Assembly (NCBI GenBank): GCA_017631955.1
Contig: JAGBSJ010000010.1
Location: 1 to 49,989 of the forward strand
Direction: 5' to 3'
Length of the DNA: 49,989 nt
DNA from: Clostridia bacterium
GTDB taxonomy: Bacteria; Bacillota; Clostridia; Oscillospirales; Acutalibacteraceae
Numbering within the stretch: the first letter of the stretch is position 1; each line of letters opens with the position of its first letter. The translations under genes and the position numbers were made by a program. Below, piece after piece: positions 1 to 49,989 of this stretch. The notes under the pieces are model-generated. The model did no database searches. It was not told where the DNA came from and saw nothing but the letters and a program-made list of their open reading frames with translations.

Positions 1-419
1 AAAAAGGTGTTAAATTCCTTATTCCTGTTGATAACAAAGTTGGTAAAGAATATGCTCCTGATACAGAAGCAATGGTAGTTGAATCAAGCAAAATTCCAGA
101 AGGTTGGATGGGTCTTGATATTGGTCCTAAGACACAGGCTATCTTTGCAGATGCAGTTAAAGATGCTGGTACAGTTATTTGGAACGGTCCTATGGGTGTT
201 TCTGAATGGGCAAACTTTGCATCAGGTACAATCGCAGTAGCAACAGCTATCGCTGAAAGTGATGCTATTTCTATCATCGGTGGTGGCGACTCAGCAGCTG
301 CAATTCAAAAACTTGGTTTTGCAGATAAAATGTCACACATCTCAACAGGTGGCGGTGCATCTCTTGAATATCTTGAAGGTAGAGAACTTCCAGGTATTGC
401 AGCACTTAACGAGAAATAA
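1..419 (+). CDS. pgk: Phosphoglycerate kinase, C-terminal part (5' end outside window)
   Basis: Cytoplasmic glycolytic enzyme that transfers phosphate from 1,3-bisphosphoglycerate to ADP. The frame is open from base 3 to the TAA at 417-419, leaving about 138 residues, roughly the last third of a normal ~395-residue PGK. Visible family motifs are GLDIGPKT, the nucleotide-binding [10 protein letters not shown] segment, the GGGDS loop, and the terminal [20 protein letters not shown] block typical of the PGK C-terminus. It lies 66 bases upstream of tpiA on the same strand, so it is inferred to belong to a pgk-tpiA-gpmI glycolytic operon. The start and upstream neighbours cannot be seen. Confidence 0.97.
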
Positions 420-435
420 TTTTAATAATTTATAT

Positions 436-457
436 GGGAGAACTTTGCGGTTCTCCC
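436..457 (+). other. Intercistronic hairpin between pgk and tpiA
   Basis: Perfect 8-bp stem GGGAGAAC/GTTCTCCC with a 6-base loop (TTTGCG). It is followed by ACAATTTATG rather than a run of T, so it is unlikely to be a full intrinsic terminator. An RNA processing or stabilising hairpin between co-transcribed glycolytic genes is the likelier reading (inference). Confidence 0.55.
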
Positions 458-485
458 ACAATTTATGATAAGGAGTAATAAAATT

Positions 486-1253
486 ATGAAAAAAGAACTT
501 CGTAGAGCAGTTATCGCTGGTAACTGGAAAATGAATAATACACCATCTCAGGCAAAAGCTCTTATTGAAGAGATGAAACCTCTCGTAGCAGGTGCAGATT
601 GCGATGTAGTACTTTGCGTACCATTTATTGATATTCCTGCAGCAGTTGAAGCAGCAAAGGGCTCAAATATTAAAATCGGTGCAGAAAATGTTCACTTCAA
701 AGCATCAGGTGCTTACACAGGCGAAATTTCTGCAGATATGCTTAAAGAAGCAGGCGTTGAATACGTTGTAATCGGTCATAGCGAAAGAAGACAGTACTTT
801 GGTGAAACAGACCAAACTGTAAACCTTCGTTCACTTGCAGCTCTCAATGCAGGTCTTAAAGCAATTATCTGCGTTGGTGAAACTCTTGAACAGAGAGAAC
901 TTGGTTACACAGAAACACTTCTTAAGTTCCAGACAAAGATGGCTCTTACAAACGTTACAAAGGAGCAGCTTAAAGACGTAATCATCGCTTACGAGCCGGT
1001 TTGGGCTATCGGTACAGGTGTTACTGCTACTGCAGACCAGGCAGACGAAGGTAACGGCTATGTTCGTGAAGCAATCGCAGAAGCATATGGTGCAGATGTT
1101 GCTGAAACAGTTACAGTTCAGTATGGTGGTTCAATGAACGCTGCAAATGCTGACGAACTTGTTGCTAAAGTTAACGTTGACGGCGGTCTTATCGGTGGCG
1201 CATCTCTTAAAGCAGTTGATTTCTCAAAAATCGTTGCTGCTGCATCAAAATAA
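486..1253 (+). CDS. tpiA: Triosephosphate isomerase
   Basis: Interconverts dihydroxyacetone phosphate and glyceraldehyde 3-phosphate in glycolysis/gluconeogenesis. The 255-residue product has the normal TIM-barrel length. Catalytic elements are visible: GNWKMN (Asn13, Lys15), IGHSERR (His98), YEPVWAIGTG (Glu170), and the phosphate-gripping YGGSMN and GGLIGGASL segments near the C-terminus. The ATG at 486 is chosen over an in-frame ATG at 465 because an AAGGAG ribosome site (470-475) sits 10 bases before 486 and would lie inside the longer form. gpmI follows after 15 bases. Confidence 0.97.
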   Translation: MKKELRRAVIAGNWKMNNTPSQAKALIEEMKPLVAGADCDVVLCVPFIDIPAAVEAAKGSNIKIGAENVHFKASGAYTGEISADMLKEAGVEYVVIGHSERRQYFGETDQTVNLRSLAALNAGLKAIICVGETLEQRELGYTETLLKFQTKMALTNVTKEQLKDVIIAYEPVWAIGTGVTATADQADEGNGYVREAIAEAYGADVAETVTVQYGGSMNAANADELVAKVNVDGGLIGGASLKAVDFSKIVAAASK

Positions 1254-1268
1254 TTAAAGGTGAATTAA

Positions 1269-2804
1269 ATGAAAAAACCTGTAGTTTTATGTATTATGGA
1301 TGGTTTCGGGTTTAACCCAAGTGATTACGGTAATGCAATCACAGCGGCTAAAACACCAAGACTTGATGAAATTTTTAAGAATAATCCAATGACTTATATC
1401 GGTGCATCAGGTATGGATGTTGGTCTTCCTGATGGTCAGATGGGTAACTCTGAAGTTGGCCACACAAACATTGGTGCTGGTCGTGTTGTTTATCAGGAAC
1501 TGACTCGAATCACAAAGTCAATTATGGATGGAGATTTCTTTGAGAATGATACATTCTTAAGTGCTATTGAGAATTGCAAAAAGAACAATTCTGCTCTTCA
1601 TTTGATTGGACTTCTTTCAGATGGTGGTGTTCATAGCCACAATACACATCTTTATGCACTTATTGAACTTGCAAAGAAAAATGGTCTCGAAAAAGTATAT
1701 GTTCATGCTTTACTTGACGGCCGTGATGTTCCACCAAGTTCAGGTGTTGATTTTGTAGCAGAACTTGAAGCAAAACTCCAAGAAATCGGCGTTGGTAAAA
1801 TCGCTACTGTTATGGGTAGATTTTACGCTATGGACCGTGACAATATGTGGGACAGAGTTGGTATGGCTTACAATGCAATGGTTAACCGTGAAGGTATTGC
1901 AACTGACTCAGCTCTTGAAGCAGTTAAGAAGTCATATGAAACAATTGACGAAGATGGAAAATATCTTACAGACGAATTTGTTATTCCAACAGTTGTTAAT
2001 GGTGCAGATGCAATTTCTGCAAATGACTCTGTAATATTCTTCAATTTCCGTCCTGACCGTGCAAGAGAAATTACAAGAACTTTTGTTGACCCTAATTTCA
2101 CAGGATTTGAAAGAAAAGAATTTTTCCCACTTTACTATGTATGTATGACTCAGTATGATGCTGAAATGCCTAATGTAAATGTTGCATATAAGCCAGAAGC
2201 ACTTACAAACACAATGGGTGAATACCTTTCAAAAGTTGGTAAAACACAGCTTCGTATTGCAGAAACACAGAAGTATGCTCACGTAACATTCTTCTATAAC
2301 GGCGGCGAAGAAAAAGTTTATCCAGGTGAAGACAGAGTTCTTATTGACTCTCCAAAAATTTCAACATTTGACTTGAAACCTGAAATGAGCGCTTACGAGG
2401 TTTGCGAGGCAGCTTGTGAACAGATTTTAAGCGGTAAATATGATGTTGTAATTCTTAACTACGCTAACTGCGATATGGTTGGTCATACAGGTATCTTTGA
2501 TGCTGCTGTTAAAGCAGTTGAAGCAGTTGACGAATGTGTTGGCAAACTTGTAGATGCAACTATGAAAATGGACGGCGTAATTCTTATTACTGCTGACCAT
2601 GGTAATGCAGATAAAATGTATGAAGATGATGGCTCTCCATTCACTGCTCATACAACAAACCCAGTTCCATTAGTTGTAGTAGGTTATGAATGTGCACTTA
2701 AAGCAGAAGGCGGTAAACTTTGTGATTTATCACCAACAATGCTTGACATTATGGGACTCGAGATACCTGCTGAAATGAGTGGCGTATCACTTATAGAAAA
2801 ATAA
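1269..2804 (+). CDS. gpmI: 2,3-bisphosphoglycerate-independent phosphoglycerate mutase
   Basis: Converts 3-phosphoglycerate to 2-phosphoglycerate using two Mn ions and a phosphoserine intermediate. Length 511 residues, normal for the family. Motifs seen: N-terminal IMDGFG metal site, GNSEVGHTNIGAG carrying the nucleophilic Ser61, LSDGGVHSH, LDGRDVPPSSG, GRFYAMDRDNMWDR, and the C-terminal ADHGNAD metal site followed by AHTTNPVP. An AAAGG ribosome site lies just upstream. It is the last gene of the glycolytic cluster in view. Its final 18 bases overlap the convergent 3' end of spmB, and I see no terminator of its own there. Confidence 0.97.
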   Translation: MKKPVVLCIMDGFGFNPSDYGNAITAAKTPRLDEIFKNNPMTYIGASGMDVGLPDGQMGNSEVGHTNIGAGRVVYQELTRITKSIMDGDFFENDTFLSAIENCKKNNSALHLIGLLSDGGVHSHNTHLYALIELAKKNGLEKVYVHALLDGRDVPPSSGVDFVAELEAKLQEIGVGKIATVMGRFYAMDRDNMWDRVGMAYNAMVNREGIATDSALEAVKKSYETIDEDGKYLTDEFVIPTVVNGADAISANDSVIFFNFRPDRAREITRTFVDPNFTGFERKEFFPLYYVCMTQYDAEMPNVNVAYKPEALTNTMGEYLSKVGKTQLRIAETQKYAHVTFFYNGGEEKVYPGEDRVLIDSPKISTFDLKPEMSAYEVCEAACEQILSGKYDVVILNYANCDMVGHTGIFDAAVKAVEAVDECVGKLVDATMKMDGVILITADHGNADKMYEDDGSPFTAHTTNPVPLVVVGYECALKAEGGKLCDLSPTMLDIMGLEIPAEMSGVSLIEK

Positions 2805-3311
2805 TCTAACGATTATTCCAGCTAAAATAAAACTAGTAAAATCGGCACACAGTGAGCAAATTGCTGTGTGTCGTATTTTTTTTATTCCAACTGCACCATA
2901 GTACACAGCTATTGCATAAAATGTAGTTTCCGTAGACCCCATCATAACTGATGCAACTCGACCAATATATGAATCGGGCCCGTATTCGCCTATAATTGAT
3001 TCGTAAACACTTAATGACCCGCCACCCGAAATTGGAGACAGTATGCACATTGGAAGTGTTTCTGCGGGGATTTTAAGCAAATCTGCAACAGGTGTAAGTA
3101 TTTTAGTAATTATTTCAATACCTTGTGATGATTTTAGCATTTGTACTGCAAGAAATAATGCAGTTAAAGAGGGGAGAATTGATAAGAATACATCAAATCC
3201 TTTTTTTGCACCATCTATAAATGTACCGAAAACATCAATTTTTTTATATACGCCAAATCCAATAATTATAAGTATAAATATAGGTAAAATATATGCTGAA
3301 ATGTTACTCAT
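2787..3311 (-). CDS. spmB: Spore maturation protein B
   Basis: Integral membrane protein of the nucleoside-recognition (Gate) superfamily, needed in Bacillus for spore core dehydration. It has 174 residues with about four to five hydrophobic segments. The conserved ILSPISGGGSL segment and the VMMGSTETTFYAIAVYYGAVGIK block are hallmarks of SpmB. The start at 3311 is chosen because a GAAAGG ribosome site is suitably placed and the upstream in-frame starts lie inside spmA. Its ATG overlaps the spmA stop by 8 bases (ATGAGTAA), implying translational coupling. Its 3' end overlaps gpmI tail to tail by 18 bases. It supports a spore-forming host. Confidence 0.93.
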   Translation of the reverse strand: MSNISAYILPIFILIIIGFGVYKKIDVFGTFIDGAKKGFDVFLSILPSLTALFLAVQMLKSSQGIEIITKILTPVADLLKIPAETLPMCILSPISGGGSLSVYESIIGEYGPDSYIGRVASVMMGSTETTFYAIAVYYGAVGIKKIRHTAICSLCADFTSFILAGIIVRLFFYK

Positions 3312-3888
3312 GCTTAAAAAACCTTTCAAGAATTTTTGTCATTGTAATACCAACAATTAATGCACATATTGATGTTATAATTGACGGCGTAAGTATTTCT
3401 AGTGGATTTGTTGATTCGTGGTTTGCACGAATTGTAGCAACAGTTGTTGGGATTAATCGCAATGCAGCAGAATTCATAACTACAAATAAAACCATATTAT
3501 TGCTTGGCGTTGATTTGCCTATGTTTTCCTTTGAAAGTTTTTTTATTGCTTCTATTCCTATTGGTGTTGCGGTATTTGATAAACCCAATAAATTTGATGT
3601 AATATTGAGGCAGATTGGTAGTATTGCCTCACTATTTTTATTTAATCCCTTAAATAAACGGCAGAGTATTGGCGTAAAAAGTTTTGAACAAGTTTTTGAT
3701 AGACCGGATTTTTCTGCAATATTCATTAATCCATTCCACAAACAAAATGTTCCTAAAAGTGAAAAACACAAGTCAACTGCCGTATTTCCGCTGGTGATTA
3801 TTCCTTTAGAAAGTTCATTTGCAGTACCATTGAATACTGAAGTTATTACAGAAAAGAATATAATTGCAATCCATATATAATTCATCAT
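3304..3888 (-). CDS. spmA: Spore maturation protein A
   Basis: Membrane partner of SpmB, 194 residues. N-terminal MNYIWIAIIFFSVITSVFNG is a hydrophobic segment. The conserved LLGLSNTATPIGIEA and NMVLFVVMNSAALRLIP blocks identify SpmA. An AGGGG ribosome site precedes the ATG by 9 bases. spmA-spmB form a two-gene unit here. In Bacillus the pair sits downstream of dacB; here the neighbour is a divergent uvrB, so the Bacillus context is not preserved. Expression is presumably sporulation-specific, but I could not identify a convincing sporulation promoter. Confidence 0.93.
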   Translation of the reverse strand: MMNYIWIAIIFFSVITSVFNGTANELSKGIITSGNTAVDLCFSLLGTFCLWNGLMNIAEKSGLSKTCSKLFTPILCRLFKGLNKNSEAILPICLNITSNLLGLSNTATPIGIEAIKKLSKENIGKSTPSNNMVLFVVMNSAALRLIPTTVATIRANHESTNPLEILTPSIITSICALIVGITMTKILERFFKHE

Positions 3889-3950
3889 AAAAAACTACCC
3901 CTGAAATTCATTTTCTATTTGATTTTTATGCAATAAATTTACTAATAATG

Positions 3951-3979
3951 TTGATAAAGTTTTTATTATGTTGTATAAT
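3951..3979 (+). promoter_or_regulatory. Probable vegetative promoter of uvrBA
   Basis: TTGATA at 3951-3956, a 17-base spacer, and a perfect TATAAT at 3974-3979 in the divergent spmA-uvrB gap. The predicted transcription start falls inside the candidate LexA box just downstream. Confidence 0.75.
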
Positions 3980-3983
3980 ATAA

Positions 3984-3995
3984 GAACAAATGTGC
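3984..3995 (+). promoter_or_regulatory. Candidate LexA (SOS) box at uvrB
   Basis: GAACAAATGTGC matches the Gram-positive LexA consensus GAAC-N4-GTTC at 7 of 8 fixed positions (one T to G change). It lies 4 bases downstream of the -10 element, a position that would block transcription. uvrBA is a standard LexA target in Firmicutes, which supports the call, but the second half-site is imperfect. Confidence 0.5.
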
Positions 3996-4007
3996 GAGAG
4001 GTATTAT

Positions 4008-5954
4008 ATGTTTAAGTTAGTAAGTGATTATAAGCCGACAGGCGACCAACCACAAGCCATTGAAAAACTTGTTGATGGTGTCAATAAAGGTTATAAAGAA
4101 CAAACTTTGCTGGGTGTTACGGGCTCCGGCAAAACATTTACCATGGCTAATATTATTGCAAAACTTAATAGACCTACTTTAGTTCTTGCACACAATAAAA
4201 CTCTTGCAGGACAACTTTGTGCAGAATTCAAGGAGTTTTTCCCTGAAAATGCAGTTGAATATTTTGTTTCATATTATGACTATTATCAACCAGAAGCATA
4301 TATAGCTACTACTGATACTTATATTGAGAAAGATTCTGCTATTAACGATGAAATTGATAAATTACGACATTCCGCAACATCTGCATTGTCCGAAAGACGC
4401 GATGTAATTATAGTTGCGAGTGTTTCGTGTATTTACTCATTAGGTGACCCAATTGACTATAAATCAATGGTAATTTCTTTGCGAACAGGTATGGAGAAAA
4501 GTCGTGATGATTTAATCGCTAAACTTGTTGAAATTCAATACGAGCGTAATGACATTAACTTTATTCGTAATAAATTCAGAGTTAGGGGAGATATTGTTGA
4601 GATTTTCCCTGTTTATTCCAATGATACTGCAATTCGTGTAGAATTTTTTGGAGATGAAATTGATAGAATAAGCGAAATTAATGCGCTTACTGGTGCGGTT
4701 AAAAATGTTGTTTCTCATGTAGCAATTTACCCTGCATCACATTATGTTGTTTCTCCTGAAAAAATGGAAGAAGCTCTTGAAAAAATTAATAATGAGATGG
4801 AATTGCAGGTTGCTGAGTTTGAAAAGCAAGGCAAACTTATTGAAGCACAACGTATTCGTCAAAGAACTGAGTATGATATGGAAATGCTTCGTGAAACTGG
4901 ATTTTGCAAGGGTATTGAAAATTATTCTGCTATTATGTCAGGGAGAAAACCCGGTGAGCCACCATTTACCTTGTTAGACTATTTTCCTGATGACTATGTT
5001 TTGTTTGTAGATGAATCTCATGTAACTTTGCCACAAGTTAGAGGTATGTATGGTGGTGACTGTTCACGAAAAGACAGTTTAATTAACTTTGGTTTCCGTT
5101 TGCCATCTGCTTATGATAATAGACCACTTACTTTTGACGAATTTTATGATAAAACTCATCAAAAAATATTTGTAAGTGCAACTCCGGGACCTTTTGAAGC
5201 AGAAAAAAGCGTTCAAGTTGCAGAACAAGTTATTAGACCAACAGGTCTTCTTGACCCTGAAATTTCTGTTCGCGGTACTGAAGGTCAGATTGACGATTTA
5301 ATATCGGAAATTAATATTCGTATTGAGAAAAATGAGCGTGTACTTGTAACAACTCTTACAAAGAAAATGGCAGAAAATCTTACTGATTATTTGTCTGGGC
5401 ACGGAATAAAAGTTCGCTATATGCATTATGATATTGACACTATTGAACGTATGGAGTTAATTCGCGATTTAAGATTAGGTGAATTTGATGTGCTTGTGGG
5501 TATTAATCTTCTTCGTGAAGGTCTTGATATTCCTGAAGTCTCACTTATTGCAATTCTTGATGCTGATAAAGAAGGATTTTTACGTTCAGAGACTTCACTT
5601 GTTCAGATTATTGGTCGTGCTGCTCGAAATGCTAACGGACAAGTTATTATGTATGCTGATACAGTTACAAAATCAATGGAAAAAGCCATTGAAGAAACAT
5701 ATCGCAGACGAGATAAACAGATTGCATATAACGAAGAACACGGTATTGTTCCACAGACAATTACTAAAGACGTTCGTGAAATACTTGAAATTTCAAGTCG
5801 CGATAAATCGGGTAAAAAACGTATGAGTCGCGATGAAAAACAAAAGTTAATTATTCGTCTTACAGAAGAAATGAAAGCGGCTGCTAAAATTCTTGAATTT
5901 GAACACGCTGCATATTTAAGAGATAAAATTGAAAAACTTAAATCGGAGAAATAA
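4008..5954 (+). CDS. uvrB: Excinuclease ABC subunit B
   Basis: DNA damage-verification helicase of nucleotide excision repair; it receives DNA from UvrA and recruits UvrC. 648 residues, normal length. Motifs in order: Walker A GVTGSGKT, the beta-hairpin region [23 protein letters not shown] (Walker B), SATPGPFE, and [12 protein letters not shown] (motif VI). A C-terminal UVR domain for UvrC contact lies near [16 protein letters not shown]. The ATG at 4008 is preferred over 3990 because AGAGG is 7 bases upstream, and the 3990 start would overlap the candidate operator. uvrA starts immediately after its stop. Confidence 0.97.
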
Positions 5955-8774
5955 ATGATACACGATAAAATTATTATTAAAGGTGCAAAAGAGAACAATC
6001 TTAAGAATATTGATGTTGAAATTCCAAGAGATAAGCTTGTCGTTTTAACAGGTCTTTCGGGTTCGGGTAAATCGTCATTGGCTTTCGATACAATATATGC
6101 AGAGGGTCAAAGAAGATATATTGAATCTTTATCATCTTATGCAAGAATGTTCTTAGGTCAGATGGAAAAACCAAATGTAGAGTCAATTGAAGGGCTCTCT
6201 CCTGCAATTTCAATTGACCAGAAAACAACATCAAAAAATCCCCGTTCAACAGTTGGTACTGTTACGGAGATTTATGACTATTTGCGACTTTTATATGCTA
6301 GAATTGGTATTCCTCATTGTCCTGTTTGCGGTAGGGAAATCAAACAACAAACTGTTGACCAAATTGTTGACAGTATTATGAGTTTACCTGAGGGCACAAA
6401 GTTTCAAATTTTATCACCAGTTGTTCGTGGTAAAAAAGGTGAGCATGCAAAAGAACTTGCTAATGCATTAAAAGCGGGCTTTGTAAGAGCTAGAATTGAT
6501 GGTGAAGTTACAGAACTTTACGAAGATATGAAGCTTCAAAAAACATACAAACATACTATTGAGATTATAGTTGACCGTCTAGTAGTTAAAGAGGGAATAA
6601 GAACTCGACTTGCTGATTCTATAGAAACTACAACGGGGCATTCTGGTGGTAATGTAATAATTGATGTTATCGGTGATAAAGAATACCTGTACTCGCTTAA
6701 TTACGCTTGTCCTGAACATGGAATCAGTATGGATGAACTTTCACCTCGTATGTTTTCTTTTAATAATCCTTATGGTGCTTGCCAGACTTGTACGGGTTTA
6801 GGTATATTTATGAAAGTAAATCCAGACCTTGTAATACCGAATAGAAATTTGTCTATTGCTGATGGTGCTATCTGTGCAAGTGGTTGGGGTAAAGCAGAAA
6901 AGGGATCAATTGCAGGAATGTATTATACTGCACTTGGAAAAGAATATGGATTTACACTTAAAACTCCTATAAAAGATATTTCAAAAGATGGTGTTAATGC
7001 AATTCTTTATGGTACAGATTCAAAACTTAAAATGACTAGACCCACACTATATGGTGCGGGAACATATATGTCAGAATTTGAAGGTGTAATTAATAATCTT
7101 GAGCGTCGTTATAAAGAAACTACAAGTGATTGGGCTAGGTGGGAAATTGAACAGGTAATGACTGCTTGTAAATGTCCTGATTGTAACGGCACTCGTCTTA
7201 AGCCGGAAATTCTTTCTGTTACTGTTGGGGCCAAAAACATTAGTGAATTCTGTGATATGTCTATAGTTAAAGCAATTGATTTTGTAAATAATCTTGACTT
7301 AACAGAAAAAGAACAATTTATCGCAGAATCTATTCTTAAAGAGATTAAAAGTCGTCTTAACTTCTTGAAAAGTGTGGGGCTCGAATATCTTACACTTTCA
7401 CGTTCATCAGGTACACTTTCAGGTGGTGAAAGCCAACGTATACGTCTTGCAACACAGATTGGTTCATCGCTTATGGGTGTTGTTTATATTCTTGATGAGC
7501 CAAGTATTGGATTACATCAACGAGATAACGATAAGTTGCTTGGTACTTTAGAGCGTCTTCGCGATTTAGGTAATACTCTCATTGTTGTTGAACATGACGA
7601 AGATACAATGCGCGCCGCAGATTATATCGTTGATATTGGTCCGGGTGCAGGTGTTCATGGCGGTGAAGTTGTCTGTGCAGGTACTGTTGATGATATTATT
7701 GATTGCAAAGAATCAATCACAGGTATGTATCTTTCGGGAAAAAGAAAAATTCCTGTTCCGCAAAATCGTAGAAAAGGCAACGGAAATGTTCTCACTGTTA
7801 AAGGTGCGGCTGAGAACAATCTTAAGAATATTGATGTTGATTTTCCTCTTGGATGCTTCACTTGTATTACAGGTGTTTCTGGCTCGGGTAAATCTTCACT
7901 TATTAATGAAATTCTTTATAAAAATCTTGCAAATGAACTAAATGGCGCTAAAAAATCAGTAGGCAAATTTAATGATATTTTAGGTCTTGAATATCTTGAT
8001 AAAGTAATTGATATTGACCAGTCACCAATTGGCAGAACTCCTCGTTCTAACCCTGCAACATATACTGGTGTGTTTACCGACATACGCGAACTTTTTGCAC
8101 AAACTCAAGATGCGAAAATCCGTGGCTATAATTCAGGTAGATTTTCTTTCAATGTTAAGGGTGGTCGTTGTGAAGCGTGTCAAGGTGATGGTATAGTTAA
8201 AATTGAAATGCATTTTCTTGCCGATGTTTATGTACCTTGTGAGGTTTGTAAAGGTGCAAGATACAACCGCGAAACTCTTGAAGTAAAATATAAAGGTAAA
8301 AGTATTTTTGATGTTCTTGAAATGACTGTTGAAGAAGCGCTTGAATTCTTCGGTAGTATTCCGAAAATCAAGAGAAAACTTCAGACACTTTACGACGTTG
8401 GACTTGGTTATATTAAACTCGGGCAGTCTGCAACAACTCTGTCTGGCGGTGAGGCACAACGTGTAAAACTCTCTACAGAGCTCTCTAAACGCTCAACAGG
8501 TAAAACTGTTTATATTCTTGATGAGCCGACTACAGGGCTTCACAGTGCCGATGTGCATAAGCTTATTGAGGTATTGCAGAAACTTGTTGAAAATGGCAAT
8601 ACGGTTATTGTAATCGAACATAATCTCGATGTTATCAAGACAGCTGATTATATTATTGATTTAGGTCCCGAAGGCGGTGACAAGGGCGGCAAGATTGTCA
8701 CATGTGGCACTCCTGAAGAAGTTGCTAAATGTAAAAAATCTTATACTGGACAATATCTCAAAAAAATACTCTAA
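5955..8774 (+). CDS. uvrA: Excinuclease ABC subunit A
   Basis: Damage-recognition ATPase of nucleotide excision repair, forming UvrA2B complexes. 939 residues, normal size, with two ABC modules: Walker [14 protein letters not shown] near the N-terminus and [11 protein letters not shown] in the second half, with signatures [16 protein letters not shown] and [12 protein letters not shown]. Zinc-binding cysteines are visible in CPVCG (first module) and in the CEACQGDG...[10 protein letters not shown] module. The ATG directly abuts the uvrB stop (TAAATG), with GGAG inside the uvrB end serving as ribosome site, so the two are translationally coupled. A strong hairpin terminator follows. Confidence 0.98.
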
Positions 8775-8780
8775 ATAAAA

Positions 8781-8808
8781 ACTGCCTACAAAAAAGTAGG
8801 CAGTTTTG
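8781..8808. terminator. Bidirectional intrinsic terminator between uvrA and the hydrolase gene
   Basis: Perfect 9-bp stem ACTGCCTAC/GTAGGCAGT with an A6 loop, flanked by AAAA on the left and TTTTGTTT on the right, so it can end transcription from both convergent genes. Confidence 0.9.
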
Positions 8809-8809
8809 T

Positions 8810-9781
8810 TTATATGTACTTATTAATAAAGTTTGTGATTGAGTTCCAATAAAGTTCAGGGTTAACACAAGCGTTTCGAGCGTGTGGTGAATTTTCGATA
8901 GTAACTTTTTCTTTGTCACTGGCGCACGCTTCATAAACTTTATCAAGCATTTCGTATGGTACAAAAGTATCTTTATCACCATGAATAAAAATTGTAGGTG
9001 TTTTTGATTTCTTTAATTGTTCAACTGCAGATGCTTCTTTGAAATCAAAACCTGAATACAATTTGTTAACCATATTTGCTGAATAAAGAGTAGGGAATTC
9101 GTGCATTTTGAAATTGTTCTTTATCTTGTTGCTAAAAATATCCCATACAGATGTAAAGCCGCAATCTGCAATTGCTACTTTTACATTTTCAGGTAATGAT
9201 TCGCCGGTTGCCATCATCGTTGTTGCAGACCCCATTGATTCACCATGAAGTACTATTTTGCTTTCTGGATAGTTTTCTGCTACAAAGTTCACCCAATCAA
9301 TAACATCAAAACGGTCTTTCCACCCCATGGTAATTACAGATGATTCACTGTCGGCATGGCCATTAAGACTTGGTGCAATAACGTTATAGCCCAATTCGTG
9401 ATACTTTTTAACATACATTCCCATTCCTGCTGGACTTGATGTGTAACCGTGAATTACAATTACATATACATCACTAGGTTTCTCTGGAAAAATATAATCA
9501 GCATGAAGAATTTTATCAGAATTTGAAGACTTGATTGCAAGTTTTTCTTTTGGTATATCTGAAAACCAATCTTTACCTGTTTCTTTTATTGCATCTAAAC
9601 GTAATCTTTCTTCATCTTTTTTACCGTTACCGCTTGCTATTTTTGCTACAAAAGGATTTTCAAGTCCTTTTTTAGTAAGTGTTACATAATAGAAGAAATT
9701 GCCGAGTAAAAAATACGTTGTTGCCGCAGTTGCTCCAACAATTCCTGCTGTTTTCAAAACTTTTTTAGTTCCTTTTTTCAT
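8810..9781 (-). CDS. Membrane-anchored alpha/beta hydrolase (YqkD-like)
   Basis: Serine hydrolase of unknown substrate, resembling the Bacillus YqkD/COG1073 group. 323 residues. A hydrophobic stretch at about residues 8-35 looks like an uncleaved membrane anchor, with the catalytic domain probably outside the membrane. The alpha/beta-hydrolase core shows the oxyanion-side VIHGYTSSP, the nucleophile elbow GESMG (Ser182), an acidic residue in IHGDKDTFVP, and a C-terminal histidine in SPHARN. The ATG at 9781 is chosen because GGAGG lies 8 bases upstream; the longer TTG form would contain that site. It is single-gene, with its own promoter at 9804-9832. Esterase, lipase or peptidase activity cannot be distinguished. 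Confidence 0.85.
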   Translation of the reverse strand: MKKGTKKVLKTAGIVGATAATTYFLLGNFFYYVTLTKKGLENPFVAKIASGNGKKDEERLRLDAIKETGKDWFSDIPKEKLAIKSSNSDKILHADYIFPEKPSDVYVIVIHGYTSSPAGMGMYVKKYHELGYNVIAPSLNGHADSESSVITMGWKDRFDVIDWVNFVAENYPESKIVLHGESMGSATTMMATGESLPENVKVAIADCGFTSVWDIFSNKIKNNFKMHEFPTLYSANMVNKLYSGFDFKEASAVEQLKKSKTPTIFIHGDKDTFVPYEMLDKVYEACASDKEKVTIENSPHARNACVNPELYWNSITNFINKYI

Positions 9782-9803
9782 AAAGCATTCCTCCAATAAA
9801 TAT

Positions 9804-9832
9804 ATTTTACAACTAATTTCATTGATTGTCTA
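9804..9832 (-). promoter_or_regulatory. Probable promoter of the alpha/beta hydrolase gene
   Basis: On the minus strand TAGACA (9832-9827), 17-base spacer, TAAAAT (9809-9804), ending about 20 bases before the start codon. Confidence 0.6.
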
Positions 9833-9870
9833 TTCCTTTTTATATTATTCGATAAAATTTGTAATAAGTG

Positions 9871-9899
9871 TTGTTTTATTTAAAAAAATCTGTTAAAAT
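9871..9899 (+). promoter_or_regulatory. Probable promoter of the divIVA-like/fumarase/pcrA unit
   Basis: TTGTTT (9871-9876), 17-base spacer ending in TGT (extended -10), TAAAAT (9894-9899), about 30 bases before the start of the coiled-coil protein gene. Confidence 0.6.
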
Positions 9900-9930
9900 A
9901 AATTGATATTTTACGTAAGAGGTAAAAACT

Positions 9931-10641
9931 ATGAGTAATGAATTTACTGTAATGAAAACTACATTGTTCGGTGGTTTCAAAAAGTCTGATGTTCTCGCAT
10001 ATGTTGAACAATTACAAACCGAAACTGCAGATGTTAAAGCTTCGCTTGATGCAAAGCGTGAAGAATCTCTTGAATTAAAGCGAAAGATTGATGAGTTAGA
10101 GATTAAACTTGATAATCTTTTACAGGTTAATGATAAACTTAATGAAAAAGAAAAAGAAGTTTCTGATTTAACTGTTAAACTTGAACTTGCTCTTGCTGAA
10201 AACAAGAAATATGGCGAAAAGATTGCAGAATATGACGAAAAAAGTGAAAAACTTCGTCGTGCAGAAAAACAGATTGGTGCGGCTTATATTGATGCACGTC
10301 GTTATTCTGATGACCTTGTCGATAGCGCAAAAGCAAAGGCAAAAGATATTGGCGCAATTGCATCGCAGGATGTTAAGCGTGAAGCAAATGAAATTGAACA
10401 ACTTCTTAAAGATGTTGATGCTATTTCAAAGAAATTCAACTCTTCACTTGAGCAGTTACATAAAGATGTTTATGCTCTTGGCACAAAACTTAACACATCT
10501 GCATCAACGCTTCTTAATCTTCATACTGATTTGACAGGTATTGAAGAACATAATTTTGATTTTGATAATGATGACACTAATTTCACAGTAATTTCATATA
10601 GTGAACATGTCGATTTTGGCGACGAGGTAAAAGAAGGTTAA
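9931..10641 (+). CDS. DivIVA-domain coiled-coil protein
   Basis: 236 residues. The N-terminal stretch FGGFKKSDVLAYVEQLQTE resembles the DivIVA membrane-targeting head, which in characterised members binds curved membrane at poles and septa. A long charged coiled coil at roughly residues 30-125 follows, then a second helical region with LLKDVDAISKKF and an acidic tail. No catalytic motif is present. An AGAGG ribosome site precedes the ATG. It starts a three-gene unit with a fumarase-type subunit and pcrA. A role in division or peptidoglycan positioning is inferred from the family; it could be any DivIVA paralogue, since the proteins are too repetitive to assign orthology by eye. Confidence 0.7.
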   Translation: MSNEFTVMKTTLFGGFKKSDVLAYVEQLQTETADVKASLDAKREESLELKRKIDELEIKLDNLLQVNDKLNEKEKEVSDLTVKLELALAENKKYGEKIAEYDEKSEKLRRAEKQIGAAYIDARRYSDDLVDSAKAKAKDIGAIASQDVKREANEIEQLLKDVDAISKKFNSSLEQLHKDVYALGTKLNTSASTLLNLHTDLTGIEEHNFDFDNDDTNFTVISYSEHVDFGDEVKEG

Positions 10642-10643
10642 TT

Positions 10644-11171
10644 ATGCCCGAATATTCATTTGATTCAACTCAGTTAACTGAATATGCAGATAAAATCAAA
10701 GCGGGTGACCGTGTTTATTTGTCAGGTGTAGTTTATACCGCTCGTGACGCTGCTCATAAAAGAATTAAATCAATGCTTGATAATGGCGAAGTTTTACCAT
10801 TTGATTTGAATAACGCATTGATTTACTATGCAGGGCCTACACCGACACCTGAAGGTCTTGCAATAGGCAGTTGTGGTCCTACAACTTCAAGTCGAATGGA
10901 TAAATTTGCACCTGAATTTCTTGATTGTGGATTAAAAGGTATGATTGGTAAAGGTCCACGCTCAAAAGAAGTAATTGATGCGATTATACGAAATAAAGCA
11001 GTTTATTTCTGTGCAACAGGTGGGGCAGGGGCGCTTGCTTCAAAACATATCATAAGTTGTGAGGTAATTGCTTTTAATGATTTAGGTTGCGAATCTGTAA
11101 AAAAACTTGTATTTGACAGATTTCCTTTAATTGTTGGTATTGATAGTAACGGAAACAGTATTTTTGATTAG
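10644..11171 (+). CDS. Class I fumarate hydratase / tartrate dehydratase, beta-type (C-terminal) subunit
   Basis: 175 residues matching the C-terminal domain of oxygen-sensitive Fe-S hydro-lyases, which in two-subunit enzymes pairs with a separate Fe-S alpha subunit. Visible family blocks are GDRVYLSGVVYTARDAAHKR, YYAGPTPTP, GPTTSSRMD, and the ATGGAGALASKHI segment near the C-terminus. It contains no Fe-S ligand set of its own, as expected for the beta subunit. Start is 2 bases after the divIVA-like stop, with GAAGG as ribosome site. The expected alpha-subunit gene is not adjacent: the neighbours are a DivIVA-like protein and pcrA. The substrate (fumarate versus tartrate) cannot be decided. 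Confidence 0.88.
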   Translation: MPEYSFDSTQLTEYADKIKAGDRVYLSGVVYTARDAAHKRIKSMLDNGEVLPFDLNNALIYYAGPTPTPEGLAIGSCGPTTSSRMDKFAPEFLDCGLKGMIGKGPRSKEVIDAIIRNKAVYFCATGGAGALASKHIISCEVIAFNDLGCESVKKLVFDRFPLIVGIDSNGNSIFD

Positions 11172-11182
11172 GAGAATAAATA

Positions 11183-13525
11183 ATGTATTCACAAATCTGT
11201 GAGTTAAGAGATAATATTATTAAAAAAGAATTTAACAGAATGAATAATATGCAGTTGAAAGCGGTCTTATCAGTTGACGGACCGCTTTTAATTCTTGCTG
11301 GTGCAGGTAGCGGTAAAACAACTGTACTTGTAAACAGAATTGCAAACCTTATGAAATTCGGTAGAGCATTTGGTTCAAGTGAAGTTAATGCAAGGGTTGA
11401 TGAAAACACAATTAACTTAATGAATGCTTATTATAATGGTGACAATTCAGTTTATGACGATATTAAGCGCGTTTTATCTGTCGATTCGCCTATGCCTTGG
11501 GAAATTCTTGCATTTACATTTACAAATAAAGCGGCCAATGAATTAAAAGACCGACTTGTACTTAGAATTGGTGAAAGTGCAAATGATATATGGGCTGGTA
11601 CATTCCATTCAATATGTGTCCGTATTTTGCGCAGAAATGCCGAATTATTAGGTTTTTCAAAGCATTTTACAATCTATGATACTGATGATAGTAAACGCGT
11701 TATAAAGGATTGTCAGCGACTTTTAGATATTGATGATAAGCTTTTACCACACAAGTCAATTCTTGCAGAAATCAGTCATGCAAAAGATATGCTTTTGCCA
11801 CCTGAAGAGTTTATGAATCTTGGCAATGGTAATTATCGTGAAAGACATATCGGTGAATGTTATGCAAAGTATCAGAAATTACTTAAAAATGCTGATGCCA
11901 TGGATTTTGACGATATAATTTACTATACAGTTAAACTTTTGAAAGAAAATGACGATGTAAGAGAATATTATCAGAATAAGTTCAAATATGTGCTTGTTGA
12001 CGAGTATCAGGACACAAACCACGCTCAATTTGTTCTTACAAAACTCTTGTCAGAAGGTTACAATAATATATGTGTTGTTGGTGATGATGACCAAAGTATT
12101 TATAAATTCCGTGGCGCTACAATTGAAAATATTTTGAGTTTTGAAAACAATTTTAGAAATGCACAAACAATTCGTCTTGAACAGAATTACCGCTCAACAC
12201 AGAATATTCTTGACGGTGCAAATGCGGTAATCGCTCATAATGAGCAACGAAAAGGAAAAAATCTTTGGACTTCAAACGGCGAGGGCGACAAAATTGTTCT
12301 TAATACTCTAGATGATGAGTATGCCGAGGGTAAATTTATTGCCGATGAGATTATTAAACAAATGGGCACAACAGGAAAATTCAGCGATTTTGCTGTGCTT
12401 TATAGAATGAACTCAATGTCTAACTCTGTTGAAAGAGCATTAGTTCGTAGCGGTATTCCTTATAGAATTATTGGTGGTCACAAATTCTATGACCGTATGG
12501 AAATTAAAGATGCTATTGCCTATTTGTCAGTTATCGCTAATCACGATGATAATGTACGACTTGAGCGTATTATTAATGTACCAAAGCGTGGAATTGGTCC
12601 CACTACTATTGCAAATGCAAAAGAGATTGCAGATACATTAGGAATTAGTATTTTTGAAGTATTTAAAACATCAAACGAATATGAAAAATTAAAACGTGGT
12701 TCTGATAAACTTATTGCTTTTACACAAATGATTGAAAGCTTTGCAGACCTTTTAACAAGAGAATCCATGTCGTCTGTTTTCATTTCTTTACTTGATGAAA
12801 CTGGTTACAAAGCAAAGACAATGGCAGATAAAGAAAAAGGCGAAGAAAGATTACAGAACTTAGATGAACTTAATAACAACTTAATAAGATATAAAGATGA
12901 AAATCCTGATGCGGAACTTTCAGATTTCCTTGAAGAAGTTGCATTGATGACAGATATTGACAATTATAATGCAGATGCTGATACAGTGGTACTTATGACA
13001 CTTCACGCTTCTAAAGGTCTTGAATTTCCTGTGGTTTTCATTCCGGGTTTGGAAGAAGGCATTTTCCCAGGTTATCAATCTATGTATGACCCAGTTGAAA
13101 TTCAAGAAGAAAGACGTTTGGCTTATGTGGGAATTACCCGTGCAAAGCAGAAACTTTATCTTCTTAATGCTCGTTCAAGAATGCTTTTTGGCTCAACTAA
13201 ATATAATCGTCCATCAGTATTTTTAGACGAGTTACCAAAAGAATGTTGCGAATTATTGACTAAGTCAAAAACTCCTGTTGAACGTAAACCTGTTGCAAAT
13301 ACCAAGAAACAAAACACAAATGGGTTTGGTGCTGGATTTGGTAGTCAACCAAAGAAATCAAGCGATTCATTTATGGTAGGTGAGCAAGTAACCCATCGCG
13401 TATTTGGTCAGGGTATGATTGTTTCACTTAAACCTATGGGTAATGATGTACTTATGGAAATCGCTTTTGAAAAAGTCGGAACGAAAAAAATTATGGCAAA
13501 TATGGGTGCTGTTAAAAAAGTATAA
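11183..13525 (+). CDS. pcrA: ATP-dependent DNA helicase PcrA/UvrD
   Basis: Superfamily 1A 3'-5' helicase acting in repair, replication-conflict resolution and plasmid replication. 780 residues. Motifs in order: Q-motif MNNMQLKAV, Walker A AGAGSGKTT (about residue 41), TFTNKAANELKDRL (Ia), GTFHSICVRILRR, LVDEYQDTN (II), VGDDDQSIYKFRGA (III), LEQNYRST (IV), TLHASKGLEFPVVF (V) and RRLAYVGITRAK (VI). The C-terminal VGEQVTHRVFGQGMIVSL block is the Tudor-like domain that contacts RNA polymerase in Bacillus PcrA. Unusual: about 40 extra residues (about 60-103) lie between Walker A and motif Ia. GGAG precedes the ATG; a hairpin terminator follows the stop. Confidence 0.96.
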   Translation: MYSQICELRDNIIKKEFNRMNNMQLKAVLSVDGPLLILAGAGSGKTTVLVNRIANLMKFGRAFGSSEVNARVDENTINLMNAYYNGDNSVYDDIKRVLSVDSPMPWEILAFTFTNKAANELKDRLVLRIGESANDIWAGTFHSICVRILRRNAELLGFSKHFTIYDTDDSKRVIKDCQRLLDIDDKLLPHKSILAEISHAKDMLLPPEEFMNLGNGNYRERHIGECYAKYQKLLKNADAMDFDDIIYYTVKLLKENDDVREYYQNKFKYVLVDEYQDTNHAQFVLTKLLSEGYNNICVVGDDDQSIYKFRGATIENILSFENNFRNAQTIRLEQNYRSTQNILDGANAVIAHNEQRKGKNLWTSNGEGDKIVLNTLDDEYAEGKFIADEIIKQMGTTGKFSDFAVLYRMNSMSNSVERALVRSGIPYRIIGGHKFYDRMEIKDAIAYLSVIANHDDNVRLERIINVPKRGIGPTTIANAKEIADTLGISIFEVFKTSNEYEKLKRGSDKLIAFTQMIESFADLLTRESMSSVFISLLDETGYKAKTMADKEKGEERLQNLDELNNNLIRYKDENPDAELSDFLEEVALMTDIDNYNADADTVVLMTLHASKGLEFPVVFIPGLEEGIFPGYQSMYDPVEIQEERRLAYVGITRAKQKLYLLNARSRMLFGSTKYNRPSVFLDELPKECCELLTKSKTPVERKPVANTKKQNTNGFGAGFGSQPKKSSDSFMVGEQVTHRVFGQGMIVSLKPMGNDVLMEIAFEKVGTKKIMANMGAVKKV

Positions 13526-13530
13526 AATTA

Positions 13531-13556
13531 AGAGGTCGCAACCGCGACCTCTTTTT
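13531..13556. terminator. Terminator between pcrA and rodA (convergent)
   Basis: Perfect 9-bp stem AGAGGTCGC/GCGACCTCT with an AACC loop, then TTTTTA. The T tract contains the minus-strand stop codon of the rodA-type gene. Confidence 0.9.
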
Positions 13557-14736
13557 ATATCTCGGAAAATGGATTGTAAATATTTTGTTGACTTACATGT
13601 ATTAAATCTCTTTGTTGATTATATCTGTAAAAACTTAAAATCAAACCGATTGAGAAATAAATACAAAGGTTTGATGAACCACCAGCACTGAAAAATGGAA
13701 GTGTAATACCAATGACAGGTAACAGCATTAAACACATACCTACATTAATTATAACTTGTCCCGCAATCATTGCAGCAACACCGTAACACATAACTTTTGT
13801 GTTACCAATGTTGTCGTGTCTGCCTGTTCGGATTATTCTTATAACAATGAATGTAAGTAAAAGTAGTGCAAGTACTGTACCAACAAGACCTAATTCTTCA
13901 CCGATAACTGTAAAAATCATATCGTTTTCTGCTTCAGGTATTGCATCAGGTGTTTGTGTAAGTGAACCATTGAACAATCCTTGACCTGTAATTCCACCAC
14001 CACCGATTGCAGCCATACCGCGTTCTTGCTGATAAATAATATCAGGGTAAAGCTCAGGGTAAGCAAGTGCTAAAAATCGTTCTTTCTGAATGTTATCAAG
14101 CACAAAAACCCAAGCAAGTGGTAGTGCCGCAACTACTAATAATCCGCCACTTAAAAAGTAACCCCAGTGAAGTCCTGCAACAAAAAGCATAGCAACTGTA
14201 ATTATAATGAATACAAGTGCTGAACCCATATCGCCAGATTTCATAACAAGAAGAGTTGGCACTAATGCATGAACACCTAATTGTAAAATTGATAGTGGAT
14301 GATTAATGTTACCTTTGAGCTTTTCAAGGTGAACACCAAAAGTAATAATAAAACCGATTTTTACAAGTTCCGACGGTTGAAAGAAAATTGAGCCGATTTT
14401 TAGCCATGTTTTAGCGTCGGGGCGTTCAATAGGACCAACACCAACCGCAAACAGTAAAAGCATAATGCCAATACAGAACAGCCCTATAAACGGTGCCATT
14501 TTCATTATGAATTCATAGTCGATAAGTGAAATTATTATAGCGATTACAATACCCGCAATACAAGCGCCACACATAACTATAAAGTCACGCGAAAATTTTT
14601 CACCGTCACCAACAGTCCATAATGTCGCACTCAATACGCTTACACAACCGAATGCAGACGCGGTAATACACAGTAAAAGCAATATTTTATCTGTTTCTTT
14701 TATGAAATTTTTTATAATCTTAAAAAATTTCCTCAT
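13555..14736 (-). CDS. rodA: SEDS-family peptidoglycan glycosyltransferase, RodA type
   Basis: Polytopic membrane enzyme that polymerises lipid II, normally with a class B penicillin-binding protein. 393 residues with about ten hydrophobic segments. Family blocks seen: FQPSELVKIG, KSGDMGSALVF, PEAENDMIFTVIGEELGLVG and the C-terminal GITLPFFSAGGSS. These are shared by RodA, FtsW and SpoVE. RodA is preferred because of the short N-terminus and overall layout, but division or spore-cortex paralogues are possible since no partner PBP gene is adjacent. CGGAGT precedes the ATG. It lies 12 bases downstream of the DUF4091 gene and is probably co-transcribed from the promoter at 16412-16440. Confidence 0.9.
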   Translation of the reverse strand: MRKFFKIIKNFIKETDKILLLLCITASAFGCVSVLSATLWTVGDGEKFSRDFIVMCGACIAGIVIAIIISLIDYEFIMKMAPFIGLFCIGIMLLLFAVGVGPIERPDAKTWLKIGSIFFQPSELVKIGFIITFGVHLEKLKGNINHPLSILQLGVHALVPTLLVMKSGDMGSALVFIIITVAMLFVAGLHWGYFLSGGLLVVAALPLAWVFVLDNIQKERFLALAYPELYPDIIYQQERGMAAIGGGGITGQGLFNGSLTQTPDAIPEAENDMIFTVIGEELGLVGTVLALLLLTFIVIRIIRTGRHDNIGNTKVMCYGVAAMIAGQVIINVGMCLMLLPVIGITLPFFSAGGSSNLCIYFSIGLILSFYRYNQQRDLIHVSQQNIYNPFSEI

Positions 14737-14748
14737 TTTTATACTCCG

Positions 14749-16383
14749 TTAGTTTAGATTTTCTTTAATTTTTTGATTTACTTTTTCTCTTGTGCTCAAT
14801 AACCAATCATCAGAATGTGGGTAGTTAGAGAAAGTTATCGAATGTTTTCCGTTTTCTTCTATTATATTAAGACATTCTTGCTTATTAGTCAACTTTTCGA
14901 GTGTATTTAATGCTGCCATATCTTGTAAAGCATCAAAAAACACTTTTAATCTTATTGAATGATATGGTGTACCGTCTTGTGCAGGATAAACAATGTAACT
15001 GTCACCTGATGGGAATTTTCCACCAGCATCACTTACTTTATATGGGTCTATAAGCGATTTTGATAGTTGGGTATAATAAAAATTATAACCCCAGTGTAAA
15101 AAGCCCCTAATGTTATATTTGTACATCTGATAACCAATCACGCGTGTGCGGATTGAATCGTTACAGAAAAATCTGTTAGAAACATATTTATTATTTTGTG
15201 CACTACAGTAATAAGTCCACAAATCCTTTCCTTTATCGAGAAAATTATGTATGTGGTCATTTGACGGAATAGGGTTTGATACAATTCCGAGTTTGTAAAA
15301 CCAAACATCTGACAACGCATCAATAATTTTATAACCCTTATATAACTTATGTATAAATTTTGATGCTTTAGCGTAGGGAATAAGCATAGAAAAGTTTGGC
15401 TCATCACTTATGTGAATAAAAACTTTGTCTTTAAGATTTTTGCTTTCGATATATTTTTTAAACTCAACAGAAAACGTGGTTAAAAAGTTTTTGTATTCTT
15501 TTGAAGATGCATTAGTTTCCCAACCGAATATTTTTTTGTATTCACCATTAACTGTCGCCATAATTTTTGGAGCGTGTCTTGCACCCCATTGAGTGTAGAA
15601 ATGTGCCATCTCAAAGTATTTGATACCGCATCTTTCTGACATTTCAATCCATCTTGTAAGTTTATCAAATTTGAATGAAAAAACGCCCTTGTCAACAGAC
15701 ACATCAACTAATTGTACTGTTGGTCTTTCTTTACCAATTTCCGTATCTAATGGGGGAGTGAAAATTGGTGTTAAAACACAAGTCATGCCATATTCATTTG
15801 CAGTTTTCAAAAAGTTTTCTGTAACTCTCCAGTATTCATCCGAAAATACTTCAAAATTATAATGGGACATTAAACAGTCAGTATGAAACCAGTTTGTATA
15901 AATAAAATCCTTGAAATCTAATTCGCAATCAATAACTTCAATATTAATTGTTGTATTCGCAATAATTTCGTGGTTTTCTTTAATGCATATTTCAACTATG
16001 TTATTACCGTTTGTTTTATCGTCAGCATTAATTTCAATCCAGAATACATTAATTCCCTTTTTGATTTTAACTTTATTATCAATAGGCAAAAGCAAATCTG
16101 GATAATACCCATCACTACTGAACCTATAATAATCGTCTACGCCTTTTTTATTCATTGGAAAATCAGATTTTATGTGCTCAACTGTGTAAATTCGCGTATC
16201 GGTGAAATTGGAATTTATAAAAATCTCCGCATCAAATTCGTTTTTACTTTCTACAATAACTTGAAATGACTTTTTCTCATTTTTAAGCATAGAAAATTGT
16301 GATATAGCATCATTTGGAACACCGTCGCTATGATACAATTTTTTAAGTGATGAAATTACTTTTAAAGTTATTTGATTATTCAA
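14749..16383 (-). CDS. DUF4091 / GH123-like glycoside hydrolase-type protein
   Basis: 544 residues from a TTG start, no signal peptide, so probably cytoplasmic. The N-terminal ~150 residues are beta-rich. The central region resembles a TIM barrel with YFEMAHFYTQWGARHAP and HISDEPN; the adjacent Asp-Glu is placed like the acid pair of GH123-type enzymes. The C-terminal SGDSYIVYP followed by IRLKVFFDALQDMAAL is the recognisable DUF4091 signature. GH123 enzymes act on beta-GalNAc; the substrate here is unknown. The TTG at 16383 is preferred over the in-frame GTG at 16392 because AGGAG lies 8 bases before TTG but overlaps the GTG. It precedes rodA by 12 bases. Confidence 0.8.
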   Translation of the reverse strand: MNNQITLKVISSLKKLYHSDGVPNDAISQFSMLKNEKKSFQVIVESKNEFDAEIFINSNFTDTRIYTVEHIKSDFPMNKKGVDDYYRFSSDGYYPDLLLPIDNKVKIKKGINVFWIEINADDKTNGNNIVEICIKENHEIIANTTINIEVIDCELDFKDFIYTNWFHTDCLMSHYNFEVFSDEYWRVTENFLKTANEYGMTCVLTPIFTPPLDTEIGKERPTVQLVDVSVDKGVFSFKFDKLTRWIEMSERCGIKYFEMAHFYTQWGARHAPKIMATVNGEYKKIFGWETNASSKEYKNFLTTFSVEFKKYIESKNLKDKVFIHISDEPNFSMLIPYAKASKFIHKLYKGYKIIDALSDVWFYKLGIVSNPIPSNDHIHNFLDKGKDLWTYYCSAQNNKYVSNRFFCNDSIRTRVIGYQMYKYNIRGFLHWGYNFYYTQLSKSLIDPYKVSDAGGKFPSGDSYIVYPAQDGTPYHSIRLKVFFDALQDMAALNTLEKLTNKQECLNIIEENGKHSITFSNYPHSDDWLLSTREKVNQKIKENLN

Positions 16384-16411
16384 AATAATCACTCCTAAAA
16401 TTTATGTTAAA

Positions 16412-16440
16412 ATTTTAGCCCATTTTTACTGATTTGTAAA
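16412..16440 (-). promoter_or_regulatory. Probable promoter of the DUF4091-rodA unit
   Basis: Minus-strand TTTACA (16440-16435), 17-base spacer, TAAAAT (16417-16412). Confidence 0.6.
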
Positions 16441-16473
16441 GATATTTGACTTTATTTTAGTGCTAAATTATTC

Positions 16474-16502
16474 TTGCACTTATGAGCTTATAGTGGTAAA
16501 AT
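16474..16502 (+). promoter_or_regulatory. Probable promoter of typA
   Basis: TTGCAC (16474-16479), 17-base spacer ending in TGG (extended -10), TAAAAT (16497-16502), about 34 bases before the typA start. A second possible pair, TTGACT with TATTCT, lies just upstream and is weaker. Confidence 0.6.
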
Positions 16503-16535
16503 ATATTGTCGAAATTGAATTTGTAGGTGAATTTC

Positions 16536-18356
16536 TTGAAAACTAGAGAAGATATTAGAAATATTGCAATAATCGCTCACGTTGACCATGGTAAAACAAC
16601 AATGGTTGATGAATTGTTGAAACAGAGCGGTATTTTTAGAAGTAACGAAGTAGTTCAGGACAGAGTTATGGACTCAAATGACCTTGAAAGAGAGCGTGGA
16701 ATTACCATTCTTTCAAAAAATACTTCAGTGCATTACAAAGATATTAAAATTAATATTGTTGATACACCGGGGCACGCTGATTTCGGTGGAGAAGTAGAAC
16801 GAATTCTTACAATGGTTGACGGCGTACTCTTGCTTGTAGATGCTTTTGAGGGTTGTATGCCACAGACAAGATTTGTTCTAAAAAAAGCATTAGGACTTAA
16901 CAAAAAAGTTGTAGTTGTAGTAAATAAGATTGACAGACCCGGTGCTCGTCCTGATGAGGTAATTGACGAAGTTCTCGATTTGTTTATTGAGTTAGGTGCC
17001 AGTGATGAACAAATTGAATTCCCTGTAGTTTACGCTTCTGCAAGAGATGGCTATTCTTCTCTAGACCCGAGTGTTCGAGAAGGCGATATGCGTCCACTTT
17101 TCGATGCAATTATTGAGAATATAGAAGCGCCAAAAGGTGATATTGATGCTCCTTTGCAGATTCTTTTCTCAAGTCTTGATTACGATGACTATATAGGTAG
17201 AATTGGTGTAGGCAGAGTTGAACGCGGAAGAATCAATCGTAATGATATGGTAACTCTCTGTAAAACAGACGGAACACAAGAAAATGTTCGTATTTCTCGT
17301 TTGTATCAGTTTGAAGGACTACGTAGAGTTGAAGTTGAATCTGCTGCGATTGGTGACATTGTGTGTATTTCAGGTATTACTGATTTGAATATTGGTGAAA
17401 CTATTTGTTCACCTGATTGCATTGAACCATTACCTTTCGTTAAAATTGATGAGCCGACTCTTTCAATGAATTTCATTGTTAATGATAGCCCTTTTGCAGG
17501 AAAAGAAGGTAAGTTTGTTACTTCGCGCAATCTTCGTGACCGACTCTTCAAAGAAGTTGAAACCAATGTAAGTATGCGAGTTGAAGAAACAGATTCTACA
17601 GACACATTTAAGGTTTCAGGTCGTGGCGAATTGCATCTTTCAATTCTTATTGAAACTATGCGCCGTCAGGGTTATGAATTTCAGGTGTCACGTCCAAAGG
17701 TAATTACAAAAGTTGAAAATGGCGTACTTTTAGAGCCAATGGAATTACTCATTGTCGAAGTGCCAGAAGAATATGTTGGTGCTGTTATGATGAAAATTGG
17801 CGCAAGGCGTGGCGAACTTGAAAATATGGGTACTCGTGAAGGCGGCTCAACTCATCTTGAATTCAGAATTCCTGCTCGTGGACTTATCGGCTATCGTTCA
17901 GAATTTATGACCGATACAAATGGTAATGGTATTATGAATAATCTTTTTGCCGGCTATGAAGAATACAAAGGTGAAATTGAAACCCGTGAACGCGGCTCAA
18001 TTGTTGCTCATGAAACAGGTGAAAGTACTGCGTACGGACTCTTTAATACACAGGATAGAGGTAGATTATTCATAGGTCCTGGCGTTCCAGTTTATGAGGG
18101 TATGATTGTTGGTGAGTGTGCAAAGAATGAAGATTTAACATGTAATATCTGTAAAACAAAGCACCTTACAAATACTCGTGCATCTGGTTCTGACGATGCA
18201 TTACGCCTTGTTCCACACACCGTTTTAAGTCTTGAACAGTCAATGGAATTCATTAAAGATGATGAACTTATGGAAGTAACTCCAATTAACATTCGTCTTC
18301 GCAAAACAATTCTTTCAAAAGATTTACGACTTAAACAACAATTCAAGAAAAAATAA
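16536..18356 (+). CDS. typA: Ribosome-associated GTPase TypA/BipA
   Basis: Translational GTPase related to EF-G that aids ribosome assembly and stress adaptation. 606 residues, normal for BipA. GTPase motifs: AHVDHGKTT (G1), RGITI (G2), DTPGHADFGGEVER (G3), NKID (G4) and ASARDG (G5), followed by the EF-G-like domains and the BipA-specific C-terminus with TRERGSIVAHETGE. The start is taken as TTG at 16536, 8 bases after TAGG; the in-frame GTG at 16527 overlaps that ribosome site. Translation of an MreB-like gene begins 33 bases after its stop, probably in the same transcript. Confidence 0.95.
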   Translation: MKTREDIRNIAIIAHVDHGKTTMVDELLKQSGIFRSNEVVQDRVMDSNDLERERGITILSKNTSVHYKDIKINIVDTPGHADFGGEVERILTMVDGVLLLVDAFEGCMPQTRFVLKKALGLNKKVVVVVNKIDRPGARPDEVIDEVLDLFIELGASDEQIEFPVVYASARDGYSSLDPSVREGDMRPLFDAIIENIEAPKGDIDAPLQILFSSLDYDDYIGRIGVGRVERGRINRNDMVTLCKTDGTQENVRISRLYQFEGLRRVEVESAAIGDIVCISGITDLNIGETICSPDCIEPLPFVKIDEPTLSMNFIVNDSPFAGKEGKFVTSRNLRDRLFKEVETNVSMRVEETDSTDTFKVSGRGELHLSILIETMRRQGYEFQVSRPKVITKVENGVLLEPMELLIVEVPEEYVGAVMMKIGARRGELENMGTREGGSTHLEFRIPARGLIGYRSEFMTDTNGNGIMNNLFAGYEEYKGEIETRERGSIVAHETGESTAYGLFNTQDRGRLFIGPGVPVYEGMIVGECAKNEDLTCNICKTKHLTNTRASGSDDALRLVPHTVLSLEQSMEFIKDDELMEVTPINIRLRKTILSKDLRLKQQFKKK

Positions 18357-18388
18357 TCTTTTTAAGTTTATATTAGGAGGTGACAAAA

Positions 18389-19438
18389 GTGAAAGGCATG
18401 AAAATAGGTATTGATTTCGGTTCCAACTCTCTTAAAATCTATGCAGAAGGCAAAGGCGTGGTTGTTGATGAGCCGTCAATTGTTGCGGTTGAGGTTGAAT
18501 CTGGCAAACCTATTGCATTCGGTAAAGCTGCCGATTCAGTATATGGCAGAACAGTTGACGATATCAAAGTCGTTAAAGTAATCCGAAATGGCGTTATTTC
18601 TGACTTTGTTCTTGCTGAGAGAATGTTACGTTATTACTTACAAAGGGTATGTGGTAACAGAATTTATAAGCCAAATGTTATTGTTTCACTTTTGTCTGAT
18701 ATCTCTGCACTCGAAAAGAAAACATATCTTGACGCAATTACCCTTGCTGGTGCTGGAAGAGTTTGTATGATTGAAGGTATTCTGGCTTCTGCCTTTGGTT
18801 GTGGTGTAGCCCCTGATAAAATAGGTGGTCGAATGGTGCTTGATATTGGTCATCAAGTTACTGAATATGCAATTGTTTCAATGGGTGGTATTGCTGCAAG
18901 TGGAACAATAAGACGCGGTAGTGACGAAATTGATAAAGCAATTATTAAGCATCTTAAACGTGACCGAGATATTTTGATTGGTCCTCATACTGCAAGAGAA
19001 ATTAAATATAAAATATCGTCTGCACAAAAACGCGAATGTGAAACTGCATTAATGGTTTCAGGCAAGAGTAATCTTGACGAAATGCCAATTTCATTTGAGA
19101 TTACTTCAAACGAAGTGTACCCTTATGTTGATGAGCAAATTAATATGCTTGTTCGTGATATTCATTCTGGAATTTCAGAATTTTTACCAGAACTTTTAGC
19201 TGATGCTGCTGACCACGGAATTTTACTTTGTGGTGGTGGGGGACTGATTTTTGACATGGCTAAAAGAATAGAATCTGAATTAGATATAAGATGTAACATT
19301 ATAGATGAGCCACGACTCGCAAAAATAAGCGGACTTGGCGAGTTAATGATGAATGACCAGTTGTTAGAAAATAATGGTTACAGATTTATTTTCAAAGATG
19401 AAATCCGTGACAGAATAAGTAAATATGAAAAAATGTAA
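18389..19438 (+). CDS. Divergent MreB-like actin-fold protein
   Basis: 349 residues of the MreB branch of the actin/Hsp70 ATPase fold. Phosphate-1 loop GIDFGSNSLKIYAEGKG, an EPSIVAVE block, the SMGGIAASGTIRRGSDEIDKAII segment, and LCGGGGLIFDMAKRIE (adenosine loop) all align with MreB. The phosphate-2 loop reads LDIGHQVTEYAI where MreB has DIGGGTTE, so two glycines are replaced. Filament formation and ATP turnover are therefore uncertain. GTG at 18389 is chosen because a full AGGAGG (18375-18380) sits 8 bases upstream; the in-frame GTG at 18380 overlaps it. It is downstream of typA, not beside mreC/mreD. A cell-shape role is inference. Confidence 0.75.
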   Translation: MKGMKIGIDFGSNSLKIYAEGKGVVVDEPSIVAVEVESGKPIAFGKAADSVYGRTVDDIKVVKVIRNGVISDFVLAERMLRYYLQRVCGNRIYKPNVIVSLLSDISALEKKTYLDAITLAGAGRVCMIEGILASAFGCGVAPDKIGGRMVLDIGHQVTEYAIVSMGGIAASGTIRRGSDEIDKAIIKHLKRDRDILIGPHTAREIKYKISSAQKRECETALMVSGKSNLDEMPISFEITSNEVYPYVDEQINMLVRDIHSGISEFLPELLADAADHGILLCGGGGLIFDMAKRIESELDIRCNIIDEPRLAKISGLGELMMNDQLLENNGYRFIFKDEIRDRISKYEKM

Positions 19439-19462
19439 AAGCCACTCTAAGAGTGGCTTTTT
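19437..19462. terminator. Bidirectional terminator between the mreB-like gene and ldh
   Basis: Stem AAAAGCCACTC/GAGTGGCTTTT with a TAA loop and a further T; A-rich on the left and T-rich on the right, so usable by both convergent units. Confidence 0.9.
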
Positions 19463-19465
19463 ACT

Positions 19466-20428
19466 TTAGAATCCAATATCTTCTGCAGTTTTTTTCAAAA
19501 AGTTACAAGAGTCAATAAATGCATTTCTTTCGCTTTCTTTTAAGTCAAGAACAATAATTTCTTCTACACCATTTCTGCCAATTATTGCAGGTAATCCTGC
19601 ATATACTCCATCTATTCCATACTCACCATTTAGCATGACTGATACTGTTAATGCACTTTTTTCGTCACCGAAAATTGCTCTTACAATTCTTACTAGCGCC
19701 ATTCCAATACCATAATAGGTTGCGGATTTTGCACGAATAATTTCTTGTGCCGCTTCAGTAACATTTTTACTGATATTATATAAGTCTTCAAATTTGAATC
19801 TTCCGTTTGATGAATCCACTATGTCATATACTTTTTTTGTTGTTACGTACGCTTGTGACCAAGGAACAATTTCACTGTCACCATGTTCACCAATTACATA
19901 AGCATGGACATTTCTAGGGTCTATAGAAAAATAATCTCCAAGAAGATATCTGAGTCGTGCAGTATCTAAAGTTGTGCCGCTTCCTATAACTCTTTTTGGG
20001 TCAAATCCAGATAATTCAAGTGTAATTTTTGTCATAATATCGACTGGATTTGTTGCTACAAGGAATATTCCTTCAAAACCGCTTTTGATAATTGGGTCGA
20101 TAATTGATTTGAACACTTCGTAATTTCTTTTCAGCAGTGCAATTCGTCCTTCGCCATCTTTTTGTGCTACACCTGCGGCGATTACAACTATATCAGCATC
20201 GCAGCAATCACAGTATTCACCATCAAAAATCAACATATTTCTTTTAGCAAAAGGGAGTCCGTGATTCATATCCATTGCTTCGCCGTGTGCCTTTACTTTG
20301 TTTATGTCTATAAGCACAAGTTGGTCACACTCACCACTGTTCATCAGTGCATACGCGAAACTCATTCCAACAAATCCAGTGCCAACAAGAGCAATTTTTT
20401 TCAAATCCGTATTTTTCAAATTGTTCAT
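19466..20428 (-). CDS. ldh: L-lactate dehydrogenase (NAD-dependent)
   Basis: Reduces pyruvate to L-lactate, regenerating NAD in fermentation. 320 residues. NAD-binding GTGFVGMSFAYAL, an Asp after the second strand (VLIDIN, NAD rather than NADP), the coenzyme loop AQKDGEGR whose Gln and Arg favour pyruvate over oxaloacetate, ATNPVD, GSGTTLDTARLR, and the catalytic-His motif IGEHGDSEIVPWS are visible. The loop is slightly divergent from the common QKPGETR. The ATG at 20428 directly abuts AAAGG. An in-frame TTG three codons later (20419) has a better 8-base spacing, so the true start may be there. It follows asnB by 3 bases, probably one operon. Confidence 0.93.
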   Translation of the reverse strand: MNNLKNTDLKKIALVGTGFVGMSFAYALMNSGECDQLVLIDINKVKAHGEAMDMNHGLPFAKRNMLIFDGEYCDCCDADIVVIAAGVAQKDGEGRIALLKRNYEVFKSIIDPIIKSGFEGIFLVATNPVDIMTKITLELSGFDPKRVIGSGTTLDTARLRYLLGDYFSIDPRNVHAYVIGEHGDSEIVPWSQAYVTTKKVYDIVDSSNGRFKFEDLYNISKNVTEAAQEIIRAKSATYYGIGMALVRIVRAIFGDEKSALTVSVMLNGEYGIDGVYAGLPAIIGRNGVEEIIVLDLKESERNAFIDSCNFLKKTAEDIGF

Positions 20429-20431
20429 CCT

Positions 20432-22261
20432 TTATTTTATTATAATTTTATATTTCTTGAGCCAATAGTTAATTTGTATAAAGTAAGCAATCGTTTGTGG
20501 TGTTGTCATCAATTGCCCATACCACGGCTCGTGTTTTTCTGTTGTTATTAGTTTCTCTAATTCACTCTTTTTTATGAATTCAAAAATTGGCGATGTTGAG
20601 TCATTTATGACTTCCTTAAGCATATCTGAAACAATGCTAAGATATTCAGGATTATGAGTTTTAGGGTATGGACTCTTTTTACGCCATAGTACCTCATTAG
20701 GCAAAATACCTTTTACTGCTTCACGTAACAATCCTTTTTCATATGATTTATAGTCTTTATACTCCCAAGGTACGGAATATAAATATTCTGCAATTCGATA
20801 ATCACAGAAGGGCACACGGACTTCTAATGCATTATACATACTCATTCTGTCTTTTCTGTCAAGAAGAGTCTGCATAAACCAATCAAGATTTAGTTTCATC
20901 ATTTCTTTCATTCGTGATTCTATAGGTGAAATACCTTGAATTTTTGATGTGTTTATTAATGTGTCTTTGTATCTTGAATACACGTAGTTTTCCGCATCAG
21001 GAACTTTAATATCATCTCGTAGAAAAGATTTTCTGTATTGTGTTGATTGTGCCCATGGGAAGCCGTTTATTGCGCGTATATCTTTATCTCTGTACCAAGG
21101 GTATCCGCCAAAAATTTCATCAGCACATTCACCTGATAATGCAACTGTACAATGTTTTTTAATTTCTTTACAAAATAACAATAATGATGAATCTACATCG
21201 CTCATTCCAGGTAAATCACGGGCATCTACTGCTTGATATAATGCGTTCGCAAGGTCTTTGTTGTCAAGAGTAATCAAATGGTGTTCACAACCAAGATATT
21301 CAACCATTTTTTTGATGTATTCGGTATCGCTATTTGGTTGGAATTTGCTTGATTTAAAATACTTATCATTATCTTTGTATGTTACAGAAAAAGTCTTTAA
21401 TTTTTTATTTTGTTTATTAAAATGCGAATTAGCAATTGAAGAGATTATACTTGAATCAAGTCCGCCAGAAAGAAATGTGCCTACAGGAACATCAGAAACT
21501 AACTGTCTTGTAACAGAATCAATTACAAGTTCCCGAACTTTTTCAACTGTCTGTTCAAAACTATCTGTATGTTCACGGTCTTTTAATGTCCAGTATTTAA
21601 TAACTTTTATACCACTTTTTGAATAATAACCACAACTAGCGGGTTTTAACTCTTTTATGTTTTTGAACACACCACAACCGGGTGTACTTCCGGGACCTAA
21701 AAACATAATTTCAGCTATAGAATTTTCATCAATTTCAGGACTTACATATTTATGTTCTAATAATGCCTTAATTTCAGAGCCAAATATAAAAGAGTTGTTT
21801 ACTACTGTGTAAAAAAATGGCTTTACACCTATTCTATCACGTGCAAAGAATAATCTTTTTTCTGCGTTGTCCCAAACTGTAAAAGCAAATATTCCATTAA
21901 ACTTGTCAACACAGTTCTCTTTCCATTGAATATAAGATTTTAAAACTACTTCAGTGTCAGAATGTCCTAAAAATTTATGTCCACATTGAATTAATTCTTT
22001 TCTAATTTCTTCAGTGTTATATAACTCACCGTTATATACAAGTGTGTATTCTTTTTCACCATATTTTGCAGTCATAGGTTGTAATCCATTTTCAATATCA
22101 ACTACACAAAGTCGTGTATGAATAAGTGCGACATTATTGTTTATATATATGCCGTTCTGGTCAGGCCCACGTGGAGCAATTACTTTTTGCATTTTAAGGA
22201 ATGAGTCCTTGTTTTCTATTATCGAGTTTGTAAATGACACTTCTCCTGCAATTCCACACAT
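20432..22261 (-). CDS. asnB: Asparagine synthetase (glutamine-hydrolysing)
   Basis: Makes asparagine from aspartate, ATP and glutamine. 609 residues. The N-terminal class II amidotransferase domain begins MCGIAG with Cys2 as nucleophile and shows APRGPDQNG and YNGELYN. The synthetase domain has the ATP pyrophosphatase loop FLSGGLDSSIISS and SGECADEIFGGYPWY. RMSMYNALEVRVPFCD is a typical AsnB block. GAGGTG precedes the ATG. ldh lies 3 bases downstream on the same strand. The divergent neighbour is a GH28-like gene. Some members of this family amidate cell-wall or natural-product substrates, but nothing nearby suggests that here. Confidence 0.93.
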   Translation of the reverse strand: MCGIAGEVSFTNSIIENKDSFLKMQKVIAPRGPDQNGIYINNNVALIHTRLCVVDIENGLQPMTAKYGEKEYTLVYNGELYNTEEIRKELIQCGHKFLGHSDTEVVLKSYIQWKENCVDKFNGIFAFTVWDNAEKRLFFARDRIGVKPFFYTVVNNSFIFGSEIKALLEHKYVSPEIDENSIAEIMFLGPGSTPGCGVFKNIKELKPASCGYYSKSGIKVIKYWTLKDREHTDSFEQTVEKVRELVIDSVTRQLVSDVPVGTFLSGGLDSSIISSIANSHFNKQNKKLKTFSVTYKDNDKYFKSSKFQPNSDTEYIKKMVEYLGCEHHLITLDNKDLANALYQAVDARDLPGMSDVDSSLLLFCKEIKKHCTVALSGECADEIFGGYPWYRDKDIRAINGFPWAQSTQYRKSFLRDDIKVPDAENYVYSRYKDTLINTSKIQGISPIESRMKEMMKLNLDWFMQTLLDRKDRMSMYNALEVRVPFCDYRIAEYLYSVPWEYKDYKSYEKGLLREAVKGILPNEVLWRKKSPYPKTHNPEYLSIVSDMLKEVINDSTSPIFEFIKKSELEKLITTEKHEPWYGQLMTTPQTIAYFIQINYWLKKYKIIIK

Positions 22262-22376
22262 AAAATCACCTCAAAATTAATGCTTCATAATAGAATATGA
22301 ATTTCAATATAAAAAATACTTGATTAATCTTTAATTTTGAAAAATATTATGCTAAAATACCTTTTGAGGTGATAAT

Positions 22377-23903
22377 GTGTCACGAATTTTAAATCATATT
22401 GGTTCATTTTTTCCAAAACTTCAAAAAGATTTCAAAATCTATGATGGTGAAGTCTTTTCTGATATATATGACGGGGATTTTTTCACTGAGATTCCTTATT
22501 CTAAATATTTAAATACCCATGTACAAATACCATTAGATGATGCGGTGTTTATCCGTGATTTTGGTGCGAGACCTAATTATGCTAATAATTCGATTTATAT
22601 TAACAGTGCAATTGAAATGTGTAGTAATAATGGCGGTGGCATAGTTGTAGTTGATGGTGGTGCTTATGTAAGCGGTACTGTATATCTAAAAAGCAACGTA
22701 GTGTTGTATATCGAAAAAGATTCTTCTATTGTGGCCTCGCATAATACTGATGATTATACTGAAAATGCCTTGATATATGCAGATAATTGTGAGTATATTG
22801 GTATTATTGGTCCCGGTAAAGTCTGCGGTGAAGGAAACTTTTTCTCTTTAGCACCTCATTTACCGCCAAAAACTAATCCATTCGCTAAAACTCTTGATGT
22901 GTGGGATTTGCGTCAAGAATACAGAAAAAGAATTCGTTTTCCTCATAAAAGCAAATATGGTTATTTAGTATTATTGAAGAATTGCAACAGAATCAAACTT
23001 TACAACTTAGTACTTGAAAACGCTGCGATGTGGACTGTTAATGTTAACTCTTCTAATGATGTTAATATTTCAAATGTAGTTATCAATAACAACCGTCATG
23101 TAGCAAATACTGATGGAATTGATATTTGTGGCTCGTCAAATGTAATTATTAAAAATTGTTTTATTTCTACCGCAGATGATGGTATAGCACTTAAAAATAA
23201 CATGAGTGTTGCTACATCTGGTGATGATGGACTTAGAATAAAGAATAATCTTGATGTTGCTTGTAAGCGTGGAATGAGCAATATTTACATTCACGATTGT
23301 GAGGTTATTTCTTGTACAAATGCATTCAAAATCGGTACAGAAACTTCTTTAGATATAAGTGACGTTACAGTTGAGAATTGTAAATTCTATCTTACAGACA
23401 TTTACCCTGCAGGGGTAAGCGGAATATCTATAGAATCTTGTGATGGTGCAAAAGTTAATAATGTAAATATTTCAAACATTGAGATGGATTCAATGGCTTG
23501 TCCGTTGTTCATTCGACTTTGTAATCGTAATGGTGACAATAAGCCGGAATTAGATGGCAGGGGAGAAATTGCTAACATTTTCATTAAAAATATTAAGGCA
23601 GAAAACATTGAAATACCGATTATGATTATGGGAATTCCTAATCAGAAAATTTATGATGTAAGTCTTAAAAATTTTGATTTAAGATATGCCAATGGTAAGG
23701 ATTATTTTGATTTCAGATTTAAGATTCCTGAACAAGAAAAAGAATACCCCGAATGCAATCGTTTTAGAAACATAAATGCATACGGAGTATTTGTAAGACA
23801 TGCAAAAAATATCAGTTTAGAAAATATTAACATTCAACCGCGAGAAAAAACATATCGCAAATTTAAGAAAATAATTGATTGCGAAAACTTCAGTATTAAA
23901 TAA
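22377..23903 (+). CDS. GH28-like (polygalacturonase-type) beta-helix protein
   Basis: 508 residues with no signal peptide, so intracellular. From about residue 57 (FIRDFGARP) it follows the pectate-lyase-fold layout of GH28. Catalytic aspartates match the family: NTDGIDI (Asp246) and ADDGIALK (Asp267, Asp268). The usual GHG-containing histidine motif is not visible; the corresponding stretch reads CTNAFKIGTET. An extra segment with SGDDGLRIKN follows the DD motif. Members of this type act on (unsaturated) oligogalacturonides or other oligosaccharides; the substrate is unknown and activity uncertain because of the missing His. GTG start with GAGG 7 bases upstream. An acetyltransferase gene follows by 10 bases. 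Confidence 0.82.
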   Translation: MSRILNHIGSFFPKLQKDFKIYDGEVFSDIYDGDFFTEIPYSKYLNTHVQIPLDDAVFIRDFGARPNYANNSIYINSAIEMCSNNGGGIVVVDGGAYVSGTVYLKSNVVLYIEKDSSIVASHNTDDYTENALIYADNCEYIGIIGPGKVCGEGNFFSLAPHLPPKTNPFAKTLDVWDLRQEYRKRIRFPHKSKYGYLVLLKNCNRIKLYNLVLENAAMWTVNVNSSNDVNISNVVINNNRHVANTDGIDICGSSNVIIKNCFISTADDGIALKNNMSVATSGDDGLRIKNNLDVACKRGMSNIYIHDCEVISCTNAFKIGTETSLDISDVTVENCKFYLTDIYPAGVSGISIESCDGAKVNNVNISNIEMDSMACPLFIRLCNRNGDNKPELDGRGEIANIFIKNIKAENIEIPIMIMGIPNQKIYDVSLKNFDLRYANGKDYFDFRFKIPEQEKEYPECNRFRNINAYGVFVRHAKNISLENINIQPREKTYRKFKKIIDCENFSIK

Positions 23904-23913
23904 GGAGAAATTT

Positions 23914-24516
23914 ATGGACATTCGCGAAAAAATGCATAGCGGAGATTTGTATCTTTCAATGGATGAAGATTTATTTAACGAACAGCTTACATATCTCGAT
24001 AAGTTATATGACTTTAATGCAACAAGACCGTCAGAACTCCCCAAAAGAACAAAAATGCTTAAAAATATGTTTGCAGAAATAGGTGAGGACTGCTATATAG
24101 AACCACCATTACACGCAAATTGGGCAGGACGGTTTGTTCAATTTGGTAAAGGGGTTTATGCTAATTTCAATTTAAATCTTGTTGATGATACTCATATTTA
24201 TGTTGGCGATTATACAATGCTTGGTCCTAATGTTGTTTTAGCAACTGCTGGTCATCCAATTTTACCTGAACTCAGACCACTTGCTTATCAGTATAATATG
24301 CCTGTGCATATCGGTAAAAACTGTTGGCTTGGTGCAGGAGTTATCGTTTTACCGGGTGTAACAATCGGTGATAACACTGTAATTGGCGCTGGTAGTATTG
24401 TAACAAAAGATATTCCCGCAAATGTAGTAGCAGTTGGTAACCCTTGCAGAGTATTACGCGAAATCAATGAGCACGATAGAGAATATTACTTTAAAGACAG
24501 AAAGATTGAATTATGA
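23914..24516 (+). CDS. Maltose/galactoside O-acetyltransferase family protein (left-handed beta-helix)
   Basis: Acetyl-CoA-dependent sugar O-acetyltransferase of the Maa/LacA/NodL group, 200 residues. N-terminal helical region, then the hexapeptide-repeat beta-helix (GKGVYANFNLNLVDD, IGKNCWLGAGVIVLPGVTIGDNTVIGAGS). The catalytic His lies in LATAGHPI, and the C-terminal NPCRVLREI is typical. AAGGAG precedes the ATG at 23914; a longer in-frame form would overlap the upstream gene and contain that site. It probably shares a transcript with the GH28-like gene, suggesting modification or detoxification of sugars released by that enzyme (inference). A strong terminator follows. Confidence 0.9.
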   Translation: MDIREKMHSGDLYLSMDEDLFNEQLTYLDKLYDFNATRPSELPKRTKMLKNMFAEIGEDCYIEPPLHANWAGRFVQFGKGVYANFNLNLVDDTHIYVGDYTMLGPNVVLATAGHPILPELRPLAYQYNMPVHIGKNCWLGAGVIVLPGVTIGDNTVIGAGSIVTKDIPANVVAVGNPCRVLREINEHDREYYFKDRKIEL

Positions 24517-24517
24517 T

Positions 24518-24552
24518 AAAACAAGCACACCTGATTGGTGTGCTTGTTTTAT
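24518..24552. terminator. Strong bidirectional terminator between the acetyltransferase gene and trmO
   Basis: Perfect 14-bp stem AAAACAAGCACACC/GGTGTGCTTGTTTT with a 5-base TGATT loop; A/T tracts on both sides serve the two convergent genes. Confidence 0.92.
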
Positions 24553-24563
24553 TTAGTTTAATA

Positions 24564-25244
24564 TTATTTTATTTCAACTATTTCAAGTTCATTGCCATCG
24601 ACCTTGAATTTAACTTGTAAATCACCATAACTCATACCGTAAATTCTATCTTTATCGTTTTGGTATGAAGGTCGTGGGTCATGCTTTAATGTTTCAAGTA
24701 ATCCATCAGCTAAATCAAATGGGATTTTACTTAATATTTCATCACTACATTTTACTTCAAGCAAACCGTTTACATCATCTAATGCAAATCCGTTTGACGC
24801 ATCAGGTCGACTGTCTGTATATGGTAAATATGGTTTAATGTCAATAATAGGTGTACCGTTCATTAAATCTGCACCTGAAACAAAAATGGATTTACCTTCT
24901 TTGTAGTTAAACTCTGTTTGGATTAACTTTACACTAGATATTCCTATTCTGTTTGGTCTGAACGGCGAGCGAGATGCAAATACACCTACACGCTTATTTC
25001 CTCCAAGTTTTGGTGGTCTTACTGTTGCCTTAATTTCTTTTTTATCTATTTCAGAAAAATACCAAATTAACCATAAGTGAGTGAATTTTTCAATTTCTCT
25101 AAAAAAATCGGGGTCTTGATAATCCTCTACAAAAGTAATTTTTGAAACAACGTTTTCCGTAAGTCCGCTTTGTCGCGGAATACCAAATTTTTCTTTATAA
25201 TCATTTTCTATGTAGCCGATTGGTTCAATTGTTATTCTTCCCAT
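24564..25244 (-). CDS. trmO: tRNA (adenine(37)-N6)-methyltransferase TrmO (TsaA/YaeB family)
   Basis: SAM-dependent enzyme that methylates t6A37 of tRNA-Thr(GGU) to m6t6A in characterised members. 226 residues with the family beta-barrel core: IEPIGYIENDY at the N-terminus, FTHLWLIWYFSE, VGVFASRSPFRPNRIGIS and GADLMNGTPIIDIKPYLPYTDS. The C-terminal extension with DPRPSYQNDKDRIYGMSY is also seen in the bacterial enzyme. GAGGTG precedes the ATG. It is a single gene, divergent from rubrerythrin, with its own promoter at 25263-25291. Confidence 0.93.
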   Translation of the reverse strand: MGRITIEPIGYIENDYKEKFGIPRQSGLTENVVSKITFVEDYQDPDFFREIEKFTHLWLIWYFSEIDKKEIKATVRPPKLGGNKRVGVFASRSPFRPNRIGISSVKLIQTEFNYKEGKSIFVSGADLMNGTPIIDIKPYLPYTDSRPDASNGFALDDVNGLLEVKCSDEILSKIPFDLADGLLETLKHDPRPSYQNDKDRIYGMSYGDLQVKFKVDGNELEIVEIK

Positions 25245-25262
25245 ATTTTACACCTCGTAATT

Positions 25263-25291
25263 ATTATAACTTATTTTAAAAATTTTTTCTA
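25263..25291 (-). promoter_or_regulatory. Probable promoter of trmO
   Basis: Minus-strand TAGAAA (25291-25286), 17-base spacer, perfect TATAAT (25268-25263). Its -35 lies 6 bases from the -35 of the divergent rubrerythrin promoter. Confidence 0.6.
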
Positions 25292-25297
25292 GTATTG

Positions 25298-25326
25298 TTG
25301 TATTTTTTTGAAAAATATGGTAAAAT
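25298..25326 (+). promoter_or_regulatory. Probable promoter of rubrerythrin
   Basis: TTGTAT (25298-25303), 17-base spacer ending TGG (extended -10), TAAAAT (25321-25326). Confidence 0.6.
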
Positions 25327-25357
25327 AATATTATAAATTAATCAAGGAGTGATTTTA

Positions 25358-25897
25358 ATGGAACTTAAAGGTTCAAGAACAGAAGCAAATCTCATGACTG
25401 CTTTTGCAGGTGAGTCACAGGCAAGAAACAAATATTCATATTATGCATCTAAAGCTAAAAAAGATGGATATGTACAAATAGCACAGATTTTTGAAGAAAC
25501 AGCTAATAATGAAAAAGAACACGCAAAAATTTGGTTTAAACTTCTTCATGATGGCGGTATTCCTACAACTGTTGAAAACCTTAAAGACGCTGCAGAAGGC
25601 GAAAATTATGAATGGACAGAAATGTACGCTGAATTTGCAGTAGTTGCAAAAGAAGAGGGCTTTGACCATATTGCTGCACTCTTTGAAATGGTTGCTAAAA
25701 TTGAAAAAGAGCATGAAGAAAGATATAAAAAGTTACTTGCTAACATTGACGGTGGCGTAGTATTCTCAAAAGACAATGATATTGTTTGGATTTGCTCAAA
25801 CTGTGGTCATGTTCATATTGGTAAAAAAGCACCTGAAATGTGCCCCGTATGTGCTCATCCACAGGCATATTTTATGGAAAAAGCAAATAACTATTAA
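25358..25897 (+). CDS. rbr: Rubrerythrin
   Basis: Diiron peroxidase of anaerobes that reduces hydrogen peroxide using electrons from rubredoxin/NADH systems. 179 residues. The ferritin-like four-helix domain carries the metal-ligand motifs ([44 protein letters not shown]). The C-terminal rubredoxin-like domain has two CxxC knuckles in [10 protein letters not shown] and CPVCAHP. The ATG at 25358 has AAGGAG upstream; the in-frame GTG at 25349 overlaps that site and is rejected. It is a single gene with promoter and terminator, as usual for oxidative-stress rubrerythrins. I did not find a clear PerR box. Confidence 0.97.
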
Positions 25898-25904
25898 TTT
25901 CAAC

Positions 25905-25936
25905 AAAAAGTGGGGTAGAAATACTCCACTTTTTTC
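25905..25936 (+). terminator. Terminator of rubrerythrin
   Basis: 13-bp stem AAAAAGTGGGGTA/TACTCCACTTTTT (one G-U pair) closed by a GAAA tetraloop, then T residues. Confidence 0.88.
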
Positions 25937-26005
25937 TGGTATCGAGCATTTGATTTTTTTACATAAAAAAATGGGATTATTAATCATATTATTGCCGATT
26001 TTTTG

Positions 26006-26035
26006 TTGACAAGTTTATTTGCTCTATGATATAAT
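26006..26035 (+). promoter_or_regulatory. Promoter of the pyrimidine operon
   Basis: Perfect TTGACA (26006-26011) and perfect TATAAT (26030-26035) with an 18-base spacer. The leader RNA should begin near 26041 and be about 85 bases long before pyrC. Confidence 0.85.
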
Positions 26036-26046
26036 TACAAAGGTTA

Positions 26047-26094
26047 GTGCCTAATATTTGCTGTGCAATCTACCCGTCTTGCTATTATCATTGA
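26047..26094 (+). CDS. Possible 15-residue leader peptide of the pyr operon
   Basis: A GTG-initiated reading frame (MPNICCAIYPSCYYH, then TGA) starts within about 10 bases of the predicted transcript 5' end, preceded by AAAGG at a short 3-base spacing. Its last codons cover the 5' arm and loop of the intrinsic terminator, and the TGA ends on the first base of the 3' arm. A ribosome following RNA polymerase closely would therefore block terminator folding, as in the E. coli pyrBI leader. The weak start codon and tight ribosome-site spacing keep confidence low. Confidence 0.35.
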   Translation: MPNICCAIYPSCYYH

Positions 26095-26108
26095 GCAAGA
26101 CCTTTTTT
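26076..26108 (+). terminator. Leader terminator (attenuator) of the pyr operon
   Basis: Perfect 8-bp stem GTCTTGCT/AGCAAGAC with a 10-base loop, then C and six T. It lies between the promoter and pyrC, so it must be read through for operon expression. This makes it a probable attenuator. Confidence 0.8.
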
Positions 26109-26127
26109 AAGCAGAAAGGAGAACGTT

Positions 26128-27342
26128 ATGATTACCAATATAAAACAAAAAATTATTTCTGCTTCTTTGGGTACTGATTTTGTTGACGGTATTGGTATTT
26201 CTGTCTCTAATTTTGACTTTTCTGATATTGATTTTTCACGTTGTGTAGTTTTTCCTGGTTTCTGTGATGTACATGTGCATTTCAGAGAGCCAGGTTTTTT
26301 TTATAAAGAAACCATTGCTTCAGGAAGTCGTGCATCTGCAAGGGGGGGCTATACTGCAGTATGTACTATGCCAAACTTAAATCCTGTACCAGATAGTACA
26401 GAACATTTAAAAATTCAAAGAGATATAATTGAAGATACAGCTTGTATTCATGTGTACCCTTATGGTTCTATTACAGTTGGTCAAAAAGGTGAAGAATTAT
26501 CAGACCTTGATGGTATGGCACCAGATGTTATCGGTTTTTCAGATGACGGCAGAGGAGTACAGTCAGAAGAAATGATGCGCGAAGCAATGAAAAGGGCAAA
26601 GGCGTTAAATAAACCTATTGTCGCTCATTGTGAAGTCAACAAGCTTCTTCGTGGTGGTTATATTCACGATGGCGCTTATGCCGCCCAACACGGTCATCGT
26701 GGAATTTGTTCCGAAAGTGAATGGGCTCAGATTGCAAGAGATATTGAACTAGTTAAAGAAATTGGCGTTAAGTATCATGTTTGCCACATTTCTACTAAAG
26801 AAAGTGTAGAGCTTATTCGTAAGGCAAAAGCCGAGGGTGTAGATATAACCTGTGAAACAGGACCACATTATCTTGTCATGGATGACTCAATGCTTCAGGA
26901 GAATGGTAGATTTAAAATGAATCCACCTTTAAGAAGCAAAGAGGACCGCGATGCTCTTATTGAGGGTATTATCGATGGTACAATTGATATGATTGCTACC
27001 GACCATGCGCCACACTCTGCTGAAGAAAAATCAAAAGGTCTTGAGAATAGTGCTTTTGGTGTAGTTGGTATTGAAACAGCGTTCCCGATTATGTATACCT
27101 ACCTTGTAAAATCTGGTGTTATTACCATGGATCGCCTTGTAGAACTTATGGTTATTAATCCAAGAGAACGTTTCGACATCCCACTTGGTTGTGACTACTC
27201 TATTTGGGACCTTGAAGAAGAATACACTGTGGACTCTTCAGAATTTTTATCACTTGGTAAAGCAACACCTTTTGAGGGTTGGAAAGTTAATGGGCGTTGT
27301 CTTGCTACCGTATGCAACGGAAAACTTGTTTATAAAAAGTAA
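26128..27342 (+). CDS. pyrC: Dihydroorotase
   Basis: Cyclises carbamoyl-aspartate to dihydroorotate, step 3 of UMP synthesis. 404 residues, class I amidohydrolase fold. Zinc ligands and family motifs are visible: DVHVHFREPG, the GGYTAVCTMPN block, AHCEV, CHISTKES and ATDHAPHS. GAAAGGAG precedes the ATG. It is the first structural gene after the leader attenuator; carB follows after 51 bases. Its closest usual operon neighbour carA is absent between the two. Confidence 0.96.
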   Translation: MITNIKQKIISASLGTDFVDGIGISVSNFDFSDIDFSRCVVFPGFCDVHVHFREPGFFYKETIASGSRASARGGYTAVCTMPNLNPVPDSTEHLKIQRDIIEDTACIHVYPYGSITVGQKGEELSDLDGMAPDVIGFSDDGRGVQSEEMMREAMKRAKALNKPIVAHCEVNKLLRGGYIHDGAYAAQHGHRGICSESEWAQIARDIELVKEIGVKYHVCHISTKESVELIRKAKAEGVDITCETGPHYLVMDDSMLQENGRFKMNPPLRSKEDRDALIEGIIDGTIDMIATDHAPHSAEEKSKGLENSAFGVVGIETAFPIMYTYLVKSGVITMDRLVELMVINPRERFDIPLGCDYSIWDLEEEYTVDSSEFLSLGKATPFEGWKVNGRCLATVCNGKLVYKK

Positions 27343-27393
27343 ATCCATCAAATGATTTAATATAGATTATAAGAATATTGGAGGAAACAATTA

Positions 27394-30300
27394 ATGGCAA
27401 AAAGAACAGATATCAAAAAGATTCTTATTATCGGCTCTGGTCCTATTGTTATTGGACAAGCTGCTGAATTTGACTACGCAGGTACTCAGGCATGCCTTGC
27501 ACTTAAAGAAGAGGGCTATGAAGTTGTCCTTTGCAACTCTAACCCTGCAACTATTATGACTGACACTATTATCGCTGATAAGGTATATATGGAACCTTTG
27601 ACACTCGAATACGTTGCAAAGATTATTCGTCACGAGCGTCCTGATGCTATCATTCCTGGTATCGGCGGTCAGACAGGTCTTAACCTTGCTATGCAGCTTG
27701 AGAAAAAAGGTATTCTTAAAGAATGTTGTGTTGAACTTCTTGGTACTTCAAGCGCTTCTATTGAGCGTGCAGAAGACCGTGAAATGTTTAAAGAACTTTG
27801 CGAATCTATCGGTGAACCTGTTATTCCTTCAGAGATTACTTACTCTTTAGAAGAAGCAAAAGAAGCTGCAAACCGTATCGGTTATCCTGTTGTTCTTCGC
27901 CCTGCATTCACTCTTGGTGGTACAGGCGGTGGCTTTGCTTACAATGATGAAGAACTTATGGAAATCGGTGTTAATGCATTTAACCTTTCTCCTGTTCATC
28001 AGGTTCTTATTGAAAAGTCTGTAAAGGGTTATAAAGAAATTGAGTTCGAAGTTATGCGTGATTCAAATGACCACGCTATTACTATCTGTGGCATGGAAAA
28101 TATTGACCCTGTTGGTGTTCATACAGGTGACTCATGCGTTGTAGCTCCAATTATGACACTTAGTAAAGAAGACGAAAAGATGCTCAACGATTCAGCTATC
28201 AAGCTTATCAAGGAGCTTAAGATTGAAGGCGGTTGTAATGTTCAGTTCGCTCTCAATCCTAATTCTTCAGAATATTATCTTATTGAAGTTAACCCTAGAG
28301 TTTCTCGTTCTTCAGCACTTGCATCAAAGGCATCAGGTTATCCTATTGCTCGAGTTACCGCAAAAATTGCTGTAGGTATGGCTCTTGAAGATATTCAGAT
28401 TGCAAACACAAATGCTGCTTTTGAGCCAAAACTTGACTATGTTATTGCTAAATTACCACGTTTCCCATTTGATAAGTTTGCTTCCGCTACCAATAAGCTT
28501 GGTACTCAGATGAAGGCAACAGGCGAAATCATGGGTATCGGTTCTAATCTTGAAGAAGCTCTTCTTAAAGGTATTCGTTCTCTTGAAATCGGTGCTAAGC
28601 ACCTTTATCTCTCAAAGTTTGACAACATGAGTGTTGAAGAACTTCTTGACTATATCACAGAATTCCGTTCTGACAACATCTTTGCTATTGCAGAACTCAT
28701 CTATCATGGTGTTTCTCTTGAAAAGATTCATGAAATCACAATGATTACTCCATATTTCCTTGAGGCAATCAAAAATATTATTGATATGGAAGAAACTCTT
28801 CGTGTTAATAAAGATGTTACAACTCTTACGGCAGCTAAAAAGATGGGCTTTAGCGATAAATATATCGCACGTCTCTGGAATTGTAATGAGATGGATGTTT
28901 ATAATATGCGTAAGGAAAACAACCTTTTCCCTGTGTTCAAAATGGTTGACACTTGCCATACCGGTGCGTATATTCCTTACTTCTATTCTTCATATACAGG
29001 TGAAAATGCTTCACGCTTAACTGATAAGAAAAAAATTATCGTTCTTGGTGCAGGTCCTATCCGTATCGGTCAGGGTGTTGAATTTGATTACTCAACAGTT
29101 CATGCAGTTATGACAATCAAAAATGCAGGTTATGAGGCAATTATTATCAATAATAACCCTGAAACTGTTTCAACTGACTATACAACTGCTGATAAACTTT
29201 ATTTTGAGCCACTTACTCCTGAAGATGTTATGAATATCGTAGAGTTTGAAAAGCCAGAAGGTGTTATAGCTTCACTTGGTGGTCAAACAGCTATTAACCT
29301 TGCACAACCTCTTCATGACCGTGGTGTTAAAATTATTGGTACTGATTGTGCTGCTATTGACCGCGCAGAAGATAGAAATGCATTTGAAAACCTTCTTAAT
29401 GAACTTAATATTCCTCGTGCTAAGGGTAAAGCCGTAACAAATATGGAAGATGGTATCGCAGCAGCTGCTGAAATCGGTTATCCTGTTCTTGTTCGTCCTT
29501 CATTCGTTCTTGGTGGACGTGCAATGCAAATTGTTGCAAATGAAGAACAACTTCGTCATTACCTTAAAACTGCTGTTGAAATTGATGAAGATAAACCAGT
29601 TCTTGTTGATAAATATATTCAAGGTCGTGAAGTTGAAATCGACGCAATCTGCGACGGCAGAGATGTGTTTGTTCCTGGTATTATGGAACTTGTTGAACGT
29701 ACAGGCGTTCACTCAGGTGACTCAATTTCAGTTTATCCTCCATTCTCAATTTCAAACAAAGTCAAGGGCATAATTCTTCAATACGCAAAGAAACTCGGTC
29801 TTGGTATTGGTATTGTAGGTCTTTTCAATATTCAGTTTATAGTTGATGAGCACGACGATGTTTATATTATTGAAGTTAATCCACGTTCATCACGAACAGT
29901 GCCATTCCTTTCAAAGGCAACAGGGTATTCGCTTGCCGATATTGCTACTGAAGTTATTCTCGGCAAGAGTCTTAAAGAACAGGGCTTCTTTGATATTTAT
30001 CCAGATGAAAAAGAACGCTGGTATGTTAAAGCTCCAGTATTCTCATTTAATAAGATTCGTGGTCTTGACGCTTATCTTTCACCTGAAATGAAATCTACTG
30101 GTGAAGCAATCGGATATGACCGTACAAGAACTCGTGCGGTTTATAAAGCACTTCAGGCATCAGGTATGCACCTTCAAAATTACGGTACAGTATTCTGCAC
30201 TATCGCTGATAAAGATAAGGAAGAAGCACTTCCTCTTATCAGAAGATTCTATAAGCTTGGTTTCAATATTCAAGCTACGGCAGGTACTGCTAATTTCCTT

Positions 30301-30561
30301 AAGAATAACGGTATTCGTACTCATGCTCTTGCTAAAATCAGTGAAGGCAGTAATGAAATCCCAGACGCTTTACGTCAAGGACATATTGCTTACTTTATTA
30401 ACACAAAAGACCCTGGCTCACACAACACAAATGACGGCGCTCAGCTTCGTCAGGTTGCAACAGAGTACAATGTGACAATGTTCACTTCTCTTGACACTGT
30501 AGACACTCTTCTTGATGTTCTTGAAGAAACTACACTTACAATTTCAACAATTGATGCATAA
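27394..30561 (+). CDS. carB: Carbamoyl-phosphate synthase, large subunit
   Basis: ATP-dependent synthesis of carbamoyl phosphate from bicarbonate and ammonia delivered by CarA. 1055 residues, full length. Two homologous ATP-grasp halves are seen, starting GSGPIVIGQAAEFDYAGTQA and GAGPIRIGQGVEFDYSTVHA. Each has conserved VRPAFTLGGTGGG-like / VRPSFVLGGRAM blocks, and both share NPRVSRSSALASKA-type / NPRSSRTVPFLSKA motifs. The C-terminal ~140 residues form the allosteric MGS-like domain. GGAGG precedes the ATG. The glutaminase subunit gene carA is not in this operon as seen, so it must be encoded elsewhere or the enzyme uses ammonia. Confidence 0.97.
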   Translation: MAKRTDIKKILIIGSGPIVIGQAAEFDYAGTQACLALKEEGYEVVLCNSNPATIMTDTIIADKVYMEPLTLEYVAKIIRHERPDAIIPGIGGQTGLNLAMQLEKKGILKECCVELLGTSSASIERAEDREMFKELCESIGEPVIPSEITYSLEEAKEAANRIGYPVVLRPAFTLGGTGGGFAYNDEELMEIGVNAFNLSPVHQVLIEKSVKGYKEIEFEVMRDSNDHAITICGMENIDPVGVHTGDSCVVAPIMTLSKEDEKMLNDSAIKLIKELKIEGGCNVQFALNPNSSEYYLIEVNPRVSRSSALASKASGYPIARVTAKIAVGMALEDIQIANTNAAFEPKLDYVIAKLPRFPFDKFASATNKLGTQMKATGEIMGIGSNLEEALLKGIRSLEIGAKHLYLSKFDNMSVEELLDYITEFRSDNIFAIAELIYHGVSLEKIHEITMITPYFLEAIKNIIDMEETLRVNKDVTTLTAAKKMGFSDKYIARLWNCNEMDVYNMRKENNLFPVFKMVDTCHTGAYIPYFYSSYTGENASRLTDKKKIIVLGAGPIRIGQGVEFDYSTVHAVMTIKNAGYEAIIINNNPETVSTDYTTADKLYFEPLTPEDVMNIVEFEKPEGVIASLGGQTAINLAQPLHDRGVKIIGTDCAAIDRAEDRNAFENLLNELNIPRAKGKAVTNMEDGIAAAAEIGYPVLVRPSFVLGGRAMQIVANEEQLRHYLKTAVEIDEDKPVLVDKYIQGREVEIDAICDGRDVFVPGIMELVERTGVHSGDSISVYPPFSISNKVKGIILQYAKKLGLGIGIVGLFNIQFIVDEHDDVYIIEVNPRSSRTVPFLSKATGYSLADIATEVILGKSLKEQGFFDIYPDEKERWYVKAPVFSFNKIRGLDAYLSPEMKSTGEAIGYDRTRTRAVYKALQASGMHLQNYGTVFCTIADKDKEEALPLIRRFYKLGFNIQATAGTANFLKNNGIRTHALAKISEGSNEIPDALRQGHIAYFINTKDPGSHNTNDGAQLRQVATEYNVTMFTSLDTVDTLLDVLEETTLTISTIDA

Positions 30562-30570
30562 TATAAATAG

Positions 30571-30591
30571 GGGGAAGGATTAACCTTCCCC
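30571..30591 (+). other. GC-rich intercistronic hairpin between carB and pyrK
   Basis: Perfect 8-bp stem GGGGAAGG/CCTTCCCC with an ATTAA loop, 9 bases after the carB stop. No T tract follows (TTATGG), so full termination is unlikely. It could separate carB mRNA from the pyrKDFEBI part by processing, stabilisation or partial termination. Confidence 0.55.
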
Positions 30592-30641
30592 TTATGGTGA
30601 ATATGTGCAGTTCCCCTAAATACCAATTTAAAGGAGAAACT

Positions 30642-31373
30642 ATGAAACAGAGTATTTTTGAAATCCGTAGTAACGAAGCATTGACGGATTCTATATATAA
30701 AATGATTCTTAATGGTGATACTTCTTCAATTACAGCATCTGGCCAGTTTATAAATATCAAACTTGATGGATTTTATCTTCGCAGACCAATTTCAATCTGT
30801 GATTATGACAATGAGACAATAACAATCATTTATAAAGTTGTTGGTGAAGGTACTGAGGTTATGAGCAAAATGAATACGGGTGATAAACTTGATGTTCTTT
30901 GCGGACTTGGTAACGGTTTTGATACAACAAAATCTCTGGACAAGCCAGTGCTTATCGGTGGTGGCGTTGGCGTACCACCAATGTATAATCTATGTAAAAA
31001 ACTCATTACAGAAGGTAAAAGCGTAACAGTAATTCTTGGATTTAACAAGAAAGACGAAATCTTTTATGAAAATGAATTCAAACAACTTGGTGCTGATGTT
31101 AAAGTTACAACAGTTGATGGTTCTTATGGCATTAAAGGTTTTGTAACTGACGCACTTAAAGATACTGATTATTCTTATTTTTACACTTGTGGTCCAATGC
31201 CAATGTTTAAGGCGATTGAATCAGTCGCAACTACAAGTGGTCAGTATAGTTTTGAAGAACGAATGGGTTGTGGATTTGGTGCTTGCATGGGTTGTTCATG
31301 CAAGACAAAATATGGTAATAAGAGAATCTGTAAAGATGGTCCTGTACTTGTAAGGGAGGAGATAATATGGTAA
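30642..31373 (+). CDS. pyrK: Dihydroorotate dehydrogenase B, electron-transfer subunit
   Basis: Flavin/iron-sulfur subunit that passes electrons from the PyrD FMN to NAD. 243 residues. FAD-binding RRPISICDYD, NAD-binding GGGVGVPP, the CGPMPM motif, and a C-terminal [2Fe-2S] site with cysteines in MGCGFGACMGCSCK and RICKDGP. The ATG at 30642 is preferred because AAGGAG is just upstream; the longer in-frame form starts only 3 bases after the intercistronic hairpin. It overlaps pyrD by 7 bases (ATGGTAA), consistent with tight coupling of the two subunits. Confidence 0.95.
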   Translation: MKQSIFEIRSNEALTDSIYKMILNGDTSSITASGQFINIKLDGFYLRRPISICDYDNETITIIYKVVGEGTEVMSKMNTGDKLDVLCGLGNGFDTTKSLDKPVLIGGGVGVPPMYNLCKKLITEGKSVTVILGFNKKDEIFYENEFKQLGADVKVTTVDGSYGIKGFVTDALKDTDYSYFYTCGPMPMFKAIESVATTSGQYSFEERMGCGFGACMGCSCKTKYGNKRICKDGPVLVREEIIW

Positions 31374-32278
31374 ACACAAAAGTAAATCTTCTCGGTATTG
31401 AAATAGATAACCCAATTATTCCTGCAAGTGGTACATACGGATTTGGCTATGAATTTGCGGACCTTTATGACATAAATATTTTAGGTACATTTTCATTTAA
31501 GGGTACTACTAAAGAGCCACGTTTTGGTAACCCTACTCCAAGAATTGCTGAATGTAACGCAGGTATGATTAACTCTGTTGGTCTTCAGAATCCTGGTGTT
31601 GATAAAGTTATCAGTGAAGAATTACCTAAACTTTCAAAAGTATTTAATAAGCCAGTTATGGCAAATGTAAGCGGATTTTCCGTTGAAGAATATGCATACA
31701 CTTGCGAGAAAATTAATGCTTGTGAACAAGTTGGTTGGATTGAAGTAAATGTTTCTTGTCCTAATGTGCATAATGGCGGTATGAGTTTTGGTACTGAACC
31801 AGCTGCAGTTGAAAAAGTAGTTAAAGCGGTGAAAGCAGTTACAACAAAACCTATCATTATCAAACTTTCACCTAATGTTACTGATATTGTGTCAATAGCA
31901 AAAGCTGCAGAATCTGCAGGTGCTGATGGTATCAGTTTGATTAACACATTACTCGGTATGAGAATTGATATTAAACGTCGTCAACCTGTAATAGCAAATA
32001 AAGTGGGTGGATTTTCCGGTTCTGCAATTTTCCCTGTTGCCGTTAGAATGGTTTATCAGGTGTATGATGCAGTTAAAATCCCTATTATCGGTATGGGTGG
32101 CGTTTCAACTGCAAAAGATGTAATTGAACTTATGATGGCAGGTGCAACTGCGGTACAAGTTGGTGCGGCAAATCTTGTCGACCCTTATGCTTGCAAGACA
32201 ATTATTGAAGATTTGCCAAACGAACTTGCAAAACTTAATGTTAAAGATATAAATGAAATTATAGGAGGAGCTCACTAA
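31367..32278 (+). CDS. pyrD: Dihydroorotate dehydrogenase B, catalytic subunit
   Basis: FMN-dependent oxidation of dihydroorotate to orotate with NAD as acceptor via PyrK. 303 residues, class 1B. Visible: NSVGLQNPG, the catalytic-cysteine block [30 protein letters not shown] and [12 protein letters not shown] for phosphate binding. GGAGG lies inside the pyrK end. The stop overlaps the pyrF start by one base (TAATG). Confidence 0.96.
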
Positions 32279-32976
32279 TGGGTAAAGACGTAATTATTGC
32301 TTGTGATTTTTCAAGCAAGGCAGATGTAATGGCTTTTCTTGACAAATTCACAGATGTTAAGCCATTCGTAAAAATTGGTATGGAACTTTATTATGCAGAA
32401 GGTCCATCAATCGTAAAAGAAATTAAAGCAAGAGGACACAAGATTTTCCTTGACCTTAAGCTTCATGATATTCCAAATACAGTAAAAAAATCAATGGCAG
32501 TTCTTTCTAACCTTGATGTTGATATGACTAACCTTCATGCTGGTGGTGCGATTCCTATGATGGAAGGTGCTCTTGAAGGTCTTACAAGACCTGATGGTAC
32601 AAGACCAATTCTTATAGCGGTTACTCAGCTTACATCAACAAGTCAAGAAGTAATGCAAAGAGATTTACTTATAAAAGAACCAATTGACGAAGTTGTTATG
32701 CACTATGCCCATAATGCTAAAATTGCAGGTCTTGATGGTGTAGTTTGCTCACCACTTGAAGCTGATAAAGTTCATAACAAGTGTGGTAAAGACTTTGTTA
32801 CAGTTACTCCTGGTATTCGCTTTGCAGATGGAGATATCGGTGACCAAGTTCGTGTTATGACACCTGAAAAAGCAAAAGAAGCTGGTTCGGACTACATTGT
32901 TGTTGGTAGACCTATTACAGCGGCTACTGACCCTGTAGCTGCATACAAGAGATGCGTTGCAGAATTTGTTGGATAA
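32278..32976 (+). CDS. pyrF: Orotidine-5'-phosphate decarboxylase
   Basis: Decarboxylates OMP to UMP, the last step of the pathway. 232 residues. The catalytic Asp-x-Lys-x-x-Asp array is in [14 protein letters not shown] substrate-binding [11 protein letters not shown] and the phosphate-binding VVGRPIT near the C-terminus are present. Start overlaps the pyrD stop by one base; AGGAGG is within the pyrD end. Confidence 0.96.
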
Positions 32977-32988
32977 GGAGATATTAAA

Positions 32989-33645
32989 ATGGAAGCATAC
33001 AAAAGAGAGTTTATACAGTTTTTAGAAAGCGCAGGCGTTCTTAAATTTGGTGATTTTACTGCAAAATCAGGTCGTAAAATTCCTTATTTTGTTAATGCAG
33101 GTATGATTAAAACTGGCGACCAGATTACAAAAATGGGCGAATTTTATGCGAAAGCATATTTTGACAAGCTCGGCAAGAAAGAAGCTGTACTTTATGGACC
33201 TGCTTATAAAGGTATTTCTTTATCAATTTCAGCAGCAGTTGCTCTTTCTAAGAATGGCCTTAATGTTCCATTCTTCTTTAATCGTAAAGAAGTTAAGGAC
33301 CATGGTGAAGGCGGTACATTTGTCGGCTATATTCCAGAAGTTGGCGAAGAAATCGTTATTATTGAAGATGTAATCACTGCAGGTACTGCTATTCGTGAAT
33401 CAATGGATATTCTTAAACACCTTGAAGGTACAAAAGTTATTGCTACTTTCATTATGGTTGACCGTAAAGAAAAGGGTCAGTCCGAAAAGGGTGCAATGCA
33501 AGAAATTGAAGAACAATTTGGTTTCCCTGTATATTCAGTAGTTGATGTTTATGATATTATTGAATATCTTGAAGAAGATGAAAAGAATCGCGAAAATGTT
33601 GAAAGAATTAAAAAGTACCTTGAAGTAAATGGTGCTAAAGAATAA
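32989..33645 (+). CDS. pyrE: Orotate phosphoribosyltransferase
   Basis: Joins orotate and PRPP to form OMP. 218 residues. The PRPP-binding loop [12 protein letters not shown] is diagnostic, together with [21 protein letters not shown] at the N-terminus and the catalytic-loop segment [19 protein letters not shown] precedes the ATG by a normal spacing; pyrB follows after 11 bases. Confidence 0.96.
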
Positions 33646-33656
33646 GGGGTAATCTT

Positions 33657-34571
33657 ATGAGAAGTCTTATTGATATTCAAGAGCTTTCAGTAAATGAGAT
33701 TGATGAACTCATTACTGTGGCTAATGATATAATTGATAATCCCGCAAAATACAGTGAAAAGTGTAAGGGTAAAATTCTTGCTACACTTTTCTTTGAACCA
33801 TCAACAAGAACTCGTCTTAGTTTTGAATCTGCTATGTTCAGTTTGGGCGGTAATGTACTTGGTTTCTCTGAAGCACAAAGTTCATCATCTGCAAAAGGTG
33901 AAAGTGTTGCAGATACAATTAAAACTGTAGGATATTATGCTGATATTATTGCGATGCGTCACCCAAAAGAGGGCGCACCAATGGTTGCGGCAATGAATAC
34001 TGATATTCCTGTAATCAATGCAGGTGATGGAGGTCATAATCATCCTACACAAACACTTACAGACTTACTTACAATTCAACGCGAAAAGGGTAGAGTTAAC
34101 AATATTACAATTGGAGTCTGCGGTGACTTGAAGTTTGGAAGAACAGTACATTCGCTTATCGGCGCTATGTCACGATATGAAAATGTCAAATTTGTTCTTA
34201 TTTCTCCTGAAGAACTTAAAGTTCCTGAGTACATCAAACAGACTGTACTTGAAGCTAAGAATCTTGAGTATGTTGAAACAACATCTCTTGAAGATGCTAT
34301 GCCTGAGCTTGACATCCTTTATATGACAAGAGTTCAGCGTGAGCGTTTCTTCAATGAACAAGATTACATTCGCCTTAAAGATAGCTACATTCTTACACCT
34401 CAGAAACTTGAAGCAGCAAAAGAAGATTTGTGCATTATGCATCCGCTTCCACGTGTTAATGAGATTTCTGTTGCAGTTGATAAAGACCCAAGAGCTTGTT
34501 ATTTCAGACAAGTTAATAATGGTAAGTTTATCAGAATGGCTCTTATTATGAAGTTGTTGGAGGTAAAATAA
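33657..34571 (+). CDS. pyrB: Aspartate carbamoyltransferase, catalytic subunit
   Basis: Condenses carbamoyl phosphate with aspartate. 304 residues. Carbamoyl-phosphate motif [13 protein letters not shown], the [11 protein letters not shown] block, TRVQRERF and HPLPRVNEI are all intact. The adjacent pyrI shows it belongs to the allosteric class B type with regulatory chains. A ribosome site for pyrI (GGAGG) lies within its last codons. Confidence 0.97.
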
Positions 34572-34988
34572 ATGATTATCGGACAAATTAAAGACGGAAT
34601 CGTTATTGACCATATAACTGCAGGTCACGGAATGAATCTCTACAATTTTTTAGGTCTTGATAAACTTGATTGTCAGGTTGCACTTATAAAGAATGCTGAA
34701 AGCGTTAAAATGGGCAGAAAAGATATTATAAAAATTGATAGAGTAATTGATATTGATATGAATGCACTTGGTTATCTCGACCCAGGTGTTACTGTTAATA
34801 TTATCAAAGACGGTAAACTTGCAAAAAGACAAAGCATTGATATTCCTGAAAGAATTGAAAATGTTATTAAGTGTAAAAATCCTCGTTGTATTACAACGGT
34901 TGAGCAAGAGTTACCACACATATTCACATTGAAAGATAAAGAAAACAGAGTATATCGTTGTCTTTATTGTGAAAGTAAGGCAAAATAA
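34572..34988 (+). CDS. pyrI: Aspartate carbamoyltransferase, regulatory subunit
   Basis: Binds CTP/ATP to control PyrB. 138 residues, slightly short of the ~150 of enterobacterial PyrI. The N-terminal nucleotide-binding domain contains VIDHITAGHGM; the C-terminal zinc domain has four cysteines as CKNPRC and CLYC. Its ATG is directly adjacent to the pyrB stop. Last gene of the operon; no convincing terminator follows before the purE promoter. Confidence 0.96.
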   Translation: MIIGQIKDGIVIDHITAGHGMNLYNFLGLDKLDCQVALIKNAESVKMGRKDIIKIDRVIDIDMNALGYLDPGVTVNIIKDGKLAKRQSIDIPERIENVIKCKNPRCITTVEQELPHIFTLKDKENRVYRCLYCESKAK

Positions 34989-35051
34989 AAATATGTACAA
35001 AAATGACTTGATTTTTTATTAAATTTTTGGCATACGATTTTTCTACTTTAA

Positions 35052-35081
35052 TTGACATCAATTAACAAAATATATTATAAT
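35052..35081 (+). promoter_or_regulatory. Promoter of the purine operon
   Basis: Perfect TTGACA (35052-35057) and TATAAT (35076-35081) with an 18-base spacer, about 20 bases before the riboswitch aptamer. Confidence 0.82.
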
Positions 35082-35104
35082 ATTTCTGTTAAAAATTAAT
35101 AATA

Positions 35105-35174
35105 CCGTGTAACTGACGGAATCAAGTGGAGCACCACAGAGGAGCACGGGATTTTTTAGCCGACCGTCTGGGCA
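35105..35174 (+). promoter_or_regulatory. ZTP (pfl) riboswitch aptamer
   Basis: Senses ZTP/ZMP, intermediates that accumulate when 10-formyl-THF limits purine synthesis. Pairings seen: CCGTG (35105-35109) with CACGG (35145-35149), hairpin GTGG/CCAC (35126-35137), and the long-range GACGG (35115-35119) with CCGTC (35164-35168). The conserved 3' tract CCGTCTGGGCA (35164-35174), preceded by AGCCGA, and the 5' GTGTAACTGACGGA match my knowledge of the pfl motif. The position directly upstream of purE, and a terminator overlapping its 3' end, fit the known ON switch for purine and one-carbon genes. Confidence 0.88.
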
Positions 35175-35211
35175 GTTCTTCTTGTATAAAACAGGATAGG
35201 ACTGTCCTTTT
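35170..35211 (+). terminator. Riboswitch-controlled terminator (expression platform)
   Basis: 10-bp stem GGGCAGTTCT (35170-35179) with AGGACTGTCC (35198-35207), including two G-U pairs, then TTTT and a second T run at 35215-35220. The 5' arm reuses the conserved GGGCA of the aptamer, so ligand-bound aptamer and terminator are mutually exclusive. Confidence 0.82.
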
Positions 35212-35231
35212 ATGATTTTTTGGAGGTAATT

Positions 35232-35726
35232 ATGAAAAAAGTTGGTATTGTAATGGGAAGCGATAGTGACCTTCCTATCATAAAAAAAGCTACTGCAGTT
35301 CTTGATGATTTAGGTATTCCTTATACAGTAAATATCTATTCTGCTCACAGAACACCTGAGCAAGCACGCGATTTCTCAATGAATGCTAGAGTAAACGGTT
35401 ATGGTGCTCTTATTGCGGCGGCAGGTATGGCAGCTCATCTTGCAGGTGCAGTTGCTGCTAATACAACACTTCCAGTTATCGGAATTCCTTGTGCATCTTC
35501 ATATCTTGATGGTATGGATGCTCTTCTTTCAACTGTACAGATGCCATCAGGTATTCCTGTTGCAACAGTCGCAATCAATGGCGGTGCAAATGCGGCTTTA
35601 CTTGCTGCTCAAATCATCGCGGTCGAAGATAAAGAGCTTGCAGATAAGCTTGATAAAATGCGTAAAGATGCAGCAGAAGTTGTTCTTAAAAAAGATGCAG
35701 ATGTAATGTCTAAATTAAATTCATAA
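35232..35726 (+). CDS. purE: N5-carboxyaminoimidazole ribonucleotide mutase / AIR carboxylase
   Basis: Forms CAIR in purine synthesis. 164 residues. GSDSDLP phosphate loop, YSAHRTPE and [21 protein letters not shown] are as in class I PurE. The usual AGGAAHLPG block reads [10 protein letters not shown]. purK, the normal partner of class I PurE, is not in the operon. The ATG at 35232 is chosen with GGAGG at 35222-35226; the longer TTG form would include that site. First gene after the ZTP riboswitch. Confidence 0.95.
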
Positions 35727-35758
35727 AAACTTATATTCATATAAAGGAGTAAAAAACC

Positions 35759-36439
35759 ATGGAAAAAATTTACACAGGTAAAACAAAAGACGTATTCAAA
35801 CTCGAAAATGGCAATTGCCTTCTTAAATTTAAGGACGATTGTACAGGTAAAGACGGCGTATTTGACCCAGGCGAAAATGCAGTAGGTCTTACAATTGACG
35901 GTGTTGGTGATGTAAACCTTCGTATGTCAATTTATTTCTTTGAAAAAGTTAACGCAGCAGGTATTAAAACACATTATGTAAGTGCAAATCTTGAAGATAC
36001 AACAATGGAAGTACTTCCTGCAAAGGTATTTGGTCATGGCCTTGAAGTTATCTGCCGTCATAAAGCAGTTGGTAGCTTTATTCGTCGTTATGGCGATTAT
36101 ATTGAAGAAGGTGCTGACCTTCCTGCATATGTTGAAATGACATTCAAAAACGATGAAAAGGGCGACCCACTTGTAATTAAAGATGCTCTTGTTGCGCTTG
36201 GTGTTATGACAGACAAACAGTATGACGATATTAAAGAAATGACTCAGAAAATTACTCAAATCGTTGCTGACGACCTTAAAGAGAAGGGTCTTGTTCTTTA
36301 CGATATTAAATTTGAATTTGGTTATAACGCTGACGGTGATGTAATGCTTATCGATGAAATCGCATCAGGTAATATGCGTGTTTATAAAGATGGTAAATAC
36401 ATTGACCCAATGACACTTTCAGAACTTTTCTTCGCGTAA
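35759..36439 (+). CDS. purC: Phosphoribosylaminoimidazole-succinocarboxamide synthase
   Basis: Joins CAIR and aspartate (ATP-dependent) to give SAICAR. 226 residues. The N-terminal [26 protein letters not shown] and [16 protein letters not shown] blocks are diagnostic. AAAGGAG precedes the ATG. It lies 32 bases after purE and 12 bases before the purF-like gene. Confidence 0.95.
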
Positions 36440-36451
36440 GAGGTATATTTC

Positions 36452-37876
36452 ATGGGTGGTTTTTTTGGCGCAGTCAGTAAAAATGACACTGTTTTAGATG
36501 TGTTCTTTGGAACTGACTATCACTCTCATCTTGGTACTCGTCGTGGTGGTATGGCTGCTCACGACGAAAGTATCGGATTACAAAGAAAAATTCATAAAAT
36601 TGAAAATTCGCCATTTAGAACAAAGTTTGAAAACATTTCAAATCAGATGAAAGGTAAATCAGCTATAGGTTGTATTAGTGATTCTGATGCACAACCGTTG
36701 CTTGTTCGTTCAAAACTAGGTTTATATGCAATTTGTATTATTGGTTTAATCAACAATAAAGAAAAGCTTGTTGAAGATTATCTTTTCTCAAATGGTGGCC
36801 ATTTTGGTGCTATGACTAACGAGGGCATTAACTCTACTGAACTCGTTGCGGCTATTATTAACCAGAAAGATAACTTTGCAGACGGAATTGCATATGCTCA
36901 AGGTCTAATTGATGGAACAGCTTCTATTTTAATTCTTACTGATGATGGTAAAATTATTGCGGCGCGTGATAGATTAGGTAGAATTCCGGTTTTAATTGGC
37001 GTTCGTGATGATGGTTACTGTGTTTCATTTGAAGATTTTGCATATAAAAAACTTGGCTATTCAGATTATAAGGAATTAGGACCGGGTGAAGTTGTTGAGT
37101 TAACAGCTGATAATGCATCTATTCTTCGTGAAGCGGGTAAAGATATGAAAATCTGTGCATTTTTATGGTCTTATTACGGATATTCTACATCTTGCTATGA
37201 GGGTGTTAATGTAGAAGTAATGAGATACAAAAATGGCAAGATTATGGCTGAATGTGACCGCGAAAATGGTATTGCTCAAGACATTGACTATGTAAGTGGT
37301 GTTCCTGATTCCGGTACTCCTCATGCAATTGGTTATGCAAATGAGAGTGGCATTCAGTTTGCTCGTCCATTCATCAAATATACACCAACTTGGGCAAGAA
37401 GTTTTACTCCTACAAATCAGAATGAGCGTAATAGAGTTGCTAAGATGAAGCAAATTCCTGTTCACGATTTAATTCAAGATAAAAAATTGCTCTTTGTTGA
37501 TGATAGTATTGTTCGTGGAACTCAACTTCGTGAGACTGTTGAATTCCTTTATGAAAATGGTGCCAAAGAAGTGCATATTCGTTCTGCTTGTCCACCAATT
37601 ATGTACGGTTGTAAATTCTTAAATTTCTCACGTGCAACGTCAGATATGGAACTTATTGCTAGAAGTACAATTGTTGAGTTAGAAGGGGAAGATGGTTTTA
37701 AATATATTGATGAATATATTGATTCTTCTACTGAACGTGGTAAAAAATTAAGAAGTGCTATTTGTGAAAAACTACACTTCACATCTCTTGAATTTCAATC
37801 TATTGATGGAATAATAAAAGCTATAGGACTTCCGGCTGATAAGGTGTGCACCTACTGTTGGAACGGAAAAGAATAA
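36452..37876 (+). CDS. purF: PurF-like phosphoribosyltransferase with degenerate glutaminase site
   Basis: 474 residues, homologous over its whole length to amidophosphoribosyltransferase, the first step of purine synthesis. The PRPP loop LLFVDDSIVRGTQ (about 346-358) and PDSGTPHAIGYA are intact. The protein begins MGGFFG where functional enzymes have the nucleophilic Cys as CGxFG. The oxyanion Asn-Gly of the glutaminase site is also not recognisable (GLINNKEK), and HRGQEG reads RRGGMA. By contrast C235, C387, C466 and C469 align by context with the four [4Fe-4S] cysteines of the Bacillus enzyme. Ammonia-dependent synthesis of phosphoribosylamine, or a partner glutaminase, is inferred. AGAGG sets the start; no upstream Cys is available. 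Confidence 0.85.
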   Translation: MGGFFGAVSKNDTVLDVFFGTDYHSHLGTRRGGMAAHDESIGLQRKIHKIENSPFRTKFENISNQMKGKSAIGCISDSDAQPLLVRSKLGLYAICIIGLINNKEKLVEDYLFSNGGHFGAMTNEGINSTELVAAIINQKDNFADGIAYAQGLIDGTASILILTDDGKIIAARDRLGRIPVLIGVRDDGYCVSFEDFAYKKLGYSDYKELGPGEVVELTADNASILREAGKDMKICAFLWSYYGYSTSCYEGVNVEVMRYKNGKIMAECDRENGIAQDIDYVSGVPDSGTPHAIGYANESGIQFARPFIKYTPTWARSFTPTNQNERNRVAKMKQIPVHDLIQDKKLLFVDDSIVRGTQLRETVEFLYENGAKEVHIRSACPPIMYGCKFLNFSRATSDMELIARSTIVELEGEDGFKYIDEYIDSSTERGKKLRSAICEKLHFTSLEFQSIDGIIKAIGLPADKVCTYCWNGKE

Positions 37877-37898
37877 ATAACTTATAGGAGAATATTAA

Positions 37899-38951
37899 AT
37901 GGAACATAAAAATTCATTTTCTGCTAGCTATGCAGCTGCAGGCGTAGATATTACTGCTGGTTATAAATCAGTAGAATTAATGAAAAAGCACGTTGCTAGA
38001 ACTCGTAATGAAGGTTCTGTGGATGACGTGGGCGGTTTTGGCGGATGCTTTGACCTTAGCTGTGTTGCTGGAATGGAACATCCTATTTCTGTTTCTGGTA
38101 CTGACGGTTGTGGTACTAAAGTTAAATTAGCTATTCTTATGGATAAACATGATACAATTGGCATTGATGCGGTTGCTATGTGTGTTAATGACATTATTTG
38201 TGTTGGTGCAAAGCCATTATATTTCTTGGATTATATTGCTTGTGGCAAAAATGTTCCTGAAAAGATTGCAGAAATTGTTGGCGGCGTTGCTGAAGGTTGT
38301 GTTCAGTCAGGTTGTGCACTTATCGGTGGCGAAACTGCAGAACATCCTGGTCTTATGCCAGAGGAAGATTATGACCTTGCTGGTTTTGCAGTAGGTGTAG
38401 TTGATAAGCCCAAAATGATTGATAATAGCAAGATGGCTGTTGGTGATGTAGTTATTGCTCTTCCTTCAACAGGTATTCATTCTAATGGTTTCAGTTTATG
38501 CCGTAAGGTTTTTGATATTGATAATAACAATCCTGAACTTTACGTAGAGCGTGAAGAATTAGGTGGCAAAAGTATTGCAGAGGCATTACTTGTTCCTACA
38601 AAGATTTATGTTAAACCAGTTCTTGCTCTTTTAGAAAAAGTTAATGTAAAAGGTATTTCTCATATTACAGGTGGTGGATTCTACGAAAATATTCCACGTT
38701 CAATTCCTGATGGCTTATGCGCAAAAATTGATAAGTCAGCTGTTAAGGTGCTTCCTATTTTTGATGTTATTGCTAAATGGGGAAACATTCCTGAACGCGA
38801 TATGTATAATACATATAACATGGGTGTTGGTATGAGCATTGTTGTACCAGCCAATGAAGTAGAACTTTCTCTTTCAATTCTTAAAGAAAACGATATTGAT
38901 GCTTATGTAATCGGCGAAATTATCAAAGGCGATGAGAAGGTGCTTTTATAA
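37899..38951 (+). CDS. purM: Phosphoribosylformylglycinamidine cyclo-ligase
   Basis: ATP-dependent closure of FGAM to AIR. 350 residues. Family blocks: YAAAGVDITAGYK at the N-terminus, SGTDGCGTKVKLA, MCVNDIICVGAKPLYFLDYIA, GGETAEHPG and HITGGGFYENIPR. ATAGGAG precedes the ATG. The stop overlaps the purN start by one base (TAATG). Confidence 0.96.
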   Translation: MEHKNSFSASYAAAGVDITAGYKSVELMKKHVARTRNEGSVDDVGGFGGCFDLSCVAGMEHPISVSGTDGCGTKVKLAILMDKHDTIGIDAVAMCVNDIICVGAKPLYFLDYIACGKNVPEKIAEIVGGVAEGCVQSGCALIGGETAEHPGLMPEEDYDLAGFAVGVVDKPKMIDNSKMAVGDVVIALPSTGIHSNGFSLCRKVFDIDNNNPELYVEREELGGKSIAEALLVPTKIYVKPVLALLEKVNVKGISHITGGGFYENIPRSIPDGLCAKIDKSAVKVLPIFDVIAKWGNIPERDMYNTYNMGVGMSIVVPANEVELSLSILKENDIDAYVIGEIIKGDEKVLL

Positions 38952-39577
38952 TGTATAAAAGAATTATAGTTCTTGTTTCTGGTGGAGGTACAAATCTCCA
39001 AGCACTTATTGATGCAGAAAAAAGAGGGGAGTTAGGTAATGGCAAAATTACTTGTGTAATTGCCTCAAAAGCAGATGCTTATGCTCTTACTCGTGCAGAA
39101 AATAACGGAATTAAAACAAGAACACTTATAAGAAAAGATTATGCAGATATTGCATCATATAGTTGTGCAATGCGAGATTTGCTTATTGAAGAAAAAGCGG
39201 ATTTAATCGTATATGCGGGCTTTATGACCATACTTGATGAAAATGTCTGTGATGCCTTCCAAAATAAAATGATAAATGTACATCCAGCACTTATTCCATC
39301 GTTCTGTGGAAAAGGTTTTTATGGATTACACGTTCACGAAGAAGCGTTAAAAAAAGGCGTAAAAGTATCAGGTGCAACTGTTCATTTTGTTACTGCTGAA
39401 TGTGATGCGGGACCAATAATCCTTCAAAAAGCAGTTGATGTAATGAATGATGATACACCTGAAACATTACAGATAAGAATTATGGAACAAGCTGAGTGGA
39501 AGATTCTTCCAAAAACAGTACAACTTTTCTGTGACGATAAAATTGTAGTTGAAAACGGTAAAACAAATATATTATAA
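38951..39577 (+). CDS. purN: Phosphoribosylglycinamide formyltransferase (folate-dependent)
   Basis: Transfers formyl from 10-formyl-THF to GAR. 208 residues. SGGGTNLQALID phosphate loop, catalytic Asn and His in NVHPALIPSF, the clostridial variant FCGKGFYGLHVHEEAL, and the catalytic Asp in DAGPIILQ. Its folate dependence matches control of this operon by a ZTP riboswitch. purO follows after 16 bases. Confidence 0.96.
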   Translation: MYKRIIVLVSGGGTNLQALIDAEKRGELGNGKITCVIASKADAYALTRAENNGIKTRTLIRKDYADIASYSCAMRDLLIEEKADLIVYAGFMTILDENVCDAFQNKMINVHPALIPSFCGKGFYGLHVHEEALKKGVKVSGATVHFVTAECDAGPIILQKAVDVMNDDTPETLQIRIMEQAEWKILPKTVQLFCDDKIVVENGKTNIL

Positions 39578-39593
39578 TCGGAGGATTTTTCAA

Positions 39594-40310
39594 ATGGAAA
39601 TTAAGTCACTTGAAAACGAACTTAATTCTCTTGCTTATCATGGCAGAGGCATTATAATCGGTAAAAGCGTAGATGGTAAAAAAGCTATTACAGCTTATTT
39701 TATCATGGGCAGAAGCGTTAATAGCCGCAACAGAGTTTTTGTTGCTGAAGGCGACGCTATGCGTACAAAGGCATTTGATGAGTCAAAAATGACAGACCCT
39801 CATCTTATTATCTATTATCCAGTAAGAGTTCTTGGTAATAAAACTATTGTTACTAATGGTGACCAAACTGATACAATCTATGAACTTATGGATAAACAAA
39901 TGACTTTTGAACAGGCACTTCGTACTCGTGAATTCGAAGATGATGCTCCTAACTATACACCTCGTATTTCAGGTATTATTCATCACGAAAATGGTGAAAT
40001 GAATTACGCTATGTCAATTCTTAAATCAGCTGATGGTGATGGCTCATCATGTCAGAGATATACATATGCTTATTCAAATCCTCTTGCAGGTCGCGCAAAG
40101 TTTATTCATACATATAAGTGTGATGGTAATCCACTTCCAAGCTTTGAAGGTGAGCCAAAAACACTCCTGCTTCCTGATGTAGATATTGATACAATGACTG
40201 ATATCATTTGGAAAAACCTTAATGAAGACAATAAAGTTTCTCTTTTCGTAAGATATATTGATTTAGAAACAAACGAAGTTGAAACAAGAATTGTAAACAA
40301 GAATGTGTAA
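39594..40310 (+). CDS. purO: IMP cyclohydrolase, PurO-like (archaeal type)
   Basis: Closes FAICAR to IMP, the last step of the pathway. 238 residues. It matches what I know of the PurO/PF07826 family: N-terminal YHGRGIIIGKSVDGKKAITAYFIMGRS, then NRVFVAEGD and DPHLIIYYPVRV. It has no similarity to the MGS-like cyclohydrolase half of PurH. The ATG at 39594 has GGAGG upstream; the longer form would overlap purN and include that site. The adjacent gene encodes only the transformylase half of PurH, so the pair replaces bifunctional PurH. Confidence 0.85.
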   Translation: MEIKSLENELNSLAYHGRGIIIGKSVDGKKAITAYFIMGRSVNSRNRVFVAEGDAMRTKAFDESKMTDPHLIIYYPVRVLGNKTIVTNGDQTDTIYELMDKQMTFEQALRTREFEDDAPNYTPRISGIIHHENGEMNYAMSILKSADGDGSSCQRYTYAYSNPLAGRAKFIHTYKCDGNPLPSFEGEPKTLLLPDVDIDTMTDIIWKNLNEDNKVSLFVRYIDLETNEVETRIVNKNV

Positions 40311-40321
40311 GGAGATTTAAA

Positions 40322-41506
40322 ATGAAAGAATTTGAACTTAAATATGGTTGTAACCCTAACCAGAAGCCATCAAAAATTTATATGGAAGATGGTTCAGAGC
40401 TTCCTATCGAAATTTTGAATGGCAGACCTGGATTTATCAATTTCCTTGATGCATTTAACTCATGGCAGCTTGTAAAAGAAATTAAAGATATTCTCGGAAT
40501 GCCGGCCGCTACATCATTCAAGCATGTTAGCCCAACATCTGCTGCTGTAGGTGTAAAGCTTCCTGAATCACTCAAAAAAGCTTGTTTTGTTGATGATATC
40601 CCTGACCTTGATGCATCTCCACTTGCTTGCGCTTATGCTCGTGCTCGTGGTACAGACCGAATGTCATCTTTCGGTGACTGGATTGCTCTTAGTGATGAAT
40701 GTGATGCTACAACAGCTAAACTTGTTGCTCGTGAAGTTTCTGATGGCATCATTGCTCCAGGTTATTCAGCTGAAGCTCTTGAAATTCTTAAGGGCAAGAG
40801 AAATGGTAACTATAATATCGTAAAAATTGATGCTAATTATGTTCCTGCAGTTCAAGAAAAGAAACAAGTATTTGGTATCACTTTTGAACAAGGAAGAAAC
40901 AACTTCAGAATTGATGAAGACCTTCTTTCAAATATGGTTACTGAAAATAAAGAATTCCCTGAAGAAGCAAAACGTGACTTGATTATCGCGCTCATTACTC
41001 TTAAATATACACAGTCAAACTCTGTTTGCTACGCTTATGACGGACAAGCAATCGGTGTGGGTGCAGGTCAGCAGTCAAGAATTCACTGCACACGCCTTGC
41101 AGGCACTAAGGCAGATACATGGCATCTTCGTCAGCATCCAAAAGTACTTGCACTTCCTTTCCGCGATGACATTCGTCGTCCTGACAGAGATAATGTTATT
41201 GACGGTTACATCAATAAGAACGAAGAAGATGTTTGTGCAGATGGTATCTGGCAGAAATACTTTAAAACTCAACCTGAACCACTTACAGCAGAAGAAGCAA
41301 GAGCTTATCTTGATACAATTACAGGTGTTTCAGTTGGTTCTGATGCATTCTTCCCATTCAGTGATAACATTGAAAGAGCACGCAAGAGCGGTGTTTCATA
41401 TATTGCTGAACCAGGTGGCTCAATCCGTGATGATGTTGTTATTGATTGTTGTAATAAATATGGAATTGCAATGGCATTCACAGGAATGCGCTTATTCCAC
41501 CACTAA
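40322..41506 (+). CDS. AICAR transformylase, stand-alone (PurH C-terminal domain, PurV-like)
   Basis: Formylates AICAR with 10-formyl-THF to give FAICAR. 394 residues, corresponding only to the transformylase domain of PurH. Blocks in order: LKYGCNPNQKPSKIY, the catalytic SFKHVSP (Lys67, His68), YTQSNSVCYAYDGQAIGVGAGQQSRIH (split here for length: YTQSNSVCYAYDG then GVGAGQQSRIH), GVSVGSDAFFPFSDNIERA, EPGGSIRDD and the terminal GMRLFHH. The MGS-like IMP cyclohydrolase domain is absent and is supplied by the upstream PurO-like protein. AGGAG precedes the ATG. Symbol purH is often applied to these proteins but would imply bifunctionality. Confidence 0.9.
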   Translation: MKEFELKYGCNPNQKPSKIYMEDGSELPIEILNGRPGFINFLDAFNSWQLVKEIKDILGMPAATSFKHVSPTSAAVGVKLPESLKKACFVDDIPDLDASPLACAYARARGTDRMSSFGDWIALSDECDATTAKLVAREVSDGIIAPGYSAEALEILKGKRNGNYNIVKIDANYVPAVQEKKQVFGITFEQGRNNFRIDEDLLSNMVTENKEFPEEAKRDLIIALITLKYTQSNSVCYAYDGQAIGVGAGQQSRIHCTRLAGTKADTWHLRQHPKVLALPFRDDIRRPDRDNVIDGYINKNEEDVCADGIWQKYFKTQPEPLTAEEARAYLDTITGVSVGSDAFFPFSDNIERARKSGVSYIAEPGGSIRDDVVIDCCNKYGIAMAFTGMRLFHH

Positions 41507-41521
41507 TTTTTGAGGTTAACT

Positions 41522-42787
41522 ATGAAAATAATGGTTGTCGGTGGTGGCGGTAGAGAACACGCTATCATCAAAAAAATAAAAGAAAATAAAGAAGTTACAG
41601 AAATCTATGCATTACCTGGTAACGGTGGTATTGCGGCAGATGCTACTTGTGTAGAAATCGGTGCTACTGATATTGAAAAGATTGTATCTTTTGCAGTAGA
41701 TAATAAGATTGACTATGCAGTAGTAGCACCTGATGACCCATTGGTTTTGGGTTGTGTTGATGCTCTTGAAGAAAAGGGTATTCTTTGTTTCGGACCAAGA
41801 GCAAATGCAGCTATTATCGAAGGTAGTAAAATTTTCTCAAAAAATTTAATGAAGAAGTATGGTATTCCTACTGCTACATACGAAGTTTTTGAAGATATGG
41901 AAGCTGCTCTCAATTATCTTGAAACTGCTCCTATTCCAACAGTTATTAAAGCTGATGGTCTTGCACTTGGTAAAGGTGTTATTATTGCCCAAACTCGCGA
42001 TGAAGCAAAAACTGCAGTCCGTGATATGATGGAAGGCGGTGTTTTTGGTGAATCTGGCTCACGCGTAGTTGTTGAAGAATTCCTTACAGGTCCTGAAGTA
42101 TCAGTTCTTGCTTTTACTGATGGTAAGGTTGTAAAACCTATGGTTTCTTCAATGGACCACAAGCGTATCGGCGATAATGACACAGGTCTTAACACTGGCG
42201 GTATGGGAACAGTAGCACCAAACCCATATTACACAAAGGCAATAGCTGACGAGTGTATGGAATCAATTTTCCTTCCTACAATCAACGCTATGAATGCAGA
42301 AGGCAGGACTTTCAAAGGATGTCTTTACTTCGGTCTTATGCTCACACCAAACGGACCCAAAGTTATTGAATATAACTGTCGTTTCGGTGACCCTGAAACA
42401 CAGGTTGTTCTTCCGCTTCTTGAAAGTGATTTGCTTGACATAATGCAAGCAACAACTAATGGCACTTTAGCCGATACAGAAGTTAATTTTGCAGACAAAC
42501 ACGCTTGTTGTGTTATTTTGGCCTCTAATGGTTACCCAACATCTTACAAAAAAGGGTTTGAGATGGCCTTTACAGAAGAGGCACTTGCAGCTACTTTTGT
42601 AGCAGGTGCAAAGAATGAAAACGGCAAACTTGTTACTGCAGGTGGTCGTGTTACAGGTACAACTGCTATTGCAGATTCTCTTGCAGAAGCAATAAAAGAG
42701 GCATATCGTTTGTCTGATGGCGTTCAGTTTGAAGGTGCTTATCGTAGAAGTGATATTGGTAAGCGTGCACTTTTGGCTTCAAACTAA
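41522..42787 (+). CDS. purD: Phosphoribosylamine-glycine ligase
   Basis: ATP-grasp ligase making GAR from phosphoribosylamine and glycine. 421 residues. GGGGREHAI at the N-terminus, AYEVFEDM-type linker, VIKADGLALGKGVI, the MSSMDHKRIGDNDTGLNTGG block, and EYNCRFGDPETQVVLP (metal/ATP site). The ATG at 41522 has GAGG upstream; the longer form with a TTG start is rejected. It lies 15 bases after the transformylase gene. Confidence 0.96.
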   Translation: MKIMVVGGGGREHAIIKKIKENKEVTEIYALPGNGGIAADATCVEIGATDIEKIVSFAVDNKIDYAVVAPDDPLVLGCVDALEEKGILCFGPRANAAIIEGSKIFSKNLMKKYGIPTATYEVFEDMEAALNYLETAPIPTVIKADGLALGKGVIIAQTRDEAKTAVRDMMEGGVFGESGSRVVVEEFLTGPEVSVLAFTDGKVVKPMVSSMDHKRIGDNDTGLNTGGMGTVAPNPYYTKAIADECMESIFLPTINAMNAEGRTFKGCLYFGLMLTPNGPKVIEYNCRFGDPETQVVLPLLESDLLDIMQATTNGTLADTEVNFADKHACCVILASNGYPTSYKKGFEMAFTEEALAATFVAGAKNENGKLVTAGGRVTGTTAIADSLAEAIKEAYRLSDGVQFEGAYRRSDIGKRALLASN

Positions 42788-42810
42788 GTGATAATGGAGG
42801 AAAATACTAA

Positions 42811-45800
42811 ATGGTTTATCGCATATTTGTTGAAAAGAAGACTGGCTTAGATAACGAAGCAAAAGGTCTTCTTAATGAAGCAAAACACTTACTCGGCATT
42901 GAAAATTTAGAAGATATTCGTCTTTTCAATCGCTATGATGCAGAAAATATTACTGAAGAATTGTTCGACTACGCTGTAAAAACAGTTTTTTCAGAGCCAC
43001 AGCTTGATAATGTATCAACTGGTGTTGAAGTTTCTGATGCATATGTTTTTGCAGTAGAAGCTCTTCCAGGTCAATTCGACCAGAGAGCGGACTCTGCAGC
43101 TCAGTGTATTCAGATTATCTCTCAGGGCGACCGTCCTCTTGTCCGTACTGCAAAAGTTTATGCACTTTATGGTGATTTGACAGATGCTGATATCAAAGCA
43201 TTCAAAAATCACGTAATCAATGCAGTTGAAAGCCGTGAAGCAGCCCTTGAGTTACCTGAAACACTCGCTGCTGAATATGCTGCTCCTGAAACAGTTGCTA
43301 CTGTTGATGGCTTTATCACTATGGATGAAACAGCCCTTGCAAATCTCCTTGATGAAAAAGGACTTGCAATGGACCTTGATGACCTCAAGTTCTTACAAGC
43401 ATATTTTAGAGATACAGAACACAGAGACCCTACTATTACAGAAATTCGTGTTGTTGACACTTATTGGTCTGACCATTGTCGTCATACAACATTCTCTACA
43501 CATCTTGATAATGTCCGTATTGATGACCCTGCAGTACAAGAAGCTTATGAGCGTTATCTTGCTGCAAGAGTAGAAGTTTACGGTGAAGAAAAAGCAGCAG
43601 CTCGTCCTCAGACATTGATGGACATTGCAACTATTGGTACGAAAACACTTAAGAAGCGCGGACTTCTTCCTGAACTTGATGAAAGTGAAGAAATCAATGC
43701 TTGTTCAATTCATGTTACTGCAACGGTAAACGGTGAAGACCAGGATTGGCTTCTTATGTTTAAGAATGAAACTCATAACCATCCTACAGAAATTGAGCCA
43801 TTTGGTGGCGCAGCTACATGTATCGGTGGTTGTATTCGTGACCCGCTTTCAGGTCGTGCTTATGTTCATCAGGCAATGCGCGTAACAGGTGCAGGTGACC
43901 CAAGAAAGACTATTGCAGAAACTTTAGATGGTAAACTTCCACAGCGTAAAATTTGTCAGACAGCAGCAGCGGGTTATTCTTCTTATGGTAACCAGATTGG
44001 TCTTGCTACAGGTCATGTTGCAGAAATGTATCACGAAGGATTTGTTGCAAAGCGTATGGAATGCGGTGCAGTAGTTGCTGCTGCTCCTGCTTATAATGTT
44101 CGTCGTGAACGTCCAGCTCCAGGTGATGTTATCGTTCTTCTCGGTGGACGTACAGGCCGCGATGGTATCGGTGGTGCTACTGGCTCATCAAAGAGCCATA
44201 ATATGAAATCTCTTACAACAATGGCTTCTGAAGTTCAGAAGGGTAATGCTCCCGAAGAAAGAAAAATTCAACGCCTTTTCCGTAATGCAGAGGTTACTCG
44301 TTTAATCAAGCGTTGTAATGACTTTGGTGCAGGTGGTGTATCTGTTGCTATCGGCGAACTTGCTCCTGGTCTTCAAATTGACCTTGATGCAGTTCGTAAA
44401 AAATATGAAGGTCTTGACGGAACAGAAATTGCTATTTCTGAATCACAAGAACGTATGGCAGTTGTTGTTGCAGCTGAAGATGCTGATAAATTTATTGCGT
44501 TTGCTCAAGAAGAAAACCTTGAAGCATACCGTGTTGCCGTTGTTACTAAAGAAGAACGCATGGTAATGAAGTGGAAGGGTAATATCATTGCTAATCTTAG
44601 TCGTGAATTCCTTGACACAAATGGTGCCGTTAAGCATATGAATGTTACAGTTACGAAAAAAGACTTTTCAGTGTTAAGCAAGGCAATGTACGGCTCATTA
44701 CGTGAAATGGCATCTGACCTTTGTACGGCAAGCCAGAGAGGTCTTGTTGAGCGCTTTGACTCAACTATTGGTGCAGGTAGTGTTGTTATGCCTTATGGTG
44801 GTAAGCGACAGCTTACTCCAACTCAGTCTATGGCTGCAGTATTACCAGTGCTTCCAGGTCAAGAAACAGACCAAGCAAGCGTATTCAGCTGGGGATGCGA
44901 CCCTGACCACCTTTCAGTTGACCCTTACACAGGTGCTCGCGCATCAATTTATAATTCTGTTGCAAAACTTGTTGCAGCAGGTTGTGATTATAAACTTGCA
45001 TATCTTACATTACAGGAATTCTTTGAACGCCTTAAAACTGAACCTGAGCGTTGGGGCAAACCATTTGCAGCTCTCCTTGGTGCATTTGATGCACAGTTAG
45101 AGTTGAACGCTGCCGCTATTGGTGGTAAAGACTCAATGTCAGGTACTTTCCTTGATTTGGATGTTCCACCAACACTTATTTCATTCGCAATTGCTCCTAT
45201 TAAGAAACAAGATGTAATAAGCCCTGAATTTAAAGAGGCAAATCATCCTGTATATCTCTTCGGTGCAACTGATGAGAGTGCTGACTCTCTCAAAGCAACT
45301 TGGGAAGCATTCCATAACCTTTGCAAAGAAGGTAAGGTAAAAGCTTCATGGGCAGTTGAACGTGGTATCGGCGAAGCAGTTATGAAGATGTCATTTGGTA
45401 ACAATATCGGTTTTAGTTCATCTGCAGAACTTAAAGAAAACTGGCATCTTGGTATGTGGGGCTTCATTGTAGCAGAACTTACTGAAGATGTTGTGATTCC
45501 AGGCGTAATGAAAATCGGTACAACTACTGAAGAGCCAGTTATTAAGCTTGAAGACGATAGTGCTACAATTCAAGAACTTTATGAATTGCACACTGCAACG
45601 CTTGAAGATGTATATCCAACAAAAGCTAAAGAAGATAAGGGTGAAATTCCTACATATTCTTTTGAAGGTAAATGTGATATTGCTCCTGCAAATAAAGTTG
45701 CTAAACCAAAAGTTCTTATTCCTGTATTCCCAGGTACAAACTGTGAATACGACTCTGCTCGTGCAGTAGAAAAAGCAGGTGCTGAAGCAGAAATCTTCGT

Positions 45801-46503
45801 AATTAGAAACCTTACTGCAGAAGATGTTGCAAGAAGTGTTGAAGGTTTCTCAGCAAAGGTTAGAGAAAGCCAGATGATTTTCATCCCAGGTGGATTCTCC
45901 GGTGGTGACGAACCAGACGGTTCAGCTAAGTTTATTACTGCATTCTTCCGTAACCCTGCAGTTAAAGAAGCTGTTACAGACCTTCTTGATAATCGTGATG
46001 GCCTTATGTGCGGTATCTGTAATGGTTTCCAAGCACTTATTAAGCTTGGCCTTGTTCCTTACGGAAAGATTATTGATACTGATGAAAATTGTCCTACACT
46101 TACATTTAATAACATCAGTCGTCATCAAAGCAGAATCGTTCATACAAGAATCGCGTCAACAAAATCTCCATGGCTTTCCCTTATGAATGTTGGCGATGTT
46201 GTGAATGTGCCTATTTCTCACGGTGAAGGTAAATTCCTTGCTTCTCCTGAGCTTATTGCAGAGCTTGCTGCAAATGGACAGATTGCTACACAGTATGTTG
46301 ACCTTGATGGTAATGCTACTGCAAATATTGACTTTAATCCAAATGGTTCATTGTGTGCTATTGAAGGTATTACTTCTCCTGATGGCCGTGTATTCGGTAA
46401 GATGGGACATAGCGAACGTATTGGCGATGGTCTTTATAAGAATGTTCCTGGCGAATACGATATTCGTATGTTTGAAGCAGCTGTAAAGTATTTTAATAAA
46501 TAA
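42811..46503 (+). CDS. purL: Phosphoribosylformylglycinamidine synthase, single-chain (PurL-PurQ fusion)
   Basis: Converts FGAR to FGAM using glutamine and ATP. 1230 residues, a large fused enzyme of the clostridial type. The N-terminal PurS-like part is followed by the DTYWSDHCRHTTF linker, the first AIRS-like domain (KNETHNHPTEIEPFGGAAT), a second domain with AIGGKDSMSGTF, and a C-terminal class I glutaminase. The last has PVFPGTNCEYDSA, FIPGGFSGGDEP, the nucleophile Cys1070 in CGICNGFQAL, and SHGEGKF (His). GGAGG precedes the ATG. Last gene of the operon, closed by a strong hairpin terminator. Confidence 0.97.
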   Translation: MVYRIFVEKKTGLDNEAKGLLNEAKHLLGIENLEDIRLFNRYDAENITEELFDYAVKTVFSEPQLDNVSTGVEVSDAYVFAVEALPGQFDQRADSAAQCIQIISQGDRPLVRTAKVYALYGDLTDADIKAFKNHVINAVESREAALELPETLAAEYAAPETVATVDGFITMDETALANLLDEKGLAMDLDDLKFLQAYFRDTEHRDPTITEIRVVDTYWSDHCRHTTFSTHLDNVRIDDPAVQEAYERYLAARVEVYGEEKAAARPQTLMDIATIGTKTLKKRGLLPELDESEEINACSIHVTATVNGEDQDWLLMFKNETHNHPTEIEPFGGAATCIGGCIRDPLSGRAYVHQAMRVTGAGDPRKTIAETLDGKLPQRKICQTAAAGYSSYGNQIGLATGHVAEMYHEGFVAKRMECGAVVAAAPAYNVRRERPAPGDVIVLLGGRTGRDGIGGATGSSKSHNMKSLTTMASEVQKGNAPEERKIQRLFRNAEVTRLIKRCNDFGAGGVSVAIGELAPGLQIDLDAVRKKYEGLDGTEIAISESQERMAVVVAAEDADKFIAFAQEENLEAYRVAVVTKEERMVMKWKGNIIANLSREFLDTNGAVKHMNVTVTKKDFSVLSKAMYGSLREMASDLCTASQRGLVERFDSTIGAGSVVMPYGGKRQLTPTQSMAAVLPVLPGQETDQASVFSWGCDPDHLSVDPYTGARASIYNSVAKLVAAGCDYKLAYLTLQEFFERLKTEPERWGKPFAALLGAFDAQLELNAAAIGGKDSMSGTFLDLDVPPTLISFAIAPIKKQDVISPEFKEANHPVYLFGATDESADSLKATWEAFHNLCKEGKVKASWAVERGIGEAVMKMSFGNNIGFSSSAELKENWHLGMWGFIVAELTEDVVIPGVMKIGTTTEEPVIKLEDDSATIQELYELHTATLEDVYPTKAKEDKGEIPTYSFEGKCDIAPANKVAKPKVLIPVFPGTNCEYDSARAVEKAGAEAEIFVIRNLTAEDVARSVEGFSAKVRESQMIFIPGGFSGGDEPDGSAKFITAFFRNPAVKEAVTDLLDNRDGLMCGICNGFQALIKLGLVPYGKIIDTDENCPTLTFNNISRHQSRIVHTRIASTKSPWLSLMNVGDVVNVPISHGEGKFLASPELIAELAANGQIATQYVDLDGNATANIDFNPNGSLCAIEGITSPDGRVFGKMGHSERIGDGLYKNVPGEYDIRMFEAAVKYFNK

Positions 46504-46516
46504 TTTATATCATAAA

Positions 46517-46554
46517 AATAACCCGAGGCACAATGCTTCGGGTTATTGCTTTTT
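46517..46554 (+). terminator. Terminator of the purine operon
   Basis: 14-bp stem AATAACCCGAGGCA/TGCTTCGGGTTATT (one G-U pair) with a 3-base CAA loop, then GCTTTTTA. Confidence 0.9.
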
Positions 46555-46574
46555 ATGTGTGAATATAATATAAT
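46546..46574 (+). promoter_or_regulatory. Probable promoter of the FTR-like gene, nested in the purL terminator tail
   Basis: TTGCTT (46546-46551) overlaps the end of the terminator stem and its T tract; 17-base spacer; TATAAT (46569-46574), 18 bases before the start codon. Confidence 0.5.
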
Positions 46575-46592
46575 TAACTAGAGGTGAATAAT

Positions 46593-46793
46593 ATGGCAGT
46601 AAGATTTAATGAAAACAAGGAATTAGTAGAAAAAATTAAAGCTGGTCTTAAAGCAAAAGACGGTTATTGCCCTTGCAGATTACAAAAATTAGATGAATAT
46701 AAATGTGTTTGTGAAGAATTCAAAAAACAAATTGCAGACCCTGAATTTGAAGGTTATTGTCATTGCAAGTTATATTATAAATCAAAAGATTAA
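46593..46793 (+). CDS. Small ferredoxin-thioredoxin reductase catalytic-domain-like protein
   Basis: 66 residues with three Cys-x-Cys pairs: CPC (26/28), CVC (38/40) and CHC (56/58). This is the signature of the Fe-S disulfide-reductase catalytic chain of ferredoxin-thioredoxin reductase. The spacing differs from the plant/cyanobacterial enzyme (9 and 15 residues between pairs rather than 16 and 8, from memory), and no variable subunit is nearby. It probably binds a [4Fe-4S] cluster and handles electrons to a disulfide, but the partner is unknown. The ATG at 46593 is chosen over the in-frame GTG at 46584, which overlaps the GAGGTG ribosome site. Confidence 0.8.
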   Translation: MAVRFNENKELVEKIKAGLKAKDGYCPCRLQKLDEYKCVCEEFKKQIADPEFEGYCHCKLYYKSKD

Positions 46794-46828
46794 AAAAGAT
46801 GCTATGTATATACTACATAGCATCTTTT
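46794..46828. terminator. Bidirectional terminator between the FTR-like gene and rex
   Basis: 15-bp stem AAAAGATGCTATGTA/TACATAGCATCTTTT with a 5-base TATAC loop; symmetrical A/T flanks serve both convergent genes. Confidence 0.88.
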
Positions 46829-46833
46829 AATTA

Positions 46834-47466
46834 TTAATCGTTGTTGTTCACATGATAACTTAAAGTCATTAAACTATCACTTAAATGAACATTTTCAACT
46901 GCAACATCAGGGAAATCAGCTAAAATATCATAATGACTGAAATTCCAAAATCCTTTAATTCCAAGTTTAACAAGTTCAGGAGCTAACTCTTTTGCTGCAA
47001 CGCTTGGAATACAGAGAACGGCAACAGTAGGGGAGTTGTCTTTACAGAAATCATATAAACCATCAGTATGGCGTATTGGTAATCCGCGAAGCATTTGACC
47101 TGAAAGTGCCTTGTTTCTGTCAAAAATACCAATCACATTAAATCCACGTTGTTCAAATGACATATGTAATGCAACAGCTTTACCAAGGTTACCAGCACCA
47201 ATAATAATTGCTTTTCTGTTACTGTTTACACCGAGAATATTACCAATTTCGTTGTAAAGACTCTCAATGTTATAACCATAACCTTGTTGACCAAATCCAC
47301 CGAAACAGTTGAAATCCTGACGAATCTGGGATGCAGTAAAGCCCATTTTTTCTGATAAATCTTTAGATGAAATTCTTACGCAACCATTTTCTTTTAATTC
47401 ACCTAAAAATCTGTAATATCTGGGGAGTCTCTTAATGACAGAAATTGATACGTCATTTCTATTCAT
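46834..47466 (-). CDS. rex: Redox-sensing transcriptional repressor Rex
   Basis: DNA-binding repressor that senses the NADH/NAD ratio and controls fermentation and respiration genes. 210 residues. N-terminal winged helix (VIKRLPRYYRFL, RISSKDLSEKMGFTASQIRQD), then a Rossmann domain with IIGAGNLGKAVA and FDRN, and a C-terminal helix for dimer swapping. GAGGTG precedes the ATG. It is the last gene of an aconitase-isocitrate dehydrogenase-rex unit, only 15 bases after icd, so it may adjust the citrate branch to redox state. I did not find a Rex operator near it; the promoter is outside the window. Confidence 0.95.
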   Translation of the reverse strand: MNRNDVSISVIKRLPRYYRFLGELKENGCVRISSKDLSEKMGFTASQIRQDFNCFGGFGQQGYGYNIESLYNEIGNILGVNSNRKAIIIGAGNLGKAVALHMSFEQRGFNVIGIFDRNKALSGQMLRGLPIRHTDGLYDFCKDNSPTVAVLCIPSVAAKELAPELVKLGIKGFWNFSHYDILADFPDVAVENVHLSDSLMTLSYHVNNND

Positions 47467-47481
47467 TTTGTTTCACCTCAA

Positions 47482-48645
47482 TTATGAAAGTTTTTTTACA
47501 GTCTCCATTACATAGTCGCCGAATGCGCTACATGTTGCGCCATTATCACGACCTGTGATTGTAAGTTTCTTTTCTTCAAACATACAAATGTCAAGTGCTC
47601 TTTCAAGTAAATCAGCTTCTTTTTGTTTACCGATGTGTGAAAGGAGCATTACAGTTGCACGAAGCATTGAGCATGGGTCCGCATATTGACCGCGACCTTC
47701 ACGAATCATACGAGGTGCAGAACCGTGAATTGCTTCAAACATTGCATATCTCTTACCAAGATTTGCACTACCTGCAGTACCAACACCGCCTTGGAATTCA
47801 GCAGCTTCGTCAGTAATGATATCGCCATAAAGGTTAGGAAGAACAAATACCTTAAAATCTTTTCTTCTCTTTTCGTCGATAAGCTTTGCAGTAGTAATGT
47901 CAACATACCATTCATCAGTAATGATTTCAGGGTACTCTTTGCCAACCTCTTTACAGATTCTAAGGAATTTACCGTCAGTAGTCTTAATTACATTTGCCTT
48001 ATTGATAATTGAAACTCTTTCTTTACCATTTCTCTTAGCGTAATCATAAGCCATACGTGCAATTCTTTCTGAGCCCTCGCTTGTTGTAACAACAAAGTCC
48101 ATAGCAAGGTCTTCTGTTACGTTCACGCCTTTTGAACCAACTGCATAAGCACCTTCTGTATTTTCACGGAAGAATGTCCAGTCAATACCTTGGTCAGGAA
48201 CTTTAACAGGACGAACATTAGCAAAAAGGTCAAGTTCTTTTCTCATTGCAACGTTAGCGCTCTCAATGTTTGGCCATGGGTCGCCAGCTTGGGGAGTTGT
48301 TGTAGGTCCTTTAAGAATAACATGACATTCTTTAAGCTCTGTAAGAACATCATCAGGAATTGCTTTCATAACTGCAACTCTGTTTTCAATTGTAAGTCCA
48401 TCAATAACCTTGAACTCAACTTTACCTGCTTTTACATCGTCAGCAAGCATATATTCGAGTACTCTTGCTGATTCTTTTGTGATAATCGGTCCAATACCGT
48501 CGCCACCACATACACCGATAATGATTTTATCAAGTTTTTCAAAATCAACAAAATCTTTTTGTGCTTTAATTTTTTCGTTTCTTGCAAGTTGTTCTCTAAC
48601 AAGAGCTTCAAACTTAGCAAGTGCTTCTGAAATCTGCTTTTCCAT
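47482..48645 (-). CDS. icd: Isocitrate dehydrogenase (NAD type, isocitrate/isopropylmalate family)
   Basis: Oxidative decarboxylation of isocitrate to 2-oxoglutarate. 387 residues, metal-dependent beta-decarboxylating dehydrogenase. GVCGGDGIGPIITKES, the substrate site IESANVAMRKELDLFANVRP (Ser, Asn, two Arg), RENTEGAY, and NLYGDIITDEAA (metal Asp). ECHVILKGPTTTP and FEAIHGSAPR are further family blocks. Isopropylmalate dehydrogenase is the main alternative, but the adjacent aconitase favours isocitrate. AAGGAG overlaps the aconitase stop codon. NAD rather than NADP preference is inferred from the subfamily, not proven. Confidence 0.88.
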   Translation of the reverse strand: MEKQISEALAKFEALVREQLARNEKIKAQKDFVDFEKLDKIIIGVCGGDGIGPIITKESARVLEYMLADDVKAGKVEFKVIDGLTIENRVAVMKAIPDDVLTELKECHVILKGPTTTPQAGDPWPNIESANVAMRKELDLFANVRPVKVPDQGIDWTFFRENTEGAYAVGSKGVNVTEDLAMDFVVTTSEGSERIARMAYDYAKRNGKERVSIINKANVIKTTDGKFLRICKEVGKEYPEIITDEWYVDITTAKLIDEKRRKDFKVFVLPNLYGDIITDEAAEFQGGVGTAGSANLGKRYAMFEAIHGSAPRMIREGRGQYADPCSMLRATVMLLSHIGKQKEADLLERALDICMFEEKKLTITGRDNGATCSAFGDYVMETVKKLS

Positions 48646-48657
48646 ATTTAATACTCC

Positions 48658-49989
48658 TTAAAATGATTCTTTAGTATAATTTAATAAACCGCCTGCAAGA
48701 ATAATATCTTTCTGACGCTGTGAAAGGTCATATTTGATTTCATATTCTTCGTTCGTTGTAAGATTTACAAGAACTGCTGGCTCGTTGTTTATAATAGCGT
48801 TTTTAATGCCCTTAAGTGATAATTCATCGCCCTGTGTAATCTTGTCGTAATCATCAGGATTAGCAAAATTAAGAGGAAGAATACCCGCATTAATAAGGTT
48901 TGCACAGTGAATACGAGCGAATGACTTTGTAATAACTGCTTTAACTCCAAGATAAAGTGGAACAAGAGCAGCATGTTCACGTGATGAACCCTGTCCGTAG
49001 TTAGCACCACCTATTACAATACCTTTACCTTCAGCTTTGATTCTTTCAGGGAATGTTTTATCACAAACACCAAAGCAATATTGTGAAAGGAATGGAATAT
49101 TTGAACGGTATGGGAGAATTTTAGCACCTGCAGGCATAATATGGTCTGTTGTAATATCGTCTCCAACTTTAAGCACTGCTTTTGCTGTAATATCTTCACC
49201 CATTGGCTCACTTGTTGGGAATGGTTTGATGTTTGGTCCATACATAACTTCAACATCTTTTGCTTCTTCAGGAGTTGCAGGCATTGCAACCATATTGTCA
49301 TTGATAATAAACTCATCTGGAAGTACGATTTCAGGGAATTCTCCTAAATCGCGTGGGTCTGTAAGATAACCAGTAAGTGCTGACGCTGCAGCAACTTCAG
49401 GGCTAACAAGGTAAATACCTGCGTCCGCAGTACCTGAACGACCTTCAAAGTTTCTGTTAAATGTACGAAGTGAAACACCGGCAGAGTTAGGTGACTGACC
49501 CATACCAATACATGGTCCACAAGCACTTTCAAGAATACGAGCACCGGCATCAATCATATCTGCAAGCGCACCATTCTGTGAAATCATATTAAGAACTTGT
49601 TTTGAACCAGGAGCTATTGAAAGACTAACTGCAGGATGAACTGTTTTACCTTTAAGGATTGCAGCAACTTTCATCATATCAAGAAGTGATGAGTTAGTAC
49701 ATGAGCCAATACAAACTTGGTCAACTTTGATTTTGCCAATTTCTGTAACAGACTTAACTCTGTCAGGCATGTGTGGACAAGCAGCCATTGGAGCAAGTTC
49801 TGATAAGTTGATATTAATAACTTCATCATAAACTGCATCTTCATCTGCTTTGAGTTCAACCCAATCTTCTTCACGGCCTTGTGCTTTCAAGAATGCTTTT
49901 GTAATATCGTCAGATGGGAATACAGATGTAGTTGCACCAAGTTCTGCACCCATATTTGTAATAGTTGCACGTTCAGGAACAGAAAGTGT
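48658..49989 (-). CDS. acn: Aconitate hydratase, C-terminal two thirds (5' end outside window)
   Basis: Fe-S hydro-lyase interconverting citrate and isocitrate. 443 residues are visible, and the frame stays open through the window edge (...VPERATITNMGAELG), so the true start lies beyond 49989. [4Fe-4S] ligands are seen in IGSCTNSS and ACGPCIGMG; substrate-binding FEGRSG and the C-terminal swivel domain DDITTDHIMPAG, GGANYGQGSSREHAAL follow. It most resembles the ~640-residue bacterial type related to mitochondrial aconitase. It is the first visible gene of an acn-icd-rex unit making 2-oxoglutarate. LeuC-type isopropylmalate isomerase is less likely because the swivel domain is fused. Confidence 0.93.
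   Translation of the reverse strand, partial: TLSVPERATITNMGAELGATTSVFPSDDITKAFLKAQGREEDWVELKADEDAVYDEVININLSELAPMAACPHMPDRVKSVTEIGKIKVDQVCIGSCTNSSLLDMMKVAAILKGKTVHPAVSLSIAPGSKQVLNMISQNGALADMIDAGARILESACGPCIGMGQSPNSAGVSLRTFNRNFEGRSGTADAGIYLVSPEVAAASALTGYLTDPRDLGEFPEIVLPDEFIINDNMVAMPATPEEAKDVEVMYGPNIKPFPTSEPMGEDITAKAVLKVGDDITTDHIMPAGAKILPYRSNIPFLSQYCFGVCDKTFPERIKAEGKGIVIGGANYGQGSSREHAALVPLYLGVKAVITKSFARIHCANLINAGILPLNFANPDDYDKITQGDELSLKGIKNAIINNEPAVLVNLTTNEEYEIKYDLSQRQKDIILAGGLLNYTKESF

Follow-up and report, generated by a model that had tools for sequence, protein, structure and literature searches.

Glutamine is the textbook nitrogen donor at the committed step of purine synthesis. The window (the whole stretch of 49,989 nucleotides that we analyzed, from the Clostridia assembly designated here G000) contains a purF-like gene (36452..37876, plus strand) that probably departs from this rule. 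Its 474-amino-acid product, encoded in a single open frame, begins MGGFFG, and alignment places the Gly of codon 2 (36455..36457, plus strand) at the position of the N-terminal nucleophile Cys of canonical enzymes. What, then, is the nitrogen donor of such a protein? The original prediction, which recognized the Gly, offered three answers: free ammonia, ammonia supplied by another protein, or a canonical purF elsewhere in the genome. Hereafter, V designates the PurF type with the dead glutaminase, including that of the window, and C the canonical, Cys-bearing PurF.

The Gly is not an artifact of gene calling or sequencing. The in-frame stop codon of purC lies five codons before the initial Met of V (LFFA, stop, EVYF, then MGGFFG), and the other two frames have no Cys-Gly-x-Phe-Gly start within the 150 bases upstream; together these rule out an upstream start that restores the Cys. 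We aligned 122 V proteins (126 were found in the loci retrieved, window included, before short and duplicate sequences were dropped) with 89 of 92 C proteins. The Cys1 column holds Gly in 120 V sequences, Ser in one and a gap in one, and Cys in 89/89 C. A sequencing error hiding the Cys in the window is therefore excluded, because the relatives carry Gly at the nucleophile position.

The rest of the glutamine site is lost as well, as had been predicted from the altered NGN and HRGQEG landmarks. With Cys1, Arg73, Asn101 and Asp127 taken to follow E. coli PurF numbering, no V protein has the N-terminal Cys of class II glutaminases (0/122), and Arg73 is deleted together with its 8-residue loop in 122/122 (the junction lies at 36674..36679, plus strand, in the window). 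Asn101, the Asn of HNGN, is replaced by Ile, Val or Thr in 122/122, and Arg26, the Arg of HRGQ, by Leu in 122/122. The Asp127 column, which is gapped, holds Asp in 1/122 V compared to 88/89 C, and counting back from the conserved Glu130 again gives Asp in 1/122 V. The oxyanion Gly is retained in 121/122. The loss of the nucleophile, the Arg loop and the Asn makes glutamine hydrolysis by V very unlikely.

Conversely, the features of the phosphoribosyltransferase half that the original prediction described as intact are conserved throughout the V proteins. The window protein has the DDSIVRGT motif in its PRPP-binding loop (VDDSIVRGTQ, 37496..37525, plus strand), and D350-D351 and R355-T357 are among the 61 near-invariant positions common to V and C. 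Four cysteines align with those of B. subtilis PurF, which we take to be the ligands of its [4Fe-4S] cluster: Cys235 (37154..37156), Cys387 (37610..37612) and the Cys466-T-Y-Cys469 motif (37847..37858), all on the plus strand. The first three are Cys in 122/122 V proteins and the fourth in 121/122, so V has the predicted ligand set of a [4Fe-4S]-type PurF. Indeed, the best solved-structure matches of the window protein and of a V profile are PurF enzymes of the B. subtilis type (PDB 1ao0 and 1gph), to which V aligns over most of its length and with which it shares the PRPP loop and the four cysteine positions. V differs from these enzymes in the absence of Cys1, the Arg73 loop and Asn101, in the replacement of Asp127 in 121/122 sequences, and in having its own inserts, near-invariant residues and clade.

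Profile searches reflect this mixture of features. The only strong NCBIfam match of the window protein, TIGR01134 (PurF, EC 2.4.2.14), scored 165.4 bits over residues 3–436, under the cut-off of 350; hence, the protein is not filed as canonical PurF. The class II glutaminase half, apparently dead, spans approximately residues 1–231 and gives a weak Pfam match to GATase_7, a domain recognized in 39/39 V proteins scanned; the phosphoribosyltransferase half is intact.

The inactive domain is not decaying: its column entropy is low (mean of 1.13 in V versus 1.41 in C for the glutaminase half) and codon differences are mostly synonymous. The window gene and a 91% identical relative (L005) differ at 190 synonymous and 45 non-synonymous codons, divided into 88 and 21 in the glutaminase half and 102 and 24 in the other. 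This pattern indicates that purifying selection acts on both halves of V. Furthermore, V has near-invariant residues of its own: H24, S25, L27, R45, H48 and an insert with F55, R56, K58 and F59. Such strong conservation might be expected of a docking or channel surface, and a separate glutaminase could dock in trans on the dead domain and channel ammonia to it, as in two-subunit amidotransferases. We scanned the surroundings of V for the Cys motifs of class I glutaminases and the N-terminal Cys motifs of class II, and within 6 kb of the gene in 125 loci the only candidate besides PurL was one GlmS, a motif scan being blind to distant genes. The suggestion that another protein supplies the ammonia thus found no candidate among the neighbors, and we regard a partner glutaminase as improbable.

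We consider it probable, with good though not full confidence, that V makes phosphoribosylamine and takes the nitrogen for it from free ammonia. The phosphoribosyltransferase half would condense PRPP directly with NH3 from the cytosol, and the inactive half would be kept as a structural domain, perhaps also for ammonia entry or regulation; H24, R45, H48 and the F55–F59 insert are candidates for these roles. V would serve ammonia-rich conditions, and the Cys-bearing PurF, where present, would often serve nitrogen scarcity. We infer the PurF reaction, the NH3 donor and the ammonia-rich role alike from sequence. Replacement of Cys1 by Ala or Ser in E. coli PurF is reported to abolish the use of glutamine but not that of ammonia (PMC3261824). 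In vivo use of free ammonia has also been described for the single-domain (type N) NAD synthetase (PMC3376133), which belongs to an amidotransferase family but lacks glutaminase; this enzyme is unrelated and has no such domain, whereas V keeps an inactive one. Of the three alternatives first offered, free ammonia is the one best supported by the dead site across V, the V-only genomes with purD and the ammonia-type partner enzymes described below. A further analogy, and no more than that, is mammalian carbamoyl-phosphate synthetase I, which uses free ammonia and retains an inactive glutaminase domain, albeit of class I and in a different reaction.

The genomic context places V in purine synthesis. 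In the window, V is separated by 12 bases from purC upstream and by 22 bases from purM downstream, in an operon with gaps of -1 to 32 bases and the order PurE (35220..35726), PurC (35759..36439; over the Pfam cut-off, with TIGR00081 below its own), V, PurM (37899..38951), PurN (38951..39577), a PurO-like IMP cyclohydrolase (PF07826, 39588..40310), a stand-alone AICAR formyltransferase (PRK07106, 40322..41506), PurD, the user of phosphoribosylamine (41525..42787), and PurL, the FGAM synthase (42811..46503), all on the plus strand. The class I glutaminase domain of PurL keeps its Cys and His-x-Glu motif. A ZMP/ZTP riboswitch (RF01750, 65.3 bits) precedes purE (35099..35180, plus strand), as it does the V operons of 4/7 relatives scanned. 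The original prediction had V as the only purF in a complete operon. The operon is not complete in the usual sense: purB is absent from it, and the PurO-like cyclohydrolase and formyltransferase (39588–41506) take the place of PurH in IMP formation. V is the sole PurF detected in G000, in an assembly of 1.40 Mb that is 77.65% complete. The other TIGR01134 matches were GlmS and an AsnB-type protein, with no Cys-bearing PurF in the assembled part and approximately a fifth of the genome missing. The window itself encodes an AsnB-type asparagine synthase with the N-terminal Cys kept (MCGIAG, 20432–22261, minus strand).

V is not peculiar to this genome. In a tree (FastTree) of 62 of the 122 V and the 89 C proteins, the V sequences formed a clade of their own with support of 1.0 on a stem of 1.92 substitutions per site. 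The best 80 loci listed in a scan of named sequences all had Clostridia or Bacillota titles, and V adjoined purE, purC or purM in 78 of them. Searches by tblastn recovered V at 47–53% identity in four plasmid-labeled records, from Peptoclostridium acidaminophilum, Bacteroides finegoldii, Parabacteroides distasonis and Phocaeicola massiliensis, and in the first three the protein starts MGGLFG or MGGFFG; the V proteins of P. acidaminophilum and B. finegoldii have the accessions WP_025436666.1 and WP_007756110.1. V is, therefore, a monophyletic Clostridia subfamily that is present in Bacteroidota too. We also searched a panel of 292 genomes from the same class as the window, each at least 90% complete, and identified V (E below 1e-100) in 84, one of which (G009) was counted from a partial match. 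These matches confirm the widespread MGGFFG subfamily in anaerobes that the original prediction had suggested. Two of the plasmid-labeled records (NZ_OY725932.1 and NZ_OY725754.1) carry eno or rplU/rpmA and look like pieces of chromosome. A V-type protein with 47% identity was also found on a contig of the IMG/VR viral collection (L238, 4001–5338), which may be host DNA.

The panel also indicates whether V can be the only PurF of a genome. C scored over the TIGR01134 cut-off in 226/293 genomes (the panel plus G000), and the panel divides into 57 genomes with both proteins (V+C), 27 with V and no over-cut-off C (V-only), 168 with C only and 40 with neither; the group lists hold 68 genomes without an over-cut-off C and the tally 67, so one genome is misplaced. 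One V-only genome, G139, has C matches below the cut-off that are probably pieces; it is included where V-only totals 27 and left out where the total is 26. The V-only genomes represent 17 families, or 16 without G139. The purD gene is present in 57/57 V+C, 26/27 V-only and 165/168 C-only genomes, compared to 6/40 genomes with neither PurF, 4 of which have partial C matches. For example, G211, a single contig that is 99% complete, has no C, and its V belongs to a full pur operon. Within the stretch fetched around V, purE, purC and purM were not found beside the gene in 18/27 V-only genomes.

These distributions bear on the possibility that V is a regulatory or moonlighting paralogue, with phosphoribosylamine coming from a canonical PurF that was missed or non-enzymatically from ribose-5-phosphate and ammonia. 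Three points are in keeping with this idea: 57/84 V genomes also have C, G000 is only 78% complete, and PurF-independent formation of phosphoribosylamine is reported in Salmonella (PMC3485032). However, the 27/84 V genomes that are V-only at 90% completeness or more, a single-contig genome among them, are too many for random gaps in assembly. Furthermore, V retains the PRPP and phosphoribosyltransferase residues, and a remnant of C in one relative (G351) points to real loss. A paralogue role is accordingly doubtful in our judgment, with little probability attached to it.

The G351 remnant comes from the genus of the window, where 24 of 30 genomes (G000 included) have V by score, one of them in two pieces, and 21 of the 24 also have C. 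The exceptions are G000, G347 (97% complete) and G351 (98% complete), in which V occurs without an intact C. In G351 the V gene is intact and canonical purF survives as two pieces between intact pyrG and carA: a 5' piece matching residues 4–66 (63 residues, 63% identity) and a 3' piece matching residues 433–475 (43 residues, 42% identity). Although misassembly cannot be wholly excluded, the remnant indicates a real loss of canonical purF. It lies in a cluster encoding a GltB-like protein, GdhA, GS III, an Amt-PII fusion, AsnB, PurC, PurA, PurB, fused GuaA, PyrG, CarA and CarB. The fusion of an ammonium transporter to a P-II domain lies inside the glutamine cluster at L234 (4423–6183). With purD kept in V-only genomes and only a remnant of C in G351, V can, on the evidence of gene content, stand as the only PurF.

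Whether this holds for the window's own genome depends on its unassembled fifth, where an ordinary Cys-PurF could reside and make V merely a second copy. The presence of C in 21 of the 23 V-bearing congeners speaks for such a gene. However, the clean, near-complete G351 and G347, whose V proteins are the closest to that of the window (90.7 and 89.9% identity), have no intact C, and the V proteins of the V+C congeners that we fetched are only 56–79% identical to it, save that of G344 (91%), a genome with 9% contamination in which V sits on a 3.9-kb contig. An unassembled Cys-PurF is thus unlikely, yet it deserves more weight than a paralogue role or a partner glutaminase; it would bear on the genome of the window alone and does not conflict with the use of ammonia by V. 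Because the clean congeners with the closest V show no intact C, the genome of the window is probably, if not certainly, V-only. The suggestion of a canonical purF elsewhere therefore holds for most V genomes of the class and for most congeners of the window but not for its nearest relatives.

We retrieved 40 C loci from V+C genomes (20 of the genus and 20 of the class) and 20 from C-only genomes; these loci and the genomes for companion searches were hand-picked, most of the C-only loci from among the highest scores. C lies outside the pur operon and beside genes for GS, GDH, AsnB, a GltB-like protein (a class II glutaminase-domain protein), PyrG or CarA in 19/40 V+C loci and 0/20 C-only loci. 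All C-only loci have purM in the flank (20/20) and none has a nitrogen marker (0/20). A looser protein-level annotation placed a CarA-like match near C in one of them (L154), which does not appear in the tblastn annotation behind these counts. Seven C clusters of the genus also encode an ANTAR regulator. C was inside the pur operon in 13/40 V+C loci (two in tandem with V and one with CarA in the flank) and beside neither nitrogen markers nor the pur operon in 8/40, so the split is not universal. V and canonical purF occur side by side, in both orders, at L132, L133, L202, L212 and L213.

Carbamoyl-phosphate synthase shows a related pattern. The window has a pyr operon upstream of the pur genes (pyrC-carB-pyrK-D-F-E-B-I) with carB, for the large subunit, between pyrC and pyrK (27394..30561, plus strand) and no carA beside it or found elsewhere in the G000 assembly. 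Across the panel (carA in 200 genomes, carB in 238, asnA in 163), CarB occurs without CarA in 13/25 carB-bearing V-only genomes, representing 9 families, versus 3/57 V+C genomes (Fisher P = 4e-6) and 18/144 C-only genomes (P = 3e-5), with P-values that ignore relatedness. CarA is still present in 11/26 V-only genomes. CarB copies outnumber CarA copies in 14/24 V-only (G139 left out), 34/57 V+C and 37/144 C-only genomes, counting one copy in each of seven genomes whose matches were judged split. In the single-contig genome G167, C is grouped with carA and carB, and another carB lies immediately before V; CarB also directly precedes V in G132, and in G279 it does so with one small ORF between.

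GMP synthase, searched in 79 panel genomes and G000 and sorted into long and short GuaA by open-frame length, follows the same trend. Only the short form (329–363 amino acids) was found in 14/26 V-only genomes, from 8 families, compared to 0/28 V+C and 2/25 C-only genomes; of the other V-only genomes, 7 have the long form and 5 none or a partial match, and 1 C-only genome has no match. The GuaA of G000 is short, and three short GuaAs pass GMP synthase models. In G020, a GMP synthase without a glutaminase domain directly follows V (L194, 1191–2174, minus strand). A PurF-like gene beside V in the same genome proved on reading to be GlmS. In 19 regions around short GuaA (L214–L232; G000, 13 V-only genomes and five from controls or genomes with both GuaA forms), reading for motifs revealed no class I glutaminase immediately next to the gene, and L232 has one four ORFs upstream. 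Other glutaminase parts thus tend to be lost from V-only genomes as well, which favors free ammonia over a glutaminase acting in trans.

At E 1e-30, the CTP synthase PyrG (TIGR00337) was not found in 17/26 V-only genomes or in G000 but was found in 12/12 V+C and 11/12 C-only genomes (50 genomes and G000 searched). The PyrG-less V-only genomes include G014, G015, G046, G053, G099, G140, G218 and G279, all 96–99% complete. Physical linkage is possible among C, PyrG and CarA; it makes their absences non-independent, and a single event may account for part of the pattern. AsnA, considered as a further ammonia-type partner, showed no association (17/26 V-only versus 99/168 C-only, P = 0.67).

Gene content thus suggests that separate ammonia and glutamine enzyme sets exist. 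A broader proposal, which we advance tentatively and at slightly less than even confidence, is that many gut Clostridia have a parallel ammonia set (V, CarB without CarA and glutaminase-less GMP synthase) and a glutamine set for times when ammonia is scarce (Cys-PurF, CarAB, fused GuaA, PyrG and AsnB, whose genes cluster with those for glutamine synthetases, GDH, the GltB-like protein, the Amt-PII fusion and the ANTAR regulator). Some lineages, probably that of the window among them, would have given up glutamine as the nitrogen source of phosphoribosylamine and, to some extent, of carbamoyl phosphate and GMP. If so, the missing PyrG would point to another, undescribed route to CTP.

Table 1 of PMC3376133 has no glutaminase-less GuaA (730 genomes) or CarAB (600), the term purF is absent from the main text of that paper, and bacterial GMP synthetases are given as two-domain proteins in PMC10526850. 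Among the literature matches listed, in which subscription journals are thinly covered, there was no account of a glutaminase-dead PurF subfamily. Mlab_0150 of Methanocorpusculum labreanum would differ from V in that it is described as a fairly recent duplicate accompanying a Cys-bearing PurF and not as a subfamily.

Should V use free ammonia, ammonia would be the donor at the committed step in V-only, purine-synthesizing genomes, nucleotide synthesis would be coupled to gut ammonia levels, and the phosphoribosylamine step is predicted to be resistant to glutamine analogues. The association of V with CarB and GuaA that lack glutaminase makes a wider question directly testable, namely whether free ammonia feeds nucleotide synthesis in some anaerobes. 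A subfamily of this kind would also explain why the window protein falls below the PurF cut-off and why V proteins are annotated unevenly, as amidophosphoribosyltransferase in Bacteroides and Peptoclostridium and as a hypothetical protein in Parabacteroides. At the loci from these three (L239, L240 and L241), pepT follows V, and gcvT comes next in the two Bacteroidota loci (Bacteroides and Parabacteroides). These are genes of peptide and glycine breakdown and, possibly, sources of ammonia. A tandem glycine riboswitch lies near one V operon (L037, 8385–8546, minus strand).
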